This document shows, in pieces, positions 1 through 64,000 of a stretch of DNA of 64,000 nt. The DNA is from Thermaerobacter sp. FW80 (lineage in GTDB: Bacteria; Bacillota; Sulfobacillia; Thermaerobacterales; Thermaerobacteraceae), in assembly GCF_004634385.1 (NCBI RefSeq), contig NZ_CP037895.1:1463245-1527244 (forward strand), written 5' to 3'. A program made the position numbers and the translations under genes. Every line of letters starts with the position of its first letter. The stretch's first letter is position 1. Under the pieces are notes generated by a model. It did not search any database. It saw nothing but the letters and a program-made list of their open reading frames with translations, and had not been told where the DNA came from.

Positions 1-1
1 G

Positions 2-658
2 TTCGTCCCGGTGTTGGTGTGGCCCGAGCGGCTGATAGGGCACCCCCTGGCGCTGCACACCCTGTTGCGGCTCGTCGAGGAGTTCCTGGTCCTGGCCGTC
101 CTGCCCGTGACCGTGTCCCTGTGGGCGGACGTGGAGGGGCGGCGGCCGGGACTCTGGCGGGCGCTGCCGTTTCGCCGGACGGTGGTCGTGCTAGAGCGGA
201 TCGGCTTGGCGCTGGCGACCTACCTCCTGGTCGCCCTCGGGATGACCACCGTGGCCGTTCTCCGGCTGGCCCCAGCCGGGGGAGCCCCCTGGGGGACCGG
301 CCTACGGGCGGTGGGCCTCGCGCTGCCCGCCGCGGCCTGGCTCGGCGCTCTGGCAGCCTTGGTGGCCGTGCTCGTCCGGACCCCGGTGGCCGGCGCCGGG
401 GCGGCCGTGGCCTGGTGGGCGCTGGAGGCCGTCACCCGCGGCGACCTCACCGGGTCGCTCTACCTCTTCGCGGCCAGTGGCGGCTTGCGCGCGGCCGGGG
501 TCGATCCCGCTGCCATCGTGGAAGCCCTGGCCCTGGGACAGCCGCTGCCGCCCGCCTTGGTCGCGAACCGCTGGGCGCTGGTGGGCCTGGCTGGCCTGGC
601 GGCGCTGGCGACGGCCGAACGCTACCGGAGGAACGAGCGGTTCCTCCGTCAAGGATGA
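2..658 (+). CDS. Polytopic membrane protein, 5' end outside the window (ABC-2 permease-like)
   Basis: The frame is open to the left edge, so the first in-window GTG (position 11) need not be the true start. About 219 residues are visible. Several hydrophobic stretches (around residues 20-40, 64-85, 100-128, 133-145 and 190-205) alternate with short Arg-rich loops, as in the half of an ABC-2-type permease or a similar integral membrane protein. No catalytic motif is visible. It ends just before the leader of the serine operon and is not part of it, because a new promoter follows. The permease family assignment is a guess from the hydrophobic pattern only. Confidence 0.45.
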   Translation, partial: FVPVLVWPERLIGHPLALHTLLRLVEEFLVLAVLPVTVSLWADVEGRRPGLWRALPFRRTVVVLERIGLALATYLLVALGMTTVAVLRLAPAGGAPWGTGLRAVGLALPAAAWLGALAALVAVLVRTPVAGAGAAVAWWALEAVTRGDLTGSLYLFAASGGLRAAGVDPAAIVEALALGQPLPPALVANRWALVGLAGLAALATAERYRRNERFLRQG

Positions 659-769
659 CGCGATGACGCGGGGCCTCGCGAGCTATGGAGGCACGTCCGC
701 GAATGCCGCGCTGTCGAAAGATCGATTCCGGACGCCGACGAACATTCGCAAAATCCCCGCGACGCCGCC

Positions 770-798
770 TTGCCTGGCCGGGGCGCCTGTGCTAGAAT
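770..798 (+). promoter_or_regulatory. Sigma-A-type promoter of the serine operon leader
   Basis: TTGCCT (770-775) and TAGAAT (793-798) are separated by exactly 17 bases. Transcription would start near 805, just ahead of the T-box leader. Confidence 0.7.
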
Positions 799-804
799 CC
801 CGCC

Positions 805-1140
805 CAAACCTGAACGATGGTCGAGGCGCCGTTGAAGGGGCTAGTACCCTGCTGACGCTGCCGCCAGAGAGCCGGCGGACGGTGCGAGCCGGTGGGGCGG
901 GCAGGGGAATCCACCCCGGAGGTGGCCCCGAGGGTCCGGCAGGGATCGGAAGGGGTCCGGCAGGCCGCCGTTAACGGCCGAGAGGGGGCCTCGCCACCGG
1001 GCGGGCGCCGGCCGGCAGCGAAGGGCATCCATCGGGCGGATGCCGGTCGCGAGCCGCCCGGTCCGATGCGCGCGAGGTCAAGCGGGGTGGCACCGCGGGT
1101 GAGAACCCGTCCCGGAAGGGACGGGTTCTCGTGTTTTCCT
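805..1140 (+). promoter_or_regulatory. T-box riboswitch, serine-specific (tRNA-Ser)
   Basis: The T-box core TGGCACCGCG lies at 1088-1097 within a GC-rich antiterminator (about 1080-1099). Upstream, AGAGAGCCGGCGG...GTGCGAGCCGG (about 863-893) matches the distal part of a T-box Stem I. On its 3' side GAATCC (907-912) presents a UCC serine specifier at 910-912. The variable T-box base is C, which pairs with the G discriminator base of bacterial tRNA-Ser. Uncharged tRNA-Ser should stabilise the antiterminator and allow reading into the aminotransferase and serA genes. The pieces are seen in sequence; specificity is inferred from specifier, discriminator pairing and the serine genes downstream. 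Confidence 0.88.
1101..1137 (+). terminator. T-box leader intrinsic terminator
   Basis: A perfect 13-bp inverted repeat, GAGAACCCGTCCC (1101-1113) and GGGACGGGTTCTC (1118-1130), has a GGAA loop and is followed by GTGTTTT. It is the alternative fold to the T-box antiterminator. The 350 bases from here to the aminotransferase start are GC-rich and hold no recognisable gene. Confidence 0.88.
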
Positions 1141-1489
1141 GCCCCGTTGCCGGCCCGTCGCCGCGGGCCGCGCGGGCCGGAACGTCCCTTCCGGGCCCCC
1201 TGGCCTGACGTGCCGGAGGCTCGGCTGCAAGGGGCTGTGCGGGCCAAGACGTCCCCTCCCGGGCCCCCCTTCGCGTGCGGTGGTCGGGGCGGGTCCGGGA
1301 GCGGCGCTCGGGATCGCGTCTCGAGGCGCGACCCGGCGTTCTGGGGCCTGCTGCGGGGGCGTAGTCCCCCCGGTCTCCCGCGCCCCGGGGTCCGACCCGG
1401 TACGCGGCGCGCGGCGTTGCCGGGGGATCGCGAGGGTGCTTCGACCGTCCGGGCACCGCTGCCCGGCTCGCCCAAAGGAGGGTGTCGCC

Positions 1490-3016
1490 ATGCACCAGCC
1501 GCTGGAGAGGGTGGCCGGAGCCTTCTCCGCCCAGCCGGCCGCGGGACCGGCCGGCGAGACCGACGCCGAGCGGGTCGACAGGCGTCGTCGCGAGCCGGTT
1601 CGTCCGGCGAAGGTGTTCCTGTCGCCGGGACCCACCGCCGTCCCCGATGAGGTGCGGGCCGCCTGTGGCCGGCAGGTGGTCCTGCACCGCAGCCGCGAGT
1701 TCGACCGGGTCAGCGGCTTCGTGCTGGAGGGGCTGCGCCGGCTCTTCCGCACCGAGGGCCGGGTGGTGGTGTTCCCCTGCTCGGGCACGGGTGCCCTGGA
1801 GGCGGCGGTGGTCAACACCCTGTCGCCGGGGGACCGGGTGCTGGCGGTGGTGATGGGCCTGTTCGGCGACCGCTTCGCCGCCATCGCCGAGGCGTACGGG
1901 CTCGCTGTCGACCGCCTGGAAGTCCCGTGGGGGCAGGTCCCCACGGTGGAGCAGGTCGTGGCGCGTCTGCGGGGCGGCGCCCGGCCCTACCACGCCGTGT
2001 TGCTCACCCATTCGGAGACCTCCACCGGCGCCTTGCTGCCCCTGGACCGGCTGGTGCCGGCCATCCGCGAGGCGGCCCCGGAGACCCTGGTGCTGGTCGA
2101 CATGGTGAGCTCCTTCGCCGCGGTGCCCGTGGCCATGGACGCGTGGGGCATCGACGTGGCGGTCACCGGCTCCCAGAAGGCGCTGATGACCCCGCCCGGC
2201 CTGGGCATCGTCGCCCTGGGGCCGCGGGCCCTGGAGGCGGTGGAACGGGCGCGCCTGCCCCGGTTCACCTGGGACCTGCGCCCGTACCTGGCCGGGGACG
2301 GGGACTTCCCCTACACGCCGGCCGTCACCCTGTGGTTCGGCCTGCAGGCAGCGCTGGAGCGCATCGCCGCGGAGGGGGAGGAGAACGTCTACCGCCGGCA
2401 CCGGCTGCTCTCGGCCATGGTGCGGGCAGGGGTGCGGGCGCTGGGCCTGGAGCCCCTGGTCCGGGACGAGGACGCCTCGCCCACGGTCACGGCGGTGCTC
2501 CTCCCCGCCGGGATTCGGCCCGCCGAGGTGATCCGTCACCTGGAGGACGAACACGGCGTGGTGGTGGTCAGCGCCCAGGGCCGGCTCAAGGACCGGGCCT
2601 TCCGCATCGGCCACATGGGGGCGGTGAGCCCGGCCGACGTGCTGGCCGGCATGGCCGCCTTCGACGCGGTGCTGGCGCCCGCGCTGGCGGAGGCGGAGCC
2701 CCGGGACGCGGGCCCGGGCCGGCATCCGGGTGCCGCGGGGGCTCGTTCCGCTGCCGCCGGTCCAGGGGGCGCCGGAGAGGCGCGGGGCACGGCCGCGGCG
2801 GTGGGGGGCGCCCCGTCGGCAGCGCCGGCGCGGGCGGGCACCGGCAGCGCCTGGGCCGCGGCCCAGGCGGTGTGGGAGGCCTTCCGCCAGCAATCGTCGT
2901 CCGGCGCGGGGGACGCGGCCGCGTCGGCCGGTTCGTCCCCGGTCACGGCGTCCCGCCGGGGCCGCACGGGATCCGCCGCAGCCGCCGCGGGCGATGCCGG
3001 GGAGGTGGGCGCATGA
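1490..3016 (+). CDS. Class V PLP-dependent aminotransferase (serine/phosphoserine-type)
   Basis: 508 residues. A PLP aminotransferase of the serine-pyruvate/alanine-glyoxylate branch of class V: SPGPT motif near the N-terminus (about residue 45), SGTGALE cofactor-binding segment, SETSTG and VDMVSS segments, and the Schiff-base lysine in VTGSQKALM (K230). The ATG at 1490 is chosen because AAAGGAGGG lies 7 bases upstream and homology starts soon after it. The last 100 or so residues are Ala/Gly-rich low complexity absent from relatives and contain a copy of the CCGGTTCGTCC motif; another copy lies near residue 36. Its stop overlaps the serA start (ATGA). Lying under a serine T-box and next to serA, it probably performs the 3-phosphohydroxypyruvate to phosphoserine step (SerC role) or serine-linked transamination; substrate is inferred. 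Confidence 0.87.
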   Translation: MHQPLERVAGAFSAQPAAGPAGETDAERVDRRRREPVRPAKVFLSPGPTAVPDEVRAACGRQVVLHRSREFDRVSGFVLEGLRRLFRTEGRVVVFPCSGTGALEAAVVNTLSPGDRVLAVVMGLFGDRFAAIAEAYGLAVDRLEVPWGQVPTVEQVVARLRGGARPYHAVLLTHSETSTGALLPLDRLVPAIREAAPETLVLVDMVSSFAAVPVAMDAWGIDVAVTGSQKALMTPPGLGIVALGPRALEAVERARLPRFTWDLRPYLAGDGDFPYTPAVTLWFGLQAALERIAAEGEENVYRRHRLLSAMVRAGVRALGLEPLVRDEDASPTVTAVLLPAGIRPAEVIRHLEDEHGVVVVSAQGRLKDRAFRIGHMGAVSPADVLAGMAAFDAVLAPALAEAEPRDAGPGRHPGAAGARSAAAGPGGAGEARGTAAAVGGAPSAAPARAGTGSAWAAAQAVWEAFRQQSSSGAGDAAASAGSSPVTASRRGRTGSAAAAAGDAGEVGA

Positions 3017-4857
3017 CGCGCAAGCCCCGGGTGGTGGTCGCCGACCCGCTCCCCCGGGACGGGCTGGCCTTGCTGGACGAACACTGCCAGGTGATCGACG
3101 CCGCCGGAGCCAGCACCGAGACCTTGCGGCGCGAACTGCTGCCCGAGGCCGACGCCCTGATCGTCCGCAGCCGGGTCAAGGTCACCGCCGACCTCATCGC
3201 TGCTGCGCCGCGGCTGCGGGTCATCGGCCGGGCCGGGGTGGGGGTCGACAACATCGACCTCGATGCCGCCACGGAGCGGGGCATCGTCGTGGTCAACGTG
3301 GCCGACGGCAACACCGTGGCCGTGGCCGAGCACGTGTTCGCCCTGCTCCTCGCCCTGGTGCGGCGGCTGCTCCCCGCCGCCGCGTCCCTGCGCGAGGGCC
3401 GCTGGGAGCGGTCCCGCTGGGTGGGAGAGGAGCTGCGCGGCAAGGTCATGGGGCTCGTCGGCTTCGGCCGCATCGGCCAGGAGGTGGCCCACCGGGCCCG
3501 CGCCTTCGGGATGGCGGTGCTGGCCTGCGACCCCTACGTGCCGGAGGGCCGCATCCGGGAGCTGGGCGCCGAGCCGGTGGACCTCGGGACGCTGCTGGCC
3601 CGGGCCGACGTGGTCAGCATCCACACGCCGCTGACCGACGCCACCCGCAACCTGATCGACGCGGCGGCGCTGGCCCGCATGCGTCCCGGCGCCTATCTCA
3701 TCAACACCGCCCGGGGCGGGATCGTGGACGAACAAGCCCTCTACCAGGCGTTGGTCGAGGGCCGGCTGGCGGGGGCGGGGCTCGACGTCTTCGCCACGGA
3801 ACCGCCGGGGGAGAGCCCGCTGCTGACCCTGCCCAATGTGGTGGCCACACCCCATCTGGGCGGGTCGACCCGGGAGGCCCAGGCGTACAACGCCCGGGCC
3901 ATCGCCGAGCAGGTCCTACGGGCCCTGCGGGGACAGCCGGTGCGGGGGGCGGTCAACCTGCCGCGCCTGTCGGACAGCGACTGGCATGCGGCGGGGCCCC
4001 TGGCCCCCGTGGCCGAGCTGGTCGGCCTGATCTATCGCGAGGGGCTGGGCGGGCCACTGGAGGACCTGGAGCTGCGGGTGGCGGCCCGCGACCTCCCGTC
4101 GGAACGGGGGTTCGAGCTCCTGGCCGGGGCGGCCCTGAAGGGCTTGCTGGCCGGCGTGGTCGACGGGCCCGTCAACACGGTCAACGCCCCGGTCCTGGCC
4201 GCGCGGCGCGGTCTGTCCCTGCGCTGGCGCAGCGAGCGCCACCCGGACCTGCCCGTGCCGGTGGTCGAACTGGCCGGGGGGCGGGCGGTCCGCCGGGCGG
4301 TGGCGGGCAGCCTCACCCCCGAGGGCTTGCCGCGGCTGGTCCACCTGGACGGGCTGCCCCTGGACATGGTGCCGGCGGCGCGGCTGCTCATGACCCGGCA
4401 CCACGATCGGCCCGGCATGATCGGCAAGGTGGGCAGCCTGCTCGGTGCCCGGGAGATCAACATCGCCGCCATGCAGGTGGCGCGCCGGCAGGTCCGGGGC
4501 GAGGCGATCATGGTCCTGGCCCTCGACGATCCGGTGCCCGCGGCGCTGCTGGACGAGATCCGCCGCCTGCCGGGGATGGGGGAGGCGCGGCTGGTGGAGA
4601 TCCCGCCGGCCTTGCTCGCGCCCGTGCCGTCGCCGACGGTGGGTGGCGCAGCGGCCGCCGACGCGGGACGGCAGGGAAGCGGTCTTGGACGGGGACCGGG
4701 ACGACTCGCCGGCGGCATCGGCCGGGAGGCGGGGACGCGGCCGGCGACGGGGTGGGACGAAGCCGGCGCCCCGCTCCGCGGGGACGAGGACGCCGGGGAG
4801 GGGCCCCCGCAGGCGCGGCCCGACCGTCCCGGCGCCGCGCGGGAGCGGGCCAGCTAG
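3013..4857 (+). CDS. serA: D-3-phosphoglycerate dehydrogenase
   Basis: 614 residues; catalyses NAD-dependent oxidation of 3-phosphoglycerate, the first step of serine synthesis. Substrate-binding domain with GRAGVGVDNID, NAD-binding GFGRIG (150-155), catalytic Arg in NTARGG (R234) and His in TPHLGG (H281), an intervening allosteric substrate-binding-type domain (about 320-450), and a C-terminal ACT domain (about 457-531, HHDRPGMIGKVG). This is the long SerA form. Residues 532-614 are an Arg/Gly/Ala-rich tail that is not part of the family. The ATG overlaps the upstream stop by four bases, so the two genes are translationally coupled and share the serine T-box. Confidence 0.95.
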   Translation: MTRKPRVVVADPLPRDGLALLDEHCQVIDAAGASTETLRRELLPEADALIVRSRVKVTADLIAAAPRLRVIGRAGVGVDNIDLDAATERGIVVVNVADGNTVAVAEHVFALLLALVRRLLPAAASLREGRWERSRWVGEELRGKVMGLVGFGRIGQEVAHRARAFGMAVLACDPYVPEGRIRELGAEPVDLGTLLARADVVSIHTPLTDATRNLIDAAALARMRPGAYLINTARGGIVDEQALYQALVEGRLAGAGLDVFATEPPGESPLLTLPNVVATPHLGGSTREAQAYNARAIAEQVLRALRGQPVRGAVNLPRLSDSDWHAAGPLAPVAELVGLIYREGLGGPLEDLELRVAARDLPSERGFELLAGAALKGLLAGVVDGPVNTVNAPVLAARRGLSLRWRSERHPDLPVPVVELAGGRAVRRAVAGSLTPEGLPRLVHLDGLPLDMVPAARLLMTRHHDRPGMIGKVGSLLGAREINIAAMQVARRQVRGEAIMVLALDDPVPAALLDEIRRLPGMGEARLVEIPPALLAPVPSPTVGGAAAADAGRQGSGLGRGPGRLAGGIGREAGTRPATGWDEAGAPLRGDEDAGEGPPQARPDRPGAARERAS

Positions 4858-4883
4858 GCCGCTCCCCGCGGTTCGCTGGTTCC

Positions 4884-5027
4884 CGGGACGCCGTAGACGC
4901 GGCAGCTGCCGCCCGGGACCCGGGACGCCGCAGGCGCGGCAGCTGCCGACCGGGACCCGGGATGCTGCGGGCGCAGCCGCTGCCGCCCGGGTCCGGGGAT
5001 GCCGGCGCAGCCGGCCGCTGCCTGGGA
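4884..5027. repeat. Degenerate tandem repeat, about four 36-37 bp units
   Basis: Units begin near 4884, 4921, 4958 and 4994 and share CGGGACGCCG, GCGGCAGCTGCCG and CCGGGACC blocks; the first two are nearly identical, the last two diverged. It lies directly after serA, outside any convincing gene. Confidence 0.75.
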
Positions 5028-5103
5028 TTGCCTGCTCGGTAGGTCGGGCCGCCGTCCGCGGATCCCCGGGTTGCAGTCGGCGCAGTCGCTGCCACGGCGA
5101 CGA

Positions 5104-5127
5104 GGCGGGCCCGCGAAGGGGCCCGCC
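5104..5127. terminator. GC hairpin between convergent serA and a small membrane gene
   Basis: GGCGGGCCC (5104-5112) and GGGCCCGCC (5119-5127) form a perfect 9-bp stem with a 6-base loop. There is no U-tract on either strand. It probably ends transcription from both sides. Confidence 0.5.
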
Positions 5128-5213
5128 ACCCGTTCGGTGACAGGGGGTCGGTCGGGCTCGGGCGGTGTACGCCCCGTCGGGCCGGCCCTCCCCCTCCCGT
5201 ACCCAGGGCTCCG

Positions 5214-5342
5214 CTACCGGAACAGGGGGATCACGTAGTTGGCCAGGAAGTAGAGCACCGCCAGGAGCATGATGATCCAGGCCCCGTACTTGATGGCCGT
5301 GGCGCCGGCCCCGTTGCCGGCGCCCTGCCGTTCTCCGTCCAC
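5214..5342 (-). CDS. Small single-span membrane protein, 42 residues
   Basis: Short reading frame with a good ribosome site (GGGGAGGGA, about 6 bases before a GTG start). It has a polar Gly/Ala-rich N-terminus followed by one hydrophobic helix (WIIMLLAVLYFLANYVIPLF) running almost to the C-terminus. Longer in-frame starts exist but have poorer signals. Function unknown; tail-anchored small proteins of this size are common in Firmicutes. It lies alone, convergent with serA. Confidence 0.6.
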   Translation of the reverse strand: MDGERQGAGNGAGATAIKYGAWIIMLLAVLYFLANYVIPLFR

Positions 5343-5454
5343 GGCGCGTCCCTCCCCGGGAGCCCGGCCCTGCGCGTCGGTTGCGTTTCCCGACGAAGGG
5401 CAGGATTCGTCGGGTGCCTTCGCCAAAAAGGATGGCGATCCAGGGCGAGCTTCA

Positions 5455-5709
5455 CTCACCGGGGGCCTGGCGAAGCTCCGGGACCAGCTGGCAGGCACCC
5501 TCTCTGGCGGCGAACAGCAGATCTTCCGGTTCGTCCGGGAGATCGCCGCCCAGGGCGTGACGATCCTGCTGGTGGAGCAGAACGTGTACCACACCCTGCA
5601 GGTCGCCGACTACGCCTATGTCCTGGAGACCGGTCGGCTCGTGCTGGAAGGGCCGGCGCAGGCGCTGCGCGAGAACGAGCACGTGCGCCGGGCCTACCTG
5701 GGCGGCTGA
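5455..5709 (+). pseudogene. livF: Remnant of livF, branched-chain amino acid ABC transporter ATPase
   Basis: The frame reads LAGTLSGGEQQ (ABC signature) and then continues directly with IFRFVREIAAQGVTILLVEQN and the usual LivF end (VLETGRLVLEGPA...VRRAYLGG). In LivF proteins about 33 residues, including Walker B and its DEP, lie between these two segments; here they are missing without a frameshift. The N-terminal half with Walker A is also absent. The gene therefore cannot make a working ATPase. A CCGGTTCGTCC copy sits at 5526-5536, just after the internal deletion point. No other liv genes are in the window. Confidence 0.8.
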
Positions 5710-5723
5710 CCCTTGGGAACGGC

Positions 5724-6509
5724 TCAGCGACCCCGGAACACCGGCCGCCGCCGCTCGAGGAAGGACCGCATGCCCTCGCGGCGGTCGTCGGTGGGGACGC
5801 AGGCGGCGTAGAGTTCCAGTTCGCGGCGGCGGCCCTCCTCCCATCCCAGGGAACGGCTGGCGCGGACGGCCTGCTTGACTTGCCGCACGGCGATGGGGGC
5901 GTTGGCGGCGATCACGGCGGCCAGCTCGAGGGCGCGCGTCACCACGCGCTCCGGCTCGGTGACCTCGGTGACCAGCCCGATGCGCCGGGCGGTCTCGACG
6001 TCGATGATCTCGCCGGTCATGATCAGCCGGTTGGCCCACGCCTCGCCCACCACCCGCGGCAGGATCTGGGTGGCGCCACCGCCGGGCATGATGCCCCGGG
6101 TGACCTCCGGCAGCCCGAACCGCGCGTCGGCCGCCGCCACGATGAAGTCGCAATTCAGCGCGATCTCGAAGCCGCCCGCCAGGCAATAGCCCCGCACCGC
6201 CGCGATCACCGGCACGGGAGTCTCCGCCACCGCTCGGAACATGCGCTGGAAGACGTGGTGCTGGGCGAACCAGGCCTGTTCGTCCAGCGTGGCCCGCTCC
6301 TTCAGGTCGGCACCGGTGCAGAAGGCCCGCTCGCCGGCGCCGCAGAGCACCACCGCCCTGAGGTCGGTGCGCCGGTGCAGGTCCTCGAAGCAGGCGGCGA
6401 GCCCCTGCGCCATGGCGGTGTCGAAGGCGTTCATCCGCTCGGGCCGGTTGAGTCGCACCAGGGCCACGTCGCGCTGGGGCCACTCCAGCTGGACATGGGT
6501 GCCCTCCAC
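5724..6509 (-). CDS. Enoyl-CoA hydratase/isomerase family protein
   Basis: 261 residues, normal length for a single-domain crotonase. Oxyanion-hole segments CTGADLKER and VRGYCLAGGFEIALNCD and the LPEVTRGIMPGGGATQILPR segment with the conserved Glu are all present. Such enzymes hydrate enoyl-CoA in fatty acid or branched-chain acyl-CoA degradation. The GTG at 6509 is chosen because GGATGGAGGTG precedes it and residues upstream are low complexity. It is convergent with the livF remnant, perhaps the rest of a branched-chain catabolic locus. Exact substrate unknown. Confidence 0.88.
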   Translation of the reverse strand: MEGTHVQLEWPQRDVALVRLNRPERMNAFDTAMAQGLAACFEDLHRRTDLRAVVLCGAGERAFCTGADLKERATLDEQAWFAQHHVFQRMFRAVAETPVPVIAAVRGYCLAGGFEIALNCDFIVAAADARFGLPEVTRGIMPGGGATQILPRVVGEAWANRLIMTGEIIDVETARRIGLVTEVTEPERVVTRALELAAVIAANAPIAVRQVKQAVRASRSLGWEEGRRRELELYAACVPTDDRREGMRSFLERRRPVFRGR

Positions 6510-6891
6510 GACGGTCCACCTCCATCCCACCCGGTCTGCCCAAGGCGGATCGGATCCCGGGGACCTGGCCCCGGCGGCGACCGGCCCGCGGGGCCGGTCG
6601 CCGCCCCTCCGGGGTCGAGGCGTCTGGATGAGGACGGGGCGAGACGGCTCCCGACGGAAGAGGAGTTCCATGGCCGGAAGGGCCGCCCCTGCCGGGCGGC
6701 CCGCCACTCCCGGCGCTGCGAAACCGCCCATCCGCGGCGCGTGCGACCGCGCGGGTCGCCACGCCCCGTCTCCCCGCAGGGGCGGTGCGCAGGGGCCGGG
6801 TTCGTCCCGTTCGCCGGTTCCGCCGGATCGGCCCGCTCGGACGTCGTCCTGCGCGGGCGTGGCGCCGCTCGTCGGCGCCGGGAGCGCCGGT
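6510..6891. other. Intergenic stretch without a gene; contains a 9-bp GC hairpin
   Basis: No credible gene seen. GGGCCGCCC (6680-6688) and GGGCGGCCC (6694-6702) form a perfect stem with a CTGCC loop, about 190 bases past the femX-like stop, a possible end of that minus-strand transcript. A near copy of the dispersed motif (CCGGGTTCGTCC) lies at about 6797. Confidence 0.5.
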
Positions 6892-7995
6892 CTACTCGGC
6901 GTCGGCCGGCGATGGGGCGGCGCGCCGGCGCCGCAGGAGCCGCAGCAGGCGGCGACGGGCCGCGAAGGCGCCGCGGAAGGCCCAGTAGCGCAGGGGCGCG
7001 AACACCCGCTCGAACTCGCCCACGTACTCGACCAGCTCGGCGCCGAAGCCCTTCTTGAAGCGATACAGCCCGTAGTGGGGATCGGCCGGGTCGAGGTTGC
7101 CGGACACGCCGCGGAAGTCGTAGATCCGGCATCCCTCGGCGATGGCCCAGCGGATCGCCGCCCACTGGGCCGCGTGGCTGGGCATCACCTTGCGGGCCGC
7201 GTAGTCGGTGCCACCGTAGAGGTACCAGACGACGTCGCCACAGCGGAACACCATGACCCCCGCCACCGGCCGACCCTGGTATTCCGCGAGGAAGACGCGC
7301 CCGTGGCCGGGCGCGATCAGATGGCGCCAGAGGGCCTCGTAGTAGGAGAAGGCCCGGATGGCGAAGCGCTGCCGGGCGGCGGTGAGCTGGAGCAGGCGGT
7401 AGAAGGCGGCCAGGTCCTGCTCGCTGGCGGCCGCCCGGGTGGTGACGCCGTGGCGCGCGGCGTAGCGGATGTTGTACCGCGTCTTCGCCTCGAAGCGGGC
7501 CAGGGTCTCCTCGGGGGTCGGGGCCAGCGGGAGGCGCATGACGAACCGCGGTTGCAGGCCCTCGAAGGCCGTGGCCTCCGTCCCGCGGCGAAAGCTCAGC
7601 CGGTCCAGCAGCGCGATGGCGTCCCGGTGCTGGACGGGGATGTCGGGGTCGATGCGCAACATCACCGCCCGGCGGCGCCGGGCCTCGTCCGCCGCCGCCG
7701 CGAGCAGCGCCTCCACCACGGCGCGGTGGCGATAGTCCACCGCCGGGCCCGTCGGCGCGTAGAACACCGCGCCCAGGCCGGGCAGGCGACGGCAGAGGAC
7801 CGTCAGGGCGCCCCGGATGGCCGAGCCGTCGCGGGCGAGGAAGCGCAGGGGCTCCCACCCGGTGGTCCGCTTCACCTCGCCCCAGCCCCACAGCTGCATG
7901 AAGTGGGGCTTGCCGCAAGCGGCCACGGCGCGGTCGTAGGCCTCGCGGTCCGGCTCCCGGGCCGGCTCCACGTGCAGCGAGCGGGGCCGGTTCAT
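6892..7995 (-). CDS. FemAB/FemX-like peptidyltransferase (GNAT fold)
   Basis: 367 residues. Matches the peptidoglycan bridge-forming family: N-terminal FMQLWGWGEVKRTTGW, the PTGPAVDY segment, KTRYNIRYAARHGV in the middle and the second acyltransferase half with YLYGGTDYAARKVMPSHAAQW and the conserved YDFRGV...GLYRFKKGFG end. Family members transfer amino acids from aminoacyl-tRNA to lipid II or related acceptors in the cytoplasm. The ATG at 7995 overlaps the alr stop by four bases (ATGA), so it is coupled to the alanine racemase, consistent with a cell-wall role. The amino acid transferred cannot be read from sequence. Confidence 0.87.
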   Translation of the reverse strand: MNRPRSLHVEPAREPDREAYDRAVAACGKPHFMQLWGWGEVKRTTGWEPLRFLARDGSAIRGALTVLCRRLPGLGAVFYAPTGPAVDYRHRAVVEALLAAAADEARRRRAVMLRIDPDIPVQHRDAIALLDRLSFRRGTEATAFEGLQPRFVMRLPLAPTPEETLARFEAKTRYNIRYAARHGVTTRAAASEQDLAAFYRLLQLTAARQRFAIRAFSYYEALWRHLIAPGHGRVFLAEYQGRPVAGVMVFRCGDVVWYLYGGTDYAARKVMPSHAAQWAAIRWAIAEGCRIYDFRGVSGNLDPADPHYGLYRFKKGFGAELVEYVGEFERVFAPLRYWAFRGAFAARRRLLRLLRRRRAAPSPADAE

Positions 7996-9611
7996 CCCAT
8001 CCTCTCCCTCTCCCAACCGTCGGGATCGCGGCCGCAACCCGGGAGGGCAGGCGGACCGAGGGCTGCGTCGGCCGGCGCCGCGGGGGTCGGGGACGATGCC
8101 GCCACCGCGGACGGCTGGGTCCCTCCGCTTCCGCCCCAGCCTCCCGGAGCCACGTCCAGCACCTGTCGTCCGGGCCATGCGACGGCCACCGGGCACCCGC
8201 CCCGCCGGTACACCACGGGCAGGTGGGCGGGCGCGGTCAACCGCCCGACCACCAGCTCCACCTCGCTGCCGGGCTGGAGGTCGAGCCCCGACGCGTCGAC
8301 CAGGCAGTGGTTCATCATGAACTCGCCCCGCAGGGGCACCTCCCGCCCGTGCACGCGCAGCCGCGGTCCTGGCGGCAGGCCGGCCAGCCCCGCCAGCCGC
8401 CCGCGCCCCAGGGCGTCCAGCAGCCGCCGGCCCAGCACCAACAGGCGGTCGTGCCAGAATCGGGGCTCGCGCCCCGGGCGCAAGCCGTCGGCCAGGCCGA
8501 CGGGCAGGACCGCCACCGGCGCGCCGCGGCGTGCCCAGGCGCCGCGGTACCCCGGAGCCAGCGCCCCGCAGGGGTGCACGGAGCGGACCCGCACCAGCAG
8601 CCGCGAGGGCCGACGGACGTCCAGGCCCGCCCGCCGCGCCGCCCGGGGGGCGTAACCGTAGAGCAGGTTGCCGACCCGTACCAGGTCGAGCTGGGCGTCG
8701 GGGGCCAGGACCAGCAGGTGGCTCTCGGCGCAGTGGACCACCGGCGGTCGCAAGCCCGCCCGCTCCAGCTCCTCCACGAGGCGCAGGAACCGCTCCAGCA
8801 GGCGCAGCGCCAGGCGCGGCCGCACGGCGGTGGGCAGGTGGGTGTAGAGCCCCTCGATCCGGACCCCGGGCAGGTCGCGGGCGGCCGCCAGCGCCGCCGC
8901 CACCTCGCCGGGGCGGAAGCCGCCCCGGCCGAAGCCCATGTCGACCTCGAGGTGGACGGGGCACACGGGGCAGGACCCGGTCCCCGGGCTCGCTCCCGGG
9001 GCATCGACGGTCGGCAGGCTCTCGACGGCCCGCGGACCCGCCGGCGCCGGCTCCACCGCCGCCCCCGGCCGCGGCGTGCCCGGCCCCTCGGCCCACGAGG
9101 CCGCCCCGACGGCGGCGTCCGGGATCGGCCGAGCCCTGGCGGCCGCACCGGCGGCATCCGGCCCCGGACCGACGTCCGCCGCCGCGCCCACCGCCTCCAC
9201 CGCGCGTGCCAGGGCCCGAAGGGAGGCCATGTCGTGGACGGTGGCGGTCAGGCCCGCCTGCACCCAATGGGGGGCGAGGGCGCCCTCGACGGGTTGGAAC
9301 ACCAGGATCGGCCCGGGGATCCCGGCCCGTCGCAGGCGCAGGGCGCTCTCGAGGGTGTCGGTGCCAATCCCGTCGGCGCCGGCGGTCACCAGGGCACGGG
9401 CCGCCAGCTCCGCCCCCAGCCCGTAGGCGTCGCCCTTGACCACGGCCAGGATCCGGGTTCCCGGTCGGACGAACCGGCGCACCGCCGCCAGATTCGCCGC
9501 CAGGACGTCGAGGTCGACCTCGATGCGTGCCCGGGCGAGGGCGGCGACGAGTTCGGCGGGCCAGGAACCGGCCGTCCCGATGGCGGCGTCCGCTGCCCCA
9601 CGGTGGTCCAC
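7992..9611 (-). CDS. alr: Alanine racemase-like PLP enzyme
   Basis: 539 residues, well over the usual 370-390. PLP lysine in VVKGDAYGLG (K59; the family usually has VVKADAYG), VRVGNLLYGY, LAPGYRG (position of the second catalytic Tyr segment) and LPVGLADG are recognisable, and RGEFMMNHCLVD replaces the usual GRVCMDQ-type segment. About 60 residues of Ala/Pro/Gly-rich sequence are inserted between the first barrel strands and HLEVDMGFGRGG. A 45-residue low-complexity tail follows the beta domain. GTG start at 9611 preceded by GGGAAAGGA. It is coupled to the FemX-like gene. Probably L/D-alanine interconversion for peptidoglycan, but the divergent motifs leave room for another amino acid racemase. 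Confidence 0.8.
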   Translation of the reverse strand: MDHRGAADAAIGTAGSWPAELVAALARARIEVDLDVLAANLAAVRRFVRPGTRILAVVKGDAYGLGAELAARALVTAGADGIGTDTLESALRLRRAGIPGPILVFQPVEGALAPHWVQAGLTATVHDMASLRALARAVEAVGAAADVGPGPDAAGAAARARPIPDAAVGAASWAEGPGTPRPGAAVEPAPAGPRAVESLPTVDAPGASPGTGSCPVCPVHLEVDMGFGRGGFRPGEVAAALAAARDLPGVRIEGLYTHLPTAVRPRLALRLLERFLRLVEELERAGLRPPVVHCAESHLLVLAPDAQLDLVRVGNLLYGYAPRAARRAGLDVRRPSRLLVRVRSVHPCGALAPGYRGAWARRGAPVAVLPVGLADGLRPGREPRFWHDRLLVLGRRLLDALGRGRLAGLAGLPPGPRLRVHGREVPLRGEFMMNHCLVDASGLDLQPGSEVELVVGRLTAPAHLPVVYRRGGCPVAVAWPGRQVLDVAPGGWGGSGGTQPSAVAASSPTPAAPADAALGPPALPGCGRDPDGWERERMG

Positions 9612-9997
9612 GGTCGATGTCCTTTCCCCCAGAGCCCCTTGGGTTCCGTGACGCCCGCCCGGACGGCCGGCGCGGTGGGTTGGTCCCGTCCTCCAGCACC
9701 CCGCGTCGGCCGGGCCGTGCCCGGTCCCCGCGGATCGTCGCTGGGCACCTTCGCCGCCGCCTGGGGGCGCTCCTCTCCTCCGGTCACAGGCTGGCCGGCG
9801 CCGCCGCGCCCCATGCGCCTGGGCTGGCAGGCTTTGACGGGCTGGCCGCAGAACCGCAACATATCTAAGGAAAGCCCCCGGGGCGCCGGAAGGCAAGACC
9901 CCCTGGGCGCCGACGATGCGGCCGGCCAGGGGCCTTGGGCGTGGGCGGCCGGCGGGAGGCCTGCCGCGCCCCGGGGGTTGGGAAAGGAGACGGTCTC
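9612..9997. other. Divergent intergenic region between alr and the M32 carboxypeptidase
   Basis: No gene seen. An AT-richer patch GCAACATATCTAAGG (9856-9870) with TTGACG at 9834-9839 is the only promoter-like segment toward the carboxypeptidase; spacing to a -10 is not ideal. Confidence 0.4.
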
Positions 9998-11599
9998 GTG
10001 GCCGACATCGACGCCAGTGCCGGAGCGGTGGCGGGGGAGGGGACACGGGTCGCCGGCGACCCGGGGAACGGGTCGCGCATCGTCCCGCCCGATGCCCCGC
10101 CGGCCTACCACCGCCTGCTGGAGCGGCTCGGACAGGTCAGCGACCTGCGCGCCACGACCTCCCTGCTCCATTGGGACGAGGAGGTCAACATGCCACCGGG
10201 CGGGGCGGCCGCCCGGGCCGAGCAGAAGGCCACCCTGAGCCGCCTGGCCCACCAGGCCTTCACCGCCCCCGAGGTGGGGGAGTGGCTCGACGAGCTGGCC
10301 CCGTGGGCGGCGCAGCTGGACCCCGAGAGCGACGCCGCGGCGCTGCTGCGCGTCACCCGCCGCGAGTACGACCGGTCCCGCCGCGTCCCGCCCGACCTGG
10401 TGGCCGAGCTGGCCCGGGCGTCGTCCCAGGGGTACCAGGCCTGGGTGGAGGCCCGCGCCCAGCGGCGCTTCGCACCCTTCGCCCCGGCGCTGGCCCGCCT
10501 GATCGAGCTCCGGCGGCAGATGGCCGATGCCCTGGGCTATGCGGAGGAGCGTTACGATGCGCTGCTCGAGGAGCACGAGCCCGGCATGCGCACCCGGCAG
10601 GTGCGGGAGCTCTTCGCCCGCCTGAAGGCGGGCCTGCTTCCCCTGGTCCAGGCCATCGCCGAGCGCCAGGACCGGGTGCGGGACGACTTCCTGCGCGGCG
10701 ACTTCCCCGAGGCGGACCAGTGGGCGTTGACCCTGGAGGCGCTGCGGGCCATCGGCTTCGACTTCCGCCGCGGACGCCAGGACCGCTCCATCCACCCGTT
10801 CACCGCCGGTCTCTCGCCGGGCGACGTCCGGCTGACCACGCGGGTCGACCCGACCGTCTTCGGTCCGGCCCTGTTCAGCAGCCTGCACGAGGGGGGCCAC
10901 GGCCTGTACGAACAGGGCCTCCCCACGGCCTGGCAACGGACGCCCCTGGCCGACGGCGCCTCGTCGGCGGTGCACGAGTCCCAGAGCCGCCTGTGGGAGA
11001 ACGTGATCGGCCGGTCCCGGGAGTTCTGGATCTTCTTCTTCCCCAAGGTCCAGGCGCGGTTCCCGCACCAGCTGGCGGGGGTCGACGCGGAGGCGATGTA
11101 CCGGGCGGTCAACCGCTCCCGCCCCTCGCTGATCCGGGTCGACGCCGACGAGGTGACCTACAACCTCCACATCATGCTGCGCTTCGAGCTGGAGCTGGCC
11201 CTGCTGGACGGGGACCTGCCCGTGGACGAGCTGCCCGCCGCCTGGCGGGAGAAGACCCGCGCCTACCTCGGCCTCGAGCCCGCCGACGACGGGGAGGGCG
11301 TGCTGCAGGACATCCACTGGTCCTGGGGCGGCTTCGGCTACTTCCCGAGCTACGCCCTGGGCAACCTGATCGCCCTGCAGCTCTGGGAGGCGGCCTTGCG
11401 GGACGAACCGGCCCTGCCCGAGCAGATCGCCCGGGGCGATCTGGGCGGCGTCTTGCGTTGGATGCGGGCGCACGTCCATCGCCACGGCGCCCGCTACGAG
11501 CCGCTGGAGCTGGTGCGGCGGGCCACGGGGAGCGAGCTCGGCGAGGAAGCCTTCCTGCGCTACGTGCGGCGGAAGTACGGGGAGCTCTACGGGCTGTGA
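9998..11599 (+). CDS. Carboxypeptidase Taq (M32 family metallopeptidase)
   Basis: 533 residues, near the family's usual 500. Zinc site HEGGH at 297-301 in SLHEGGHGLYEQG (most members have HEFGH), followed by ESQSRLWEN with the third ligand Glu, plus SLLHWDEEVNMPPGG, HPFTAGLSPGDVRLTTR and IHWSWGGFGYFPSYALGN, all family landmarks. Thermostable M32 enzymes remove C-terminal residues with broad specificity except proline, in the cytoplasm. GTG at 9998 follows GGGAAAGGAGACGGTCTC; the first 30 residues are low complexity. It appears monocistronic. Confidence 0.93.
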   Translation: MADIDASAGAVAGEGTRVAGDPGNGSRIVPPDAPPAYHRLLERLGQVSDLRATTSLLHWDEEVNMPPGGAAARAEQKATLSRLAHQAFTAPEVGEWLDELAPWAAQLDPESDAAALLRVTRREYDRSRRVPPDLVAELARASSQGYQAWVEARAQRRFAPFAPALARLIELRRQMADALGYAEERYDALLEEHEPGMRTRQVRELFARLKAGLLPLVQAIAERQDRVRDDFLRGDFPEADQWALTLEALRAIGFDFRRGRQDRSIHPFTAGLSPGDVRLTTRVDPTVFGPALFSSLHEGGHGLYEQGLPTAWQRTPLADGASSAVHESQSRLWENVIGRSREFWIFFFPKVQARFPHQLAGVDAEAMYRAVNRSRPSLIRVDADEVTYNLHIMLRFELELALLDGDLPVDELPAAWREKTRAYLGLEPADDGEGVLQDIHWSWGGFGYFPSYALGNLIALQLWEAALRDEPALPEQIARGDLGGVLRWMRAHVHRHGARYEPLELVRRATGSELGEEAFLRYVRRKYGELYGL

Positions 11600-11825
11600 A
11601 CCGGTGCCGGTCGGGCGGCCGCAGGCCGCCGGCCGCGGGTGCCCGGCGGCCCGGCGGGGCCGCGCCGGGCGGTTCGTCGAACAGGGCGGCCTTGGTGGCC
11701 GCGGCGGTCGCCCGGGACGGCGGTGACGCCGCCGCATGGCGGCCCGCCCCGGGGCCGGGCGATGGGGGCGGGTACGGGTCGCGAGCGGCCGGGCGCGGAG
11801 GCGACCCGCTAGGGAGGTGGTGAGG
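11600..11825. other. GC-rich spacer, nothing recognised
   Basis: Low-complexity Gly/Ala/Arg-coding sequence in all frames with no gene or clear hairpin terminator. It ends in the ribosome site GGGAGG (11812-11817) of the next gene. Confidence 0.4.
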
Positions 11826-12224
11826 GTGGCCATCGTCGCCGTCAGCATCGCCCCGGTGGGGGAGGGGGTAAGCGTCAGCCCGTGGGTGGCGCGGGCCCTC
11901 GAGGTGCTGGCCGCCCAGGACCGGGTTCGCTATCAGGTCGGACCCATGTTCACTACCCTGGAGGGCGATCTGGACGAGATCCTCGCCTTGATCCGCCAGA
12001 TGCACGAGGCGATGTTCGCCGCCGGAGCCCAACGGGTGTCCACCGTGATCAAGATCGACGACCGCCGCGACCGTCCCCAGACCATGGAGGAGAAGGTGGC
12101 CGCCGTGGAACGGCAGCTGGCGGCCCGCGGGGGCTCGGGGGGCAGGGCGAGCGCGAAGGGCGGGGCCTCCGCCGGCCCGTCGGCGGGGGATGGCGACCGG
12201 TCGGCCGGAGGCCGGCGGTCATGA
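11826..12224 (+). CDS. MTH1187/YqgV-type thiamine-binding protein
   Basis: 132 residues. The first 95 residues match the MTH1187/YkoF-like family: VAIVAVSIAPVGEG at the start, SPWVARALEVL, YQVGPMFTTLEGDLDEILALI and the end RVSTVIKIDDRRDRP. Members form ferredoxin-like tetramers and some bind thiamine. The GTG at 11826 is 8 bases from GGGAGG; an earlier GTG at 11820 is too close. A Gly/Ala/Ser tail of 30 residues is extra. Its stop overlaps the exporter start by ATGA, so both are one transcript. Confidence 0.85.
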   Translation: MAIVAVSIAPVGEGVSVSPWVARALEVLAAQDRVRYQVGPMFTTLEGDLDEILALIRQMHEAMFAAGAQRVSTVIKIDDRRDRPQTMEEKVAAVERQLAARGGSGGRASAKGGASAGPSAGDGDRSAGGRRS

Positions 12225-13999
12225 AGGGGCGGCGCCGCCATCCGGGCTGCGGGGCGGGTGCCGTCAGCCCCGCCGCGGCTCGTCCCGCGACCCGGGCGGG
12301 CCTGTCGGGTCCGGGTGCGGTGGCCGACCCGGCTGCCCCGGACGGCGACCGGAGCGGGGCCGCGGGCCCGGCGGGCCCGCGCGCCGGCGACCCCGCTGCT
12401 TCCGCCGCCCGTGGCGCCGGCTCGCCCCGAGGGAGCGAGCCGGCGGAGGGGCCCTCGAGGCGGCTGCTGGCGTCGGCGGTGGCCGGTTCGTCCCCCAAGG
12501 GATGGATCCTGGCCGCGTTGATGCTGGCCATGTTCATGGCCGCCATCGAGGGCACCATCGTCGCCACGGCGATCCCGTCCATCGTCGCCGACCTCGGCGG
12601 CTTCTCCCGCTTCAGCTGGGTGATCTCGGCCTTCATGCTGACGTCGGCGGCCTCGGTGCCGATCTACGGGAAGCTGGCCGATCTCTTCGGGCGGAAGCCG
12701 GTGTTCCTGGCGGGCGCCGGGCTGTTCCTGCTGGGATCGGCGCTATGCGGCACGGCGGCCACCATCGAGCAGCTGGTGGCCTTCCGCGCCCTCCAGGGAC
12801 TCGGGGCCGGGGCCGTGCAGCCCATCACGATGACCATCGTCGGCGATCTGTACCGGCTCGAGGAGCGCGCCCGGGTGCAGGGGTACCTCTCCAGCGTCTG
12901 GGGCATCTCGGCGGTGGTCGGACCGGCGGCCGGCGGGCTGCTGGTGCAGTACGCCGGCTGGCCGTGGGTCTTCTACATCAACCTGCCCATCGGCCTGCTG
13001 GCCATGGCGGGCATCGCCCTGTTCCTCCACGAGCCGCCGCGCCACGGCCGGGTGTCCGTCGACCTGGCCGGCTCCCTCTGGATGGTGGTGGCGGTCAGCG
13101 CCCTCCTGGTGCAGCTGGTGGAGGGCGGCAGCGCCTGGCCGTGGCTTTCGGGGACCACGGCGGCGCTGCTCGCGGTCAGCCTGGCGGCGGGTTGGCTCTT
13201 CGTGCGGCAGGAGCGGCGGGCGCCGGACCCGCTGCTGCCGCTGGAGCTCTTGGGCCGGCCGGTCCTCCGCGCGGGCAACCTGGGCGGCCTGGTGGGCGGC
13301 GTCGTCTTGATCGGCCTCTCGTCCACGGTGCCCACCTTCGTCCAGGGCGTGCTGGGGCACGCGCCGGTGGTGGCCGGCTTTGCCGTGGCCACCCTCTCCA
13401 TCGGGTGGCCGCTGGCCAGCTCGTTGTCGGGGCGGCTGATGCTGCGCTGGGGCTTCCGGGGCACCGCGACGGCCGGTGCGCTCTTCGGGGTCGCCGGGGT
13501 GGCGGTCCTGTTCCTGGCGGACGCCGGTGCGTCACCCTGGCAGGTGGCGGCGGGCTGCTTCCTGGTCGGCGTCAGCATGGGCCTGACCATGACGACGTAC
13601 ATCGTGTCGATCCAGGAGTCCGTGCCCCGCCACGAGCGGGGGGTGGCCACGGGGTCGCAGGCCTTCGCCCGCATGCTGGGCAGCGCCGTCGGGGCGGCGT
13701 TGCTGGGCGGGGTGATCAACGCCCGCCTCGAGGGGGCGCTGATGCAGGCCGGACATCCCGAGCTGGCGCGCCTGGGTGCCGACGCGGGCAACTGGCTGCT
13801 CGACGCGAGCCGCCGGGCGACCCTGGATCCGGCGGCCCTGGCGGCGCTGCGGCAGGCCCTGGCCGACGCGTTCCACGCGGCGATGGCCGTGGTGATGCTC
13901 CTGGCGCTGGGGGTGCTCCCCATCGTCCGCAGCCTGCCCCGGTCGGTGGAACCGGCCGGCGCCGCCCCGGTGGATGCCGGGGAAGCGGGAGGTGCGTAG
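12221..13999 (+). CDS. MFS multidrug exporter, DHA2 (EmrB/QacA) family
   Basis: 592 residues with about 14 membrane segments. Family landmarks are LDxTIV-like IEGTIVATAIPSIVADL in the first span, GKLADLFGRKPVF (motif A), RALQGLGAGA, SSVWGISAVVGPAAGG (motif C), the 14-span-type INLPIG, and PRHERGVATGSQAFARMLG late in the protein. A proton-coupled drug exporter at the cytoplasmic membrane. The first 85 residues are Ala/Gly/Pro-rich and unrelated to the family, ending near the CCGGTTCGTCC copy at 12483. The gene is coupled to the thiamine-binding gene upstream, so thiamine-related or other small-molecule export is possible, but substrate is unknown. Confidence 0.9.
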   Translation: MKGRRRHPGCGAGAVSPAAARPATRAGLSGPGAVADPAAPDGDRSGAAGPAGPRAGDPAASAARGAGSPRGSEPAEGPSRRLLASAVAGSSPKGWILAALMLAMFMAAIEGTIVATAIPSIVADLGGFSRFSWVISAFMLTSAASVPIYGKLADLFGRKPVFLAGAGLFLLGSALCGTAATIEQLVAFRALQGLGAGAVQPITMTIVGDLYRLEERARVQGYLSSVWGISAVVGPAAGGLLVQYAGWPWVFYINLPIGLLAMAGIALFLHEPPRHGRVSVDLAGSLWMVVAVSALLVQLVEGGSAWPWLSGTTAALLAVSLAAGWLFVRQERRAPDPLLPLELLGRPVLRAGNLGGLVGGVVLIGLSSTVPTFVQGVLGHAPVVAGFAVATLSIGWPLASSLSGRLMLRWGFRGTATAGALFGVAGVAVLFLADAGASPWQVAAGCFLVGVSMGLTMTTYIVSIQESVPRHERGVATGSQAFARMLGSAVGAALLGGVINARLEGALMQAGHPELARLGADAGNWLLDASRRATLDPAALAALRQALADAFHAAMAVVMLLALGVLPIVRSLPRSVEPAGAAPVDAGEAGGA

Positions 14000-14067
14000 G
14001 AGGGAGGGGGCGCCGGAGCATCCGGCCGACGGCATCGCCATGGCGCCGTGCGACCACCAAGGGGAGC

Positions 14068-14115
14068 GGCGCCGCCGGGGGCGGGGCACCTGGGTGCCCC
14101 GCCCCCGGCGGCGCC
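14068..14115. terminator. Perfect 23-bp GC hairpin between convergent genes
   Basis: GGCGCCGCCGGGGGCGGGGC... (14068-14090) is followed by its exact reverse complement (14093-14115), with only TG between. No U-tract follows on either strand. It lies between the DHA2 exporter and the LysM gene and probably ends both transcripts. Confidence 0.65.
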
Positions 14116-14199
14116 TTCGCCTGCTCGGCCTCCGGCGTGCCCTGGACAGCCCGTCCGGCCGCCCCTCCGCCCGCTCGGGTCGCCCTCAGGGCGACAGGC

Positions 14200-14352
14200 G
14201 ATCCACCTCCCGGGGCCGCCGCTGCGACCGCGGAGCGGCCACCGCGGTGCGATCCACCTCCGCGAGCCGCCGCTGCGACCGCGGAGCGGCCACCGCGGTG
14301 CGATCCACCTCCCGGGGCCGCCACCGCGACCGCGGAGCGGCCACCGAGGCGG
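14200..14352. repeat. Tandem repeat, three 51-bp units
   Basis: Units start at 14200, 14251 and 14302, each beginning GATCCACCTCC and containing GCGACCGCGGAGCGGCCACCG. The three are near identical; further diverged copies may follow to about 14400. The region is noncoding between convergent genes. Confidence 0.85.
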
Positions 14353-14494
14353 CGGAGGTGCCATCGAGGCCACGGCGCCGCCGTCGAGACCGCGGAGCCG
14401 GGTGGCGGGTTCGTCCGCGGCCCGCGTCGCCGGGAGGCGGGGCCGCCCCCGCCTTCGGATCCGGTTCGCCCATGCCGGCCGGGCCCCTCAAGGC

Positions 14495-15754
14495 CTAGCT
14501 GCAGCAGCCGGAGCCGCCCGCGCCGGCGAGATCGCCGGCCTTGCCCTTGCCGCCCACCCAGGGGCCGCCGGCGAACTGGGGCTGGCACTGGGCGAACAGC
14601 CCGATCAGCACGATCCGGTTGAGGCTGGGCGTCATCACGTCGGCGCTGATCTCGGCGGTCACGATCAGGTCGTTGAAGGGTGCCAGCTGCCGTCCCGCCG
14701 GAAGCGCCAGCGACCCCGCCCAGACCCGCGGCGTCAGCAGCGGGTTCGTCCGCACCAGGGGCACCTTGACCGTGCGGCCGTCGGGGGCCACGCCCCGCAA
14801 CCAGGCGACGAAGGTGGCACCCCCGAAGGTGGACGGGGCCGGCAGGTCGATGGTGGCGATCAGGGTGTTGGCTCCCACCGCCGCCGACTGGAAGATCCGG
14901 GCCACGCCCCCCGCCTCGGGGCCCCGCGGCACGTTGGCGGTGCGGAACAGCAGCATGCAGCACTCCACCGTCGGCACCTGCGGCGCCGGGCCCCCCGTGG
15001 GGACGCAGATCAGCTGCCCCGGGACGATCAGGTTCGGGTCCGGGATCTGCGGGTTGGCGGCGATCAGCGCCTGCAGGGTGACGCCGAAGGCCTGGGCGAT
15101 CAGGAACAGCGTGTCGCCCGGCGCCACCATGTACAGGACGCCGTTGGGGCAGGGCGGCGGGGGCGGGGGCGGCGCCGTCGGGATCGTCGGCACGCAGATC
15201 AGCTGTCCCGGCACCAGCACGTTGGGGTCGGGGATCTGCGGGTTGGCCTGGATCAGGGCCTGCAGCGTGACCCCGAAGCGCTGGGCGATGAAGAACAGCG
15301 TGTCGCCCGGCTGGACGCGGTAGATGAAGCCGCCGGGGCACGCGGGCGGCGGGGGCGGCACCACGACCCCGGTGGGCACGCAGATCCGCTGGCCGGGGAA
15401 GATCGTGTTGGGGTCGGGGATCTGCGGGTTGGCCTGGATCAGGGCCTGGAGCGAGACGCCGAAGCGCTGGGCGATCAGGAACAGGGTGTCCCCCGGCTGC
15501 ACCGTGTAGATGAACCCGTTGGGACACGGCGGCGGGGGCGGCAGCTGGGGCTGATGGCCGGCGGCCGTCTCCGCCCCGGTGCCCTCCGCGGTGGCCGCCT
15601 GCTCGGCGGCGCCGCCGGGTTCGTCGGAACGGATCGCGCCGGACTCGTCGGCGCGGGCTCCGCCCGTGCCGGACCCGTAGGCGCGGGCTCCGTGGGGCTC
15701 CTCCTCCCGGGCGCCGGGCGTGGGGTCGACCACGGGCAGGTCGTCATGGACCAT
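14495..15754 (-). CDS. Triple-LysM protein with Cys-rich C-terminus
   Basis: 419 residues. Three LysM domains (about 82-127, 144-189 and 207-252), each with YxVxPGDTLFxIAQxFGV and NPQIPDPN...PGQxICVP, are separated by polyproline linkers. LysM binds N-acetylglucosamine polymers such as peptidoglycan. The C-terminal 165 residues form a beta-rich domain beginning VPTVECCMLLFRTANVP and the protein ends GSGCCS. There is no signal peptide; an acidic low-complexity region of 75 residues comes first. Absence of a signal with LysM resembles spore-coat or cortex-associated proteins such as SafA, but this is inference. ATG at 15754 follows GGGAGGTGGAACACCC. Confidence 0.82.
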   Translation of the reverse strand: MVHDDLPVVDPTPGAREEEPHGARAYGSGTGGARADESGAIRSDEPGGAAEQAATAEGTGAETAAGHQPQLPPPPPCPNGFIYTVQPGDTLFLIAQRFGVSLQALIQANPQIPDPNTIFPGQRICVPTGVVVPPPPPACPGGFIYRVQPGDTLFFIAQRFGVTLQALIQANPQIPDPNVLVPGQLICVPTIPTAPPPPPPPCPNGVLYMVAPGDTLFLIAQAFGVTLQALIAANPQIPDPNLIVPGQLICVPTGGPAPQVPTVECCMLLFRTANVPRGPEAGGVARIFQSAAVGANTLIATIDLPAPSTFGGATFVAWLRGVAPDGRTVKVPLVRTNPLLTPRVWAGSLALPAGRQLAPFNDLIVTAEISADVMTPSLNRIVLIGLFAQCQPQFAGGPWVGGKGKAGDLAGAGGSGCCS

Positions 15755-15961
15755 GGGTGTTCCACCTCCCACGGCGATCTATGACGGCGGGTGCGGCCCG
15801 GTCCCGGTGCGGGGTGAAGCTTGGGCGATCGTGCAGGCGAACGGGCGTCGATCCCGGCCGGGGGTGACGGCCACCCGAGGGGCGGCGCGCGACGGGGTCG
15901 GCCGGTCCCGGTCCCCGGGCATCGCCGCCGTGCGATGCGGTGGCATCCACCTTTGAACCCG

Positions 15962-15990
15962 TTGACACGCCGGCCCCACCGGGCGATCGT
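15962..15990 (+). promoter_or_regulatory. Promoter of the FMN-riboswitch leader
   Basis: Perfect -35 TTGACA at 15962-15967 and a weak -10 GATCGT at 15985-15990 with 17-base spacing, in a locally AT-richer patch about 30 bases before the aptamer. CGTAAG slightly further down is an alternative -10. Confidence 0.5.
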
Positions 15991-16025
15991 AAGAGGTAAC
16001 GACCCAGGCATCGACACCGTGGTGT

Positions 16026-16290
16026 GCCGTTCCTTTGGGGCAGGGTGAGGCGCCGGGCGCAGCCGTGCGCCGGTGCCAATTCCCGACCGGCAGTGATGGG
16101 GCGGCTCCGAGGGGCGGAAGGCGGGTGCAGCCGCCTTCGTGCTGCAGCGGGCGGACCCGGGGTCCGGGGATCCGTGCGGGTCCTGGAGCCTGCGGTCCGC
16201 GACGGGGCCAGCCCACGAGCCTGCCAGCCTCGGCGGTCGATCCGGTGAGAATCCGGAGCCGACGGTATAGTCCGATCGGGCAGAGGCGGC
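16026..16290 (+). promoter_or_regulatory. FMN riboswitch aptamer (RFN element)
   Basis: Conserved RFN blocks appear in order: TTTGGGGCAGGGTGAGG at the start, AATTCCCGACCGGCAGTGAT, AGCCCACGAGC, then GATCCGGTGAGAATCCGG, AGCCGACGGTATAGTCCGAT and a closing segment that can pair with the start (GCCG 16026-16029 with CGGC 16287-16290). These are the signature blocks of the FMN aptamer. The next gene is pdxS, about 520 bases away, rather than a riboflavin gene. The aptamer identity is strong; its target is inferred from position only. Confidence 0.9.
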
Positions 16291-16412
16291 GCACCCGGAC
16301 GGTGAGGGCGCAGCGGGCCCCGGCGGCCTGCGGGGCGTGTGGTGATGGGTCGGCGGCCTGGGGCATCCGCCGGCGGCGGTGACGGTGCCACGGCCTGGAC
16401 CGCCGCCGAGGG

Positions 16413-16610
16413 CGGGACCCGGGGCCGTCGGCTTGCCACGACCGGGATCGTCGCACCGGGTGGGACCCGGGGCCACGGGCTTCCGAGACCTCGGGACCCG
16501 GCCTCGCCGGTGAAGCCGCAGGAGCCGGCGGATCCGCGACGCGCCCCCTCCCGTCCGGCACGGCCCGGGACCGCAAGCCCGCGACGGCTTGGCGGTCCGG
16601 CCGCAGCCCT
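16413..16610. other. Riboswitch-to-pdxS leader segment, no gene
   Basis: Contains two or three degenerate copies of a GGGACCCGGGGCC-led segment (about 16414-16505) and no credible reading frame. The full distance from aptamer to pdxS is unusually long for an FMN expression platform. Confidence 0.5.
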
Positions 16611-16612
16611 CT

Positions 16613-16658
16613 GCCCGGCGTCCATCCCGCCCGGGGTGGCGTCGGGCCTTTCGTTTCC
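16613..16658 (+). terminator. Intrinsic terminator in the pdxST leader
   Basis: GCCCGGCGTCCATCCC (16613-16628) pairs with GGGGTGGCGTCGGGC (16633-16647) in a 15-bp stem with two G-U pairs and one bulged C, a GCCC loop, and a pyrimidine-rich CTTTCGTTTCCC tail. It lies 320 bases past the aptamer and 150 before pdxS, so it could be the switching element or end a separate short transcript. Confidence 0.65.
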
Positions 16659-16810
16659 CGTGGCAGGTCCGGGGCTCGCAGGCCCGGGGCGCGGGTGCTG
16701 CCGCCAGTCCGGCCCCGCTCGCCGCGGGGCCCGGTGGCGGCCCGGCGCAGCGAGCCGCCCAGGGCAGGGTCGGTGCACCGCGGGCGGTGCCGGTGGCGAG
16801 GTGGGAGGGG

Positions 16811-17866
16811 ATGCCGGTGACGGTTCCACAGCACGTGCTGGACCAGCCTCCGGCAGGATCGGCCACCCCGTCCCCGGCAGGGGGCCGGGCGGAGGGAGGG
16901 GGCAGCACGGCCATCGCGACGCCCGGCGCGACCGTCGCGGCGGCCGGGTCGCCGGAGACCCGTGACGACCAGGACCGCCCCCGACCGCTCCAGGGGACGT
17001 GGCGCCTGAAGACCGGCCTCGCCCGAATGCTCAAGGGCGGGGTGATCATGGACGTCACAACCCCCGACGAGGCCCGCATCGCCGAAGAGGCCGGCGCCGT
17101 GGCGGTGATGGCCCTGGAGCGCGTGCCGGCGGACATCCGGGCGGCAGGCGGCGTCGCCCGGATGGCCGACCCGGAGCGAATCCGCGCCATCATGGAGGCG
17201 GTGACCATCCCCGTCATGGCCAAGTGCCGCATCGGGCACTTCGTCGAGGCGCAGATCCTCGAGGCGTTGGGCGTCGACTTCATCGACGAGAGCGAGGTGC
17301 TTACGCCCGCCGACGAGCGCTACCACATCGACAAGCACGCCTTCACGGTGCCCTTCGTCTGCGGCGCCCGCGACCTGGGCGAGGCGTTGCGCCGCATCGC
17401 CGAGGGCGCGGCGATGATCCGCACCAAGGGCGAGCCCGGCACGGGGGACGTGGCCGAGGCGGTGCGGCACATGCGGCGGATGAACGAGCAGATCCGCCGG
17501 GTCCGGGAGGCCGGCGACGAGGAGCTGGTCGCCCTGGCGCGGGAGCTGGGGGCGCCCTGCGAGCTCTTGCGCGAAGTGCGCCGGCTGGGGCGTCTGCCCG
17601 TGGTGAACTTCGCCGCCGGGGGCATCGCCACGCCGGCCGACGCGGCGCTGATGATGCAGCTCGGCGCCGACGGCGTCTTCGTCGGCTCGGGCATCTTCAA
17701 GTCCGCCAACCCCGCGGCCCGGGCCCGCGCCATCGTCGAAGCCGTGGCCCACTACGACGACCCGGCGTGGCTGGCGAAGGTCTCCGGCGGCCTGGGCGAG
17801 GCGATGCCGGGCATCGCCGCCCACACCCTGGGGGAAGGCCAGCGGATGCAGCAGCGGGGCGGGTGA
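16811..17866 (+). CDS. pdxS: Pyridoxal 5'-phosphate synthase, PdxS subunit
   Basis: 351 residues; the family is about 295. Landmarks: [27 protein letters not shown] near residue 75, [67 protein letters not shown] and [33 protein letters not shown]. It condenses ribose 5-phosphate (or ribulose 5-phosphate), glyceraldehyde 3-phosphate and ammonia into PLP as a dodecamer with PdxT. About 65 residues of Ala/Gly/Pro-rich extension precede the core. ATG at 16811 and GTG at 16817 both have a usable GGGAGGGG site; the GTG has the better spacing. Transcribed from the FMN-aptamer leader and directly followed by pdxT. Confidence 0.95.
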
Positions 17867-17883
17867 CGGGAGGTCGACGTCCG

Positions 17884-18630
17884 ATGCACGGAGGCAGCCA
17901 GGCGTTCGTGGGCGATGCAGGGCGGGATCGCGGCCGTCCGACCGGGGGTCCGGCGGTCGGGTGGACGAACCGGCGGGAGGCCCCACGGGGCGGCGTCCAC
18001 CGGACCGCCGGTGGCGCCGGCCCGGCGCCGGCCCGTGGGGGCGATGGCCGGCCGCGGGTGGGCGTGCTGGCCCTTCAGGGCGACGTGGAGGAGCACCGCA
18101 CCGCGCTGACCCGGGCGGGGGCCGAGGTCCGGTCGGTGCGGACCCCCGGCGACCTGGAGGGGCTCGAGGGGCTCGTCCTCCCCGGCGGGGAGAGCACGGC
18201 CATCGGCCGCATGATGGAGCGGGCCGGTCTCTTGGAACCGCTGCGCGCGCGGGTCGCAGCCGGGACCCTAGCCCTTTTCGGCACCTGTGCCGGCATGATC
18301 CTGCTGGCCCGGGAGGTGCTGGGGGGTGCTCCCCCGCGGCTCGGGGTGCTGGACGTGACGGTGGAGCGCAACGCCTACGGCCGGCAGGTGGACAGCTTCG
18401 AGGTCGACCTGCCCGTCCCCGCCCTGGGCGAGGCGCCGGTGCGCGCGGTGTTCATCCGGGCGCCGGTGGTGCGGGCCGTGGGGCCAGGGGTCGAGGTGCT
18501 GGCTACCTGGCGCGGGCACCCGGTGCTGGTCCGGCAGGGACGTCACCTGGCCAGCGCCTTCCACCCGGAGCTGGTGGATGACCTTCGCCTGGTGCGCCAC
18601 TTCCTGACCCTGGCCACCCGGGCCGGCTGA
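17884..18630 (+). CDS. pdxT: Pyridoxal 5'-phosphate synthase glutaminase, PdxT subunit
   Basis: 248 residues. Class I glutaminase that feeds ammonia to PdxS. VGVLALQGDVEEH opens the core at about residue 60, LPGGESTAIGRMM holds the glutamine-binding loop, the nucleophile is Cys135 in FGTCAGMIL, and His227 and Glu229 in FHPEL complete the triad. ATG at 17884 is 10 bases from GGGAGG. The 55-residue N-terminal extension is Gly/Arg-rich and holds a CCGGTTCGTCC copy in reverse (17963). The gap to pdxS is only 17 bases, so both subunits are co-transcribed. Confidence 0.94.
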   Translation: MHGGSQAFVGDAGRDRGRPTGGPAVGWTNRREAPRGGVHRTAGGAGPAPARGGDGRPRVGVLALQGDVEEHRTALTRAGAEVRSVRTPGDLEGLEGLVLPGGESTAIGRMMERAGLLEPLRARVAAGTLALFGTCAGMILLAREVLGGAPPRLGVLDVTVERNAYGRQVDSFEVDLPVPALGEAPVRAVFIRAPVVRAVGPGVEVLATWRGHPVLVRQGRHLASAFHPELVDDLRLVRHFLTLATRAG

Positions 18631-18633
18631 CCG

Positions 18634-18658
18634 GCCCCCCGCCCCGCGGGCGGGGGGC
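18634..18658. terminator. Bidirectional GC hairpin between pdxT and bioY
   Basis: GCCCCCCGCCC (18634-18644) and GGGCGGGGGGC (18648-18658) form a perfect 11-bp stem with a 3-base loop, 3 bases after the pdxT stop and between convergent genes. No U-tract. Confidence 0.65.
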
Positions 18659-18735
18659 GCCGCCCCTCGCGGGCTCCGAGGCCGCGGTCCACCGGTTCCC
18701 GCGGGTTCCGACCGGTTCCGGTTGCAGCCGGCCGC

Positions 18736-19491
18736 TCAGCGGACGGGGTTGGCGAGGGCGCGGCGCACCCGCGGTCCCAGGATCGCGGCGACCACGGCCT
18801 TGGCCACGTCACCCGGGATGAACGGCAGCACCGCCCCGACCCACACCTGCCTCCAGGCTGCCCCGGCGTGCAGGGCGAACCAGGGGGCGCCGACGGCATA
18901 CACCAGGACGACCCCGCCCGCCAGGGCGGCGAGGAAGGCCCGGCCGAACCCCGGGACGCGGGTGCCGGGCGATCCGCCGTCCGCCAGCCATCCGACGAGC
19001 CACGCGGCCAGGGGATAGCTCAGCAGGTAGCCGCCGGTTGGCCCCATCACCGGGGCGAGGCCCGCCTGCCCGCCGGCGAACACCGGCACCCCGGCGATGC
19101 CCAGCAAGAGGTAGGTGAGCTGGGCGGCAAACCCCCAACGGGGCCCCAGGAGAAGCCCCGAGAGCATGACGCCCAGGGTCTGCCCGGTGATGGGCACGGG
19201 GGTGAAGGGCAGGGGGATGCGGAGGTAGGCCAACACGGCCGTCAGGGCCGCCAGCATGCCGGCCAGGACCAGCGGACGGGTAGGCGCCCCGCGGGTCGCC
19301 GCCCCTGGCTGCAGGGGAGGGGTGGTCGCCGCCGGTGCCGCGGCGGCGGTGCCGCCGACGGTCCCTTGGGCGTGGGCGGTGGCATGGACGGGATCGGGGC
19401 CGGCCGCGGGGAGGGTGGACGCATCGGATCCCCCGGTGCCGGTGGGGGTGCGCCTCGCGGCGCCCTTGGCGGGCTCGTGATCCCTGGTCAT
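18736..19491 (-). CDS. bioY: BioY, biotin-specific S component of an ECF transporter
   Basis: 251 residues, of which the last 185 are the BioY core with about six membrane helices: PFTPVPITGQTLGVMLSGLLLGPRWG, the GxAGxPVFAGGQAG segment, GPTGGYLLSYPLAA, and the FIPGDVAKAVVAAILG end. It captures biotin at the membrane and needs an EcfT/EcfA module encoded elsewhere. The first 65 residues are polar low complexity. ATG at 19491 follows GGGAGGGATCGCG. The BirA-type operator upstream supports the assignment. Confidence 0.93.
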   Translation of the reverse strand: MTRDHEPAKGAARRTPTGTGGSDASTLPAAGPDPVHATAHAQGTVGGTAAAAPAATTPPLQPGAATRGAPTRPLVLAGMLAALTAVLAYLRIPLPFTPVPITGQTLGVMLSGLLLGPRWGFAAQLTYLLLGIAGVPVFAGGQAGLAPVMGPTGGYLLSYPLAAWLVGWLADGGSPGTRVPGFGRAFLAALAGGVVLVYAVGAPWFALHAGAAWRQVWVGAVLPFIPGDVAKAVVAAILGPRVRRALANPVR

Positions 19492-19604
19492 CGCGATCCC
19501 TCCCGGGATGGGTTCGGGATGCGTCGAAGCATCGCCCCGCCCCGCGGGCACCTGGCCTCGCCCGTGGGGAACCGGGCGGGTCGGCCCGGCGGGGCGACGG
19601 GACC

Positions 19605-19634
19605 AGCGTACCGCGGGCGACCGGCGTTCGTCAA
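19605..19634 (-). promoter_or_regulatory. bioY promoter
   Basis: On the minus strand TTGACG (19634-19629) and TACGCT (19610-19605) are 18 bases apart. The -35 is inside the left half of the BirA-like operator. Confidence 0.55.
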
Positions 19635-19660
19635 CAAAAACATGTGTTTGGTTAACAATT
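19627..19660. promoter_or_regulatory. BirA (biotin repressor) operator
   Basis: TTCGTCAAC (19627-19635) and GTTAACAATT (19651-19660) form an imperfect inverted repeat with a 15-base spacer. This is the layout of the Gram-positive BirA site (TTGTTAAC-N14/15-GTTAACAA). It overlaps the bioY -35, so biotin-charged BirA would block transcription. It is one of very few AT-rich patches in the window. Confidence 0.7.
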
Positions 19661-19790
19661 GAACCGGATGGGGCCCGCCTGGCCGATGGACGCGAGGCTT
19701 TGACGCCCTGCCGGGGGCTGTGGATCCCGCGATGTGTCGCGTTCGGACCTTCCGGGGGCGGAGAGGGGTCGAGGGGCGCGTCGCGCAGGA

Positions 19791-19835
19791 TTGCATTAAT
19801 ATACAAACGGTCGTATACTCATACGCAAGTTGCAT
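19791..19835 (+). promoter_or_regulatory. arg operon promoter with overlapping ArgR-type boxes
   Basis: TTGCAT (19791-19796) and TATACT (19814-19819) are 17 bases apart. Imperfect palindromes cover both: TTGCATTAATATACAA at 19791-19806 over the -35 and CGTATACTCATACG at 19812-19825 over the -10, and ATACGCAAGTTGCAT follows. AT-rich paired palindromes over a promoter of arginine genes are the usual ArgR (ARG box) arrangement. The regulator itself is not in the window. Confidence 0.65.
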
Positions 19836-19876
19836 CCGACACAACGGACGGGTGCAGCCAACCCAAAGGACGGACG

Positions 19877-21277
19877 GTGACGGCAGCGGTGCGGGTGGCG
19901 GTCCTCGGTGCCAGTGGGTACGCGGGCGGCGAGCTGGTGCGGCTGTTGGTGCGGCACCCGCGGGTGGAGCTGGTGGCGGTGGCCGGTTCGTCCCGGGCCG
20001 GTGAGCCCATGGCGGCGGTGTTCCCCCACCTGCGGGGCATCGTCGACCTGGATCTGGCCGATGCGGCCAGTCCGGCCCTATGGGACGAGCTGGAGCCGGA
20101 TCTCGTCTTCCTCGCCCTGCCCCACGGCCAGGCCGCCGAGCTCCTGGGCCGGGTGTTCCCGGCGGCGGCCGACCGCGGCGTGCGGGTGATCGACCTCAGC
20201 GGCGACCTGCGCCTGCCCGCCGACCTCTACGAGCCCTGGTACGGCCGGCCGGCCGCCGATCCCGCGTTGCAGGCCCAGGCGGTGTACGGGCTCAGCGAGC
20301 TCTTCGCCCCCCGCATCCGCGACGCCCGTCTGGTGGCCAACCCGGGCTGCTATGCCACCGCCGTGCTGCTGGCGCTGGCCCCCCTGGCGGCCGCCGGCGG
20401 CCTGGCGGGCGGCCAGGTGGTGATCGACGCCAAGAGCGGCGTCTCCGGGGCGGGGCGAGGTGCCTCGGCGGCCACCGCCTTCGCCGAGGTCAACGAGAAC
20501 TTCTACCCCTACAAGGTCGGCCGCCACCAGCACACCCCGGAGGTCGAAAACGTGTTGGCGCAGCTGGCCGGCCGCCCGGTCACGGTGCTGCTCACCACCC
20601 ACCTGCTGCCCGTGACGCGGGGGATCCTGGCCACCTGCTACGTCCGGCCGCCAGAGGGCTGGTGGCCGTCGCCACCGGCGGGGGATCGTCCGGCGGCGGC
20701 CGTCATGGCGGCGGATGCCGCCACGGCGGATGCCGTCGTCCCGGAGGCTGCCGCTTCGCCCGCGCGAGCGCGTCGGCCGGCGACCGCGGGCAGCCCGGGC
20801 GGGGGCGGGGAGCGTCAGCCCCAAGCGCCGACGGGCGGGAGCCGGGGCGCAGCCGGCGTTGCCAGCCGGCGTTCGACCGCTGCGGTGGCCACCGACCCCA
20901 AGCAGCGGCAGCCGACCCCTGGTCCGGGTCCTGAGCCGGTCCCGGGTGCGGGCGCCGTCCCGCGCCCGCGGCCGGCGGCTCCGGCAACGGCGGCGGACCT
21001 GGCGGCGGCTCTCCACGACCTCTACCGCGGCTTCTACGGCGGACGCCCCTTCGTCCGCGTGCTGCCGCCGGGGCAGGTCCCCGCCATCAAGAACGTCCAG
21101 GGGTCCAACTTCTGCGACCTCGGCGTGCACTACGACCCGCGCAGCGGGTGGATCACGGTCTTCGCCGCCATCGACAACCTGGTCAAGGGCGCGGCGGGGC
21201 AGGCGGTCCAGAACCTCAACCTGATGGCGGGTTGGGATGAGACCACCGGCCTCGACCTGGTGCCCTTGTTCCCCTGA
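19877..21277 (+). CDS. argC: N-acetyl-gamma-glutamyl-phosphate reductase
   Basis: 466 residues; the family is about 345. It reduces N-acetylglutamyl phosphate to the semialdehyde with NADPH. VAVLGASGYAGGELVRLL binds the nucleotide, Cys158 in VANPGCYATA is catalytic, KSGVSGAGRGAS and NENFYPYKVGRHQHTPE follow, and the C-terminal IKNVQGSNFCDLGVHYD and NLVKGAAGQAVQNLNLM complete the fold. About 110 residues of Ala/Pro/Gly/Arg-rich sequence (about 260-372) are inserted after ATCYVRPPEG, in a surface loop position. GTG at 19877 follows AAAGGACGG. First gene of the arg operon; a CCGGTTCGTCC copy lies at 19983 in the AVAGSSRAG codons. Confidence 0.95.
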   Translation: MTAAVRVAVLGASGYAGGELVRLLVRHPRVELVAVAGSSRAGEPMAAVFPHLRGIVDLDLADAASPALWDELEPDLVFLALPHGQAAELLGRVFPAAADRGVRVIDLSGDLRLPADLYEPWYGRPAADPALQAQAVYGLSELFAPRIRDARLVANPGCYATAVLLALAPLAAAGGLAGGQVVIDAKSGVSGAGRGASAATAFAEVNENFYPYKVGRHQHTPEVENVLAQLAGRPVTVLLTTHLLPVTRGILATCYVRPPEGWWPSPPAGDRPAAAVMAADAATADAVVPEAAASPARARRPATAGSPGGGGERQPQAPTGGSRGAAGVASRRSTAAVATDPKQRQPTPGPGPEPVPGAGAVPRPRPAAPATAADLAAALHDLYRGFYGGRPFVRVLPPGQVPAIKNVQGSNFCDLGVHYDPRSGWITVFAAIDNLVKGAAGQAVQNLNLMAGWDETTGLDLVPLFP

Positions 21278-21301
21278 GTCGACGGAGGAAGGGGTCTTGG
21301 G

Positions 21302-22846
21302 ATGTCCGGGACGAACCGGCAGGACGGCGCCCTGGCGCCGGTGGCAGCCGACGAGGAGGTTCCGCGCTCGACGGCGGCGGGGGGAGCCGGCGGGGCCGAG
21401 CCGGCAGCCGCGCCGACGGACGGCCCGCGCGGGACGGTCCCCCGCGCCGTGGCCGCGGCGGCCGGGGAGGAGGTGCCGGCGCCGGGGGACTTCGTCCTCC
21501 GCAAGGGCTGGGGCGTGACAGTCCCGGCCGGCTTCAAGGCCGCCGGCCTGCACTGCGGCATCAAGCGACGGAAGCCCGACCTCGGCTGGATCGTGGCCGA
21601 CGGACCCTGCGCCGCGGCGGCGGTCTACACCCGCAACCGGGTCCACGCCCCGTGCCTCGACGTGACGCGGGATGCCCTGGCGGCCACGGGCGGATACCTG
21701 CAGGCGGTGGTCTGCAACAGCGGCAACGCCAACGTGTGCACACCGCGGGCGGCGACGGACGCCCGTGAGCTCCAGGCGCTGGTCGCCGCGGCGCTGGACG
21801 TCGCCCCGGAGCTGGTGGCGGTGGCGCAGACCGGGGTCATCGGCGAGCCCATGCCCATGGCGGCGGTGCGGCAGGGTGTGGCGGCCCTGCCCGCGGCCAC
21901 CTCGGCCGAAGGCGGCGACGCCTTCGCGGAGGCGATCCTCACCACCGACACCCGCCCCAAGCAGTGGGGGGCGCTGTGCGCCCTTCCCGTCGCGCCCGCG
22001 GGCGGCAGGGGGGATGCCGAGGGGGGAGCGCGCCCCGCTGGGCAAGGGCCTTCGCCGGCGGTCGGCGGTCGAGGCCAGGGGGACGCCGCGACCGGGACCG
22101 GGGATGCGGCGGGCGCCGCCCCGGAGGATCCGGCCCGTTGCCGGTTCGTCCGCATCGGCGCCGCCGCCAAGGGGTCGGGGATGATCCACCCCGACATGGC
22201 CACCATGCTCGCCTTCATCACCACGGATGCCGCCATCGAGCCGGCCGTCCTGGCCGACTGGCTGCGCGAGGCCGTGGACCGGACCTTCAACGCCATCACC
22301 GTCGACGGCGACACCAGCACCAACGACATGGTCATCGTGCTGGCCAGCGGCCGGGCGGGCGGCCCGCCGCTGGCGCCGGGGCGGCCGGGCTGGGATACGT
22401 GGGCGGCGGCGGCCGAGGCCGTGTGCGACCGGCTGGCGCGGGAGATCGCCGCCGACGGCGAGGGGGCGACGCGCCTGATCACCGTGGAGGTCGAAGGGGC
22501 GCCGGGCGACGCCGAGGCCCGCCAGGTGGCCCGCACGGTGGCGGCCTCCCCCCTGGTCAAGGCGGCCGTCCACGGTGCCGACGCCAACTGGGGTCGCGTC
22601 CTGGCGGCGGCCGGCCGGTCGGGGGTCGCGCTCGACCCCTCGCGGGTGGACATCGACCTGGGGCCCATCCCCGTGTGCCGCGGCGGCTTCGGCGTGCCCT
22701 TCGACGAGGGCGCCGCATCCGCCTACCTGCACTCCCCGGAGGTGACGATCCGCATCCGGGTGGGCGACGGCCCGGGCCGCGGCCGGGCCTACGGCTGCGA
22801 CCTGAGTCCGGACTACGTCCACATCAACGCCAGTTACCGCACGTGA
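21302..22846 (+). CDS. argJ: Bifunctional glutamate N-acetyltransferase/amino-acid acetyltransferase
   Basis: 514 residues; the family is about 405. ArgJ transfers acetyl from N-acetylornithine to glutamate, recycling the acetyl group. GFKAAGLHCGIK, AAAVYTRNRVHAPC, VVCNSGNAN and GVIGEPMP precede the autocleavage site with the nucleophile Thr301 in HPDMATMLAF; NAITVDGDTSTND, ANWGRVLAAAGRSG and the terminal YVHINASYRT follow. There is a 55-residue N-terminal low-complexity extension and an insert of about 50 residues just before CRFVRIG, where a CCGGTTCGTCC copy lies (22141). ATG 21302 is preceded by GAGGAAGGGG. The presence of argJ here suggests the cyclic arginine pathway. Confidence 0.95.
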   Translation: MSGTNRQDGALAPVAADEEVPRSTAAGGAGGAEPAAAPTDGPRGTVPRAVAAAAGEEVPAPGDFVLRKGWGVTVPAGFKAAGLHCGIKRRKPDLGWIVADGPCAAAAVYTRNRVHAPCLDVTRDALAATGGYLQAVVCNSGNANVCTPRAATDARELQALVAAALDVAPELVAVAQTGVIGEPMPMAAVRQGVAALPAATSAEGGDAFAEAILTTDTRPKQWGALCALPVAPAGGRGDAEGGARPAGQGPSPAVGGRGQGDAATGTGDAAGAAPEDPARCRFVRIGAAAKGSGMIHPDMATMLAFITTDAAIEPAVLADWLREAVDRTFNAITVDGDTSTNDMVIVLASGRAGGPPLAPGRPGWDTWAAAAEAVCDRLAREIAADGEGATRLITVEVEGAPGDAEARQVARTVAASPLVKAAVHGADANWGRVLAAAGRSGVALDPSRVDIDLGPIPVCRGGFGVPFDEGAASAYLHSPEVTIRIRVGDGPGRGRAYGCDLSPDYVHINASYRT

Positions 22847-22978
22847 GGCGCGGGACCCCGCGGCCCGTCGCTCCCCGGCCCTGGGCGCCGGGGGCGGTGC
22901 CGGTCGGTCCCAGGGGCGGTGGGCGTCGGGGGGGCCGCGGGCCCGCGAGCCGGCCGAGAGCGAGGGGAGGAGCGGAGG

Positions 22979-24190
22979 TTGACCCAGGACATCGCGGAGC
23001 AAGTCGGGGCGGCGGCCGCGGATCGCCGGACGGGGTCGGCGTTGGCGGCGCGGCCCGGCGGCGAAGTCGCGGGGACCGCGCCCGCGCCGACCGAAGGCGA
23101 TCCGGTTGCGGATCCCGGGGCGGCGCCGCCGGTGGCGGGGGATGGGGTGACGGCGCCCATGCGGACCGCACCCCCTGGGCCGACGCCCGGCGATGGGGTG
23201 GCGGCGGGTGCCCGCGGGGACGGCGACCTGGGGCTGTCGGCGGAGATCAGGGCCGCGGTGCTGGCCGACGTGCTGCCCTGGGTGCAGCGGTTCGCCGGCC
23301 GCATCGTGGTGATCAAGCACGGCGGTTCCACCCTCGGGCCCGCCCCCGGCGCCGACGCCCGGCCGCCCGAACCCGCCGCGCCGGGCGCCGGCATCCCCGC
23401 CGCGCCCGCCTGTGGGGACGACGGCGTCCTGCGCGACGTGGCGATGCTCCGCGCCCTGGGGGTCCGTCCCGTCGTCGTCCACGGCGGCGGCAAGGCCATC
23501 ACGGCCTGGCTGGATCGCCTCGGCCTACCGGCTCGCTTCGTCGACGGGCTGCGGGTGACCGACGCCGCCACGCTGGCGGTGGTGGAGATGGTCCTGGCCG
23601 GCCAGGTCAACAAGGCCCTGGTGACCGGCCTCAACCAGGCCGCGGGCCGTCCCATCGCGGTGGGCCTCGCCGGCTGCGACGCGGGCCTGCTGGTGGCGCG
23701 CCCCAAGCGTCCCGGCGGACGCGACCTGGGGTACGTGGGCGAGATCGTCCGGGTGAACACCGCCTTTCTCCTCCAGCTCCTCGAGGCCGGGTTCGTCCCC
23801 GTGATCTCGCCCGTGGCCATCGCGGGGGGGGGGACCCGTTACAACGTCAACGCCGACGACGCCGCAGCCGCCGTGGCGGGGGCGCTGCGGGCGGAGAAGC
23901 TGGTGTTCCTCACCGACGTGCCGGGCGTGATGGCCGACGTGGACGGCGACGGCGAGCCCGAGGTGGTCTCGCGGCTGGACGCCGACACGGCGAGGGCGTT
24001 CATGGCCCGCGGGGAGATCCGCGGCGGGATGGTGCCCAAGGTCGAGGCGGGCCTGCGGGCCCTGGCCGCGGGGGCGGGCAGCGTCCACATCGTCGACGGC
24101 CGGCGGCCCCACGCCCTGCTGGTGGAGCTGTTCACCAGCGAAGGCGTGGGCACCATGGTGGTCGCCGGCGAGAGGGGGCGGGTGGCGTGA
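22979..24190 (+). CDS. argB: Acetylglutamate kinase
   Basis: 403 residues; the family is about 290. It phosphorylates N-acetylglutamate, second step of arginine synthesis. GRIVVIKHGGSTLG opens the amino acid kinase fold, then VVVHGGGKAITAWLDRLGLPARFVDGLRVTD, NKALVTGLNQ, VISPVAIAGGGTRYNVNADDAAAAVAGAL, VFLTDVPGVM, GGMVPKVEA and HIVDGRRPHALLVELFTSEGVGTMV. About 29 residues are inserted directly after KHGGSTLG, a position within the nucleotide-binding region, and about 85 low-complexity residues come first. The start is TTG at 22979, 8 bases after GGGGAGG; no ATG or GTG has a comparable site nearby. Confidence 0.94.
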   Translation: MTQDIAEQVGAAAADRRTGSALAARPGGEVAGTAPAPTEGDPVADPGAAPPVAGDGVTAPMRTAPPGPTPGDGVAAGARGDGDLGLSAEIRAAVLADVLPWVQRFAGRIVVIKHGGSTLGPAPGADARPPEPAAPGAGIPAAPACGDDGVLRDVAMLRALGVRPVVVHGGGKAITAWLDRLGLPARFVDGLRVTDAATLAVVEMVLAGQVNKALVTGLNQAAGRPIAVGLAGCDAGLLVARPKRPGGRDLGYVGEIVRVNTAFLLQLLEAGFVPVISPVAIAGGGTRYNVNADDAAAAVAGALRAEKLVFLTDVPGVMADVDGDGEPEVVSRLDADTARAFMARGEIRGGMVPKVEAGLRALAAGAGSVHIVDGRRPHALLVELFTSEGVGTMVVAGERGRVA

Positions 24191-25680
24191 CGCGGGGCGA
24201 GCAGGGCGGCGGCAAGGGCAGCGGGCGGCAGGCCATCGGCGGGGACCTGCGGGCGGGTGGGTTGGCGTCCGCACCGGCGGCGGCCCAGGGATCCGCCCCG
24301 ACCGGCGGGACCGGGACGACGGGAGGCGTGCCGGACGCCGCCTCCCACCTCTTCCCCAACTACCGCCGCCTCCCCGTCGCCTTCGTCCGCGGCGAGGGGG
24401 CATGGCTCTATGACGACGAAGGCCGGGCGTGGCTGGACTGCACCAGCGGGATCGGGGTCACCATCCTCGGCCACGCCCACCCCGCCGTCACCGAGGCGAT
24501 CCGCCGGCAGGCGGGCGAGCTGGTGCACTGCTCGAACCTCTACCGGATCCCGCAGCAGGAGGAGCTGGCCCGGCGCCTGGCGCGCCTGACGGGTCTCGAC
24601 TGCGCCTTCTTCGCCAACAGCGGGGCCGAGGCCAACGAGGCGGCGATCAAGCTGGCCCGGCGGTACTGGTGGCTGACGCGCGGGGCGGGACGGGCGGCGG
24701 GGGCCGCCACGCCGGCGGGTCCGGAGGCCCCGCCGTCCGCCCCGTCCCGACCGGCAGCGGGGAAGCCGGCGGATGGCGCGGGGGGGACGGCGGCCACGGC
24801 AGCCACGCCCGCCACGGCGGATCGTGCTGCGGGGGAACCCGGCGCCCCCGGGGAGGGCCCGGAGATCATCACCTTCGAGGGCAGCTTCCACGGCCGCACC
24901 CTGGGTGCCCTGGCCGCCACGGGCCAGCCCCACTACCACGAGGGGTTCCACCCCCTGCCGCCGGGCTTTCGGCACGTTCCCTTCAACGACCTGGCGGCGG
25001 TCGAGGCGGCCATCACCCCCCGGACCTGCGCCATCCTGGTGGAGCCCATCCAGGGGGAGGGCGGCGTGGTGCCGGCCGCGCCGGGGTTCCTGGCGGGGCT
25101 GCGGGCGCTCTGTGATCGCCACGGCCTGCTGCTCATCGCCGACGAGGTGCAGACGGGCTGCGGCCGCACGGGGACCTTCCTCGCCATGCAGGGGGAGGGG
25201 GTCGCCCCCGACGTGGTGACCCTGGCCAAGGCGCTGGCCAACGGGGTGCCCATCGGGGCGATGCTGGCCAGCCGGCGGCTGGCGGAGGTGCTGGGCCCGG
25301 GCACCCATGCCTCGACCTTCGGGGGGAACCCGCTGGCGACGGCGGCGGCGCTGGCCACCCTGGACGTCCTCGAGGGGGAGGACCTGCCCCAGCGGGCGGC
25401 TCGCCTCGGCGAATACCTGCGGACCCGCCTGGTCGACGTGACCCGCCGCTACCCCGGATGCCGCGAGGTGCGGGGGCAGGGCCTCATGCTGGGCCTGGTG
25501 TTGGATGGTCCGGCGGCGCCGGTGGTCGAGGCCTGCTTCGCGGAGGGCCTGCTGGTGACCCTGGCGGGTGGCCGGGTGGTCCGGTTCCTCCCGCCGGTGA
25601 CCATCACGGTGGACGAACTCGACCAGGCCGTCGAGCGCCTGGAGCGGGCGCTGGCCCGGGTCGGCCGGGCCACGGCGTGA
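24187..25680 (+). CDS. argD: Acetylornithine aminotransferase
   Basis: 497 residues; the family is about 400. PLP enzyme that makes N-acetylornithine from the semialdehyde and glutamate. DCTSGIGVTILGHAHPAV, ANSGAEANEAAIKLAR, FEGSFHGRTLGALAATGQ, VEPIQGEGGVVPA, IADEVQTGCGRTG and the PLP lysine K348 in LAKALANGVPIGAM are all present. A 55-60 residue Ala/Pro/Gly insert (about 168-225) splits RYWWLTRG from IITFEGSFHG, and a 50-residue N-terminal extension is low complexity. GTG start overlaps the argB stop by four bases. Confidence 0.95.
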   Translation: MTRGEQGGGKGSGRQAIGGDLRAGGLASAPAAAQGSAPTGGTGTTGGVPDAASHLFPNYRRLPVAFVRGEGAWLYDDEGRAWLDCTSGIGVTILGHAHPAVTEAIRRQAGELVHCSNLYRIPQQEELARRLARLTGLDCAFFANSGAEANEAAIKLARRYWWLTRGAGRAAGAATPAGPEAPPSAPSRPAAGKPADGAGGTAATAATPATADRAAGEPGAPGEGPEIITFEGSFHGRTLGALAATGQPHYHEGFHPLPPGFRHVPFNDLAAVEAAITPRTCAILVEPIQGEGGVVPAAPGFLAGLRALCDRHGLLLIADEVQTGCGRTGTFLAMQGEGVAPDVVTLAKALANGVPIGAMLASRRLAEVLGPGTHASTFGGNPLATAAALATLDVLEGEDLPQRAARLGEYLRTRLVDVTRRYPGCREVRGQGLMLGLVLDGPAAPVVEACFAEGLLVTLAGGRVVRFLPPVTITVDELDQAVERLERALARVGRATA

Positions 25681-25720
25681 GCGCGGAGCGGCCCGCCAGA
25701 TCGCGACGGGAGGGAGACCG

Positions 25721-26719
25721 GTGGACGCGTGGACGCCGACGAGCCCGGGGCCGCTGGCGATGCCGGCGGCCGGATCCCCGCGACCCCTGCCCGGCCTGGC
25801 CGGGCGGGACTTCCTGACGCTGAGCGATTTCACGCCGGACGAACTGGCCGCCCTGCTGGACCTGGCGGCGGCGCTGAAGCAGGAATGGCGAGGGGGCCGG
25901 GGCGGCGAGCCCCTCTACGGCAAGACCCTGGCCATGATCTTCGAGAAGCCGTCCACCCGGACCCGCGTGTCCTTCGAGGTGGGCATGCAGCAGCTGGGCG
26001 GCCGCGTGCTCAACCTGAGCCCGCGGGAGCTGCAGCTGAGCCGCGGCGAGACCCTGGCCGACACCGCCCGCGTCCTCTCCCGCTACGTCGACGCCCTGAT
26101 GGTTCGGGCCTACTCCCACGCCACCGTGGAGGAACTGGCCGAGGCCGCCTCGATCCCGGTGATCAACGGCTTGACGGACCTCTACCATCCATGCCAGATC
26201 ATGGCCGACCTGCTCACCATCCGCGAGCACAAGGGTCGGCTGCGCGGGGTGACCGTGGCCTACGTGGGCGACAGCAACAACGTGGCCCACACCTGGCTGC
26301 TGGGCGCGGCCCTGCTGGGGCTGCACCTGCGGCTGGCCTGTCCGCCCGGGTACGAGCCGCGGCCGGAGGTGCTGGCGCTGGCGGAGGTCCTGGCGCGGGA
26401 CACGGGCGCGACCATCCAGGTGCTGCACGATCCCGTGGCGGCCGTGCGCGGGGCCGAGGTGGTCTACACCGACGTCTGGACCAGCATGGGCCAGGAGGGG
26501 GAGGAAGAGGAGCGGCGGCGCACCTTCGCGCCCTATCAGGTCAACGCCCGCCTGGTGGCCCACGCGGCGCCGGACTTCATCTTCATGCATTGCCTTCCCG
26601 CCCACCGCGGCGAGGAGGTGACCGACGAGGTGCTGGACGGCCCCCACTCGGTGGTGCTCGACCAGGCGGAGAACCGGCTGCACGCCCAGAAGGCGATCCT
26701 GCTGGCCCTGCTCGCCTGA
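25721..26719 (+). CDS. argF: Ornithine carbamoyltransferase
   Basis: 332 residues, normal length. Makes citrulline from ornithine and carbamoyl phosphate. Carbamoyl phosphate-binding STRTR at 78-82, [32 protein letters not shown] and the catalytic HCLP at 290-293, then [35 protein letters not shown] at 25721 has GGGAGGGAG just upstream. Except for a 20-residue N-terminal stretch it lacks the inserts seen in its neighbours. No carAB genes are in the window, so carbamoyl phosphate comes from elsewhere. Confidence 0.96.
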
Positions 26720-26936
26720 GGGATGGCCCGGGGCGCGGTGGGGGAGGCGCCGAGGCGCCACCGCCGCGGGCTCGGCTCGCCCTGGGCGGCACCGTGCGGC
26801 GCGGCGGATGCGGCCCGCCGGTCCGGCGGCGCGGGATGGCCGCGGCGGGGGACGAACCGGCCGCGGGGCGCGGGCCGGGCGGCCGGCCCGGCCGGTTCCT
26901 CCGCACCGGATGTCCGCACCCCGGGGACGGATCGGG

Positions 26937-28298
26937 ATGGAGGCGATGGCCGTGGCGGAGAAGATCGTCCTGGCGTATTCGGGGGGCCTCGACACGTCGG
27001 TGGCCATCCCCTGGCTGAAGGAGACCTACGGCTACGACGTCATCGCCCTGTCCGCCGACGTGGGCGAGGGCAAGGACCTCGAAGCCATCCGGCGGAAGGC
27101 CTTGCAGATCGGGGCGGCGGAGGCGGTGGTCGTCGACGCGCGGGAACGGTTCGCCCGCGACTTCGTGCTGCCGGCCCTGCAGGCCAATGCCTTGTACCAG
27201 GGACGGTATCCCCTCTCGGCGGCCCTCTCCCGTCCCCTGATCGCCCAGCTGCTGGTGGAGACCGCACGGCAGTACGGCGCCACCGCCGTGGCCCACGGGT
27301 GCACCGGCAAGGGCAACGATCAGGTGCGCTTCGACGTCTCCGTGGCGGCCCTGGCGCCGGACCTCAAGGTGGTGGCGCCGGTCCGGGAGTGGGCCTGGTC
27401 GCGGGACGAGGAGATCGCCTACGCCCGCGAGCACGGCATCCCGATCCCCGTGACCGAGGAGAACCCCTTCTCCATCGATGCCAACCTCTGGGGCCGCAGC
27501 TGCGAGGCGGGGGTGCTGGAGGACCCCTGGGTCGAGCCGCCCGAGGCGGCCTACGCGATGACCGTCGCCCCCGAGCGGGCGCCGGCGGAGCCGGAGTACG
27601 TCACCCTGACCTTCGAGGCGGGCGTGCCCGTGGCCCTCGACGGCCAGCCGCTGGGCCTGGTGGAGCTCATCGAGCGGCTGAACCGGGTGGCCGGTCGGCA
27701 CGGCGTCGGCCGGATCGACATGGTCGAAGACCGGCTGGTGGGCATCAAGTCCCGGGAGGTGTACGAGGCCCCGGCCGCCGTGGTGCTGGTCGAGGCCCAC
27801 CGGGCGCTGGAGGCCCTGTGCCTGCCGCGGGAGGTCCTCCACTTCAAGCCGGTGATCGAGCAGCAGGTGGCCCAGGTGATCTACAACGGCCTCTGGTTCT
27901 CGCCCTTCAAGCGGGCGCTGGATGCCTTCGTGGCCGAGACCCAGCGGTTCGTGACGGGCGAGGTCCGCGTCAAGCTGTACCGCGGGACGGCGACAGTGGT
28001 GGGGCGCCGCTCGCCCGTCTCCCTCTACCGCCACGAGCTGGCCACCTACTCGCCCGACGACCGGTTCGACCACAACGCGGCGGTGGGGTTCATCCAGCTC
28101 TGGGGGCTGCCGACGCGGGTCCACGCGGCCGTGCACGGCGCAGAGCGCCAGGGCGCGGGAGGAGCCGGCCCAGCGGTCCATGGCGCGGCGGGGCCCGGGG
28201 CGGCGGTCGAACCCGGCACGGCCGGGGGCAAGCCGGGGGAGGCGGTGGGATCCGGAGGTCCCGGGGCGCCGCAGCCGGCCGAGGTCGCGGGATCGTGA
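26937..28298 (+). CDS. argG: Argininosuccinate synthase
   Basis: 453 residues; the family is about 400. Joins citrulline and aspartate with [20 protein letters not shown] is the PP-loop, then [67 protein letters not shown], YSIDxNLW-type [21 protein letters not shown] and the C-terminal KVYRG-like [14 protein letters not shown] and [23 protein letters not shown] Gly/Ala/Pro-rich tail of about 55 residues follows. ATG at 26937 is used; ATG at 26946 is also possible. The 26720-26936 gap has no gene and holds a reverse CCGGTTCGTCC copy (26850). The stop codon falls inside a tandem repeat. Confidence 0.96.
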
Positions 28299-28490
28299 AC
28301 GGGGGTCCCCGGCGTCGCGGGCGCGTGAAGGCCACAACCCCGGCGTTGCGACCGCGCGAAGGCCGGCCACGGCGTCACGGGTGCGCGAAGGCGCACGCCG
28401 GCGGCGCGGGTGCAGGGTCGCCGAGCCGGGGGTCGGAAACTCGCGAAGGCGGACTCCGGCGTCGCCGGTGCATGAACGCGGACCCGGGGG
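28279..28490. repeat. Degenerate 30-bp tandem repeat overlapping the end of argG
   Basis: About seven units of a GGCGTCGCGGGCGCGTGAAGGC-like theme, beginning inside the last argG codons (28279) and running into noncoding DNA. Spacing is close to 30 bp with later units shortened. The remainder of the gap to 28644 holds no gene. Confidence 0.65.
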
Positions 28491-28644
28491 TGGGGCGTCG
28501 TCCTCAGGTCCCGGGGCGCCGGGCGGCGCACCGGCCCTGCCGCGCCGGCCTGCCGCCGGTCGAAGCGGCAGCGCCGAGGCGGGCGACGGCCGGCTCGGCG
28601 CTGCCACCGATGCCCCGGGACCCCGGCGGGAGGGAGCGAGGCCA

Positions 28645-29208
28645 TTGGCTCGCGGCTGGGTGGTCCTCCTGTGCATCGCCCCCACCGGCGGCGCCCCGAT
28701 GGTGACGGTCCCCGCGGTTCGGGCCGTCGCCGGCCGGGGGCTCGAGGGCGATCGCTACTTCGTCGGCAGCGGGACCTGGCAGGGCTGGCCCGACCTGGAG
28801 CTGACGCTGGTCGAAGAGGAAGCCGTGGCCGCGGTCGCCCGGGAGCTCGGTCGTCGCCTCGACCCCGCTGCCCTGCGGCGCAACGTGGTCACCCGTGGCG
28901 TCCGCCTCGCGGACCTCATCGGCCGCCGCTTCCGCCTCGGGTCCGTCTGGGTGGAGGGCGTCCGCCCCTGCGACCCGTGCGGGTACCTGGAGCGCCAGGT
29001 TGCGCCGGGGCTCAAGGCGGCCCTGGCCGGCCGCGGCGGCCTGCGGGCGCGGATCCTCACCACGGGGGTGGTCCGGGTCGGCGACCCGGTGGTCGCCGCC
29101 GGAGCCGACGCGGGGGCAGCGGAAGCGGCCCGCTCCCCATCCCGGACCCCGTCCGCGCTTCCGCCCACCCTGCGGGGTGGGGGCGAAGAGGCCTCCGGAG
29201 CGGGCTGA
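28645..29208 (+). CDS. MOSC-domain protein
   Basis: 187 residues. A small stand-alone MOSC domain: VVLLCIAPTGGAPMVTVPAVRAVAGRGLEGDRY at the start, LTLVEEEAV, NVVTRGVRLADLIGRRFRLG and the Cys-containing GVRPCDPCGYLE typical of the family (YiiM/YuaD-like). MOSC domains handle sulfur or bind molybdenum cofactor; the two Cys may carry persulfide. The start is taken as TTG 28645, 8 bases after GGGAGGGAG; a GTG at about 28660 is an alternative. It interrupts the arginine operon between argG and argH on the same strand, with no obvious metabolic link. The C-terminal 40 residues are low complexity. Confidence 0.82.
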   Translation: MARGWVVLLCIAPTGGAPMVTVPAVRAVAGRGLEGDRYFVGSGTWQGWPDLELTLVEEEAVAAVARELGRRLDPAALRRNVVTRGVRLADLIGRRFRLGSVWVEGVRPCDPCGYLERQVAPGLKAALAGRGGLRARILTTGVVRVGDPVVAAGADAGAAEAARSPSRTPSALPPTLRGGGEEASGAG

Positions 29209-29453
29209 GCGCAGCGAGGGCGTCGCTCCTCCGCTCGCGTCCGATCCGTGGGGAGCGGCCGCCCGAAGCCGACGACGACGTCTCAGGTCACGGTCGTTGC
29301 AGGTGACGGTGGCATGCGGTCCGCTGCCTGGCGCCGGCTGCGAGCGCCGCGGGGGGGGCCGGCGACCCACGGCGCGGTCCGGTGGTCTTCCGGCGCGTGG
29401 GATGCCCATGCTGGGCAGTGGAGCACGGACTTCGAGGGGGAGGCGATCCCGGC

Positions 29454-31064
29454 GTGCCAGCGGCTGGCGAGCCCACGCCCCGCACCGATGCCGATCCTGC
29501 CGCCGGTCCTGCGGCGAGCCCCGGCGGCGGTCCGCAGAGCGCGGGTGCTGCGCAGGCCAACCCCAAGCCCTGGGGCGGTCGCTTCACCGCCGCGACCGAC
29601 CGGGCCGTGGAGGCGTTCACCGCCTCCATCGACGTCGACCGGCGGCTGCTGGAGGTGGACATCCGCGCCAGCCAGGCCCACGCGCGCATGCTCGGTGCGT
29701 GCGGCGTCCTACCGCCCGAAGAGGCTCGGACCCTGGTGGAGGGCCTGGAAGAGGTGCGCCGCCGCCTGCAGAGCGGCGAGTTCGAACTGGATCCGGCGCT
29801 GGAAGACGTGCACATGAACGTGGAGCACCTGCTGGGCCGGGTGGTGGGGCCGCTGGCGGGCAAGCTGCACACCGGCCGCAGCCGGAACGACCAGGTGGCC
29901 ACGGACATGCACCTCTACATGAAGGAGGCCCTGGGCCGGCTGATCGCCGCGGTGCGGGACCTGCAGCGGGCGCTGGTGGAGAAGGCCGAGGCGCACCTGG
30001 ACGTGATCATGCCCGGGTACACCCACCTGCAGCGGGCGCAGCCGGTGCTCTTCGCCCACCACCTGCTGGCCTACTTCTGGATGCTGGAGCGCGACGCGGG
30101 CCGGCTCGCCGACGCGCGGAGGCGAACGGGCTGGTGCCCCTTGGGGGCGGCCGCGCTGGCCGGGACCGGCTTCCCCCTGGACCGGGAGAGGGTCGCGCGG
30201 GAGCTCGGCTTCGCCCGGGTCTACCCCAACAGCATGGACGCCGTCAGCGACCGCGACTACCTGCTGGAGTTCCTGGCGGCGGGCAGCATCCTGGCCATGC
30301 ACCTGTCGCGGCTGTGCGAGGAGCTGGTGCTGTGGTCGTCCGAGGAGTTCGGGTTCATCGAGCTCGCCGATACCTACTGCACCGGCTCCAGCATCATGCC
30401 CCAGAAGAAGAACCCTGACGTGGCGGAGCTGGTCCGCAGCAAGACGGGGCGGGTCTACGGCGCCCTCTTCAGTCTGCTGACGGTGATGAAGGGCTTGCCC
30501 CTGACCTACAACCGGGACCTGCAGGAGGACAAGCCCGGCGTGTTCGACGCCCTGGACACCCTGGAGGCGGCCCTGCCCCTCTGCGCCGGGATGATCCGCA
30601 CCATGCGGGTGCGGGCCGACCGCATGGAAGCCGCCCTGGAGCGCGACTTCTCCGCCGCCACGGACCTGGCCGACTATCTGGTCGAACGCGGCGTGCCCTT
30701 CCGCGAGGCCCATCGCATCGTGGGCGAGCTGGTGCTGCACTGCATCCGGGCGGGCCGGCGGCTGCAGGACCTGACCCTGGACGACCTGCGGAGCCACAGC
30801 CCTCTGTTCGGCCCCGAGGCCCTGGGGCGGCTTTCACCGCGGGCGGTGGTGGAAGCCCGGAAGCTGTACGGCGGCACGGCCCGCCAGGCGGTGGAGCGGC
30901 AGTTGGCGGAAGCCCGGGCCATCCTGGCCGCTGCAGCAGAGCAGGCGGCAGGGGACGGGTTCACCCGGCCGGGGAGCCCAGGGCAGGGCCTGGCCGGTGG
31001 TGGCAGTCCGGGAGAAGGGAGCCCGGGCGCGGTTGCAGGCGGGCAGGCCTCCCCGGCCCCTTGA
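29454..31064 (+). CDS. argH: Argininosuccinate lyase
   Basis: 536 residues; the family is about 460. Releases fumarate to give arginine. WGGRFTAATDRAVEAFTASIDVDRRL, EDVHMNVEHLL, HTGRSRNDQVATD, GYTHLQRAQPVLFAHHLLAY, the signature GSSIMPQKKNPD (from residue 311) and TYNRDLQEDKPGVFDALDTLE are intact. A 40-residue N-terminal and 45-residue C-terminal low-complexity extension are extra. GTG at 29454 follows GGGGGAGG. Last gene of the arg cluster; the 245-base gap before it (29209-29453) contains no recognised gene or regulatory element. Confidence 0.95.
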   Translation: MPAAGEPTPRTDADPAAGPAASPGGGPQSAGAAQANPKPWGGRFTAATDRAVEAFTASIDVDRRLLEVDIRASQAHARMLGACGVLPPEEARTLVEGLEEVRRRLQSGEFELDPALEDVHMNVEHLLGRVVGPLAGKLHTGRSRNDQVATDMHLYMKEALGRLIAAVRDLQRALVEKAEAHLDVIMPGYTHLQRAQPVLFAHHLLAYFWMLERDAGRLADARRRTGWCPLGAAALAGTGFPLDRERVARELGFARVYPNSMDAVSDRDYLLEFLAAGSILAMHLSRLCEELVLWSSEEFGFIELADTYCTGSSIMPQKKNPDVAELVRSKTGRVYGALFSLLTVMKGLPLTYNRDLQEDKPGVFDALDTLEAALPLCAGMIRTMRVRADRMEAALERDFSAATDLADYLVERGVPFREAHRIVGELVLHCIRAGRRLQDLTLDDLRSHSPLFGPEALGRLSPRAVVEARKLYGGTARQAVERQLAEARAILAAAAEQAAGDGFTRPGSPGQGLAGGGSPGEGSPGAVAGGQASPAP

Positions 31065-31192
31065 CGGCGGCCCGATGCCCCGCGACGATTGGGGGGTCAC
31101 TGGCATTGCGAGGCGCCGGCGGGGCGGTGCGGGCTGTTCCTCATTAGGACCAGTCCGGAAGGTCCCGCCCGGCGCCGGGCCGGGGTGGGTCC

Positions 31193-31482
31193 ATGGCATG
31201 GTGGCGGCGTGATCGCCGGCCGCCCCTCCCGTCCGTGGGGGGTGACCCGGCATCGGTGTACGTGGCGTATCGCTTCGGCATGGCCTTCCTTCTCACCACG
31301 GCCCACACCGTGGCCGCCCTCTATCGCATCCAGCAGGCCGGTCTGGGGCCCCTGGAACTGGCGCTGGTGGGCACCGTCCTGGAGATCACCGTCACCCTCT
31401 GCGAGGTGCCCACGGGCGTGGTCGCCGACCTCGACGGGCGCCGGGCCTCGGTCCTCCTGGGCCTGGCCACCATCGGGGCCGG
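31193..31482 (+). pseudogene. N-terminal fragment of an MFS transporter
   Basis: About 97 residues match the start of an MFS permease (VYVAYRFGMAFLLTTAHTVAALYRIQQAGLGPLELALVGTVLEITVTLCEVPTGVVADLDGRRASVLLGLATIGAG): two spans and motif A (GVVADLDGRR), then homology ends at about 31482 and 13 unrelated codons lead to a stop that overlaps the 3' end of the peptidase gene. The other ten spans are missing. It looks like the leftover of a deletion that joined the transporter to the neighbouring gene. Confidence 0.75.
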
Positions 31483-31488
31483 CCGCCC

Positions 31489-32637
31489 CTATGTCCCCTC
31501 CGGGTTTGGCTCAGGGCCGTAATCCCAGGCGATGCCACGTTCTTCCAGAAGGCGGCGCACCCGGTCGACGGGCAGCGCCGGCACGCGGTGGCCGTCGCGT
31601 CCCGTCAGCGGCCGGGCCGCTACCAGCGCCCGGATCACCGCCTCCTCCGTGACGGCGGCGGCCGCCTCGAAGAAGGGGTTGAGGTAAGCGCCCTCATCGG
31701 GCAGGTAGGGCGGGTAGCGGCGGGCCGTGCTGAAGGCCAGGACGAAATCGCCGCTGCCATGCCAGTAGACGGTCCCCGTCCGGGCCAGGCCCGCGGCGGC
31801 CCGCCGGGCGATGCGGCCCAGCTGACGAGAGCTCAAGGGCGCGTCGGTGGCCAGGACCACCACCACCGAGCCCCCCTCGCCAGCCCCAGGCCCAGGTCGC
31901 CCGGGCTCCGGCTCGGCGGGGTCCGGCCGGGCGGCCGGTTCGTCCAGGTCAGCCAGCAGCCGGCCCACGGGGATGCCGGCGATGGTCAGGTCGCGGCGGC
32001 GGCCGAAGTTGGCCAGCACCAGCCCACCTAGGGTGACCGTCACCTCGCCGGCGCCGGGCAGGGTGGCGGGCCAGACCCGGGAAGCGGTGCCGATTCCACC
32101 CTTGAAGCCGTAGCAGATCATCCCCGTCCCGGCGCCCACACTGCCTTCCGCCACCGGGCCGCCGGCAGCCCCCGCCAGAGCCGCCGCCACCTCCGCCGGG
32201 CCCACGTGGCGGCCGCGGATGTCGTTCAGCCAGCCGTCGTTGCACTCGCCCGCCACCACGTTGACCGTAGGGGCCGTGACGCCGATGGCGGGGTGGGCGG
32301 CCAGGATGTGATCCAGGAGGGCGTCGGCGGCCCGCCAGATGGAGAGGGTGCTGGTCAGGAGGATCGGCGTCTCCAGGCGGCCGAGCTCCATCACCTGGGC
32401 CAGCCCCAGGGCCTTGCCGAAGCCATTGATCACGTGAACGGCGGCGGGGAACTTGCCGTCGTAGATCGTCCGCAGATCGCCGGGCGGGAGGATCACGGTG
32501 ACGCCCGTGCGCACCGGCCCTTGGCCGACCCGCAAGGGCCCCTCGCCGCGGATCACCGTGGCGTGGCCCACCCGGACGCCGGCGACGTCGGTGATGGCGT
32601 CGTGCGGACCGCGTTGCATCACCCAGGGGCGCGTCAT
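31489..32637 (-). CDS. P1 family peptidase (DmpA/BapA-type aminopeptidase)
   Basis: 382 residues. An Ntn-fold self-processing aminopeptidase: DVAGVRVGHATVI, RTGVTVILPPG, VHVINGFGKALGLAQVMELG, ETPILLTSTLSIW, NVVAGECNDGWLNDI, GSVGAGTGMICYGFKGGIGTASR, and the nucleophile serine in GGSVVVVLATDAPLSSRQLGR, where family members cleave before the Ser to form two subunits. Members act on N-terminal D-/L-amino acids or beta-peptides. A short Pro-rich insert with a CCGGTTCGTCC copy (31935) lies just before the cleavage site. ATG at 32637 follows GGGAGGGGAGG and overlaps the UDG stop. Confidence 0.9.
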   Translation of the reverse strand: MTRPWVMQRGPHDAITDVAGVRVGHATVIRGEGPLRVGQGPVRTGVTVILPPGDLRTIYDGKFPAAVHVINGFGKALGLAQVMELGRLETPILLTSTLSIWRAADALLDHILAAHPAIGVTAPTVNVVAGECNDGWLNDIRGRHVGPAEVAAALAGAAGGPVAEGSVGAGTGMICYGFKGGIGTASRVWPATLPGAGEVTVTLGGLVLANFGRRRDLTIAGIPVGRLLADLDEPAARPDPAEPEPGRPGPGAGEGGSVVVVLATDAPLSSRQLGRIARRAAAGLARTGTVYWHGSGDFVLAFSTARRYPPYLPDEGAYLNPFFEAAAAVTEEAVIRALVAARPLTGRDGHRVPALPVDRVRRLLEERGIAWDYGPEPNPEGT

Positions 32638-33767
32638 GCGCCTCCCCTCCCGCCGCTTCCGTCGGATCGGGCGGAGGCGGGCCCGCCCGGGACGGATTCG
32701 CCATCCACGAGCTGCCGGGCCCGCCGGAAGACGGCGTCGAACATGGCCTCGGTCAGGACGCCGGTCTGGGTGTTCTGTCGGCTCGGGTGGTAGCTGGCCA
32801 GCAGCACCGGCGGGGAGGGGAGGTCGTCGCCGGGCCCGCCGGCCGACGCCGTCTGCGCCGCCTCCCACCGGTACTCGCCGCCGTGACGGAAGCGGGGCTT
32901 GGTCGCTCGCGGCCGGTTCGTCCGCGACGAACCGGCCCCCCGGGGTTCCTGCCACCGGCCCGGGCCTGTCGGGGCGCCGGTTGCGCCGCCGCGGGCGCCG
33001 GCTTCGCCGCCCCTGCCGCGGGCGTCTGCACCGGCGGCGTCCCGGGCCGGGGAGACGGGGTGGGTGCCGCCGCGCGGGGCAGGGGCCGGGCCCGGCGGGA
33101 CCGCGACGTCCTGCACCGCCGACGCCGCCGAGACCTCGACCGGCCAGCCGTAGCCCCGCTCCCGCATCAGCCGCAGCAACACGTCGAAGGCGATCTGGCC
33201 GAGGCACACGATGACCCGCACCGTGCGGAGGGCCTCCAGCTCCCGGCGCAGGAAGTCGCCGCAGGCCAGCAGCTCGTCCCGGGACGGCTTGTTGTCGGGC
33301 GGGGCGCAGTGGCAGGTGGCGGTGATGTAGGCGTCCCGGAGCTCCAGCCCGTCACCCCGATGGGTGCTGGTGGGCTGATTGGCGAAGCCCGCCCGGTACA
33401 GGGCCCGGTACAGCCAGTCGCCCGAGGCGTCGCCGGTGAACATCCGGCCGGTGCGGTTGGCGCCGTGGGCGGCAGGGGCCAGCCCGACGATCAGCAGCCG
33501 GGCCAGGGGGTCGCCGAAGCTGGGCACCGGTCGGCCCCAGTAGTCCCAGTCGCGGTACGCCCGGCGCTTGGTGCGGGCGACCTCGGCGGTGTAGGCCACC
33601 AGCCGCGGGCAGCGACGGCAGGCGACGATGTCCCGGTTGATGCCGGCGAGGGCGTCGAGCTGGTGCCGGTGGGCGGTCGGGCACCGGCCGTCGGCGCCGG
33701 GCGGCAGCTGGGCTCGAGGGACCTCTGCCGGTGGAGCGGAAGCGGACGCACCGGAGAACTGGCTCAT
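32634..33767 (-). CDS. Uracil-DNA glycosylase, family 5 (UDGb type)
   Basis: 377 residues; the family is about 220-250. Removes uracil and other deaminated bases from DNA. The 4Fe-4S ligand pair CRRCPRL, motif A-like GLAPAAHGANRTGRMFTGDASGDWLY (without the Asp of family 4), TATCHCAPPDNKPSRDEL with further cluster Cys, VCLGQIAFDVLL and motif B ASYHPSRQNTQTG fit family 5, common in thermophiles. About 110 low-complexity residues are inserted between the Rossmann core and motif B and contain the palindrome at 32911. ATG at 33767 has no ribosome site, but TACAAT lies 7-12 bases upstream, so a near-leaderless mRNA is possible. Coupled to the P1 peptidase. Confidence 0.9.
   Translation of the reverse strand: MSQFSGASASAPPAEVPRAQLPPGADGRCPTAHRHQLDALAGINRDIVACRRCPRLVAYTAEVARTKRRAYRDWDYWGRPVPSFGDPLARLLIVGLAPAAHGANRTGRMFTGDASGDWLYRALYRAGFANQPTSTHRGDGLELRDAYITATCHCAPPDNKPSRDELLACGDFLRRELEALRTVRVIVCLGQIAFDVLLRLMRERGYGWPVEVSAASAVQDVAVPPGPAPAPRGGTHPVSPARDAAGADARGRGGEAGARGGATGAPTGPGRWQEPRGAGSSRTNRPRATKPRFRHGGEYRWEAAQTASAGGPGDDLPSPPVLLASYHPSRQNTQTGVLTEAMFDAVFRRARQLVDGESVPGGPASARSDGSGGRGGA
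32911..32937. repeat. Perfect palindrome made of two CCGGTTCGTC copies
   Basis: GGCCGGTTCGTC (32911-32922), CGC, GACGAACCGGCC (32926-32937). The dispersed 11-mer faces its own reverse complement across three bases. It lies within the low-complexity insert of the uracil-DNA glycosylase gene, where it is translated. Confidence 0.9.
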
Positions 33768-34220
33768 GGCTTGATTGTACATCGCGAAGGTGCCCGTCGT
33801 AGCGACGGGGCCCGTCGCACGCGCCGGGCCCCGGGTCCGCGCGGCCAAGCCGCTGGAGAGCACCACGGGCCGGGTCGGTCGGCCCGCAGCGGCCGGTCGG
33901 CAGGAGATGGAACCTGTCCGCCGTATTGCACCGTGTAACGGGGGATGCAGCGGGCGTCCGGTCACCTCCCACCGTCGACGTGACGCCTTATCGTCGTTCC
34001 GCGCTGCAAATCCGGCGGGGGCGCCGGAAGTCCGGCAGGGGCCGGTTCGTCCGATCCGGCGTCGGCGGGTCGTCGTCGCCGGCGGGCGCTCCCGCCGACT
34101 GACCGATGGCGTGCCTCCCTCCCGTGCATCCCCCTGGCACGCGGTCCCGGCGTCGTCGTACGCCCGGGGCCGGGAAGAGTCACGCGGGCGCGGGCCCGTG
34201 AAAGGAGGTCGGGCGGCGTC
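33768..34220. other. Divergent intergenic region before the molybdenum hydroxylase genes
   Basis: No gene recognised. TACAAT on the minus strand (33780-33775) may be the UDG -10. A CCGGTTCGTCC copy is at 34042-34052. AAAGGAGG (34201-34208) is the ribosome site of the next gene. Confidence 0.4.
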
Positions 34221-34739
34221 ATGGCAGCGACCGGCCAGGAGGCGGCCGGCCAGCGGGTGCCGGTGACCCTGACGGTCAACGGCCGCACCTACACCCGCGA
34301 GGTGGAACCCCGCACCCTGCTGGTCCACTTCTTGCGGGAGGAACTGGGCCTGACCGGCACCCACGTCGGCTGCGACACGTCCAACTGCGGGGCCTGCACG
34401 GTCCACCTCAACGGCCAGGCGGTCAAGTCGTGCACGGTGCTGGCGGTCCAGGCCGACGGCGGCGAGGTGGTGACCATCGAGGGGCTCGCCCGCGACGGCC
34501 GGCTCCACCCGGTGCAGGAGGGGTTCTGGGAGGAGCACGGGCTGCAGTGTGGCTTCTGCACGCCGGGCATGATCATGGCCGCGGCGCACCTCCTGGAGGT
34601 CAACCCCAACCCGACGGAGGAGGAGATCCGCCGCGGGCTGGAAGGGGTCCTCTGCCGCTGCACGGGCTACCACAACATCGTCCGGGCGGTGCAGTACGCC
34701 GCCCGCAAGCTGCAGGAGCGAAGCGCGGCCGCGGATTGA
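34221..34739 (+). CDS. Molybdenum hydroxylase small subunit, two 2Fe-2S clusters
   Basis: 172 residues, normal for a CoxS/XdhC-type iron-sulfur subunit. The plant-ferredoxin-type cluster has [15 protein letters not shown] with a later Cys in AVKSCTV; the second cluster has CGFCTPGM and CRCTGY. Carries electrons from the molybdenum centre to FAD. ATG at 34221 is preceded by AAAGGAGGTC about 12 bases away. First of three genes ordered small-large-medium. Confidence 0.94.
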
Positions 34740-34755
34740 GGCCGCCGGCGAGGGG

Positions 34756-37148
<2,393 letters not shown>

Positions 37149-37152
<4 letters not shown>

Positions 37153-38060
37153 TCCCCAGCGCCTTCACCTATCACCGGCCGGAGACGCTGGACGAGGTCT
37201 TCGAGCTGCTGGGGCGGTACGGCGAGCAGGCCAAGCTGCTGGCCGGCGGGCACAGCCTGTTGCCGGCGATGAAGCTGCGGTTGGCCCAGCCCCAGGTGCT
37301 GATCGACCTGGCTCGGGTGAAGGAGCTCCGCGGGGTGTCGGTGGAACCCGGCGGGGCCCTGCGCCTGGGGGCCTTGACGACGCACCATCAGGTGATGACC
37401 GATCCGGTCGTACGCCAGCACGCGCCCCTGCTGGCGGAGGTGGCCGGGGTCATCGGCGACATGCAGGTCCGCTACCGCGGCACCCTGGGCGGCAGCGTCG
37501 CCCACGCCGATCCGGCCGCCGACTACCCGGCGGCGCTGCTGGCGCTGGAGGCCGAGATCGAGGTGGCGGGGCCGGGTGGGCGCCGGCGGACCGTGCCGGC
37601 GGGGGAGTTCTTCTTCGGTCCCTTCATCACCGCCTTGCAACCCGATGAGGTGGTGACCGTCGTGCGCATCCCGCCGGCGGCCGGCGGCGAGCGAGGATGG
37701 CGGTGGGGCTACCGTTACCTCAAGATGGCCCGCCGGGCCTCGGACTTCGCCCTGGTGGGCGTGGCCGCGGCCGTCGCCCGGGATGCGGACGGGACGGCGG
37801 CGGCGGTGCGGGTCGCCCTCAACGGCGTCACCGGCGCCGCCTACCGGGCGACGGCGGTGGAGGAGCGCCTGGCCGGCCGGGTGCCGTCGCCGGAGCTGCT
37901 GGCCGAGGCGGCCGCCCACGCAGTGGATGGGGTTGACGTGGACGGGGACGCGTTGACCTCGGCGGAGTACCGCGCCCATCTGGCGCGGGTCTACACCCGC
38001 CGGGCGCTGGAGGAGGCCTGGCAGCGGGCCGGTGGGGAAGGGGCGATGGCCGCCGACTGA
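37149..38060 (+). CDS. Molybdenum hydroxylase medium subunit, FAD-binding
   Basis: 303 residues, normal for CoxM-type subunits. FAD-binding AGGHSLLPAMKLRL (about residue 32) and TLGGSVAHADPAADYPAALLAL (about 115), then the CO dehydrogenase flavoprotein C-terminal domain. Passes electrons from the 2Fe-2S clusters to the outside acceptor. GTG start overlaps the large-subunit stop (GTGA). The three subunits form one operon; no maturation genes (MoCo sulfuration or XdhC-type chaperones) follow. Confidence 0.93.
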
Positions 38061-38181
38061 ACCGCCGGGTCGAGGCGCCGGAGGCTGGCACCCCACGGCT
38101 TCGCCGGCGAGGCTCGCGGGACGGCGACGACGGGTCGCCACCTCCGACGCCCGCGACCGGTGCAGATCGCAGAGGGCACGA

Positions 38182-38218
38182 GGCGGCGGGCCGGGGCTCC
38201 GCGCCCCGGCCCGCCGCC
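38182..38218. terminator. Perfect 16-bp GC hairpin between convergent genes
   Basis: GGCGGCGGGCCGGGGC (38182-38197), TCCGC loop, GCCCCGGCCCGCCGCC (38203-38218). It lies between the hydroxylase operon and the DUF6230-like gene. No U-tract on either side. The rest of 38061-38396 is GC-rich noncoding sequence. Confidence 0.65.
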
Positions 38219-38396
38219 GCGCGCCACGGCATCGCCCCCGCCGACGGATGCCGGGGATCCCGCCCCTGCCCCCTCCGTTCCCTCGCCGGCTCGGTGGCGC
38301 CGTGTGGCCGCGTTCGTCCACCGTCGCGGGACGGCCGGAGGTGCCACGGCGACGGCACGGCGGCGGGGCAGGCTGCGGGGCGGGCTCGTCGATGAC

Positions 38397-38951
38397 CTAG
38401 TCGATGACCTTGACCTCTAGCTTCATGCCGGGCAGCTTGGCCTTGTTCTGGAACAGGTAGTGGGCGATGATCCGGGCATCTTCGATGACCACGCCCGGTG
38501 CCGTCATCGACAGGGGATTCGCGCCGCGCTGCTCGTCGACGGTCTGTTGGGTGAAGGCGATGGATCCCGCCTGCTGGTAGGTCATGTCCTGGACCAGCCC
38601 GCTGATCTCCACCGGTGACGCGGTGATGCTCACCCGGACCGTCTTGCCCCCGACCTTGAGGTCTTTGTACATGTGCAGGTCGGTGATCACCAGCCGGTCG
38701 ATCTTGGCCCGCGCCATGGGGACGCCGGCGGCCCGGTCGGTGTCGTTGGTGACGGGCAGCAGCTGGAAGCCCTGTCCTTCGAGGCGGTCGAACTCCAGCA
38801 CGACGCCGCCGATGCCGGCCAGCGGCGCCGCCAGGGCGATCCCCTGGGACGCCATGACGAAGAGCATGATGGCCAGCACCGTCATGGACATGGCGAAGGT
38901 CACCAAGAAGCGCCTCCAGGAGAAGGTCCCCGTGGTGGCCACGTGGGGCAT
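38397..38951 (-). CDS. DUF6230-like secreted/membrane-anchored protein
   Basis: 184 residues. An N-terminal hydrophobic helix (FLVTFAMSMTVLAIMLFVMASQGIALA) works as signal or anchor, followed by a beta-rich exported domain with VVLEFDRLEGQGFQLLPV, VITDLHMYKDLKVGGKTVRVSI and a conserved end (IIAHYLFQNKAKLPGMKLEVKV). The pattern resembles the DUF6230 proteins of actinobacteria; function unknown. ATG at 38951 follows GGAGGGAGGCGCC. Probably co-transcribed with the larger exported protein upstream (39028-40713). The family call is from memory and moderate. Confidence 0.65.
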   Translation of the reverse strand: MPHVATTGTFSWRRFLVTFAMSMTVLAIMLFVMASQGIALAAPLAGIGGVVLEFDRLEGQGFQLLPVTNDTDRAAGVPMARAKIDRLVITDLHMYKDLKVGGKTVRVSITASPVEISGLVQDMTYQQAGSIAFTQQTVDEQRGANPLSMTAPGVVIEDARIIAHYLFQNKAKLPGMKLEVKVID

Positions 38952-39027
38952 GGCGCCTCCCTCCTCGTGATCGCGGTTCCCGCGTACCCCTGGGCGCTCG
39001 GGGCCGGACGGTCGATCCCGGGGCAGC

Positions 39028-40713
39028 TCACCGCTCCCCGCCGAGCGAGATCCCCAGGCCCAGCGCATCGAGGAGCTCGCCCAGCCGCGGGAGCAGCCCC
39101 CGCTGGCGCCGACTGGCGTCAGGGCCGTCGGGAGACGGCGGCGGGGTCGCGTCCCCGGGCTCGGAACCCGGGGTGGCTCCCTCGGCGTCGCCGCCCCCTT
39201 CGCCGGGCTGGGCCGACGACGGTGGAGGGAGTGGGCCGTCGAGCCGATCTGCCAGTCGCCGGAGGTCCGGCCAGAAGCGGCCGCACGCATCGGCCAGCCG
39301 GAGCGTCGCGGCGGGAGCCGCCGCGGCCCGGAGCAGTCCTTCGTCGACCAGCGCCGCCAGCAGGTCGACGCCGGTGCGGAGGGCGCGACCGGCCAACGGA
39401 GCCAGGTCGCGGACCGGCCGATCCAGCGCGCCGGCGACGCACGTCAGCGGCGGACCGAGCTCGGGCAGGAGCGGGTCCCTCGGCGGCAGGGACCGCTGCG
39501 GCGGCGGGACCGCGCCGTCCTCGGCGCCGCCGCCGGCATGGCGCGAGGCCCCGTCCGAGGTCCCCCCGTCAGGCGGCGGCGCGCCCGTACCCTCCCCCAG
39601 ACACGCCAACACGGCGGCGGGATCCAGCGGCCGCAACCGCTCGAGGGCCGCATCCCACCGACCTTGACGGAGGGCCTCCAGGTCCACGAGGGGCAGCGGA
39701 TCGCGATGGAGCCGCTGGGCCAGGCACGTCACCAGCGCTCGGGCGGCAGGTGGCAGCCCGGCGTCCGGCGGAGACGGCGGACCGGGGGGCGCCGGCTGCG
39801 ACTCCCCGGTGCCCGCGGCGGGCTGCTGTGGCGAACCCGAACCGGGTTGTGCCGCGCCCGGGGCCGCTTCGGGCGAGGCACCGGGCGGGCGCCGCTGGGA
39901 ACCCTCGGACGACCGGTGCCGGCCCCGGAGGTCGTCGAGGCCGTGGGCATCGCGGTACCGGCGGTGGAGGAGATCCGCCTGGCGACGGACCCGGTCGATG
40001 CGCTCCCGCTGGGCCAGGTCGGCGGGATCGTGGACGAACCGCAGGGTCGCGTCGGGGAGCACGGCGGTTCCGCTGTGCATCCACGTGGCCCGCATGCCCA
40101 CGTCCCGGACGCGGAGGGTCACCCGCCCGCCGCGCTGCAGCAGGTCGAGGACGAACGCGATGGGGTCCGTCGCCTTGACGGCCCCGGGGATGGTGCCCAC
40201 CAGCGAGAGGAGGTCGGTCCGCAGCGCCACGTCGGTGACGCGGGCCACGCCGCGGCTGGTGATCTGAAGGTAGGGGGGGCCGTCGCGGCCGAGCTCCTGG
40301 GTCAGGGCCAGGTCGCGGATGTCGGCCGACGCGAACCGCACCACCACGTCGAAGGGACCGGCGCCGGGGCCGGAGGCGGGCAGGATGACGGCGTCGCGGC
40401 CCACCAGTTCGTCCGCGGTCACGACGAAGTAGCGGTCGGGGACCAGGAGATCGCCCAGGTCCGCAGGTCCAGGGGCCGCCGCACCGGCTGCGCCGGCCGC
40501 GCCGGCGAGGGGACCCAGGGCGAGCAGCGCCACCGCCGCCACCCCCGCGATCCGCGACGGCGGTCGTGCGGACGGCGGTCGCGCCCCACCGGCGCAGCGC
40601 GCCCGTCCACCCCGCCCGCGAGCGACGGGCCGGGGTGGGATGGCGTCGCCGCCGGCGCGGCGCAGGGCGACCCGCCATGGAGTGCGCCGGCCACCGCTGC
40701 GGGCGCCCTTCAT
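39028..40713 (-). CDS. Large exported protein of unknown function
   Basis: 561 residues. After a long Arg-rich lead comes a hydrophobic signal-like helix (GVAAVALLALGPLAGAAGAA, about residues 57-76). Then a beta-rich domain (VPDRYFVVTADELVGRDAVILP, FASADIRDLALTQEL, ITSRGVARVTDVAL; about 90-240) resembles the small neighbour in pattern. A Pro/Gly/Ser-rich middle (about 290-345) and a Leu/Ala-rich helical C-terminal part with three spaced Cys follow. No enzyme motif is seen. ATG at 40713 follows AAGGGGGGTGAG. The two neighbouring exported proteins may act together on the cell surface; that is inference. Confidence 0.6.
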   Translation of the reverse strand: MKGARSGGRRTPWRVALRRAGGDAIPPRPVARGRGGRARCAGGARPPSARPPSRIAGVAAVALLALGPLAGAAGAAGAAAPGPADLGDLLVPDRYFVVTADELVGRDAVILPASGPGAGPFDVVVRFASADIRDLALTQELGRDGPPYLQITSRGVARVTDVALRTDLLSLVGTIPGAVKATDPIAFVLDLLQRGGRVTLRVRDVGMRATWMHSGTAVLPDATLRFVHDPADLAQRERIDRVRRQADLLHRRYRDAHGLDDLRGRHRSSEGSQRRPPGASPEAAPGAAQPGSGSPQQPAAGTGESQPAPPGPPSPPDAGLPPAARALVTCLAQRLHRDPLPLVDLEALRQGRWDAALERLRPLDPAAVLACLGEGTGAPPPDGGTSDGASRHAGGGAEDGAVPPPQRSLPPRDPLLPELGPPLTCVAGALDRPVRDLAPLAGRALRTGVDLLAALVDEGLLRAAAAPAATLRLADACGRFWPDLRRLADRLDGPLPPPSSAQPGEGGGDAEGATPGSEPGDATPPPSPDGPDASRRQRGLLPRLGELLDALGLGISLGGER

Positions 40714-41201
40714 CCACTCACCCCCCTTCTTCCCGCAGGATGGACCGCTGACCGGGGGAAGGGCGGGTGGGGCCACCGGCGACGGTAGCCGGACGACGCC
40801 CGCGGCCCGCAGCTCCGGCACCTCGGTCCGGAGCTCCGCGGGCCGGGATCGGGTGCGCGAGCCGCGACCGGGAGCGCGGGCCGCGGCCGGGCGTTCCGGG
40901 AACCGCGGCCCGGAGCGCCCGGCCCCGGCCCAGCGGCCGGCGGTCGGCGGACCACAGGGGCTCGCGCCCCTGCCCGTGGTGGCCGGTGTGGGACCCGCAT
41001 CGGTGGCCGCCTGGACCGACCGTCCGGCCGGTCGGGCGGGGCGAGGGGAGAAACCTCCGGGAGCGGGACGTCCCCCCGCGGGCCGGGACGGCGCCCCCTG
41101 TCCCCCACCGCGACGCCGTTCCCCCAGAACGGTTCACCACAACCGGATTCGGGCGGGGGCGCCGCCTTCTGGGGGTCGTCGGCCGGCCGTCGCAGGGTCG
41201 T
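40714..41201. other. Intergenic region with a 16-bp hairpin
   Basis: No gene recognised. GGCCGGGCGTTCCGGG (40885-40900) and CCCGGAGCGCCCGGCC (40909-40924) form a stem with one G-U pair and an 8-base loop, a possible end of the FAD oxidoreductase/trehalose transcript on the minus strand. Confidence 0.5.
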
Positions 41202-42407
41202 TCAACGGCCGGGGATCAGGCGGCGATCGGCGAGGTCGGCCAGCACGGCCGCCGCGATGGCATGGGCGGCGCCGAGGGCCGTCGACAGCCCCTCGAGCCC
41301 GAAGCCGGCAGCCACGAACAGCCCTCGGGCGCCCCCCCACGGGGCGACGGCGCCGACGAAGGGCAGGCCGTCGGGGCCGCGCAGGTCGATCAGGGTCCGG
41401 ACCCGATCGAGCTGGGCCTCTGCGGTCAGGTCGAACCGCTCCACCAGGTCTTCCACCAGCGCCACGAGCTCGTCGAAGGAGGGCGGGGACCAGTCGCCCT
41501 CGAGGCGGGCCGCGGCCAAGAGCGTCCGCGCCTCGATCCCGAGGGCGAAGCGCCAGATCAGCGAGCGGCGGGTGAACACCGCCGGTGGGGTCTCCACCGT
41601 GGCCGGCAAGCGAAAGGGGATCACCACGTCCTTGACGGGGACGAACCGGCTCGCGAACCCGCGGGGCAGCCCGTCCATGGCGAGGCTCTCCGGCCGCGGA
41701 CCGGGCGCCAGGACCAGCGCGGAGGCGGGGACCACGTCGTCCCATCCTTCCACCGGATGACCGGCGGGACGGTCGGCGGCGGGACGGGTCGCCTGTGGGC
41801 CCCCGCCCGCCCGGGCCACCCGGACCCCCGTCACCCGGTCCCCGGCGAGCACCGGCGCCATCACCCGCGTGCGGGTCAACAGCCGCAGCCCGGCGCGCCG
41901 GGCGGCCAGGTACATGGCGTCGAGCAGCAGGAGGTGATCGACGAAGGCGGCGCGGCCGGGATGGCCGTCCAGCCGGGCGAAGGTCAGCCGCAGGGGGGAG
42001 CGGGGGTGGCGGTGCTGGGCGACGGCGAACGCCCAGGTGCACTGGGCGAAGGCGTCCAGCACCGGGTGCCCGACGGCGGCCTTGAGGATGCCCACGGCGT
42101 CCCGGGTCTCGCCCAGCCCGGGGAAGTCGCCCTCCTCCACCAGCACCACCGGTACGGAGCGCTGCAGGACGAAGGCGACCGCGGTGCCCACGATGCCCCC
42201 GCCGGCGACCACCACCGGCGGGAGGTCGCCGGCGGCCGCACCCGCCACCGCCTCCGGGCCGATGCCCCGCCCGGGACGCCGCTGGCCCGCGCGTCCATCC
42301 CGCCGGCCCGCCGCCGCGGTCTCTGCGTCCTTTGCGGCGGGTCCGGCGTGGGGGCCGACGGCGTCCGATCGGGTGCGCGGGGATCCCATGGGATGGGGCT
42401 GCTCCAT
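41202..42407 (-). CDS. FAD-dependent oxidoreductase, DAO family
   Basis: 401 residues. The dinucleotide-binding motif VVVAGGGIVGTAVAFVLQ is at about residue 65, followed by a glycine oxidase/D-amino-acid oxidase-like layout (ETRDAVGILKAAVGHPVLD, SLIWRFALG, and the C-terminal GPDGLPFVGAVAPWGGARGLFVAAGFGLEGLSTALGAA second FAD-binding segment). Members oxidise amines or amino acids; the substrate is unknown. About 60 low-complexity residues precede the fold. The ATG at 42407 has GGAGGTG 13 bases upstream, so a later start is possible. It lies 60 bases after otsA on the same strand. Confidence 0.82.
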   Translation of the reverse strand: MEQPHPMGSPRTRSDAVGPHAGPAAKDAETAAAGRRDGRAGQRRPGRGIGPEAVAGAAAGDLPPVVVAGGGIVGTAVAFVLQRSVPVVLVEEGDFPGLGETRDAVGILKAAVGHPVLDAFAQCTWAFAVAQHRHPRSPLRLTFARLDGHPGRAAFVDHLLLLDAMYLAARRAGLRLLTRTRVMAPVLAGDRVTGVRVARAGGGPQATRPAADRPAGHPVEGWDDVVPASALVLAPGPRPESLAMDGLPRGFASRFVPVKDVVIPFRLPATVETPPAVFTRRSLIWRFALGIEARTLLAAARLEGDWSPPSFDELVALVEDLVERFDLTAEAQLDRVRTLIDLRGPDGLPFVGAVAPWGGARGLFVAAGFGLEGLSTALGAAHAIAAAVLADLADRRLIPGR

Positions 42408-42467
42408 GTCCGGTGGTGTGCACCTCCACGCCTCGGCCGGGTGCCGGGTGACCCGCGGGCCGGCCTC

Positions 42468-43880
42468 TCAACCGGGGGACGCGCCGGCCAGGGTGACCGG
42501 GCTGCCCTCCAAGGACGCCAGGAACCGCTCCGCCCAGCGGTGGACGTCCAGGGCGGCCACCCGCTCCTTGAGGGCGGCCCGGCGGGCGTCCCATCGGCGT
42601 CGGCCGGGTTCGTCCGCCAGGGAGGTGAGCACCTCGTGCAGGGTGTCCGCCAGCCCGTCGACGTCGAAGGGGTTCACCGCCACGGCCTCGGGAAGCACCG
42701 CGGCCGCCCCGGCCAGCGAGGAGAGGATTAAGACCCCATTCTCCGTCACCCAGGCGTACTCCTGGGCCACCAGGTTCATGCCGTCCCGGAGGGGGGTGAC
42801 CAGGGCGGCGTCGGCGGCGAGGTAGAACGCCGTCAGCTCCCGGGGCGTGAAGGCGCGGTAGAGGTAGTGCACGGGGACCCAGCCGTCCCGCATGTAGGCG
42901 CCGTTGATGCGACCGACCTGTTCGTCCACCAGGCGCTTGAGGAGGCGATACGAGGGCAGCCGGGTCCGGCTGGGAACGGCGATCTGGTAGAGGGTCACCC
43001 GGCCGAGCCACTGGGGATACCGCTCGAAGAGACGCTCCCAGGCCGCCAGACGTTCGGGGATGCCCTTGGTGTAGTCCAGCCGGTCGATGCCGACGACGAC
43101 CAGCGGGGTCCCGGCCATGCGGCGGATCCGCCGGGCCCGCTCTCGCACCCGCGGCTCCGCCGCCCACTGGGCGAAGCGGGCGGTGTCGATGCCGATGGGG
43201 TGGGCCTCGACGCGGATCTCGCGCCCCTGCCAGCGCACCCGCCGGCCGTCGACCACCGCCCCGGGCAACGTGCGGCAGGTGGCGAGGAAGTTGGCCACGT
43301 ACTCGGGCGTGTGCAGGCCCACGAGGTCGGCGCCCAGCACGCCCTCGAGAAGCTGGCGCGTCCAGGGGAGGACCTGCCAGACCTCCGGCGGCGGCCACGG
43401 GATGTGCCAGAAGAAGCCGATGCGCGCGCCGGGCCGGGCGGCACGGAGCAGGGCCGGCACCAGCATCAGGTGGTAGTCGTGGACCCACACCGGCGTGGCG
43501 GGATCGGTCCACTCCTCTAGCACCGCCTCGGCGAAGCGGCGGTTCGTGGCCTGGTACGCGGCATAGAAGGCGCGGCGGAGTTCCACCCGCTCCAGGAAGT
43601 AGTGGGCCAGGGGCCAGAGGACCCGATTGGCCATGCCGTGGTACGAGCCGGTCACCTCCCGGGCGGGCACGTGGAGCCGTCGCACGGTGAAGCGCGGTGC
43701 CTCGGGCGGATGGGCGAGGCGCGGCACGGCGTCGGCCTCCTTCTCCCCCCACGCCACCCAGGTGCCGCCTCGCCGTTCCAGCACCGGCAGCAGCGCCGTG
43801 GCCAGCCCGCCCACGGCCGGCACCCATCGGCCCCGTTCCTGCCGCAGAGGCTCCCGGTTGGCGACCACCACCAGGGACAC
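42468..43880 (-). CDS. otsA: Trehalose-6-phosphate synthase
   Basis: 470 residues, normal for family GT20. It makes trehalose 6-phosphate from UDP-glucose (or another NDP-glucose) and glucose 6-phosphate. VVVANREPL, GGLATAL, VWVHDYHLMLVPALLR, GFFWHIPWPPPEVWQVLPW, GLHTPEYVANFL, GIDRLDYTKGIPERL and TPLRDGMNLVAQEYAW are the expected landmarks. GTG at 43880 is set 8 bases from GAGGAGG; a GTG nine bases earlier overlaps the ribosome site. No otsB phosphatase is next to it. Together with proXVW just upstream, it suggests a compatible-solute cluster. Confidence 0.95.
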   Translation of the reverse strand: MSLVVVANREPLRQERGRWVPAVGGLATALLPVLERRGGTWVAWGEKEADAVPRLAHPPEAPRFTVRRLHVPAREVTGSYHGMANRVLWPLAHYFLERVELRRAFYAAYQATNRRFAEAVLEEWTDPATPVWVHDYHLMLVPALLRAARPGARIGFFWHIPWPPPEVWQVLPWTRQLLEGVLGADLVGLHTPEYVANFLATCRTLPGAVVDGRRVRWQGREIRVEAHPIGIDTARFAQWAAEPRVRERARRIRRMAGTPLVVVGIDRLDYTKGIPERLAAWERLFERYPQWLGRVTLYQIAVPSRTRLPSYRLLKRLVDEQVGRINGAYMRDGWVPVHYLYRAFTPRELTAFYLAADAALVTPLRDGMNLVAQEYAWVTENGVLILSSLAGAAAVLPEAVAVNPFDVDGLADTLHEVLTSLADEPGRRRWDARRAALKERVAALDVHRWAERFLASLEGSPVTLAGASPG

Positions 43881-43962
43881 CGCCACCACCTCCTCGCAGT
43901 CGCGCCGCTGCGGCCGGGGAAGGAGGGGGATGCCCGGACGGTGCCCGGCAGGGGGCGGCCGG

Positions 43963-44110
43963 CCTCGTCCCGTGGGCGGTTGGCGGCTTCACGCCGTCCG
44001 CGACGGCCGGCTTCATCCCGTGGCGGATGACGGCCGGACTCCCCGTCCACGCCGCCACCCGTGGCGGCTCGACCGGCCGTGCGCAGCGCCGCCGGCGGCG
44101 GGATTGCCCG
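43963..44110. repeat. Degenerate 27-30 bp tandem repeat between proW and otsA
   Basis: Four to five diverged units of a GGCTTCATCCCGTGGCGG-like theme; two (about 43988-44040) are clearly related. Read on the minus strand they give a nine-residue periodicity, but no gene is supported. Confidence 0.5.
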
Positions 44111-44123
44111 TCGGCGGCCGGGT

Positions 44124-44981
44124 TCATCCGGTCCGGGGCACCTGCCACCGCCGTGCCAAGCCCTGGGACAGCCGGTCCATGACGATGGCCAGCGCCACGA
44201 TGGTGAAGCCCGCCTCGAAGCCGGCACCGGGGTCGACGCGCTGGATCGCCCGCATCACGGCCTCACCGACGCCGCCCGCGCCCACCATGCTGGCGATGAC
44301 CACCATGGCCAGGGCCATCATCGTCGTCTGGTTGATCCCCGCCATGATGCTCGGCAGGGCCAGGGGCAGCCGCACCTGGAACAACAGCTGCCACCGGGTG
44401 GCGCCAAAGGCCTGGGCGGCCTCCTGGGCGTCGGCGGGCACCTGGCGGATGCCCAGGTCCACCAGGCGCGCCACCGGCGGCAGGGCGTACACCACCGTCG
44501 CCAGCGTGCCCGGCACCGGGCCGAGGGCCTGGAAGAGCATCATCACGGGGATCAGGTACACGAAGCTGGGCATGGTCTGCATGGCGTCCAGCACGGGCAG
44601 CACCAGGGCGTGGATGCGGCGGGACTCGGCCATGGCGATGCCCAGGGGCAGGCCGATGGCCACCGCCAGGGCGACGGCGACGATGACCATCGCCAGCGTC
44701 TCGATGGCGGCCGCCCAGTAGCCGAAGGCGCCGATGGCCATCATCAGCCCGGCCAGCGTCATCGCCGTCAGCGGGCGGCGGGTGACGGCCCACGCGGCGA
44801 GCAGCACCCCGCCGACCCAGGCCCACCAGGGCACCGCCAGCAGACCGGCCTCGATGGCGTTGAGCGAGCGGGTGATGGCCACGGAGACGCCGTGGAAGAA
44901 CCCGCCCCCCCGGTCCACCAGCCACGTCAGGCCGTCCTGGATCCAGGGGGCGACGTGGAACTCCAGGGCCTCAGGGAACAA
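44124..44981 (-). CDS. proW: Glycine betaine/proline ABC transporter permease
   Basis: 285 residues with about six membrane helices. The permease landmark EAAQAFGATRWQLLFQVRLPLALPSIMAGINQTTMMALAMVVIASMVGAGGVG is intact, and PVLDAMQTMPSFVYLIPVMMLFQALG is typical of ProW/OpuAB. It forms the channel with ProV and receives substrate from ProX. The only start with a good ribosome site is TTG at 44981 (GGAGGGGGG 7 bases upstream), which overlaps the proV end by 11 bases. Confidence 0.92.
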   Translation of the reverse strand: MFPEALEFHVAPWIQDGLTWLVDRGGGFFHGVSVAITRSLNAIEAGLLAVPWWAWVGGVLLAAWAVTRRPLTAMTLAGLMMAIGAFGYWAAAIETLAMVIVAVALAVAIGLPLGIAMAESRRIHALVLPVLDAMQTMPSFVYLIPVMMLFQALGPVPGTLATVVYALPPVARLVDLGIRQVPADAQEAAQAFGATRWQLLFQVRLPLALPSIMAGINQTTMMALAMVVIASMVGAGGVGEAVMRAIQRVDPGAGFEAGFTIVALAIVMDRLSQGLARRWQVPRTG

Positions 44982-45972
44982 GGCCGGATCCCCCCTCCGC
45001 GCCCACGGGCTCCAGGGCGGCCGCCCGGAGCGTGCCCCCGGCCAGGGCGGCCGCCTCCCGCACATCCCGGACGAACCGGCGGACGTAGTCGTCGGCCGGG
45101 TGCTGGATGATCTCCCGCGGCCGTCCCACCTGGACGATGCGGCCTGCCCTCATGATGGCCAGCCGGTCGCCCAGGCGCAACGCCTCCTGCAGGTCGTGGG
45201 TGATGAACACGATGGTCTTGTGGAGCTCCGCCTGCAGGCGCAGCAGATCGTCCTGCAGCTCCCGCCGGATGAGCGGATCCAGCCCGCTGAAGGGTTCGTC
45301 CATCAACAGCAGGTCGGCGTCGCGGGCCAGGGCGCGGGCGATGCCGACCCGCTGCCGCATGCCGCCCGACAGGGCGGCCGGGTGGCGGTCCGCCCACTTC
45401 TCCAGGCCGACGCGGGCCAGGGCGGCCCGCGCCCGCTCGAGCTGGACGCGACGGGGTTCGCCCCGCAGGCGCAGGCCGAAGGCCACGTTCTCCAGCACGG
45501 TGCGGTGGGGCAGCAGCCCGTAGTGCTGGAAGACCATGGCCACCTTGTGGCGCCGGAAGGCGGTCAGCTGCCGGGCGTCCATGGCGGTGACGTCCTCGCC
45601 GTCCACCAGGATGCGGCCCGCGGTCGGCTCCACCAGCCGCAGCAGGCACCGCACCAGGGTGGACTTGCCGCTGCCCGAGAGCCCCATCACCACGAAGATC
45701 TCCCCGCGCCGCACCCGCAGGGTGGCGTCGCGGACCGCCACCACGGCGCCCTGGGACTCGGCCCGCGCCACCGCCTCCGGGTCGCGGACGTCGATGCGGC
45801 GGTGGTGGCGCGCGTAGATCTTCCACAGGTTCTGCACCGCCAGCAGGACGGGGCGGCGGCCGTCGGACCCGCCGTCGCCCCGGCCGTCGCGGCCGCCCTG
45901 CCGGGCCGCGGTTGCGGCAGGCCGCGAGGCCGGCACCGCGGGAGCCGCCTTCGTCGGCGTCGGAGCCGTCAT
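44971..45972 (-). CDS. proV: Glycine betaine/proline ABC transporter ATPase
   Basis: 333 residues. Walker A GLSGSGKST, Q-loop FQHYGLLPHRTVLENVAFGL, signature LSGGMRQRVGIARALA, Walker B LLLMDEPFSGLDPLIRREL and switch His FITHDLQEAL. The family's N-terminal lead (IYARHHRRI...VAVRDATLRVRRGEIFVVMG) is present, but the CBS-domain pair that senses ionic strength in OpuAA/ProV is missing, so the protein ends soon after the ATPase. ATG at 45972 follows GGAGGTGCGGTGAG, two bases from the proX stop. A reverse CCGGTTCGTCC copy (45069) codes for RRFVRD. Confidence 0.94.
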   Translation of the reverse strand: MTAPTPTKAAPAVPASRPAATAARQGGRDGRGDGGSDGRRPVLLAVQNLWKIYARHHRRIDVRDPEAVARAESQGAVVAVRDATLRVRRGEIFVVMGLSGSGKSTLVRCLLRLVEPTAGRILVDGEDVTAMDARQLTAFRRHKVAMVFQHYGLLPHRTVLENVAFGLRLRGEPRRVQLERARAALARVGLEKWADRHPAALSGGMRQRVGIARALARDADLLLMDEPFSGLDPLIRRELQDDLLRLQAELHKTIVFITHDLQEALRLGDRLAIMRAGRIVQVGRPREIIQHPADDYVRRFVRDVREAAALAGGTLRAAALEPVGAEGGSGLVP

Positions 45973-45973
45973 C

Positions 45974-47098
45974 TCACCGCACCTCCTCCAGGGCGGCGTC
46001 GACCCGGTCGCGCACGTCGGCCGGCACCCATTGCTCCCAGTCGCGGTAGGTCTGGAGGAACCACACGGCCGCCTCCTCCGGCTTGGCGTTCTCGTCCTGC
46101 ATGTAGGCCAGGGCGGCCGCCGTCTGTTCCAGGGTGGTGTCGTATCGCTTCAAGAACTCGACCACCTCGGGGGCCATGGCCTCGAGTCGGCTGTTGGCTG
46201 CCACCAGCACCTGGCTCGGCGGGTAGGCGCAGGCCTTGTCGCTCTCCCAGCACTCGTCGCTGTAGGCCGGTTCCTCCAGCCGAATCAGCTCGTACTTGCC
46301 GGTGATCCACGTGGGCTCCCAGTAGTAGCCCACCCACGGCTTGCCCTGCTCGTAGGCGGTGGCGATGGAGGTATTCAGGCCCGCCTCCGACCCCGGGTTG
46401 AAGGCGGTGAAGCGGTCGGTCAACCCATAGGCCTCGAGCTTCTGGGGGTTGATGTCCGAGCACACCCAGCCGGTGGGACAGTTGTAGAAGCGGCCCTTGC
46501 CGGGCTCCGACGGGTCTTCGAACAGCTGCCAGTAACGCTCCAGGTCCTGGACGGTGCGCAGGTCCGGGGCCATGGGCGCGATGCCGCGTTCCGGGTCGCC
46601 CTCGACGACGTAGGCGGGGACGTACCACCCCTGCGGGGACTCGGGATAGTTCCGGCCCAGGTCGAGGACCCGACCGGAGTCCACGGCCTTCTGCCAGGCC
46701 TCGCGGATGTTGTCGGGCCAGAGCTCCATGGTGATGTGGACGCTGCCGTCCTGCAGGCCCTGGAGGATGGGGACGGTGTCGCCGAACTTGTAGTCGACGG
46801 GGTAGCCGTAGCCCTGCTCGATGATGAACCCGGCGATGCGATTGTGCACCTGCACGCTGTCCCAGCTGAAGTCGCCGAAGACCAGGGTGGGCTTCTCGCC
46901 GGACGGGCCGCCACCGCCCGCCGGACCGTCGGCTGGGCCGGTTCCTCCCCCGGCGGATCCCCCGCCGCCGGGGCCGGCGCCGCTGCCGCATGCCGTCGCC
47001 ACCAGGATGACCACCAGCGTCAGGAGAGACGGGGCCCATCGACGGACCCGCGGGGCGCGCCGGCGGACACCCGCCGCTCGCCGTGCCGCGGTCTTCAC
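45974..47098 (-). CDS. proX: Glycine betaine-binding lipoprotein
   Basis: 374 residues. A lipoprotein signal with Arg-rich start and lipobox VATAC (Cys at about 36) and a Gly-rich tether precede an OpuAC-type binding domain (PTLVFGDFSWDSVQVHNRIAGFIIEQGYGY, ITMELWPDN, YYWEPTWI with aromatic residues for the betaine cage). Captures betaine or proline-type solutes outside the membrane for ProW/ProV. GTG at 47098 follows GGAGGGAGGTCGTTGC. First gene of the operon in transcription order. Confidence 0.93.
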   Translation of the reverse strand: MKTAARRAAGVRRRAPRVRRWAPSLLTLVVILVATACGSGAGPGGGGSAGGGTGPADGPAGGGGPSGEKPTLVFGDFSWDSVQVHNRIAGFIIEQGYGYPVDYKFGDTVPILQGLQDGSVHITMELWPDNIREAWQKAVDSGRVLDLGRNYPESPQGWYVPAYVVEGDPERGIAPMAPDLRTVQDLERYWQLFEDPSEPGKGRFYNCPTGWVCSDINPQKLEAYGLTDRFTAFNPGSEAGLNTSIATAYEQGKPWVGYYWEPTWITGKYELIRLEEPAYSDECWESDKACAYPPSQVLVAANSRLEAMAPEVVEFLKRYDTTLEQTAAALAYMQDENAKPEEAAVWFLQTYRDWEQWVPADVRDRVDAALEEVR

Positions 47099-47193
47099 GC
47101 AACGACCTCCCTCCGCGGCAGGCCGCATGGGCGCGGGGGAACGAAGCGGCGGTCGGTTCCGTGGCGGTGGAATCCGGCCGCAGAAGGGGGGAC

Positions 47194-47222
47194 AGGGTAG
47201 GCAGGGAATGGCGTGCATGCAA
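47194..47222 (-). promoter_or_regulatory. Promoter of proXVW
   Basis: TTGCAT (47222-47217) and TACCCT (47199-47194) with a 17-base spacer, about 95 bases before the proX GTG. Confidence 0.5.
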
Positions 47223-47851
47223 CGCCCGCGTGCCTACGGGGTTAGCTGACGGGCTCGGGCCGGGCTGCCCTATCCCGGAGTCGCCGCGGCCTGGAGTGCG
47301 GTCCCGCGCTGCGTGCCCGGCGGACGGAGGACGCGACGCGGCGGTCGCGTCCGCTCGTCCCTGGGCCGGCGGGGTCGCCCGCTGGCGGCCGCGGCGGCCG
47401 GGAATTCGCCCCGAAGACGGTTCCCCCGCGCCCCTGGAGGGGGCTTCGGCCTGCCGTTTCGATTTGTATCTCCCATGCTAAACCAAAGGGAGGCGTCGTG
47501 CAAGCACCGATCGGCCTGCGACGAGGGGATGGCATAGGACGAGAGACGATGAGTAACGCACTGGCTGTTACTCGGTCCTCCCGAGGCGCGGTGGCCGACG
47601 GCGTCCGGACGGCCACGGCGAGTCTGGGTGTCCGATGGGCCGCGCGGGGTTGGCCTCTGGTCCGTCGCCCCGCGTCAGGGCCTGCGTTGGCGCGTGGGCC
47701 CGGGTCGGCGCCGCCGCCCGGCCATCCTGCGCCGGAGGCGGGGCGCGTCCACGGCCGGAGTCCCGGGGCGTTCGCGGCCGGCGGGCGCAGGCCGTCGGCA
47801 GCGGGGGGCAGGGCGCCTTGCGGCCGCCAGCCCCTCGGAGGGCGGCAGCTT
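47223..47851. other. Intergenic region with an AT-rich patch and a 7-bp inverted repeat
   Basis: No supported gene. An AT-richer patch (about 47458-47485) precedes AAAGGGAGGCGTC-GTG at 47498, but the frame that follows is only an antisense shadow of the deacetylase gene. GAGTAAC (47551-47557) and GTTACTC (47567-47573) form an inverted repeat with a 9-base spacer, possibly an operator. Confidence 0.4.
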
Positions 47852-49009
47852 TCAAGAGGGCTCGGCGGCGACGGGCCCCGACCGCCCGCGCCCGTTGCCA
47901 TCGTACGGGGCGACCCAGAAGCTCTCCTCGCGGAGGAGCTGGTCGAAGCGCCGGGCCATCTCCTCGTCCTGCCGCAGCCGCTCGTCCCACCCGGTGGTCT
48001 GGGATCGGTGGGCGCGGAAGGCGGCCTCCTTCAGGGTGCGCACCTCGGCGATGGGGACGGTGACCACGGGCAGGCCGGGATCCGCATCGCGCAAGGGGCC
48101 CTTGACGAACAGCAGCCGCGGCCGCAGCCGGCCCAGCGCGGCCACCGCCTCCACCGTGGCAGCGCCGACGGCGTCGTGGTCCGGATGGCCGCCCAACTCC
48201 GGATGGAAGGTGATCACGGTGGTGGCGCCGGTCTCCTCCAGGATGGCGCGGATGCGCCCAGCCAGCTGGGCGCGATCCTGGAACTCGACGGTCTTGTCCC
48301 AGACCCCCAGCACGCGGACGTCCGTGACGCCGACGGTCGCCATGGCCCGGCGCAGTTCCTCGATGCGCAGCGGCCCCAGGGACTCGCGGTTGGCCAGCGG
48401 CGGCCGCCCGACGCGGCGGCCCATCTGGCCGGCGGTGACGCAGACCATGGTGACGCCGATGCCCTGCCGCACGGCCCGGGCCATGGTGCCGGCGGCGCCG
48501 AAGGACTCGTCGTCCGGGTGGGCCAGGACCACCACCAGGTGTCGGTCCCACGGGGCGGGGACCGGGTCCGTGGCGGTCACCGGCATCGTTTCCGGCGCAG
48601 GCGCCGGTTCCCGCTCGCCCTCCGGCGGCTGCCGTGGCGTCAAGGTGGTCGCCGGCCGGTCGGCGGTCCCCCCGTCGGTCGCCAAGGGGAACGGGCGTCG
48701 CGCCACCTCGAGCACCACGGTCAACCGGTCTTCGTCGTCATGGCCCTCCAGGAGGACCCGATCCGGCTCTTGCCACCAGTGGGTCAGCCCCTCGGCGTAG
48801 ACCCAGCCGCCCATCACCCGCAGACCCACGCGGTAGGGGCCGCGGCCGCGCACGGCGGCCGCCTCCAGGTGAACCCGGACGTTGCGCGCGAAGGCGCCGA
48901 AACCGCCGCGGGTGTAGGCGCCGTGGGTGGTCTCCAGGTGCAGGTACACCGCGTCGCCGACGTACGCTTGCAGGGCCCGCTGGACGCGGGCGGGGTCGAT
49001 GGTCTCCAT
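47852..49009 (-). CDS. YojF (DUF1806)-BshB2 fusion, PIG-L deacetylase of the bacillithiol type
   Basis: 385 residues. Residues 1-108 match YojF/DUF1806 (YLHLETTHGAYTRGG, ARNVRVHLEAAAVRGRGPYRVGLRV, GGWVYAEGLTHW, LLEGHDDEDRL). A Pro/Glu-rich linker (about 110-155) leads to a PIG-L/LmbE deacetylase with the zinc motif AHPDDE at 163-168 and a second His-rich site (FHPELGGHPDHDAVG). In Bacillus subtilis the same two parts are the neighbouring genes yojF and yojG (bshB2), the latter removing acetyl from GlcNAc-malate in bacillithiol synthesis. Here they are one polypeptide. Bacillithiol role is inferred; other GlcNAc deacetylations are possible. ATG at 49009 follows GAGGAGGCGGTCC. Confidence 0.87.
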   Translation of the reverse strand: METIDPARVQRALQAYVGDAVYLHLETTHGAYTRGGFGAFARNVRVHLEAAAVRGRGPYRVGLRVMGGWVYAEGLTHWWQEPDRVLLEGHDDEDRLTVVLEVARRPFPLATDGGTADRPATTLTPRQPPEGEREPAPAPETMPVTATDPVPAPWDRHLVVVLAHPDDESFGAAGTMARAVRQGIGVTMVCVTAGQMGRRVGRPPLANRESLGPLRIEELRRAMATVGVTDVRVLGVWDKTVEFQDRAQLAGRIRAILEETGATTVITFHPELGGHPDHDAVGAATVEAVAALGRLRPRLLFVKGPLRDADPGLPVVTVPIAEVRTLKEAAFRAHRSQTTGWDERLRQDEEMARRFDQLLREESFWVAPYDGNGRGRSGPVAAEPS

Positions 49010-49143
49010 GGACCGCCTCCTCACCCTCGACGCCCGTGGCTTCCACCGGATGCACGGGAGCGGGGGCCGTGGCCGGTGCCCGGCCGCGGCCCCCATCCCT
49101 TGCTTCGCCAGGCGGCCCGGTCCTCCTCTTGGACGAGCGCGTC

Positions 49144-50427
49144 CTACGGCCAGCGGGAGCGCGGCTGGGGTGGGGCAGCGGCGGCCGGGCGCGCGGCGTC
49201 CTGGGGGAGCCGGGGCGGCGAGGGTGCGGTGCCGCCGGGTGGGGGCGACGCCGTATCGGTGGCCGGCGCCGGCCGCTCCGCGGGGTAGACGGGAGCCCGG
49301 CGTCCCACCGCGACCACCAGGGCTACCGCGACCGCGGCGAGCACCGTGACCCCGTCGACCCGTTCGCCCAGGGCGGCGTGGGCGACGAAGAGGGTCAGGA
49401 AGGGCTGCAGCAGCTGCAACTGGCTGGTCCGCGCCACCCCGGCCAGGGCCATGGCGTGGTACCAGAGGATGAAGGCGCCGAACTGGGTCACGACGCTGAT
49501 GTAGAGCCAGGCCAGCCAGGCCCGCACCGCCGGGTCCCACCCTGGCCGGGCGGCTGCCGTCGCCGCAGCGGCGGAGAGGGGTGGGGACCCCATCGGCGCC
49601 GGCCCGGAGGAAGGGGGTCCCGGGACGGACGGGGCCGCAGGCCCGGCGATGATCGCCCCCCAGGTCGCGGCAAGGGTGAGCGGCAGGGCGGCCCACAGCC
49701 CCCATGCGATGGGGAGGAACCCGCCATGACGCCGCGCCAGGCGGCCGCCCTCCGCGTGCCCGGCGGCGGCCAGCACGACGGCCGCCAGCATCAGGAAGTC
49801 GGCGGCGTGGGGGCGACCGGCCCCCTGGCGCACGGCGAATCCCACCACCACGCCGCTTCCCACCATCGCCGCCAACCAGAACCGGGCCGAGGGCCGCTCC
49901 CCCGCCCGCAACGCGGCGAGTCCCGATGTCAACAGGGGCAGCAGTCCCAGGAGCACCGCCCCGTGGGCTGCCGGGAGCTGGGTCAGCGCCAGCGTCGAGA
50001 GCCAGGGGAAGGCGACGGTGGTGCCGGCGGCCACCACGAGGACCGAGGGCCATGCGGTCGGGGGAGGCAGCCAGCGGGCCATCGTGCGGACGGCGGGGCG
50101 TCCCCGGGGGGATCCGGGCGCGGCGGCGCGGCCGCGGACCGTGAGGGCCGCGAGGGCCGCGGCCAGGGCCGCGCCCGCCGACCGGCCGGGGCCCACCAGC
50201 TCGCCGGGGAGGTGCTCCAGGGCCACCCGGGTGGCGGGGAGGGTGAGGCTGAAGAGCGCGACGGCCAGCAGCCCCAGGGCGGCGCCCGCGGCCTCGCGGG
50301 CGCCGCCCTGGCGATGGGGCCTGGGCTCCCGTCGACGATCCCGCCGCGGGGCGGCATGGATGGCACCGGCACCAGGAGCCGGCACCGCGCGGTCGCGGTT
50401 CCGACGGCGGCAACGCGGCGAACGCAA
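49144..50427 (-). CDS. EamA/DMT-superfamily transporter
   Basis: About 427 residues with ten predicted helices in two EamA repeats: GLLAVALFSLTLPATRVALEHLPGELVG opens the first, AAHGAVLLGLLPLLTSGLAAL closes it, and the second ends with TSQLQLLQPFLTLFVAHAALGERV. Exports or imports small metabolites, substrate unknown. The start is uncertain: TTG at 50427 has GGGGAAGGA about 10 bases upstream and sits a normal distance from a TAGACT -10 (50476-50471); the ATG at 50457 has no ribosome site. A 50-residue Arg-rich lead and low-complexity inserts and tail surround the helices. Confidence 0.83.
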   Translation of the reverse strand: MRSPRCRRRNRDRAVPAPGAGAIHAAPRRDRRREPRPHRQGGAREAAGAALGLLAVALFSLTLPATRVALEHLPGELVGPGRSAGAALAAALAALTVRGRAAAPGSPRGRPAVRTMARWLPPPTAWPSVLVVAAGTTVAFPWLSTLALTQLPAAHGAVLLGLLPLLTSGLAALRAGERPSARFWLAAMVGSGVVVGFAVRQGAGRPHAADFLMLAAVVLAAAGHAEGGRLARRHGGFLPIAWGLWAALPLTLAATWGAIIAGPAAPSVPGPPSSGPAPMGSPPLSAAAATAAARPGWDPAVRAWLAWLYISVVTQFGAFILWYHAMALAGVARTSQLQLLQPFLTLFVAHAALGERVDGVTVLAAVAVALVVAVGRRAPVYPAERPAPATDTASPPPGGTAPSPPRLPQDAARPAAAAPPQPRSRWP

Positions 50428-50535
50428 GGGGTCCCCGTCCTTCCCCGGGTCCGGCATCGGCCGCGGTCCCAGTCTACGCCGGGACCGAGGGGAGCGTTCG
50501 CGCCGGGCCGACGTCCCGGGGCGTCGCTGCGCTGC

Positions 50536-51948
50536 TCACCCCAGGGCCCGCAGGTCTCGCACGACCCCATCCAGGGCCCGGGCGGCGGAGGGGTCGAGGG
50601 CGTCCAGGGCGCGCGCCTCGACGGCCATGGCACTGAGGTACAGGCGCGGTCGCTGGGCTTGTCGGGCGCGGCAGCGGGCGATGCGCGCCAGCACCAGCGC
50701 CCGGCGGTGGCGTCCCGCGGCCAGCTCAAGGTTGGCCAGGTCCACCAGCACGCTGGCCACGCCGTCGAGGCGGCCGATGCGGCGATACCGCGCCAGGCAC
50801 TGCCGGAGGCGCTGCCGACCCAGCCTCCACGCCCCCTGGCGCGCCTGGACGACGCCGAGATCGTGGGTGGCCGTCAGCACGCGCGCGGGGTCCCGGCCCC
50901 GGTACAGCTGGATGGCCCGCTCGAGATGGTAGGCGGCCAGGTCCAGCTGGTTGAGGGCGCAGTAGCAGACGCCCACCCCATGGTGGCAGGCGGCGATCAG
51001 CGTGCGGGGCAGGTGGCGGACCGGCACCGGCACGGGCGCGGGGGCGGATGCCCTCGCCGGCGGGACCCCGCCGGCGCCAGCCTGCCCGGGTGCCGCCGGG
51101 ACCCCGGCCGGTTCCGGGGCCGGTTCCGAGCGGGAACGCGCGTTCCCGGGCGTCGGGGCTGCGGCCGGCTCCACCAGGGACCCCCGGGCGTCTCCGGGCG
51201 TTGCGGACGCGGCCGCCTCCGTACGGGAACCCTGGGCATGCCCGCGACCCGATGGCGGGGCCGCGCGCGGCGGCCGCTCGCGGTCCGGCAACCCGGTGGC
51301 GTAGTACGCCAGGGCCTCCCGGTAGTGCCCCTGGCGGAACAGGGTGCTGGCCAGGGCGACGTGGGCCCGGATGCGGTCGGCGGGGCGGCTCGCGGCCGAC
51401 GCGGCCAGGCGGAACGCCTCCGCCGCGACGGCCAGTTCGTCCCGCTGGAAGGCCAGCTTGCCGCGGGTGTAGTGGAGGCGGAAGGTGGTCCCCGGCGGGC
51501 AGCGATCCAGGGGGACGCGGGCCAGGAGGTTGAGGGCGGCGAAAAGGCACCGGCCGGCCTCGTCCGCCTGGTTGAGACAGGCCAGGGCGTAGGCCAGGTC
51601 GACCTGGACCGAGAGCAGGAGGGGCGAGTCCTCGTCCTGCTCCAGCAGTTCCAGGGCCATGCGGAAGGCCCGCACCGCCTCCCCGAAACGCCGCTGACGG
51701 GTGTAGCGGCGTCCCCGCTGGACGTAGTCATGGATCACGCGGCGGCGGGCGAACTCGTCCTGCTCGCCCAGGAAGAAGCCCACGGGTTTGCCGAGGCGCT
51801 CGGCCAGGAGGCGCAGCGTCGCCAGGGGCGGGACGACCTCGTTGGCCTCGATGCGGCTGATGTAGGAGCGGTCGAAGAGCCCGGCCGCCAGCTGCTCCTG
51901 GGTCAGGCCCAGTTCCCGGCGCCGGGCCCGGATGCGGTCGCCGATCAC
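50536..51948 (-). CDS. XRE-type HTH regulator with TPR domain (candidate peptide receptor)
   Basis: 470 residues. Residues 2-60 are a lambda-repressor-type HTH (RIRARRRELGLTQEQLAAGLFDRSYISRIEANEVVPPLATLRLLAERL). The rest is a chain of TPR-like helical pairs (about 75-220 and 313-465; for example HVALASTLFRQGHYREALAYYATGL and HHGVGVCYCALNQLDLAAYHLERAIQLY). This is the plan of RNPP regulators (PlcR, NprR, Rgg/ComR), whose TPR groove binds short secreted peptides. A 90-residue Ala/Pro-rich insert (223-312) splits the TPR region. GTG at 51948 follows GAAGGGAGGG. It is divergent from the repeat-peptide gene at 52101, the natural candidate ligand; that pairing is inference. Confidence 0.88.
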   Translation of the reverse strand: MIGDRIRARRRELGLTQEQLAAGLFDRSYISRIEANEVVPPLATLRLLAERLGKPVGFFLGEQDEFARRRVIHDYVQRGRRYTRQRRFGEAVRAFRMALELLEQDEDSPLLLSVQVDLAYALACLNQADEAGRCLFAALNLLARVPLDRCPPGTTFRLHYTRGKLAFQRDELAVAAEAFRLAASAASRPADRIRAHVALASTLFRQGHYREALAYYATGLPDRERPPRAAPPSGRGHAQGSRTEAAASATPGDARGSLVEPAAAPTPGNARSRSEPAPEPAGVPAAPGQAGAGGVPPARASAPAPVPVPVRHLPRTLIAACHHGVGVCYCALNQLDLAAYHLERAIQLYRGRDPARVLTATHDLGVVQARQGAWRLGRQRLRQCLARYRRIGRLDGVASVLVDLANLELAAGRHRRALVLARIARCRARQAQRPRLYLSAMAVEARALDALDPSAARALDGVVRDLRALG

Positions 51949-52042
51949 GGGCCGGCCCTCCCTTCGCTCGGCGCGGTGGTCCCCCGGGGCGCTGGTGCGC
52001 GGCTTCCAGGTCACCCGGGTGCACGACCGGCACGCCGTGTTC

Positions 52043-52073
52043 CTATCGCCCGGGTCCACGATGGACTTGCCAA
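52043..52073 (-). promoter_or_regulatory. Possible promoter of the HTH-TPR regulator gene
   Basis: Minus-strand TTGGCA (52073-52068) and CGATAG (52048-52043) with a 19-base spacer, within the 152-base divergent region. No convincing promoter is seen toward the peptide gene. Confidence 0.3.
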
Positions 52074-52100
52074 CGCCCATCGCCCGCGGGAGGTGAGGAC

Positions 52101-52388
52101 GTGTTGAGGGTTCGTTGGACGGTCGGCGCAACCCTGTTGGTGGCGCTGACGTGGGCGATCCTCGCGGGGGGTGGAGGTGGGGTGGCAGCAGCCGACGCCG
52201 CTGAGGGCATCCATGCCGACCTGATGGGTCCGGAGATCCCGGAGCTGTCGACCGTGGCGGACCTGATGGGTCCGGAGATCCCGGAGCTGACGGTGCTCGC
52301 GGACCTGATGGGGCCGGAGATCCCCGAGCTGTCGGTCCTCGCGGACCTGATGGGCCCCGGCGTCCCGGAGCTTGACGTGGAGGCCTGA
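52101..52388 (+). CDS. Secreted four-repeat peptide precursor
   Basis: 95 residues. MLRVRW and a hydrophobic helix (TVGATLLVALTWAILAGG) form a signal peptide, with AAADAA as a likely cleavage region. The remaining protein is four 14-residue units at 39-52, 53-66, 67-80 and 81-94: core ADLMGPEIPEL followed by three variable residues; the last unit has GVPEL. Codon third positions differ among units while amino acids are kept, so the peptide seems to be selected. No enzyme or binding domain is present. GTG at 52101 has GGGAGGTGAGG just upstream. It diverges from an XRE-TPR regulator gene. The best reading is a multicopy exported peptide signal; a small repetitive surface protein is the alternative. 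Confidence 0.8.
   Translation: MLRVRWTVGATLLVALTWAILAGGGGGVAAADAAEGIHADLMGPEIPELSTVADLMGPEIPELTVLADLMGPEIPELSVLADLMGPGVPELDVEA
52215..52382 (+). repeat. Four 42-bp in-frame repeats inside the peptide precursor gene
   Basis: Units start at 52215, 52257, 52299 and 52341. Units 1-3 differ mainly at synonymous sites (GGT/GGG, CCC/CCG choices); unit 4 has more changes. Confidence 0.95.
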
Positions 52389-52862
52389 ACCGACCCCGTC
52401 GACCGCCGCGGCCGTCGACGCGACCGCCGTGGCCGTCGGCGCCACCATGAGCGCATCATGGGCGCGATGGCCGGGCGGCACGTCCCGCCCGTGACGATCG
52501 ACGCGACCCGGGGCAGCCCACCGCTGGTGGCGCTCCCCAGGGTCGGGTCCCACGAGGGTGGCTTCGCGCCGCACGCCAACCCCGGCACCCGCCGGCCTGA
52601 TCCGTGAACGCGGGCCTCCCGCGTGAACGCGGGCCTCCCGCGACCGCCGGGAGCCGCTGCGTTTCCATGGGCGGCGGACGGTCCTCCCGTCCACCGCCCG
52701 ACGTGAGGGCCGCCCCGGGCGTCCCGACCCGCCGGCATGGTCGGCGGGCGGCGGGCGCCGGTGGCAGCCCTGGGGGGCAGGCCTGGGACCCTGCGGTCCC
52801 ACCGGGCCTGGCGGGCCACGTTTGGGCGGCGGTCCCGTCCAGGCGGCAGAGGAGGTGGGCCG
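52389..52862. other. Noncoding stretch with a 19-bp tandem duplication
   Basis: GTGAACGCGGGCCTCCCGC occurs at 52604-52622 and again at 52623-52641. The segment 52395-52440 repeats a GACCGCCGYGGCCGTCG theme. No supported gene. Confidence 0.5.
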
Positions 52863-53099
52863 GTGGTGCAGGGGGAGACCGGGACCGGCGGCGACTGCTG
52901 GTGCAGGATCGCGTCCACGGTCCTGGAGGTGTTGTTGACCCAGGCCCTGTGGCTCGGTGTCCGGATCGGCTGGCCCGCACGGCGGCTCCCGCGGCGATCG
53001 GCCGGGGCGAGACCGCGGCGCTGGGGGCTTTCCCGCGGCCGTCGCGAACGCCGCGCGCGGGATCGCGCCGCCGTCCGGCACCGACGGATGACGGCCTGA
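52863..53099 (+). CDS. Possible small Cys- and Arg-rich protein, 78 residues
   Basis: A GTG at 52863 follows AGGAGG (52850-52855) with 7-base spacing. The product starts with GETGTGGDCWCRI, then an amphipathic or hydrophobic stretch (ASTVLEVLLTQALWLGVRIGW) and a strongly basic C-terminus. The short CWC motif and helix near the peptide-receptor locus make it worth noting, but there is no homolog recognised and the basic tail resembles noncoding GC-rich sequence. It ends 45 bases before the manganese catalase and may be only a leader. Confidence 0.3.
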   Translation: MVQGETGTGGDCWCRIASTVLEVLLTQALWLGVRIGWPARRLPRRSAGARPRRWGLSRGRRERRARDRAAVRHRRMTA

Positions 53100-53144
53100 G
53101 CTGCGGGACCGCCGCCCGCAGCTTGCCGGTGGGAGGGAGAGAGC

Positions 53145-54029
53145 GTGTTCCTGCGCATCGACCGCTTGGCCGTGGAGTTGCCGCGACCGAAGGAGGCGGA
53201 CCCGAACGCCGCCGCGGCGGTGCAGGAGCTGCTGGGCGGGCGCTTCGGCGAGATGTCGACGCTGATGAACTACACCTACCAGTCCTTCAACTTCCGCGGG
53301 CGGGAGAAGCTGCGGCCCTACTACGACCTGCTGGTCAACATCGCCACGGAGGAGCTGGGGCACATCGAGCTGGTGGCGGCGACCATCAACCTGCTGCTGG
53401 AGGGGAGCACGCGGCCGGGTGCGCCGGAGACGGCGCCGCTGGCGGTGGCGAAGGACCTGCGCAACACCCACCACTTCATCGCCACGGGACAGGCGGCGCT
53501 GGTGGGCAACTCCATGGGCGCGCCCTGGAGCGGCGACTACGTGTTCTCCAGCGGTAACCTGGTGCTGGACCTCTTGCACAACTTCTTCCTGGAGTGCGGG
53601 GCGCGGCTGCAGAAGATCCGGGTCTACGAGATGACGACGAACCCGGTGGCGCGGGAGATGATCGGCTATCTGCTGGTGCGGGGCGGCGTGCACGTGCTGG
53701 CGTACGCGCGGGCGCTGGAGACGCTGACGGGGGTCGAGGTGGCGCGGATGCTGCCGATCCCGGACATCGACAACAGCAAGTTCCCCGAGGCGCGCAAGTT
53801 CGAGGCGATGGGGATCCACCGCAAGCTGTACCGGCTGAGCCCGGACGACTTCCGCGAGGTGGCGCGGATCTGGAAGGGGACGGCACCGGACGGCGGGCAG
53901 CTGGAGGTGGTGGACGGCGCGCCGGAGGGCGGGCCCGTGCCCGAGCTGGCGGAGGTTCCGGAGAGCTTCGTGCCCGGTATCGACCCCGGGGAGCTGCAGG
54001 AGCTGGCGCGGAAGCTGGCCAGCGCCTGA
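53145..54029 (+). CDS. Manganese catalase
   Basis: 294 residues, normal for the non-heme dimanganese catalases. Metal ligands fit the Thermus enzyme in order and spacing: Glu36 (RFGEMSTLMNY), Glu70 and His73 (ATEELGHIE), Glu150 (FFLECGARLQ) and His183 (RGGVHVLAYARALE). Degrades hydrogen peroxide in the cytoplasm. The C-terminal 45 residues form an acidic tail after the RIWKGTAPDGG end of the core. GTG at 53145 follows GGGAGGGAGAGAGC. Unlike most neighbours it has no low-complexity insert. Confidence 0.95.
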   Translation: MFLRIDRLAVELPRPKEADPNAAAAVQELLGGRFGEMSTLMNYTYQSFNFRGREKLRPYYDLLVNIATEELGHIELVAATINLLLEGSTRPGAPETAPLAVAKDLRNTHHFIATGQAALVGNSMGAPWSGDYVFSSGNLVLDLLHNFFLECGARLQKIRVYEMTTNPVAREMIGYLLVRGGVHVLAYARALETLTGVEVARMLPIPDIDNSKFPEARKFEAMGIHRKLYRLSPDDFREVARIWKGTAPDGGQLEVVDGAPEGGPVPELAEVPESFVPGIDPGELQELARKLASA

Positions 54030-54523
54030 GGGGTCCGGGGCCCGCGGGGAACGGCGCACCCGCAGGGAACGGCGCTCCCGCCGGGGCCCCGGCGGACGGA
54101 GGGCGTTGGCGACGGCGAGGGGGACGCCGGGGCGAGCAGTCGGTTGGTGGCTGGAGGCGAGCAACTCGGCGGATGTCGCTGGGCCACGCGCCCGCGGCCC
54201 GGCGGCGGTTCCGCGGAACCGCCGCCGGGCCGTCGCGTTCCTCCGGCATGTGGGCGTCCCGCCCCGCGCGCAGTCGCCTCCGGGGCCTGCAACCTGCGCG
54301 GCCCACCCGCCAAGGTCGCGGTGCGCCCACCGCCATGGTCGTCGTGCGGGTCGTTCATGACGGGGCGGCGGCCGGCGCATCCTGACCTCGGTGGCGTCCG
54401 GGCACGCTGGCAAGGCGATGGCCGCTCCGGTGCGGGTGCACCGACGCGTGCTTCCCGGACGGCGGCCCGGACGCGGTCGGCAAGGAGGCCGTCGGTCGTG
54501 GCCGCTCAGGAGGAGGGTCGACG
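54030..54523. other. Intergenic region with a 36-bp perfect palindrome
   Basis: GGCCCGGCGGCGGTTCCG (54196-54213) is followed directly by its reverse complement (54214-54231). It may terminate the catalase transcript about 170 bases past the stop. No gene recognised in the region. Confidence 0.5.
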
Positions 54524-54757
54524 ATGGCGGACGAACGCGGCAACGCCCACGAGGCACCCCGGGGTGCCGGCGAGGACGAGTCCTTGGGTGGGCAGGCCGG
54601 TGCGGCGGCCTGGGATGCGGTCCAGGCGCAGCTTCACGAGATGGTCGACCTGGCTCGGGACCTGGAACGGCACCTGGAGGGGCTCCACGGTGCGCGGGCC
54701 CACCGGCTGCGCCGGCTCGCCGAAGAGGTGGTCGAGCGGCTTCGGCCCGGCCCGTGA
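54524..54757 (+). CDS. Small helical (coiled-coil-like) protein, 77 residues
   Basis: ATG at 54524 follows AGGAGGAGGG with good spacing. After a 25-residue acidic start, residues 28-73 form one long amphipathic helix (WDAVQAQLHEMVDLARDLERHLEGLHGARAHRLRRLAEEVVERL). No known family recognised. Convergent with the Zur-type regulator gene. Confidence 0.6.
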   Translation: MADERGNAHEAPRGAGEDESLGGQAGAAAWDAVQAQLHEMVDLARDLERHLEGLHGARAHRLRRLAEEVVERLRPGP

Positions 54758-54871
54758 CCCGGCCGCCCGATGGCGCATCGCCCGCCTGATGGCGACTCGC
54801 CCGCCCCACCGCCGCCGATGCCCGCGGCTTGCCGCCGGCGCCAGCGTCGCGAGGCCGGCCCCCTTCGCCCC

Positions 54872-55303
54872 TCAGCCGGCCGGCTGGCAGCGGCTGCAAT
54901 AGCCGTAGACCTCGAAGGCGTGTCCCACCACGCGGAACCCGGGGTCCTGGGTCGGGACGGCGTGCAGGGTGGCCGTCGGGCACCACTCGACGCAGAAGGA
55001 CTGCCCGCAGGCGACGCAGACGAAGTGGTGGTGGTGGCGGTCATCCCCCTGGTACTCGAAGCGGGTCCCGTCCCGGCCTTGCAGGTTGACGGGGCTGATC
55101 AGCCCGCAGTGCGTGAGGAGGGTCAGGTTGCGGTAGACCGTGTCCAGGCTGACCCTGGGATGACGGGCCCGCACCGCGTCGGTCACCTCCCGGGCGGTGA
55201 CGGGCCGACCCGCCCGCATCACCGCCCGGAGGATCTCTAGGCGCTGCGGGGTGACCTTCAGCCCCCGTTCCTTCAACCGCTGGACCGCCCGCTGGAAGTT
55301 CAC
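54872..55303 (-). CDS. Fur-family metal regulator, probably Zur
   Basis: 143 residues, normal Fur length. Winged helix with KVTPQRLEILRAVMRAGRPVTAREV and HPRVSLDTVYRNLTLLTHCGLI, metal site HHHHFVCVACGQ, and structural zinc Cys pairs CVAC and CSRC. GTG at 55303 has GGAGGTC 10 bases upstream. It is divergent from znuCBA, and both promoters carry the same palindromic site, so it most likely represses zinc uptake (Zur) and itself. Iron or peroxide sensing cannot be excluded by sequence alone. Confidence 0.88.
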   Translation of the reverse strand: MNFQRAVQRLKERGLKVTPQRLEILRAVMRAGRPVTAREVTDAVRARHPRVSLDTVYRNLTLLTHCGLISPVNLQGRDGTRFEYQGDDRHHHHFVCVACGQSFCVEWCPTATLHAVPTQDPGFRVVGHAFEVYGYCSRCQPAG

Positions 55304-55374
55304 CGTGCCCCGACCTCCACAGCCGCCGACCCGGTGGGGCGGGAGTCGGCGTCCCGCTGGACCCGGGTTGGAAA

Positions 55375-55388
55375 TCGGAATATTCCGA
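55375..55388. promoter_or_regulatory. Zur-type box 1
   Basis: Perfect palindrome TCGGAATATTCCGA, flanked by AAA/AAT, close to the Firmicute Zur consensus (AATCGTAATNATTACGATT). It lies in the 5' leader of the regulator gene, about 70 bases before its start. Confidence 0.8.
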
Positions 55389-55437
55389 AATGGCTCGCTG
55401 CCGGTCGTCCCCGTTTCGTCGTCCCCTCGTCACCTCC

Positions 55438-55466
55438 AATCTAGCGGTGACGGCCTCCGGTGTCAA
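55438..55466 (-). promoter_or_regulatory. Promoter of the Zur-type regulator
   Basis: Minus-strand TTGACA (55466-55461) and TAGATT (55443-55438) with a 17-base spacer. Box 1 would lie about 45-60 bases downstream of the start point. Confidence 0.75.
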
Positions 55467-55551
55467 AGATTGCGCCCAGGCCAGGGCGAGCCATCGGGTC
55501 CGTCGGCCGCGGACCCGGTGTCCACCGGCGCCCGCGGGGTGGCCTGCTCCC

Positions 55552-55581
55552 TTGACAGGCCGGGGTGTTGGCCGCTATTAC
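55552..55581 (+). promoter_or_regulatory. Promoter of znuCBA
   Basis: TTGACA (55552-55557) and TATTAC (55576-55581) with an 18-base spacer, immediately before Zur box 2. Confidence 0.75.
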
Positions 55582-55585
55582 TAGT

Positions 55586-55599
55586 TCGGAATATTCCGA
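55586..55599. promoter_or_regulatory. Zur-type box 2
   Basis: A second perfect copy of TCGGAATATTCCGA, 4 bases after the -10 of the znuCBA promoter, covering the transcription start. Binding here would block the transporter operon. Confidence 0.85.
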
Positions 55600-55634
55600 T
55601 TCCACATCGCGAGTCGGAGGCGGAGGCCCGAGCC

Positions 55635-56549
55635 ATGGCGTCCAGCCTGGGTCATGCCCGACGCGACCGCGGCGAGCCTGGACCCGCGCCGGACGAACCG
55701 GTCCACGGTGCGGGCGCGCCTGCGGGCGACCGGGGCGCCGAGCGGCACGCCGGCAGCGGGGGTCGACGCGCCCCGGCGGGCGAGCCAGGGGGGGCCACCC
55801 GTCCCGGTTCGAGCGGCCCCGCCGTGGTCGAGCTCGAGGACGTCGCCTTCGCCCACGGTGCCGACCCGGTGCTGGACGGCGTCTCCCTGACGGTGCGACG
55901 CGGCGAGTTCCTCGGGCTGGTGGGTCCCAACGGCTCGGGCAAGACCACGCTCCTCCGCGTCCTCCTCGGTCTCCTCGCGCCCACCCGCGGCCGGGTGCGC
56001 CTCTTCGGCCAGGACGTGCGAGCCTTTCGCCAGTGGTGGCGCGTGGGCTACGTCCCCCAGCGACCGGCTGCCCTGGCCGGTGGGTTTCCCGCCACGGTGG
56101 AGGAGGTGGTGGCCACGGGGCTCGTGGCCATCGGCCGCGCGTCCGCCGCGGCGCGACCGCGGTCGCCGCGGGAGGCCCTGGCCCTGGTCGGCATGGAGCA
56201 CCTGGCGGGGCGTCCCATCGGCCGCCTCTCGGGCGGCCAGCAGCAACGGGTCTTCCTGGCCCGGGCGCTGGTCGGCCGGCCGGAGCTCCTGGTGCTGGAC
56301 GAACCGCTGGAGGGCGTCGATGCCGCCACACAGGACCGCTTCTACCGGTTGCTGCGGGAGCTGCGGGAACGCGACGGTCTGACGGTGATCCTGGTCTCCC
56401 ACGACGTCGGCGTCGTCAGCGCCGAGGTGACCACCCTGGCGTGCCTGAACCGGCGCCTGTTCTTCCACGGGCCCCCCGAGCGGTTGGCGCCGGGGACCAT
56501 GGCCGAGCTCTACGGGTTCCCGGTGACCACCGTGCGTCACCGGCACTGA
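55635..56549 (+). CDS. znuC: Zinc ABC transporter ATPase
   Basis: 304 residues. After about 65 low-complexity residues (with a reverse CCGGTTCGTCC copy at 55691) comes an ABC ATPase: Walker A GPNGSGKTT, Q-loop YVPQR, signature LSGGQQQRVFLARAL, Walker B LLVLDEPLEGVD and switch SHDVGVV. The YVPQR and CLNRRLFFHGPP segments are typical of the metal-uptake (ZnuC/MntB) group. ATG at 55635 follows GGAGGCGGAGG. First gene under the Zur-controlled promoter; znuB and znuA follow on the same strand. Confidence 0.93.
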   Translation: MASSLGHARRDRGEPGPAPDEPVHGAGAPAGDRGAERHAGSGGRRAPAGEPGGATRPGSSGPAVVELEDVAFAHGADPVLDGVSLTVRRGEFLGLVGPNGSGKTTLLRVLLGLLAPTRGRVRLFGQDVRAFRQWWRVGYVPQRPAALAGGFPATVEEVVATGLVAIGRASAAARPRSPREALALVGMEHLAGRPIGRLSGGQQQRVFLARALVGRPELLVLDEPLEGVDAATQDRFYRLLRELRERDGLTVILVSHDVGVVSAEVTTLACLNRRLFFHGPPERLAPGTMAELYGFPVTTVRHRH

Positions 56550-56862
56550 TGGCTCGACCCGCCCGAGGGGGAATGGGTGACCGGCGGCAGCGCGGCGGCG
56601 TCCGCTGTCTGGACCGGTGGCGAGCCGAGGTGGCGGTCGGTGACTCCCTCTGTCGCCGGCAGCCGGTGGGCGGCGCGGCGCCGGCATGCGCCCCGCGGCC
56701 CCGATGGCGGAGGGCGTCCTCGGCTGCCGGCAGCCCTGCTGGCGGCGGGGCACTCCTGCCGTCGTGCCGGTGGGGGCGTCGGACGACCGATTCCTGCCCG
56801 GGCCGGCGGGAGGAGGGCCAGCGGCGGAGCGCGGGCGGGCGTCGGCGGAGGGAGGACGGGCG
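56550..56862. other. Spacer between znuC and znuB, no gene
   Basis: 313 bases of GC-rich low-complexity sequence. No terminator or gene seen; the operon probably reads through. Confidence 0.4.
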
Positions 56863-57690
56863 ATGGCCGGCGTGAAGGAGCTGTTCCAGTACGACTTCAT
56901 GGTTCGCGCCCTGATGGCCGGCACGCTGGTGGCGCTGCTGGCGCCGGTGGTGGGGACCTTCCTGGTGCTGCGACGCCTGTCCCTCATGGGGGACGCGCTG
57001 GCCCACGTCGCCCTGGCCGGACTGGCCGGGGGGCTCTGGCTCGGGGTGTACCCCACCGGTACGGCCCTCGGACTGGCCGTGGCGGCGGGTGCGGCCATGG
57101 AGGCGCTGCGGGCCCGCTACCGCCGGCATGGCGAGCTGGCGGTGGCCATCACGCTGGCGGCGTCCGTCGCCCTGGCGGCCGTGTTCTTCAGCCTCGGGGG
57201 GACGGGCGGGATCGACCTCTTCGCGTACCTCTTTGGCAGCGTGCTCACCGTCAGCCCGGCGGACGCGACGCTGATCGCCGGCTTGACGCTGGCGGTGCTG
57301 GGGGTGGTCGCGGTGCTCTACCGCGACCTGCTGGCCCTCACCCTGGACGAGGAGCTGGCTCGCGTCACCGGCCTGCCGGTGGGGGCCCTCAACGGCCTCT
57401 TCACGATGATGGCGGCCGCCGCCGTGGCGGCCAGCATGCGGGTCGTGGGGGTGCTGCTGGTCTCGTCGCTCATGGTGCTGCCCGTGGCGGCCAGCCTGCA
57501 GGTCGCCCGCAGCTTCCGGGCCGCCCTGGGCCTGTCCGTCCTGTTCGGCCAGCTGGCGGTGGGGGCGGGGCTGGTGGTGGCATACTGGCTGAACCTGCCG
57601 CCGGGCGCCACGGTGGTGCTGGCGGCTGTGGTGCTGCTTTTGGGCGCCCTGGCGGCGCGCCGGCTCTGGCCCGATCTGGGGCCGGCCTGA
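56863..57690 (+). CDS. znuB: Zinc ABC transporter permease
   Basis: 275 residues with about eight membrane helices. FLVLRRLSLMGDALAHVALAGLAGG, GTGGIDLFAYLFGSVLTVSPAD, and VGVLLVSSLMVLPVAASLQVARSF are hallmark segments of the ZnuB/MntC permease family. ATG at 56863 follows GGAGGACGGGCG. Works with ZnuC and the ZnuA lipoprotein. Confidence 0.94.
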   Translation: MAGVKELFQYDFMVRALMAGTLVALLAPVVGTFLVLRRLSLMGDALAHVALAGLAGGLWLGVYPTGTALGLAVAAGAAMEALRARYRRHGELAVAITLAASVALAAVFFSLGGTGGIDLFAYLFGSVLTVSPADATLIAGLTLAVLGVVAVLYRDLLALTLDEELARVTGLPVGALNGLFTMMAAAAVAASMRVVGVLLVSSLMVLPVAASLQVARSFRAALGLSVLFGQLAVGAGLVVAYWLNLPPGATVVLAAVVLLLGALAARRLWPDLGPA

Positions 57691-57901
57691 GGGGAGGAGC
57701 CGCGGCAGCCCGGGCGCGGCACCCGCGGTGGACGCAGGCGAGGAGCCGGGTCCAACGCCGGCAGGGGTCCGGGCGAGCGCCCGGCCCGAGAGCCGCGGCC
57801 GGCCCAGGCGGCAGCCCGGGCGCGGCGCCCGCTGAGCACACGGGACGGCGCGGCCCCGATGCCCGCGGTGGGCTCAGGAAAGGCAAGAGGGAGGGGACGG
57901 C

Positions 57902-59014
57902 ATGCCGCTGCCGATGCCGGATGTGGTTGCGCGGGGCGAATCCCGCCGCCGACGGGGGCGGCGGGGATGGGGGCGGTGGGTCGGCGGGCTGCTGGTCGCC
58001 CTCATCATGGCGCTGGCCGCGCTGGCCGCCGGTTGCGGGCCCCGGGGCGGGGGTGACGGCCCGGCCGCCCCGGGGCGTGCGGGTTCGTCGGAGGAACGGG
58101 CGCGCCTGCCGGTGGTGGTGACCTTCTACCCCCTGGAGTACATGGCGCGGTCCATCGGCGGCGACCGGGTGGCGGTGACCGCCCTGATCCCGCCCGGCGC
58201 CGACGCCCACCACTGGGAGCCGCGCCCGGCCGACGTGCGGGCCGTGGCGGAGGCGCGGGTCTTCATCTACAACGGCGCGGGGCTGGAGCCGTGGGTCCCG
58301 CGGCTGCTGAAGGCCGCGGGCCGCTCGGGGCGGATCGACGTCGAGGCGGCAGCCGGCCTGCCCTTGGTCCCCGCAGGCACCGCCACGCGGGTCCTGGGAG
58401 CGGGGGGCGGATCCGCCGGCGCCCCGGCCGACCGGGACGGTCACGGGCATGGGGACCACGGGCACGCCGAGGGGAGCGCCGCCGACACCCCACCGGATCC
58501 CCATGTGTGGCTGGATCCCGCGTTGGCCGCCCGCCAGGTGCGCACCATCGCCGACGCCCTGGGGCGGGCCGATCCCCCGGGACGCGCCGTCTACCTGCGG
58601 CGCGGTGAGGCGCTCGCCCGCCGGCTGGAGGAGCTGGCTGCCGAATACCGGCAGCTGGCCCGCTGCCCGCGGCGGGAGCTGGTGGTCAGCCATGCCTTCC
58701 TGACCTATCCGGCCCACCGCTACGGGCTCGTCCAGATCCCGATCGAGGGCTTCGCGGAAGAGCGGGAGCCGGGCCCGCGGCAACTGGCGGCGGTGGCCGC
58801 GTTCGTCCGGGAACGGGGCCTGCCCTACATCGTGGTCGAACCCGGCGCCGCCGGGGCGGCCGCGACGCTGGCCCGGGAGACCGGGGCGCGGCTGCTCGAG
58901 GTCCATCCCCTCGAGACGCTGACCGCGGCCGATCGCCAGGCGGGGCGGGACTACCTGTCCTTGCTGGAGCAGAACCTGGACCGGCTGCGGCTCGCGTTGG
59001 GCTGTGGCGGCTAG
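57902..59014 (+). CDS. znuA: Zinc-binding lipoprotein of the ABC transporter
   Basis: 370 residues. An Arg-rich start, signal helix and lipobox LAAGC (Cys at about 45) anchor it outside. The cluster A-I binding fold follows with PGADAHHWEPRPADVRAV (His ligand), a His/Asp-rich loop (DGHGHGDHGHAEG) typical of ZnuA, DPHVWLDP (second His), VVSHAFLTYPAHRYGL (third) and GxYLSLLEQNLDRLR at the end. The loop and the Zur operator favour zinc over manganese. ATG at 57902 follows GGGAGGGGACGGC. The spacer 57691-57901 contains two copies of a GGCAGCCCGGGCGCGGC segment and no gene. Confidence 0.93.
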   Translation: MPLPMPDVVARGESRRRRGRRGWGRWVGGLLVALIMALAALAAGCGPRGGGDGPAAPGRAGSSEERARLPVVVTFYPLEYMARSIGGDRVAVTALIPPGADAHHWEPRPADVRAVAEARVFIYNGAGLEPWVPRLLKAAGRSGRIDVEAAAGLPLVPAGTATRVLGAGGGSAGAPADRDGHGHGDHGHAEGSAADTPPDPHVWLDPALAARQVRTIADALGRADPPGRAVYLRRGEALARRLEELAAEYRQLARCPRRELVVSHAFLTYPAHRYGLVQIPIEGFAEEREPGPRQLAAVAAFVRERGLPYIVVEPGAAGAAATLARETGARLLEVHPLETLTAADRQAGRDYLSLLEQNLDRLRLALGCGG

Positions 59015-59116
59015 GGCCTGGCGTCGGCGGGAGGGAACATCCTTCGGGTCGCGAAGTATCCTGCATCCTTCCCCAGCCGACCTGCCATCCGCCGGGCGGA
59101 GGAGGCGACCGTCGTC

Positions 59117-60499
59117 GTGCGAGGCGCCCTCGGCTATCTGGTGCTGCTCAGCATCGCCCACCTGGTCACCGACCTCAACCAGGGCGGCATGCCCGCCTTG
59201 CTGCCCCAGCTCAAGGAGGACTACGGCCTGACCTACGCCCAGCTGGGCGTGGTGCTGCTGGTGCTGAACATCACCTCGTCGCTGATCCAGCCGCTCTTCG
59301 GGTACTGGAGCGACAAGCGGCCCCAGGGCTGGCTGGTGGCGTTCGGGCCCCTGCTGGCGGCGGCGGGGCTGGCGCTGGTGGGGTTCGCGCGGAGCTATGA
59401 GGGCGTGCTGCTGGCGGCGGTCCTGTGCGGGATCGGCGTCGCCCTCTTCCACCCCGAGGGGGCCCGGGCGGCCCGCGGCGTCGCGGGGGGACAGCGGGCC
59501 ACGGCCATGTCCATCTTCTCCGTCGGGGGCAACCTGGGGTTCGCCCTGGGACCGGTGGTCGCCGTCGCCCTGGTGCGCGCCTGGGGACCGGAGGGCCTCG
59601 CCTGGCTGGTCTTGCCCGCGGCGTTGCTGGCCGTCGCAGCCATGGCCGCGTTGCCGGGCATGGCGCGGCGGGAACGGGAGGCCGCCGCGGGCGCGGTGCG
59701 CCACCCGGCGGCTATCGCCTCGGGGACCGCGGCGCCGCCGGGACCGTCGGGCAGGGGGCGAGTCGCAGCGAGCGGCGAACGGTCGTCCGGAGACGCGCAG
59801 CCGGCGACCGGCGCGGCGCGCCGGGACCGGCCCGCCACCGGGACGGGGAGCGGGGCGGGGTCTGCGTCCGCGGCGAGTGCGGGGCAGGCGGCTGCGCCCA
59901 ACTGGTTCGCCGAGGCGCTCCTCATCGGGGTGGTGGGCGTCCGGTCGTGGTTGCAGTTCGGCGTCCTCAGCCTGATGCCGTTCCTCTATTTGGAGAAGGC
60001 GGGTGCCGACGGGGTCTCCACGGGCGTGCTGCTCTTCGTCTTCCTGGCCGCGGGGGCCGTGGGGACCCTGGTGGGAGGGCCGCTGGCCGACCGGATCGGG
60101 ACGCGGACGGTGCTGATCGCGTCGATGGCGGCGCTGATCCCCTTGCACTGGGCGCTGGTGCACGGACCGGCCTGGGCGACCCTGCCGCTGCTGGCGGCCA
60201 CCGGGTTCGCCCTGGTGGCCACCTTCAGCATCACCCTGGTGATGAGCCAGGACTTCATGCCGGGCCATGTGGCCGTGGCCTCGGGGCTCAACACCGGCTT
60301 CTCCATCGGCCTGGGCGGCATCGGGGCCGCCGCCCTGGGGGCCCTGGCGGACCGCTGGGGCCTGGAGGCGACCCTGTCCGCCATGGTGCTGCTGCCGGTC
60401 ATCGGACTCTTGCTGACCCTCCTGGTGCCGGTGCCCGAGCGGGACCGGCGGCAGCGGGGGGCGCAGGCCGCGGGCCGGGCGCGGCCGGCCGAGACGTGA
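59117..60499 (+). CDS. MFS transporter, fosmidomycin-resistance (Fsr)-like
   Basis: 460 residues, 12 helices. HLVTDLNQGGMPALLPQLKEDYGL, NITSSLIQPLFGYWSDKRPQGWL, GIGVALFHPEGARAARG and FSVGGNLGFALGPV match the Fsr group closely. The central cytoplasmic loop carries about 80 residues of Gly/Ala/Arg-rich extra sequence. Exporter of drugs or metabolites, substrate unknown. GTG at 59117 follows GGAGGAGGCGACC. It follows znuA by 100 bases on the same strand and could be co-transcribed. Confidence 0.88.
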   Translation: MRGALGYLVLLSIAHLVTDLNQGGMPALLPQLKEDYGLTYAQLGVVLLVLNITSSLIQPLFGYWSDKRPQGWLVAFGPLLAAAGLALVGFARSYEGVLLAAVLCGIGVALFHPEGARAARGVAGGQRATAMSIFSVGGNLGFALGPVVAVALVRAWGPEGLAWLVLPAALLAVAAMAALPGMARREREAAAGAVRHPAAIASGTAAPPGPSGRGRVAASGERSSGDAQPATGAARRDRPATGTGSGAGSASAASAGQAAAPNWFAEALLIGVVGVRSWLQFGVLSLMPFLYLEKAGADGVSTGVLLFVFLAAGAVGTLVGGPLADRIGTRTVLIASMAALIPLHWALVHGPAWATLPLLAATGFALVATFSITLVMSQDFMPGHVAVASGLNTGFSIGLGGIGAAALGALADRWGLEATLSAMVLLPVIGLLLTLLVPVPERDRRQRGAQAAGRARPAET

Positions 60500-60865
60500 G
60501 GGAGGGGCGCCGGACCGTCCGGTTCCGGTGGAGGCACCGGGGAGCGGCGTGCCCGCGCCGGATGCGGGCGTCATGCTATGCTCCGGACTGGCACGATCCT
60601 CGCCCATGAACCGCAACGCCTCACCGTGGCCGGTGCTGCCGGCCACTGCGTCACTCCTCCCACCGCGTGCGCCACACAAGGATGATGGACCACGACGTAG
60701 TCTATGGCAACTCGTTCCATCGGGCCAGAACCGGATGCGCTCCGTGAGCGACCGGGCTTACACTGGAGTCGGCGGCAGATCCCCCGGTGGCGATACCCGT
60801 GGTGACCCGGGTGCCCCATGGGGAGCACCCGTGCGCCCAGCTACCGGTGGCGAGGGGGCGATGCG
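60500..60865. other. Intergenic region, nothing firmly recognised
   Basis: Locally AT-richer DNA (about 60575-60760) with isolated -10-like hexamers (TATGCT at about 60574, TACACT at about 60760) but no matching -35. No gene supported. Confidence 0.35.
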
Positions 60866-61549
60866 ATGCGCAGGCGATGGTGGCTTGCACTCGCTGGCCT
60901 GGCGGTGGTCGCCGTCGTGGCCCTGGTGGTGCTGCAAACGGGAGCCGGCTGGGATCCGCGCCCCAATGGCCCCGCGACGCCGGCCCCCGAGCCGGCGGCC
61001 GGCTCGGGCGACAGCAAGGGCGAGGGCGGCTTTCGCGGCATGACCCTACTGGATCCGCAGCCGGCGCCCGATTTCGCCCTGCCCGCGGCCGATGGTTCGA
61101 CCTTCCGCCTGGCCGACCAGCGCGGCAAGATCGTGCTGCTCTTCTTCGGCTACACCTACTGTCCCGACGTCTGTCCGGCCACTCTGGCCGTATGGCGGGA
61201 GCTGGCGGACCGCTTGCAGGACGATGCTGACAGCGTCCGTATGGTGTTCGTCACCGTGGACCCCGAGCGGGATACGCCCGAGCGGCTGCGGGAGCACCTG
61301 CCCCAGTTCGGCCGGCACATCGTCGGCCTGACGGGGACGCGGGAGCAACTGCGGCCCGTGTGGGATGCTTACGGCGTGAAGCCCGAGCGCATCGAGCTGC
61401 CTGAGAGCTCCATGAAGTACGCGGTAGCCCACCCGGCCCAGGTGTACCTGATCGACCAGGAAGGGCGCCAGCGCCTCCTCTATCCCCTGGGCTTCACCGC
61501 CGAGGACATCGAGGCGGACATCCGGTTGCTGCTGGCGCAGGGGAATTGA
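60866..61549 (+). CDS. SCO1/SenC copper chaperone, thioredoxin fold
   Basis: 227 residues. One N-terminal membrane helix (WWLALAGLAVVAVVALVVLQ) anchors an outward thioredoxin-like domain. Copper ligands are Cys99 and Cys103 in YTYCPDVCPATL and His189 in VAHPAQVYLID. Family members deliver copper to the CuA centre of cytochrome c oxidase. ATG at 60866 follows GAGGGGGCG. The downstream PCuAC protein is the usual partner; no oxidase genes are in the window. Confidence 0.93.
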   Translation: MRRRWWLALAGLAVVAVVALVVLQTGAGWDPRPNGPATPAPEPAAGSGDSKGEGGFRGMTLLDPQPAPDFALPAADGSTFRLADQRGKIVLLFFGYTYCPDVCPATLAVWRELADRLQDDADSVRMVFVTVDPERDTPERLREHLPQFGRHIVGLTGTREQLRPVWDAYGVKPERIELPESSMKYAVAHPAQVYLIDQEGRQRLLYPLGFTAEDIEADIRLLLAQGN

Positions 61550-61632
61550 ACCCGGCCTATAGTCTGTTACGGTCGATCCCGGCCCGGCGACTGCTCGGCC
61601 ACGGGTCGCCTTGACCTGAGAGGAGGGCCGTA

Positions 61633-62193
61633 ATGGTGCGATCGTGGCGGAACGTCATGCGCTTTCGCTTTCTGGTGCTCGCCGGCGCCGTGGCCATCGT
61701 CCTCGGCGCCCTGGCAGGCTGCGGCGGCCAGGCCGGGTCGACCCGGCAACCTGCGCCCGGTGGCGGTGCCGAGCAGGCCGGCGGGCCCGGGGTGACGATC
61801 ACCGATGCCTGGGTACGGGCGGCCGCTGAGGGTGACATGTCGGCGGCTTATTTCACCGTGACGAACCAGGGCCAATCCGCGGTCCGCCTCACCGGCGTGC
61901 GCACCGGCGTCGCGGGCGAGGCGGAGGTTCACGAGAGCATGCAGGAAGGGAACACGGTGCGCATGCAGCCCGTCGCTGCCGTGGAGATCCCGGCCGGCGG
62001 CCGCGTCACCTTCGCCCCCGGCGGGTACCACGTGATGCTCATGGACCTGAAGCAAACGCTGCACCCCGGGGACCGGGTCGACCTGACCCTGGTCTTCGAG
62101 GGCGGCCTGGAGGTGCCGGTGACCGCGGAGGTCCGGGACACGGCCGGCACGAGCACCGGTGGAGGTGGAGGGGAGCATTCGGGAGGGCACTGA
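61633..62193 (+). CDS. PCuAC-type periplasmic/extracellular copper chaperone
   Basis: 186 residues. Lipoprotein signal with ALAGC, then the PCuAC cupredoxin-like domain with the copper-binding pattern His...Met...His-X-Met: VHESMQEGNTVRM followed by FAPGGYHVMLMDL. C-terminal Gly/His tail (GGGGGEHSGGH) may add a metal site. It hands copper(I) to SCO proteins for oxidase assembly. ATG at 61633 follows GAGAGGAGGG; 83 bases after the SCO1 stop on the same strand, likely one transcript. Confidence 0.93.
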   Translation: MVRSWRNVMRFRFLVLAGAVAIVLGALAGCGGQAGSTRQPAPGGGAEQAGGPGVTITDAWVRAAAEGDMSAAYFTVTNQGQSAVRLTGVRTGVAGEAEVHESMQEGNTVRMQPVAAVEIPAGGRVTFAPGGYHVMLMDLKQTLHPGDRVDLTLVFEGGLEVPVTAEVRDTAGTSTGGGGGEHSGGH

Positions 62194-62278
62194 CGCGCCG
62201 GCCGGTGGCCGGCAGGCTACCCCGCCCTGGGCCGGGCCGGTAGCCAAGGCGCCGTCCCGCCCTGGGGCATGGACCGCC

Positions 62279-62317
62279 GCGGCCGGGGAGCCCCGGCTTA
62301 GGGGAAGCCCCGGCCGC
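62279..62317. terminator. Nested GC hairpin between convergent genes
   Basis: GCGGCCGGGG (62279-62288) and CCCCGGCCGC (62308-62317) form a perfect 10-bp stem; the internal loop can pair further. Located between the PCuAC gene and hsp20. No U-tract. The rest of 62194-62409 holds no gene. Confidence 0.6.
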
Positions 62318-62409
62318 ATCCCCTGGACTTGGCCGGTCGCGCCGGCCCGTTCCCGAATCCTCCGGCCAGGCCGGGGCTCTTGCCCGCGTCGGAGGTTCGC
62401 GCGCTCCCC

Positions 62410-62877
62410 CTACGTCCCGGTCACCGGCACGCGCCGCCCGCGCCCCTGATCCTGCACCTTGGGGATCTCGACCCGCAGCACGCCGTTCCGGCAGCGGGCC
62501 TGCGCCCCCTCGGGGTTGACCCGCTCCGGCAGCGGCACCACCCGGTGGAACCGGCCGAAGCGCCGCTCCATCAGGTAGTACCCGTCGCCCTCGTTGCGGG
62601 TCTCGCGCCGGGTCTCGGAGCGGATCACCACCCGGTCTTCGTAGACGTCCAGCTGGATGTCCTCCGGCTCGACCCCGGGCATCTCCGCTTCAACGACCAC
62701 CTTGTCCCCGGCGTCGGTGACGTCGACGGACGGGCGCTGGCCGAAGGCCCAGTCCGCCTCGCCATCCAAAGCGCGCCAGAAGTCCCACGGGCGCCAGAAC
62801 ATCTCACGCCAGCTGCCCAGGCCGCGGCCGGCAGGCGCGGGCCACGACCAGCGGTCCAGGTCGGTGCGCATCCCCAC
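62410..62877 (-). CDS. Small heat shock protein, Hsp20/alpha-crystallin
   Basis: 155 residues, normal length. Alpha-crystallin domain from PSVDVTDAGDKVVVEAEMPGVEPEDIQLDVYEDRVVIRSE through YYLMERRFGRFHRVVPLPERVNPEGAQARCRNGVLRVEIPK, and a C-terminal extension (RVPVTGT) in place of the usual IxI motif. An ATP-independent holdase. The GTG at 62877 is 8 bases after AGGAGG; the ATG at 62871 is an alternative. Confidence 0.94.
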   Translation of the reverse strand: MGMRTDLDRWSWPAPAGRGLGSWREMFWRPWDFWRALDGEADWAFGQRPSVDVTDAGDKVVVEAEMPGVEPEDIQLDVYEDRVVIRSETRRETRNEGDGYYLMERRFGRFHRVVPLPERVNPEGAQARCRNGVLRVEIPKVQDQGRGRRVPVTGT

Positions 62878-62919
62878 GCGGACCACCTCCTGTCCATCGG
62901 TGCAGGCGGGCCGTTCCCG

Positions 62920-64000
62920 CTAGGAAGTATGTCCGCGGGAGTCCTCGCCAACCGCCGGCCCGCGCACCTCCACCCGCAGGGAACGCAGGCGGTTGATGGC
63001 CGCTCCCACCTCGAACAGCCGCGGCAGGGCCAGGTCGCCCGCCGGGGTGGGGAAGGGGGAGACGCGGTCCAGGCCGTGTTCGTCCAGCTCGGCGTACAGG
63101 GCCTCCAGAGCCTCCCGCAGGGTGCGCCGGCCGTCCAGGTAGCGGCCTGTCATGTACCGGATCATGGCGCCCACCGCCCGGGTCTGGGAGGGGTCCACCA
63201 GCTGCTCGACGGCGCTCAGATCGATCTCCTCGACGCCGAAGGTGATCTCGTCGGTGCCGTGGGCGCGGATCTTGACCTTGGCGCCGCGGCGCGGATCCAG
63301 GCTGGCCGGAAGCGGCACCCGCTGGGGTACGGGCGGGAAGGGGCCGGGGTCTTCGGCGATGCGCCCCGTGGGGAAGCGGGCGGCCACCTCCCGGGCCTCG
63401 GCCGTGGCGTCCTGGGCGCGGTAGGCGTCCATCCGGATCACGGTGTCGGCCACGTCCAGGTAGTCGCCCGCCCCGCCCACCACCAGGATGCTGGAGACGC
63501 CCCGGTCGCGGAAGAGCGCCCGCACCCGGTCGATGAAGGGCGTGATGGGCTCGCGGTCCTTGCTGACCAGGGCCTGCATGCGCCGATCCCGGATCATGAA
63601 GTTGGTGGCGCTGGTGTCCTCGTCGATCAGGAGCACCCGCGCCCCCAGCTCCAGGGCCTCCATGATGTTGGCCGCCTGGCTGGTGCTGCCCGAGGCCTCG
63701 TCGGTGGAGAAGCGGCGGGTGTCGGCGTCGAAGGGCAGGTTGCGGATGAACGGGCTGATGTCCACCTGCTCGATGCGGCGGCCGTCCTCGGCCCGGATCT
63801 TCACCGCCGTGGGGTCCGTCACCACCAGTTCCCGGCCGTCGCCGGGGATGTGGTCGTAGACGCCGCGGGCCAGGGCCCGCAGCAGGGTCGACTTGCCGTG
63901 ATAGCCCCCGCCCACGATCAGCGTGACGCCCCGCGGGATGCCCAGGCCCCGCACCTTGCCCCGGTGGGGGGTGTCCAGCTCGACGGCCAGGGAGTCCGGC
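62920..64000 (-). CDS. ABC-class ATPase of unknown function (COG3044), 5' end outside the window
   Basis: About 360 residues are visible and the frame is open to the right edge; codons before the GTG at 63954 (LAVELDTPHRGKVRGLGIPRG) are clearly part of the protein. The unusual P-loop GGGYHGKSTLLRAL, GARVLLIDEDTSATNFMIRD as Walker B, and SILVVGGAGDYLDVADTVIRMDAYRAQDAT are characteristic of this family of predicted ABC-class ATPases. The family is soluble and lacks permease partners; its role is unknown. It lies upstream of hsp20 on the same strand with a 42-base gap. Confidence 0.9.
   Translation of the reverse strand, partial: PDSLAVELDTPHRGKVRGLGIPRGVTLIVGGGYHGKSTLLRALARGVYDHIPGDGRELVVTDPTAVKIRAEDGRRIEQVDISPFIRNLPFDADTRRFSTDEASGSTSQAANIMEALELGARVLLIDEDTSATNFMIRDRRMQALVSKDREPITPFIDRVRALFRDRGVSSILVVGGAGDYLDVADTVIRMDAYRAQDATAEAREVAARFPTGRIAEDPGPFPPVPQRVPLPASLDPRRGAKVKIRAHGTDEITFGVEEIDLSAVEQLVDPSQTRAVGAMIRYMTGRYLDGRRTLREALEALYAELDEHGLDRVSPFPTPAGDLALPRLFEVGAAINRLRSLRVEVRGPAVGEDSRGHTS

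Follow-up and report, generated by a model that had tools for sequence, protein, structure and literature searches.

Introduction

Peptide signalling systems of the RRNPP group have been described in Bacillus, Streptococcus, Enterococcus, Paenibacillaceae and Clostridium (PMC10075063). In these systems a receptor with TPR repeats recognizes a pheromone, and an Asn residue that hydrogen-bonds the pheromone backbone is strictly conserved in RNPP proteins (Asn227 in RapF; PMC3601957). In Rap3T the corresponding residue is N226, which anchors the main chain of the pheromone (PMC11343458). Propeptides that contain several identical or near-identical pheromones occur with Rap, NprR, PlcR and AimR receptors and may harbor up to six to eight copies (PMC9765709, PMC11343458). 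Repeats are present in 17 of 17 large propeptides of the NprX type (Table 3 of PMC9765709). The Phr3T and Phr105 propeptides of Bacillus phages each carry two copies of the pheromone, both of which are processed and show activity, and in duplicated Phr pheromones the copies are conserved and the remainder of the propeptide is not (PMC11343458). The open reading frame of Phr3T reads RRGHTA..SRGHTS.

In the Rgg/SHP and PrgX/PrgQ systems the peptide genes are divergent. Their peptides are short, hydrophobic and non-repeated and depend on PptAB (PMC9765709, PMC10075063).

Here we analyze a divergent pair of genes in a stretch of 64,000 nucleotides from Thermaerobacter sp. FW80, referred to as the window, to which all positions refer unless another locus is given. 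NCBI places the genus Thermaerobacter in Clostridia incertae sedis. A literature search gave no description of RRNPP or PlcR systems in Thermaerobacter, and the publications that pair this genus with quorum sensing concern other topics, judging by their titles. According to an earlier note on this DNA, no system with this repeat is known to be described in high-GC thermophilic Firmicutes. Tandem pheromone copies as such are known (PMC9765709, PMC11343458).

Gene pair and repeats

The propeptide gene (52101..52388, + strand) encodes 95 amino acids and starts with GTG at position 52101, preceded by a strong Shine-Dalgarno sequence, GGGAGGTGA (52088..52096, + strand). Start codon and Shine-Dalgarno sequence are both kept in the orthologs, as is the divergent position in the four genomes that possess the gene. 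According to a hydropathy and charge scan, residues 1-33 (52101..52199, + strand) contain two Arg, a hydrophobic core and several AXA-type sites, as putative cleavage sites, up to ADA33. A charged n-region, a hydrophobic core and AXA-type sites were found by the same scan in all four precursors. The leader resembles a signal peptide and may direct secretion by the Sec pathway.

The remainder of the protein is built from four units starting at residues 39, 53, 67 and 81, a spacing of exactly 14. Units 1 (ADLMGPEIPELSTV, 52215..52256), 2 (ADLMGPEIPELTVL, 52257..52298), 3 (ADLMGPEIPELSVL, 52299..52340) and 4 (ADLMGPGVPELDVE, 52341..52382), all on the + strand, read ADLMGPEIPEL-STV, ADLMGPEIPEL-TVL, ADLMGPEIPEL-SVL and ADLMGPGVPEL-DVE, respectively. 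The GPGV core of the last unit resembles the units in the other genomes. The cores of units 2-4 are identical to that of unit 1 at 31 of 33 positions, and among 5000 residue shuffles the highest value was 13. Within the 11-codon core, units 1-3 differ by silent changes only, three in number (GCC/GCG, GGT/GGG, CCG/CCC). Taken alone these silent changes are modest evidence, and the comparison of sister species given below is stronger. The shuffles and the conservation across genomes rule out a chance open reading frame or a repeat artefact. What had been noted earlier about this gene was borne out by sequence and shuffles: the coordinates, the 95-residue length, the signal peptide-like start, and four 14-residue units of which the first three keep their amino acids while changing silent codon positions.

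Divergently oriented, at a distance of 152 bp, lies the gene for an XRE-HTH/TPR regulator of 470 amino acids, a putative peptide receptor (50536..51948, − strand, GTG start at 51948). The dimensions of the pair agree with those used by RRNPP_detector, which expects receptors of 250-500 aa with TPRs of the peptide-binding type and, immediately next to the receptor gene, a gene for a propeptide of 10-100 aa (PMC10075063). RRNPP_detector further looks for propeptides that are secreted by Sec or are of the SHP type (PMC10075063).

Predicted structure of the regulator

Pfam searches with the regulator returned HTH_3 (E 9.5e-12) and TPR_12 (E 6e-16), with TPR_12/TPR_2/TPR_1 above cut-off. AF2 models were obtained for the window regulator (pLDDT 84) and for the ortholog from a compost metagenome-assembled genome of another genus (ZC4RG37, here G004; pLDDT 93.2). 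Both models combine an HTH domain with an uninterrupted TPR superhelix, which in G004 comprises 16 helices or about 8 TPR-like pairs. These results support the earlier description of an XRE-HTH protein with a TPR-like remainder facing the peptide gene across 152 bases. They also conform to the architecture of RNPP receptors, in which an effector domain is followed by 5-9 TPRs arranged as a right-handed superhelix (PMC9765709). The TPR domain contains an insert of ca. 65-80 residues, absent from the earlier note, which is proline-rich and predicted to be disordered. In the window regulator it appears in the model and the alignment as a variable linker of low confidence (residues 234-299; 51052..51249, − strand). 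It is shorter in the two further Thermaerobacter genomes that carry the pair (G001 and G003) and absent from G004. Orthologs are 385 and 435 aa long.

Structural alignment over ca. 300 TPR residues gave Z scores of 24-25.6 with NprR, NprR-NprX, Rap-CSF, Rap3T-pheromone and RapF-PhrF. The top structural match was the eukaryotic TPR protein LGN, with a Z score of 28-30. Since LGN outscores the pheromone receptors, the fold match is not specific, and the fold alone is no proof of pheromone binding. In profile comparison PlcR aligned across the HTH and TPR regions together (E 8e-17).

The position of the Rap/RNPP pheromone-anchoring Asn (PMC11343458, PMC3601957) is occupied in the alignments by Asp363, encoded at 50860..50862 (− strand). 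Comparison of a 14-sequence profile with phi3T Rap by hhalign (P 95.6, E 1.3e-8) placed Y225-N226 of Rap3T opposite H362-D363. In this column Asp occurs in all four orthologs and Asn in 12 of 12 aligned relatives outside the family. No other Asn of the TPR domain is conserved among the four orthologs. The His preceding this Asp is invariant. The regulator thus lacks the conserved Asn of RNPP receptors. Because the anchor site is recognizable but altered, we refrain from classing the regulator among the standard RNPP receptors. The RNPP receptor plan proposed in the earlier note is supported, with the qualification that the anchoring residue is Asp. On present evidence the regulator works like an RNPP receptor, and we infer that it binds the peptide.

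Set against the described systems, the pair resembles NprR/NprX of the Bacillus cereus group in that a receptor with an HTH and multiple TPRs adjoins a gene for a small peptide that is exported, in Thermaerobacter putatively, and the TPR domain superposes on that of NprR with a Z score of about 24 over 303-312 residues. In contrast to NprR/NprX, the Thermaerobacter pair has a divergently oriented peptide gene, Asp in place of the anchoring Asn, and a peptide whose sequence is unrelated to NprX. PlcR/PapR shares the XRE-HTH and TPR composition (Foldseek E 1e-6 for the G004 model), but PlcR has 5 TPRs (PMC3601957) in a shorter, 293-residue chain, compared to about 8 helix pairs in the regulator described here. 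The TPR fold also matches Rap3T (Z about 24.8), whereas Rap has a 3-helix bundle in place of the HTH (PMC3601957) and Asn226 as anchor in place of Asp363. The regulators of Rgg/SHP and PrgX/PrgQ are likewise HTH-TPR-like; unlike the peptides of those systems, the Thermaerobacter peptide is repeated and acidic and has a Sec-like leader.

Distribution and sequence conservation

A search of 154 genomes of the class for regulator orthologs (E <= 1e-40) gave only four, in the window genome (G000), G001, G003 and G004. A divergent small repeat ORF is found in the same place beside all four, in two genera. The four genomes represent three independent lineages only, the regulator genes of G001 and G003 differing at 35 of 1308 nt (2.7%). 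The propeptides of G001, G003 and G004 are 83-84 aa long and contain two units each, compared to four in G000, with AD[L/W]MGP as common core. The units are ADLMGPGIPDMW and ADLMGPGVPDMW in G001 and G003, and ADWMGPGVLDW and ADWMGPGVLD in G004 (translation read from the sequence).

Comparison of the G001 and G003 propeptide genes revealed 16 nucleotide differences in codons 1-53, covering leader and spacer; 10 amino acids are changed there and 2 codons differ silently. Across codons 54-84, the part encoding both units, there is one silent change (Fisher p 0.007 vs leader/spacer). With at least two copies that are more conserved than the rest of the protein, the gene has the properties expected of a multicopy propeptide, and its pattern is like that of the duplicated Phr pheromones (PMC11343458). 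Missing conservation of the repeats in homologs had been set beforehand as grounds for abandoning the signal peptide reading; the repeats turned out to be the conserved part of the propeptide.

A search of 398 genomes of the phylum, a sample to which G004 does not belong, with a gapped DNA pattern for tandem MGP..D-x-MGP matched the three Thermaerobacter pairs only. Scanning contig sequences with the single protein gave no match, and scanning them with the alignment recovered the G004 record together with distant XRE proteins. Matches in a plasmid collection were restricted to the HTH, and those in PHROGs to HTH/TPR alone.

Traces of loss were found at two sites. In T. marianensis (G002), of the same genus, the interval between the EamA and Fur genes contains two regulator fragments (157 bp at 71% and 46 bp at 91%; L119:6853-7071), and the peptide gene was not found in this interval. 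Genome G003 possesses, besides the intact pair elsewhere, a second divergent region with peptide gene at ca. 82% identity, in which stops have appeared and the repeats are gone (L120:8270-8808; G003:C1 about 2492269-2492807). This copy, located directly upstream of a Mn catalase gene, looks like the product of transfer or duplication followed by decay. The losses in T. marianensis and the decayed copy in G003 indicate that the two genes are retained or lost together. Joint loss, and the peptide gene beside each of the four orthologous regulators, support the earlier proposal of a signal/receptor pair.

Genomic context

In the aligned intergenic region the best conserved symmetry centre is a putative operator dyad, CACCCGGGTG (52012..52021; TCACGCCCGTGA in G001, G003 and G004). 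A second putative dyad, CACGCCGTG (52031..52039), has the same spacing from the first in the orthologs. In no single sequence were intergenic palindromes significant against shuffles, and we rejected them as operators on their own strength; an operator is therefore only suggested, by conservation of position. The sequence TCACGNNCGTGA occurs 2-4 times per genome; G001, G003 and G004 have a copy at the pair, G000 does not. With a motif this rare, no regulon was found. Consensus searches gave no sigma-70 promoters or terminators. The divergent promoter is probably autoregulated by the pair.

Downstream of the regulator gene and on the same strand lies a gene for an EamA/DMT transporter (49144..50457, − strand), which adjoins the pair in all four genomes that have it and is still found in T. 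marianensis, where the pair is missing. The EamA gene next to the G003 pair appears frameshifted, with two overlapping frames and a stop in each match (L040 about 6453-7500). Downstream of the propeptide gene a small protein of 77 aa, predicted to be helical, is encoded (54524..54757, + strand). The protein is restricted to the three pair-bearing Thermaerobacter genomes, the G004 contig ending short of the site, and gave no Pfam match at E 0.001. A role as output of the system is speculative. The Mn catalase gene (53145-54029, + strand) was rejected as a member since it adjoins the pair only in G000. Its distribution in the genus is patchy: it is absent from G001 and G002, and the G003 copy, by the decayed region, is 97% identical to that of the window. 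Further along, at 54872-59014, a Fur-family regulator gene is divergent from a metal ABC transporter set (ATPase, permease and binding protein). This locus, likely of the Zur/ZnuABC type, is syntenic in G001, G002 and G003.

Peptide import is possible, given that the genome contains genes for seven SBP_bac_5 (OppA-type) proteins. Such proteins are common, hence their presence is no proof of import.

Discussion

The regulator and the propeptide form a real, conserved pair, probably with an RRNPP-like signalling function. We consider it likely that they constitute a one-component quorum-sensing pair of this kind with a multicopy propeptide; its secretion, processing, import and binding, the direction of regulation and the output are the parts that we infer. 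The propeptide would be exported by the Sec pathway via its N-terminal signal peptide, and extracellular proteases would cut the short hydrophobic linkers (..V/L before AD, and after EL). Cleavage would yield four acidic, almost identical peptides, each about 7-11 residues long, with the core (A)DLMGP(E/G)(I/V)P(E). After re-import by an oligopeptide permease these may bind in the concave groove of the TPR superhelix and alter how the HTH dimer acts on the two conserved dyads within the promoter that both genes share. The outcome would be density-dependent autoregulation of propeptide and regulator, possibly together with the small protein encoded downstream and the EamA transporter.

The repeat protein could instead be a secreted effector, such as a multicopy antimicrobial or bioactive peptide, whose gene is controlled by the regulator without the peptide being sensed. 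Small exported proteins with repeats, encoded next to a regulator, would also fit a bacteriocin-like locus, and unit positions 7-11 differ among relatives, as might occur in an arms race. However, genes for immunity, modification or dedicated export do not accompany the pair across genomes, and the neighbours that are conserved encode the EamA transporter and, in three genomes, the small helical protein. Moreover, what is conserved is a short core, and the TPR architecture of the regulator is that of pheromone receptors. We regard an effector function as unlikely.

Even less probable is a feedback loop within one cell, in which the N-terminal helix serves as a membrane anchor and the unprocessed precursor, or an adaptor-like protein, is bound intracellularly. 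A point in its favour is that in G001 and G003 the repeats start about 20-25 residues past the last plausible AXA site, so that processing is putative. Yet three diverged N-termini maintain the plan of charged, hydrophobic and small residues, and the linkers between units vary while the cores are kept, as expected if the units are released. That an unrelated secreted repeat protein and an ordinary XRE-TPR regulator are incidental neighbours is very improbable, for although XRE-TPR regulators are common in the class and the distant ones have no adjoining repeat ORF, the divergent pair is kept at all four orthologous loci in two genera and both genes are gone in T. marianensis.

For the RRNPP-like quorum-sensing pair, the multicopy design is not new in itself; new are the presence of such a pair in this lineage and the altered anchor residue. 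One could go further and place the regulators in a peptide-signalling subfamily of their own, limited to Thermaerobacteraceae, in which Asp after an invariant His replaces the RNPP Asn anchor, suggesting a changed mode of peptide recognition, and in which the pheromone is acidic, contains Pro and occurs in 2 to 4 copies depending on the species. This extension is tentative, and we do not at present lean toward it.

If the signalling function is correct, RRNPP-like peptide communication would exist in a lineage of extreme thermophiles, with a very clean multicopy propeptide. Four orthologs, one species in which both genes were lost and the change of Asn to Asp provide a compact set for studying the co-evolution of pheromone and receptor, and the same set suits the question whether the copy number of a propeptide tunes the signal. 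The thermostable receptors may also be suitable for structural work.
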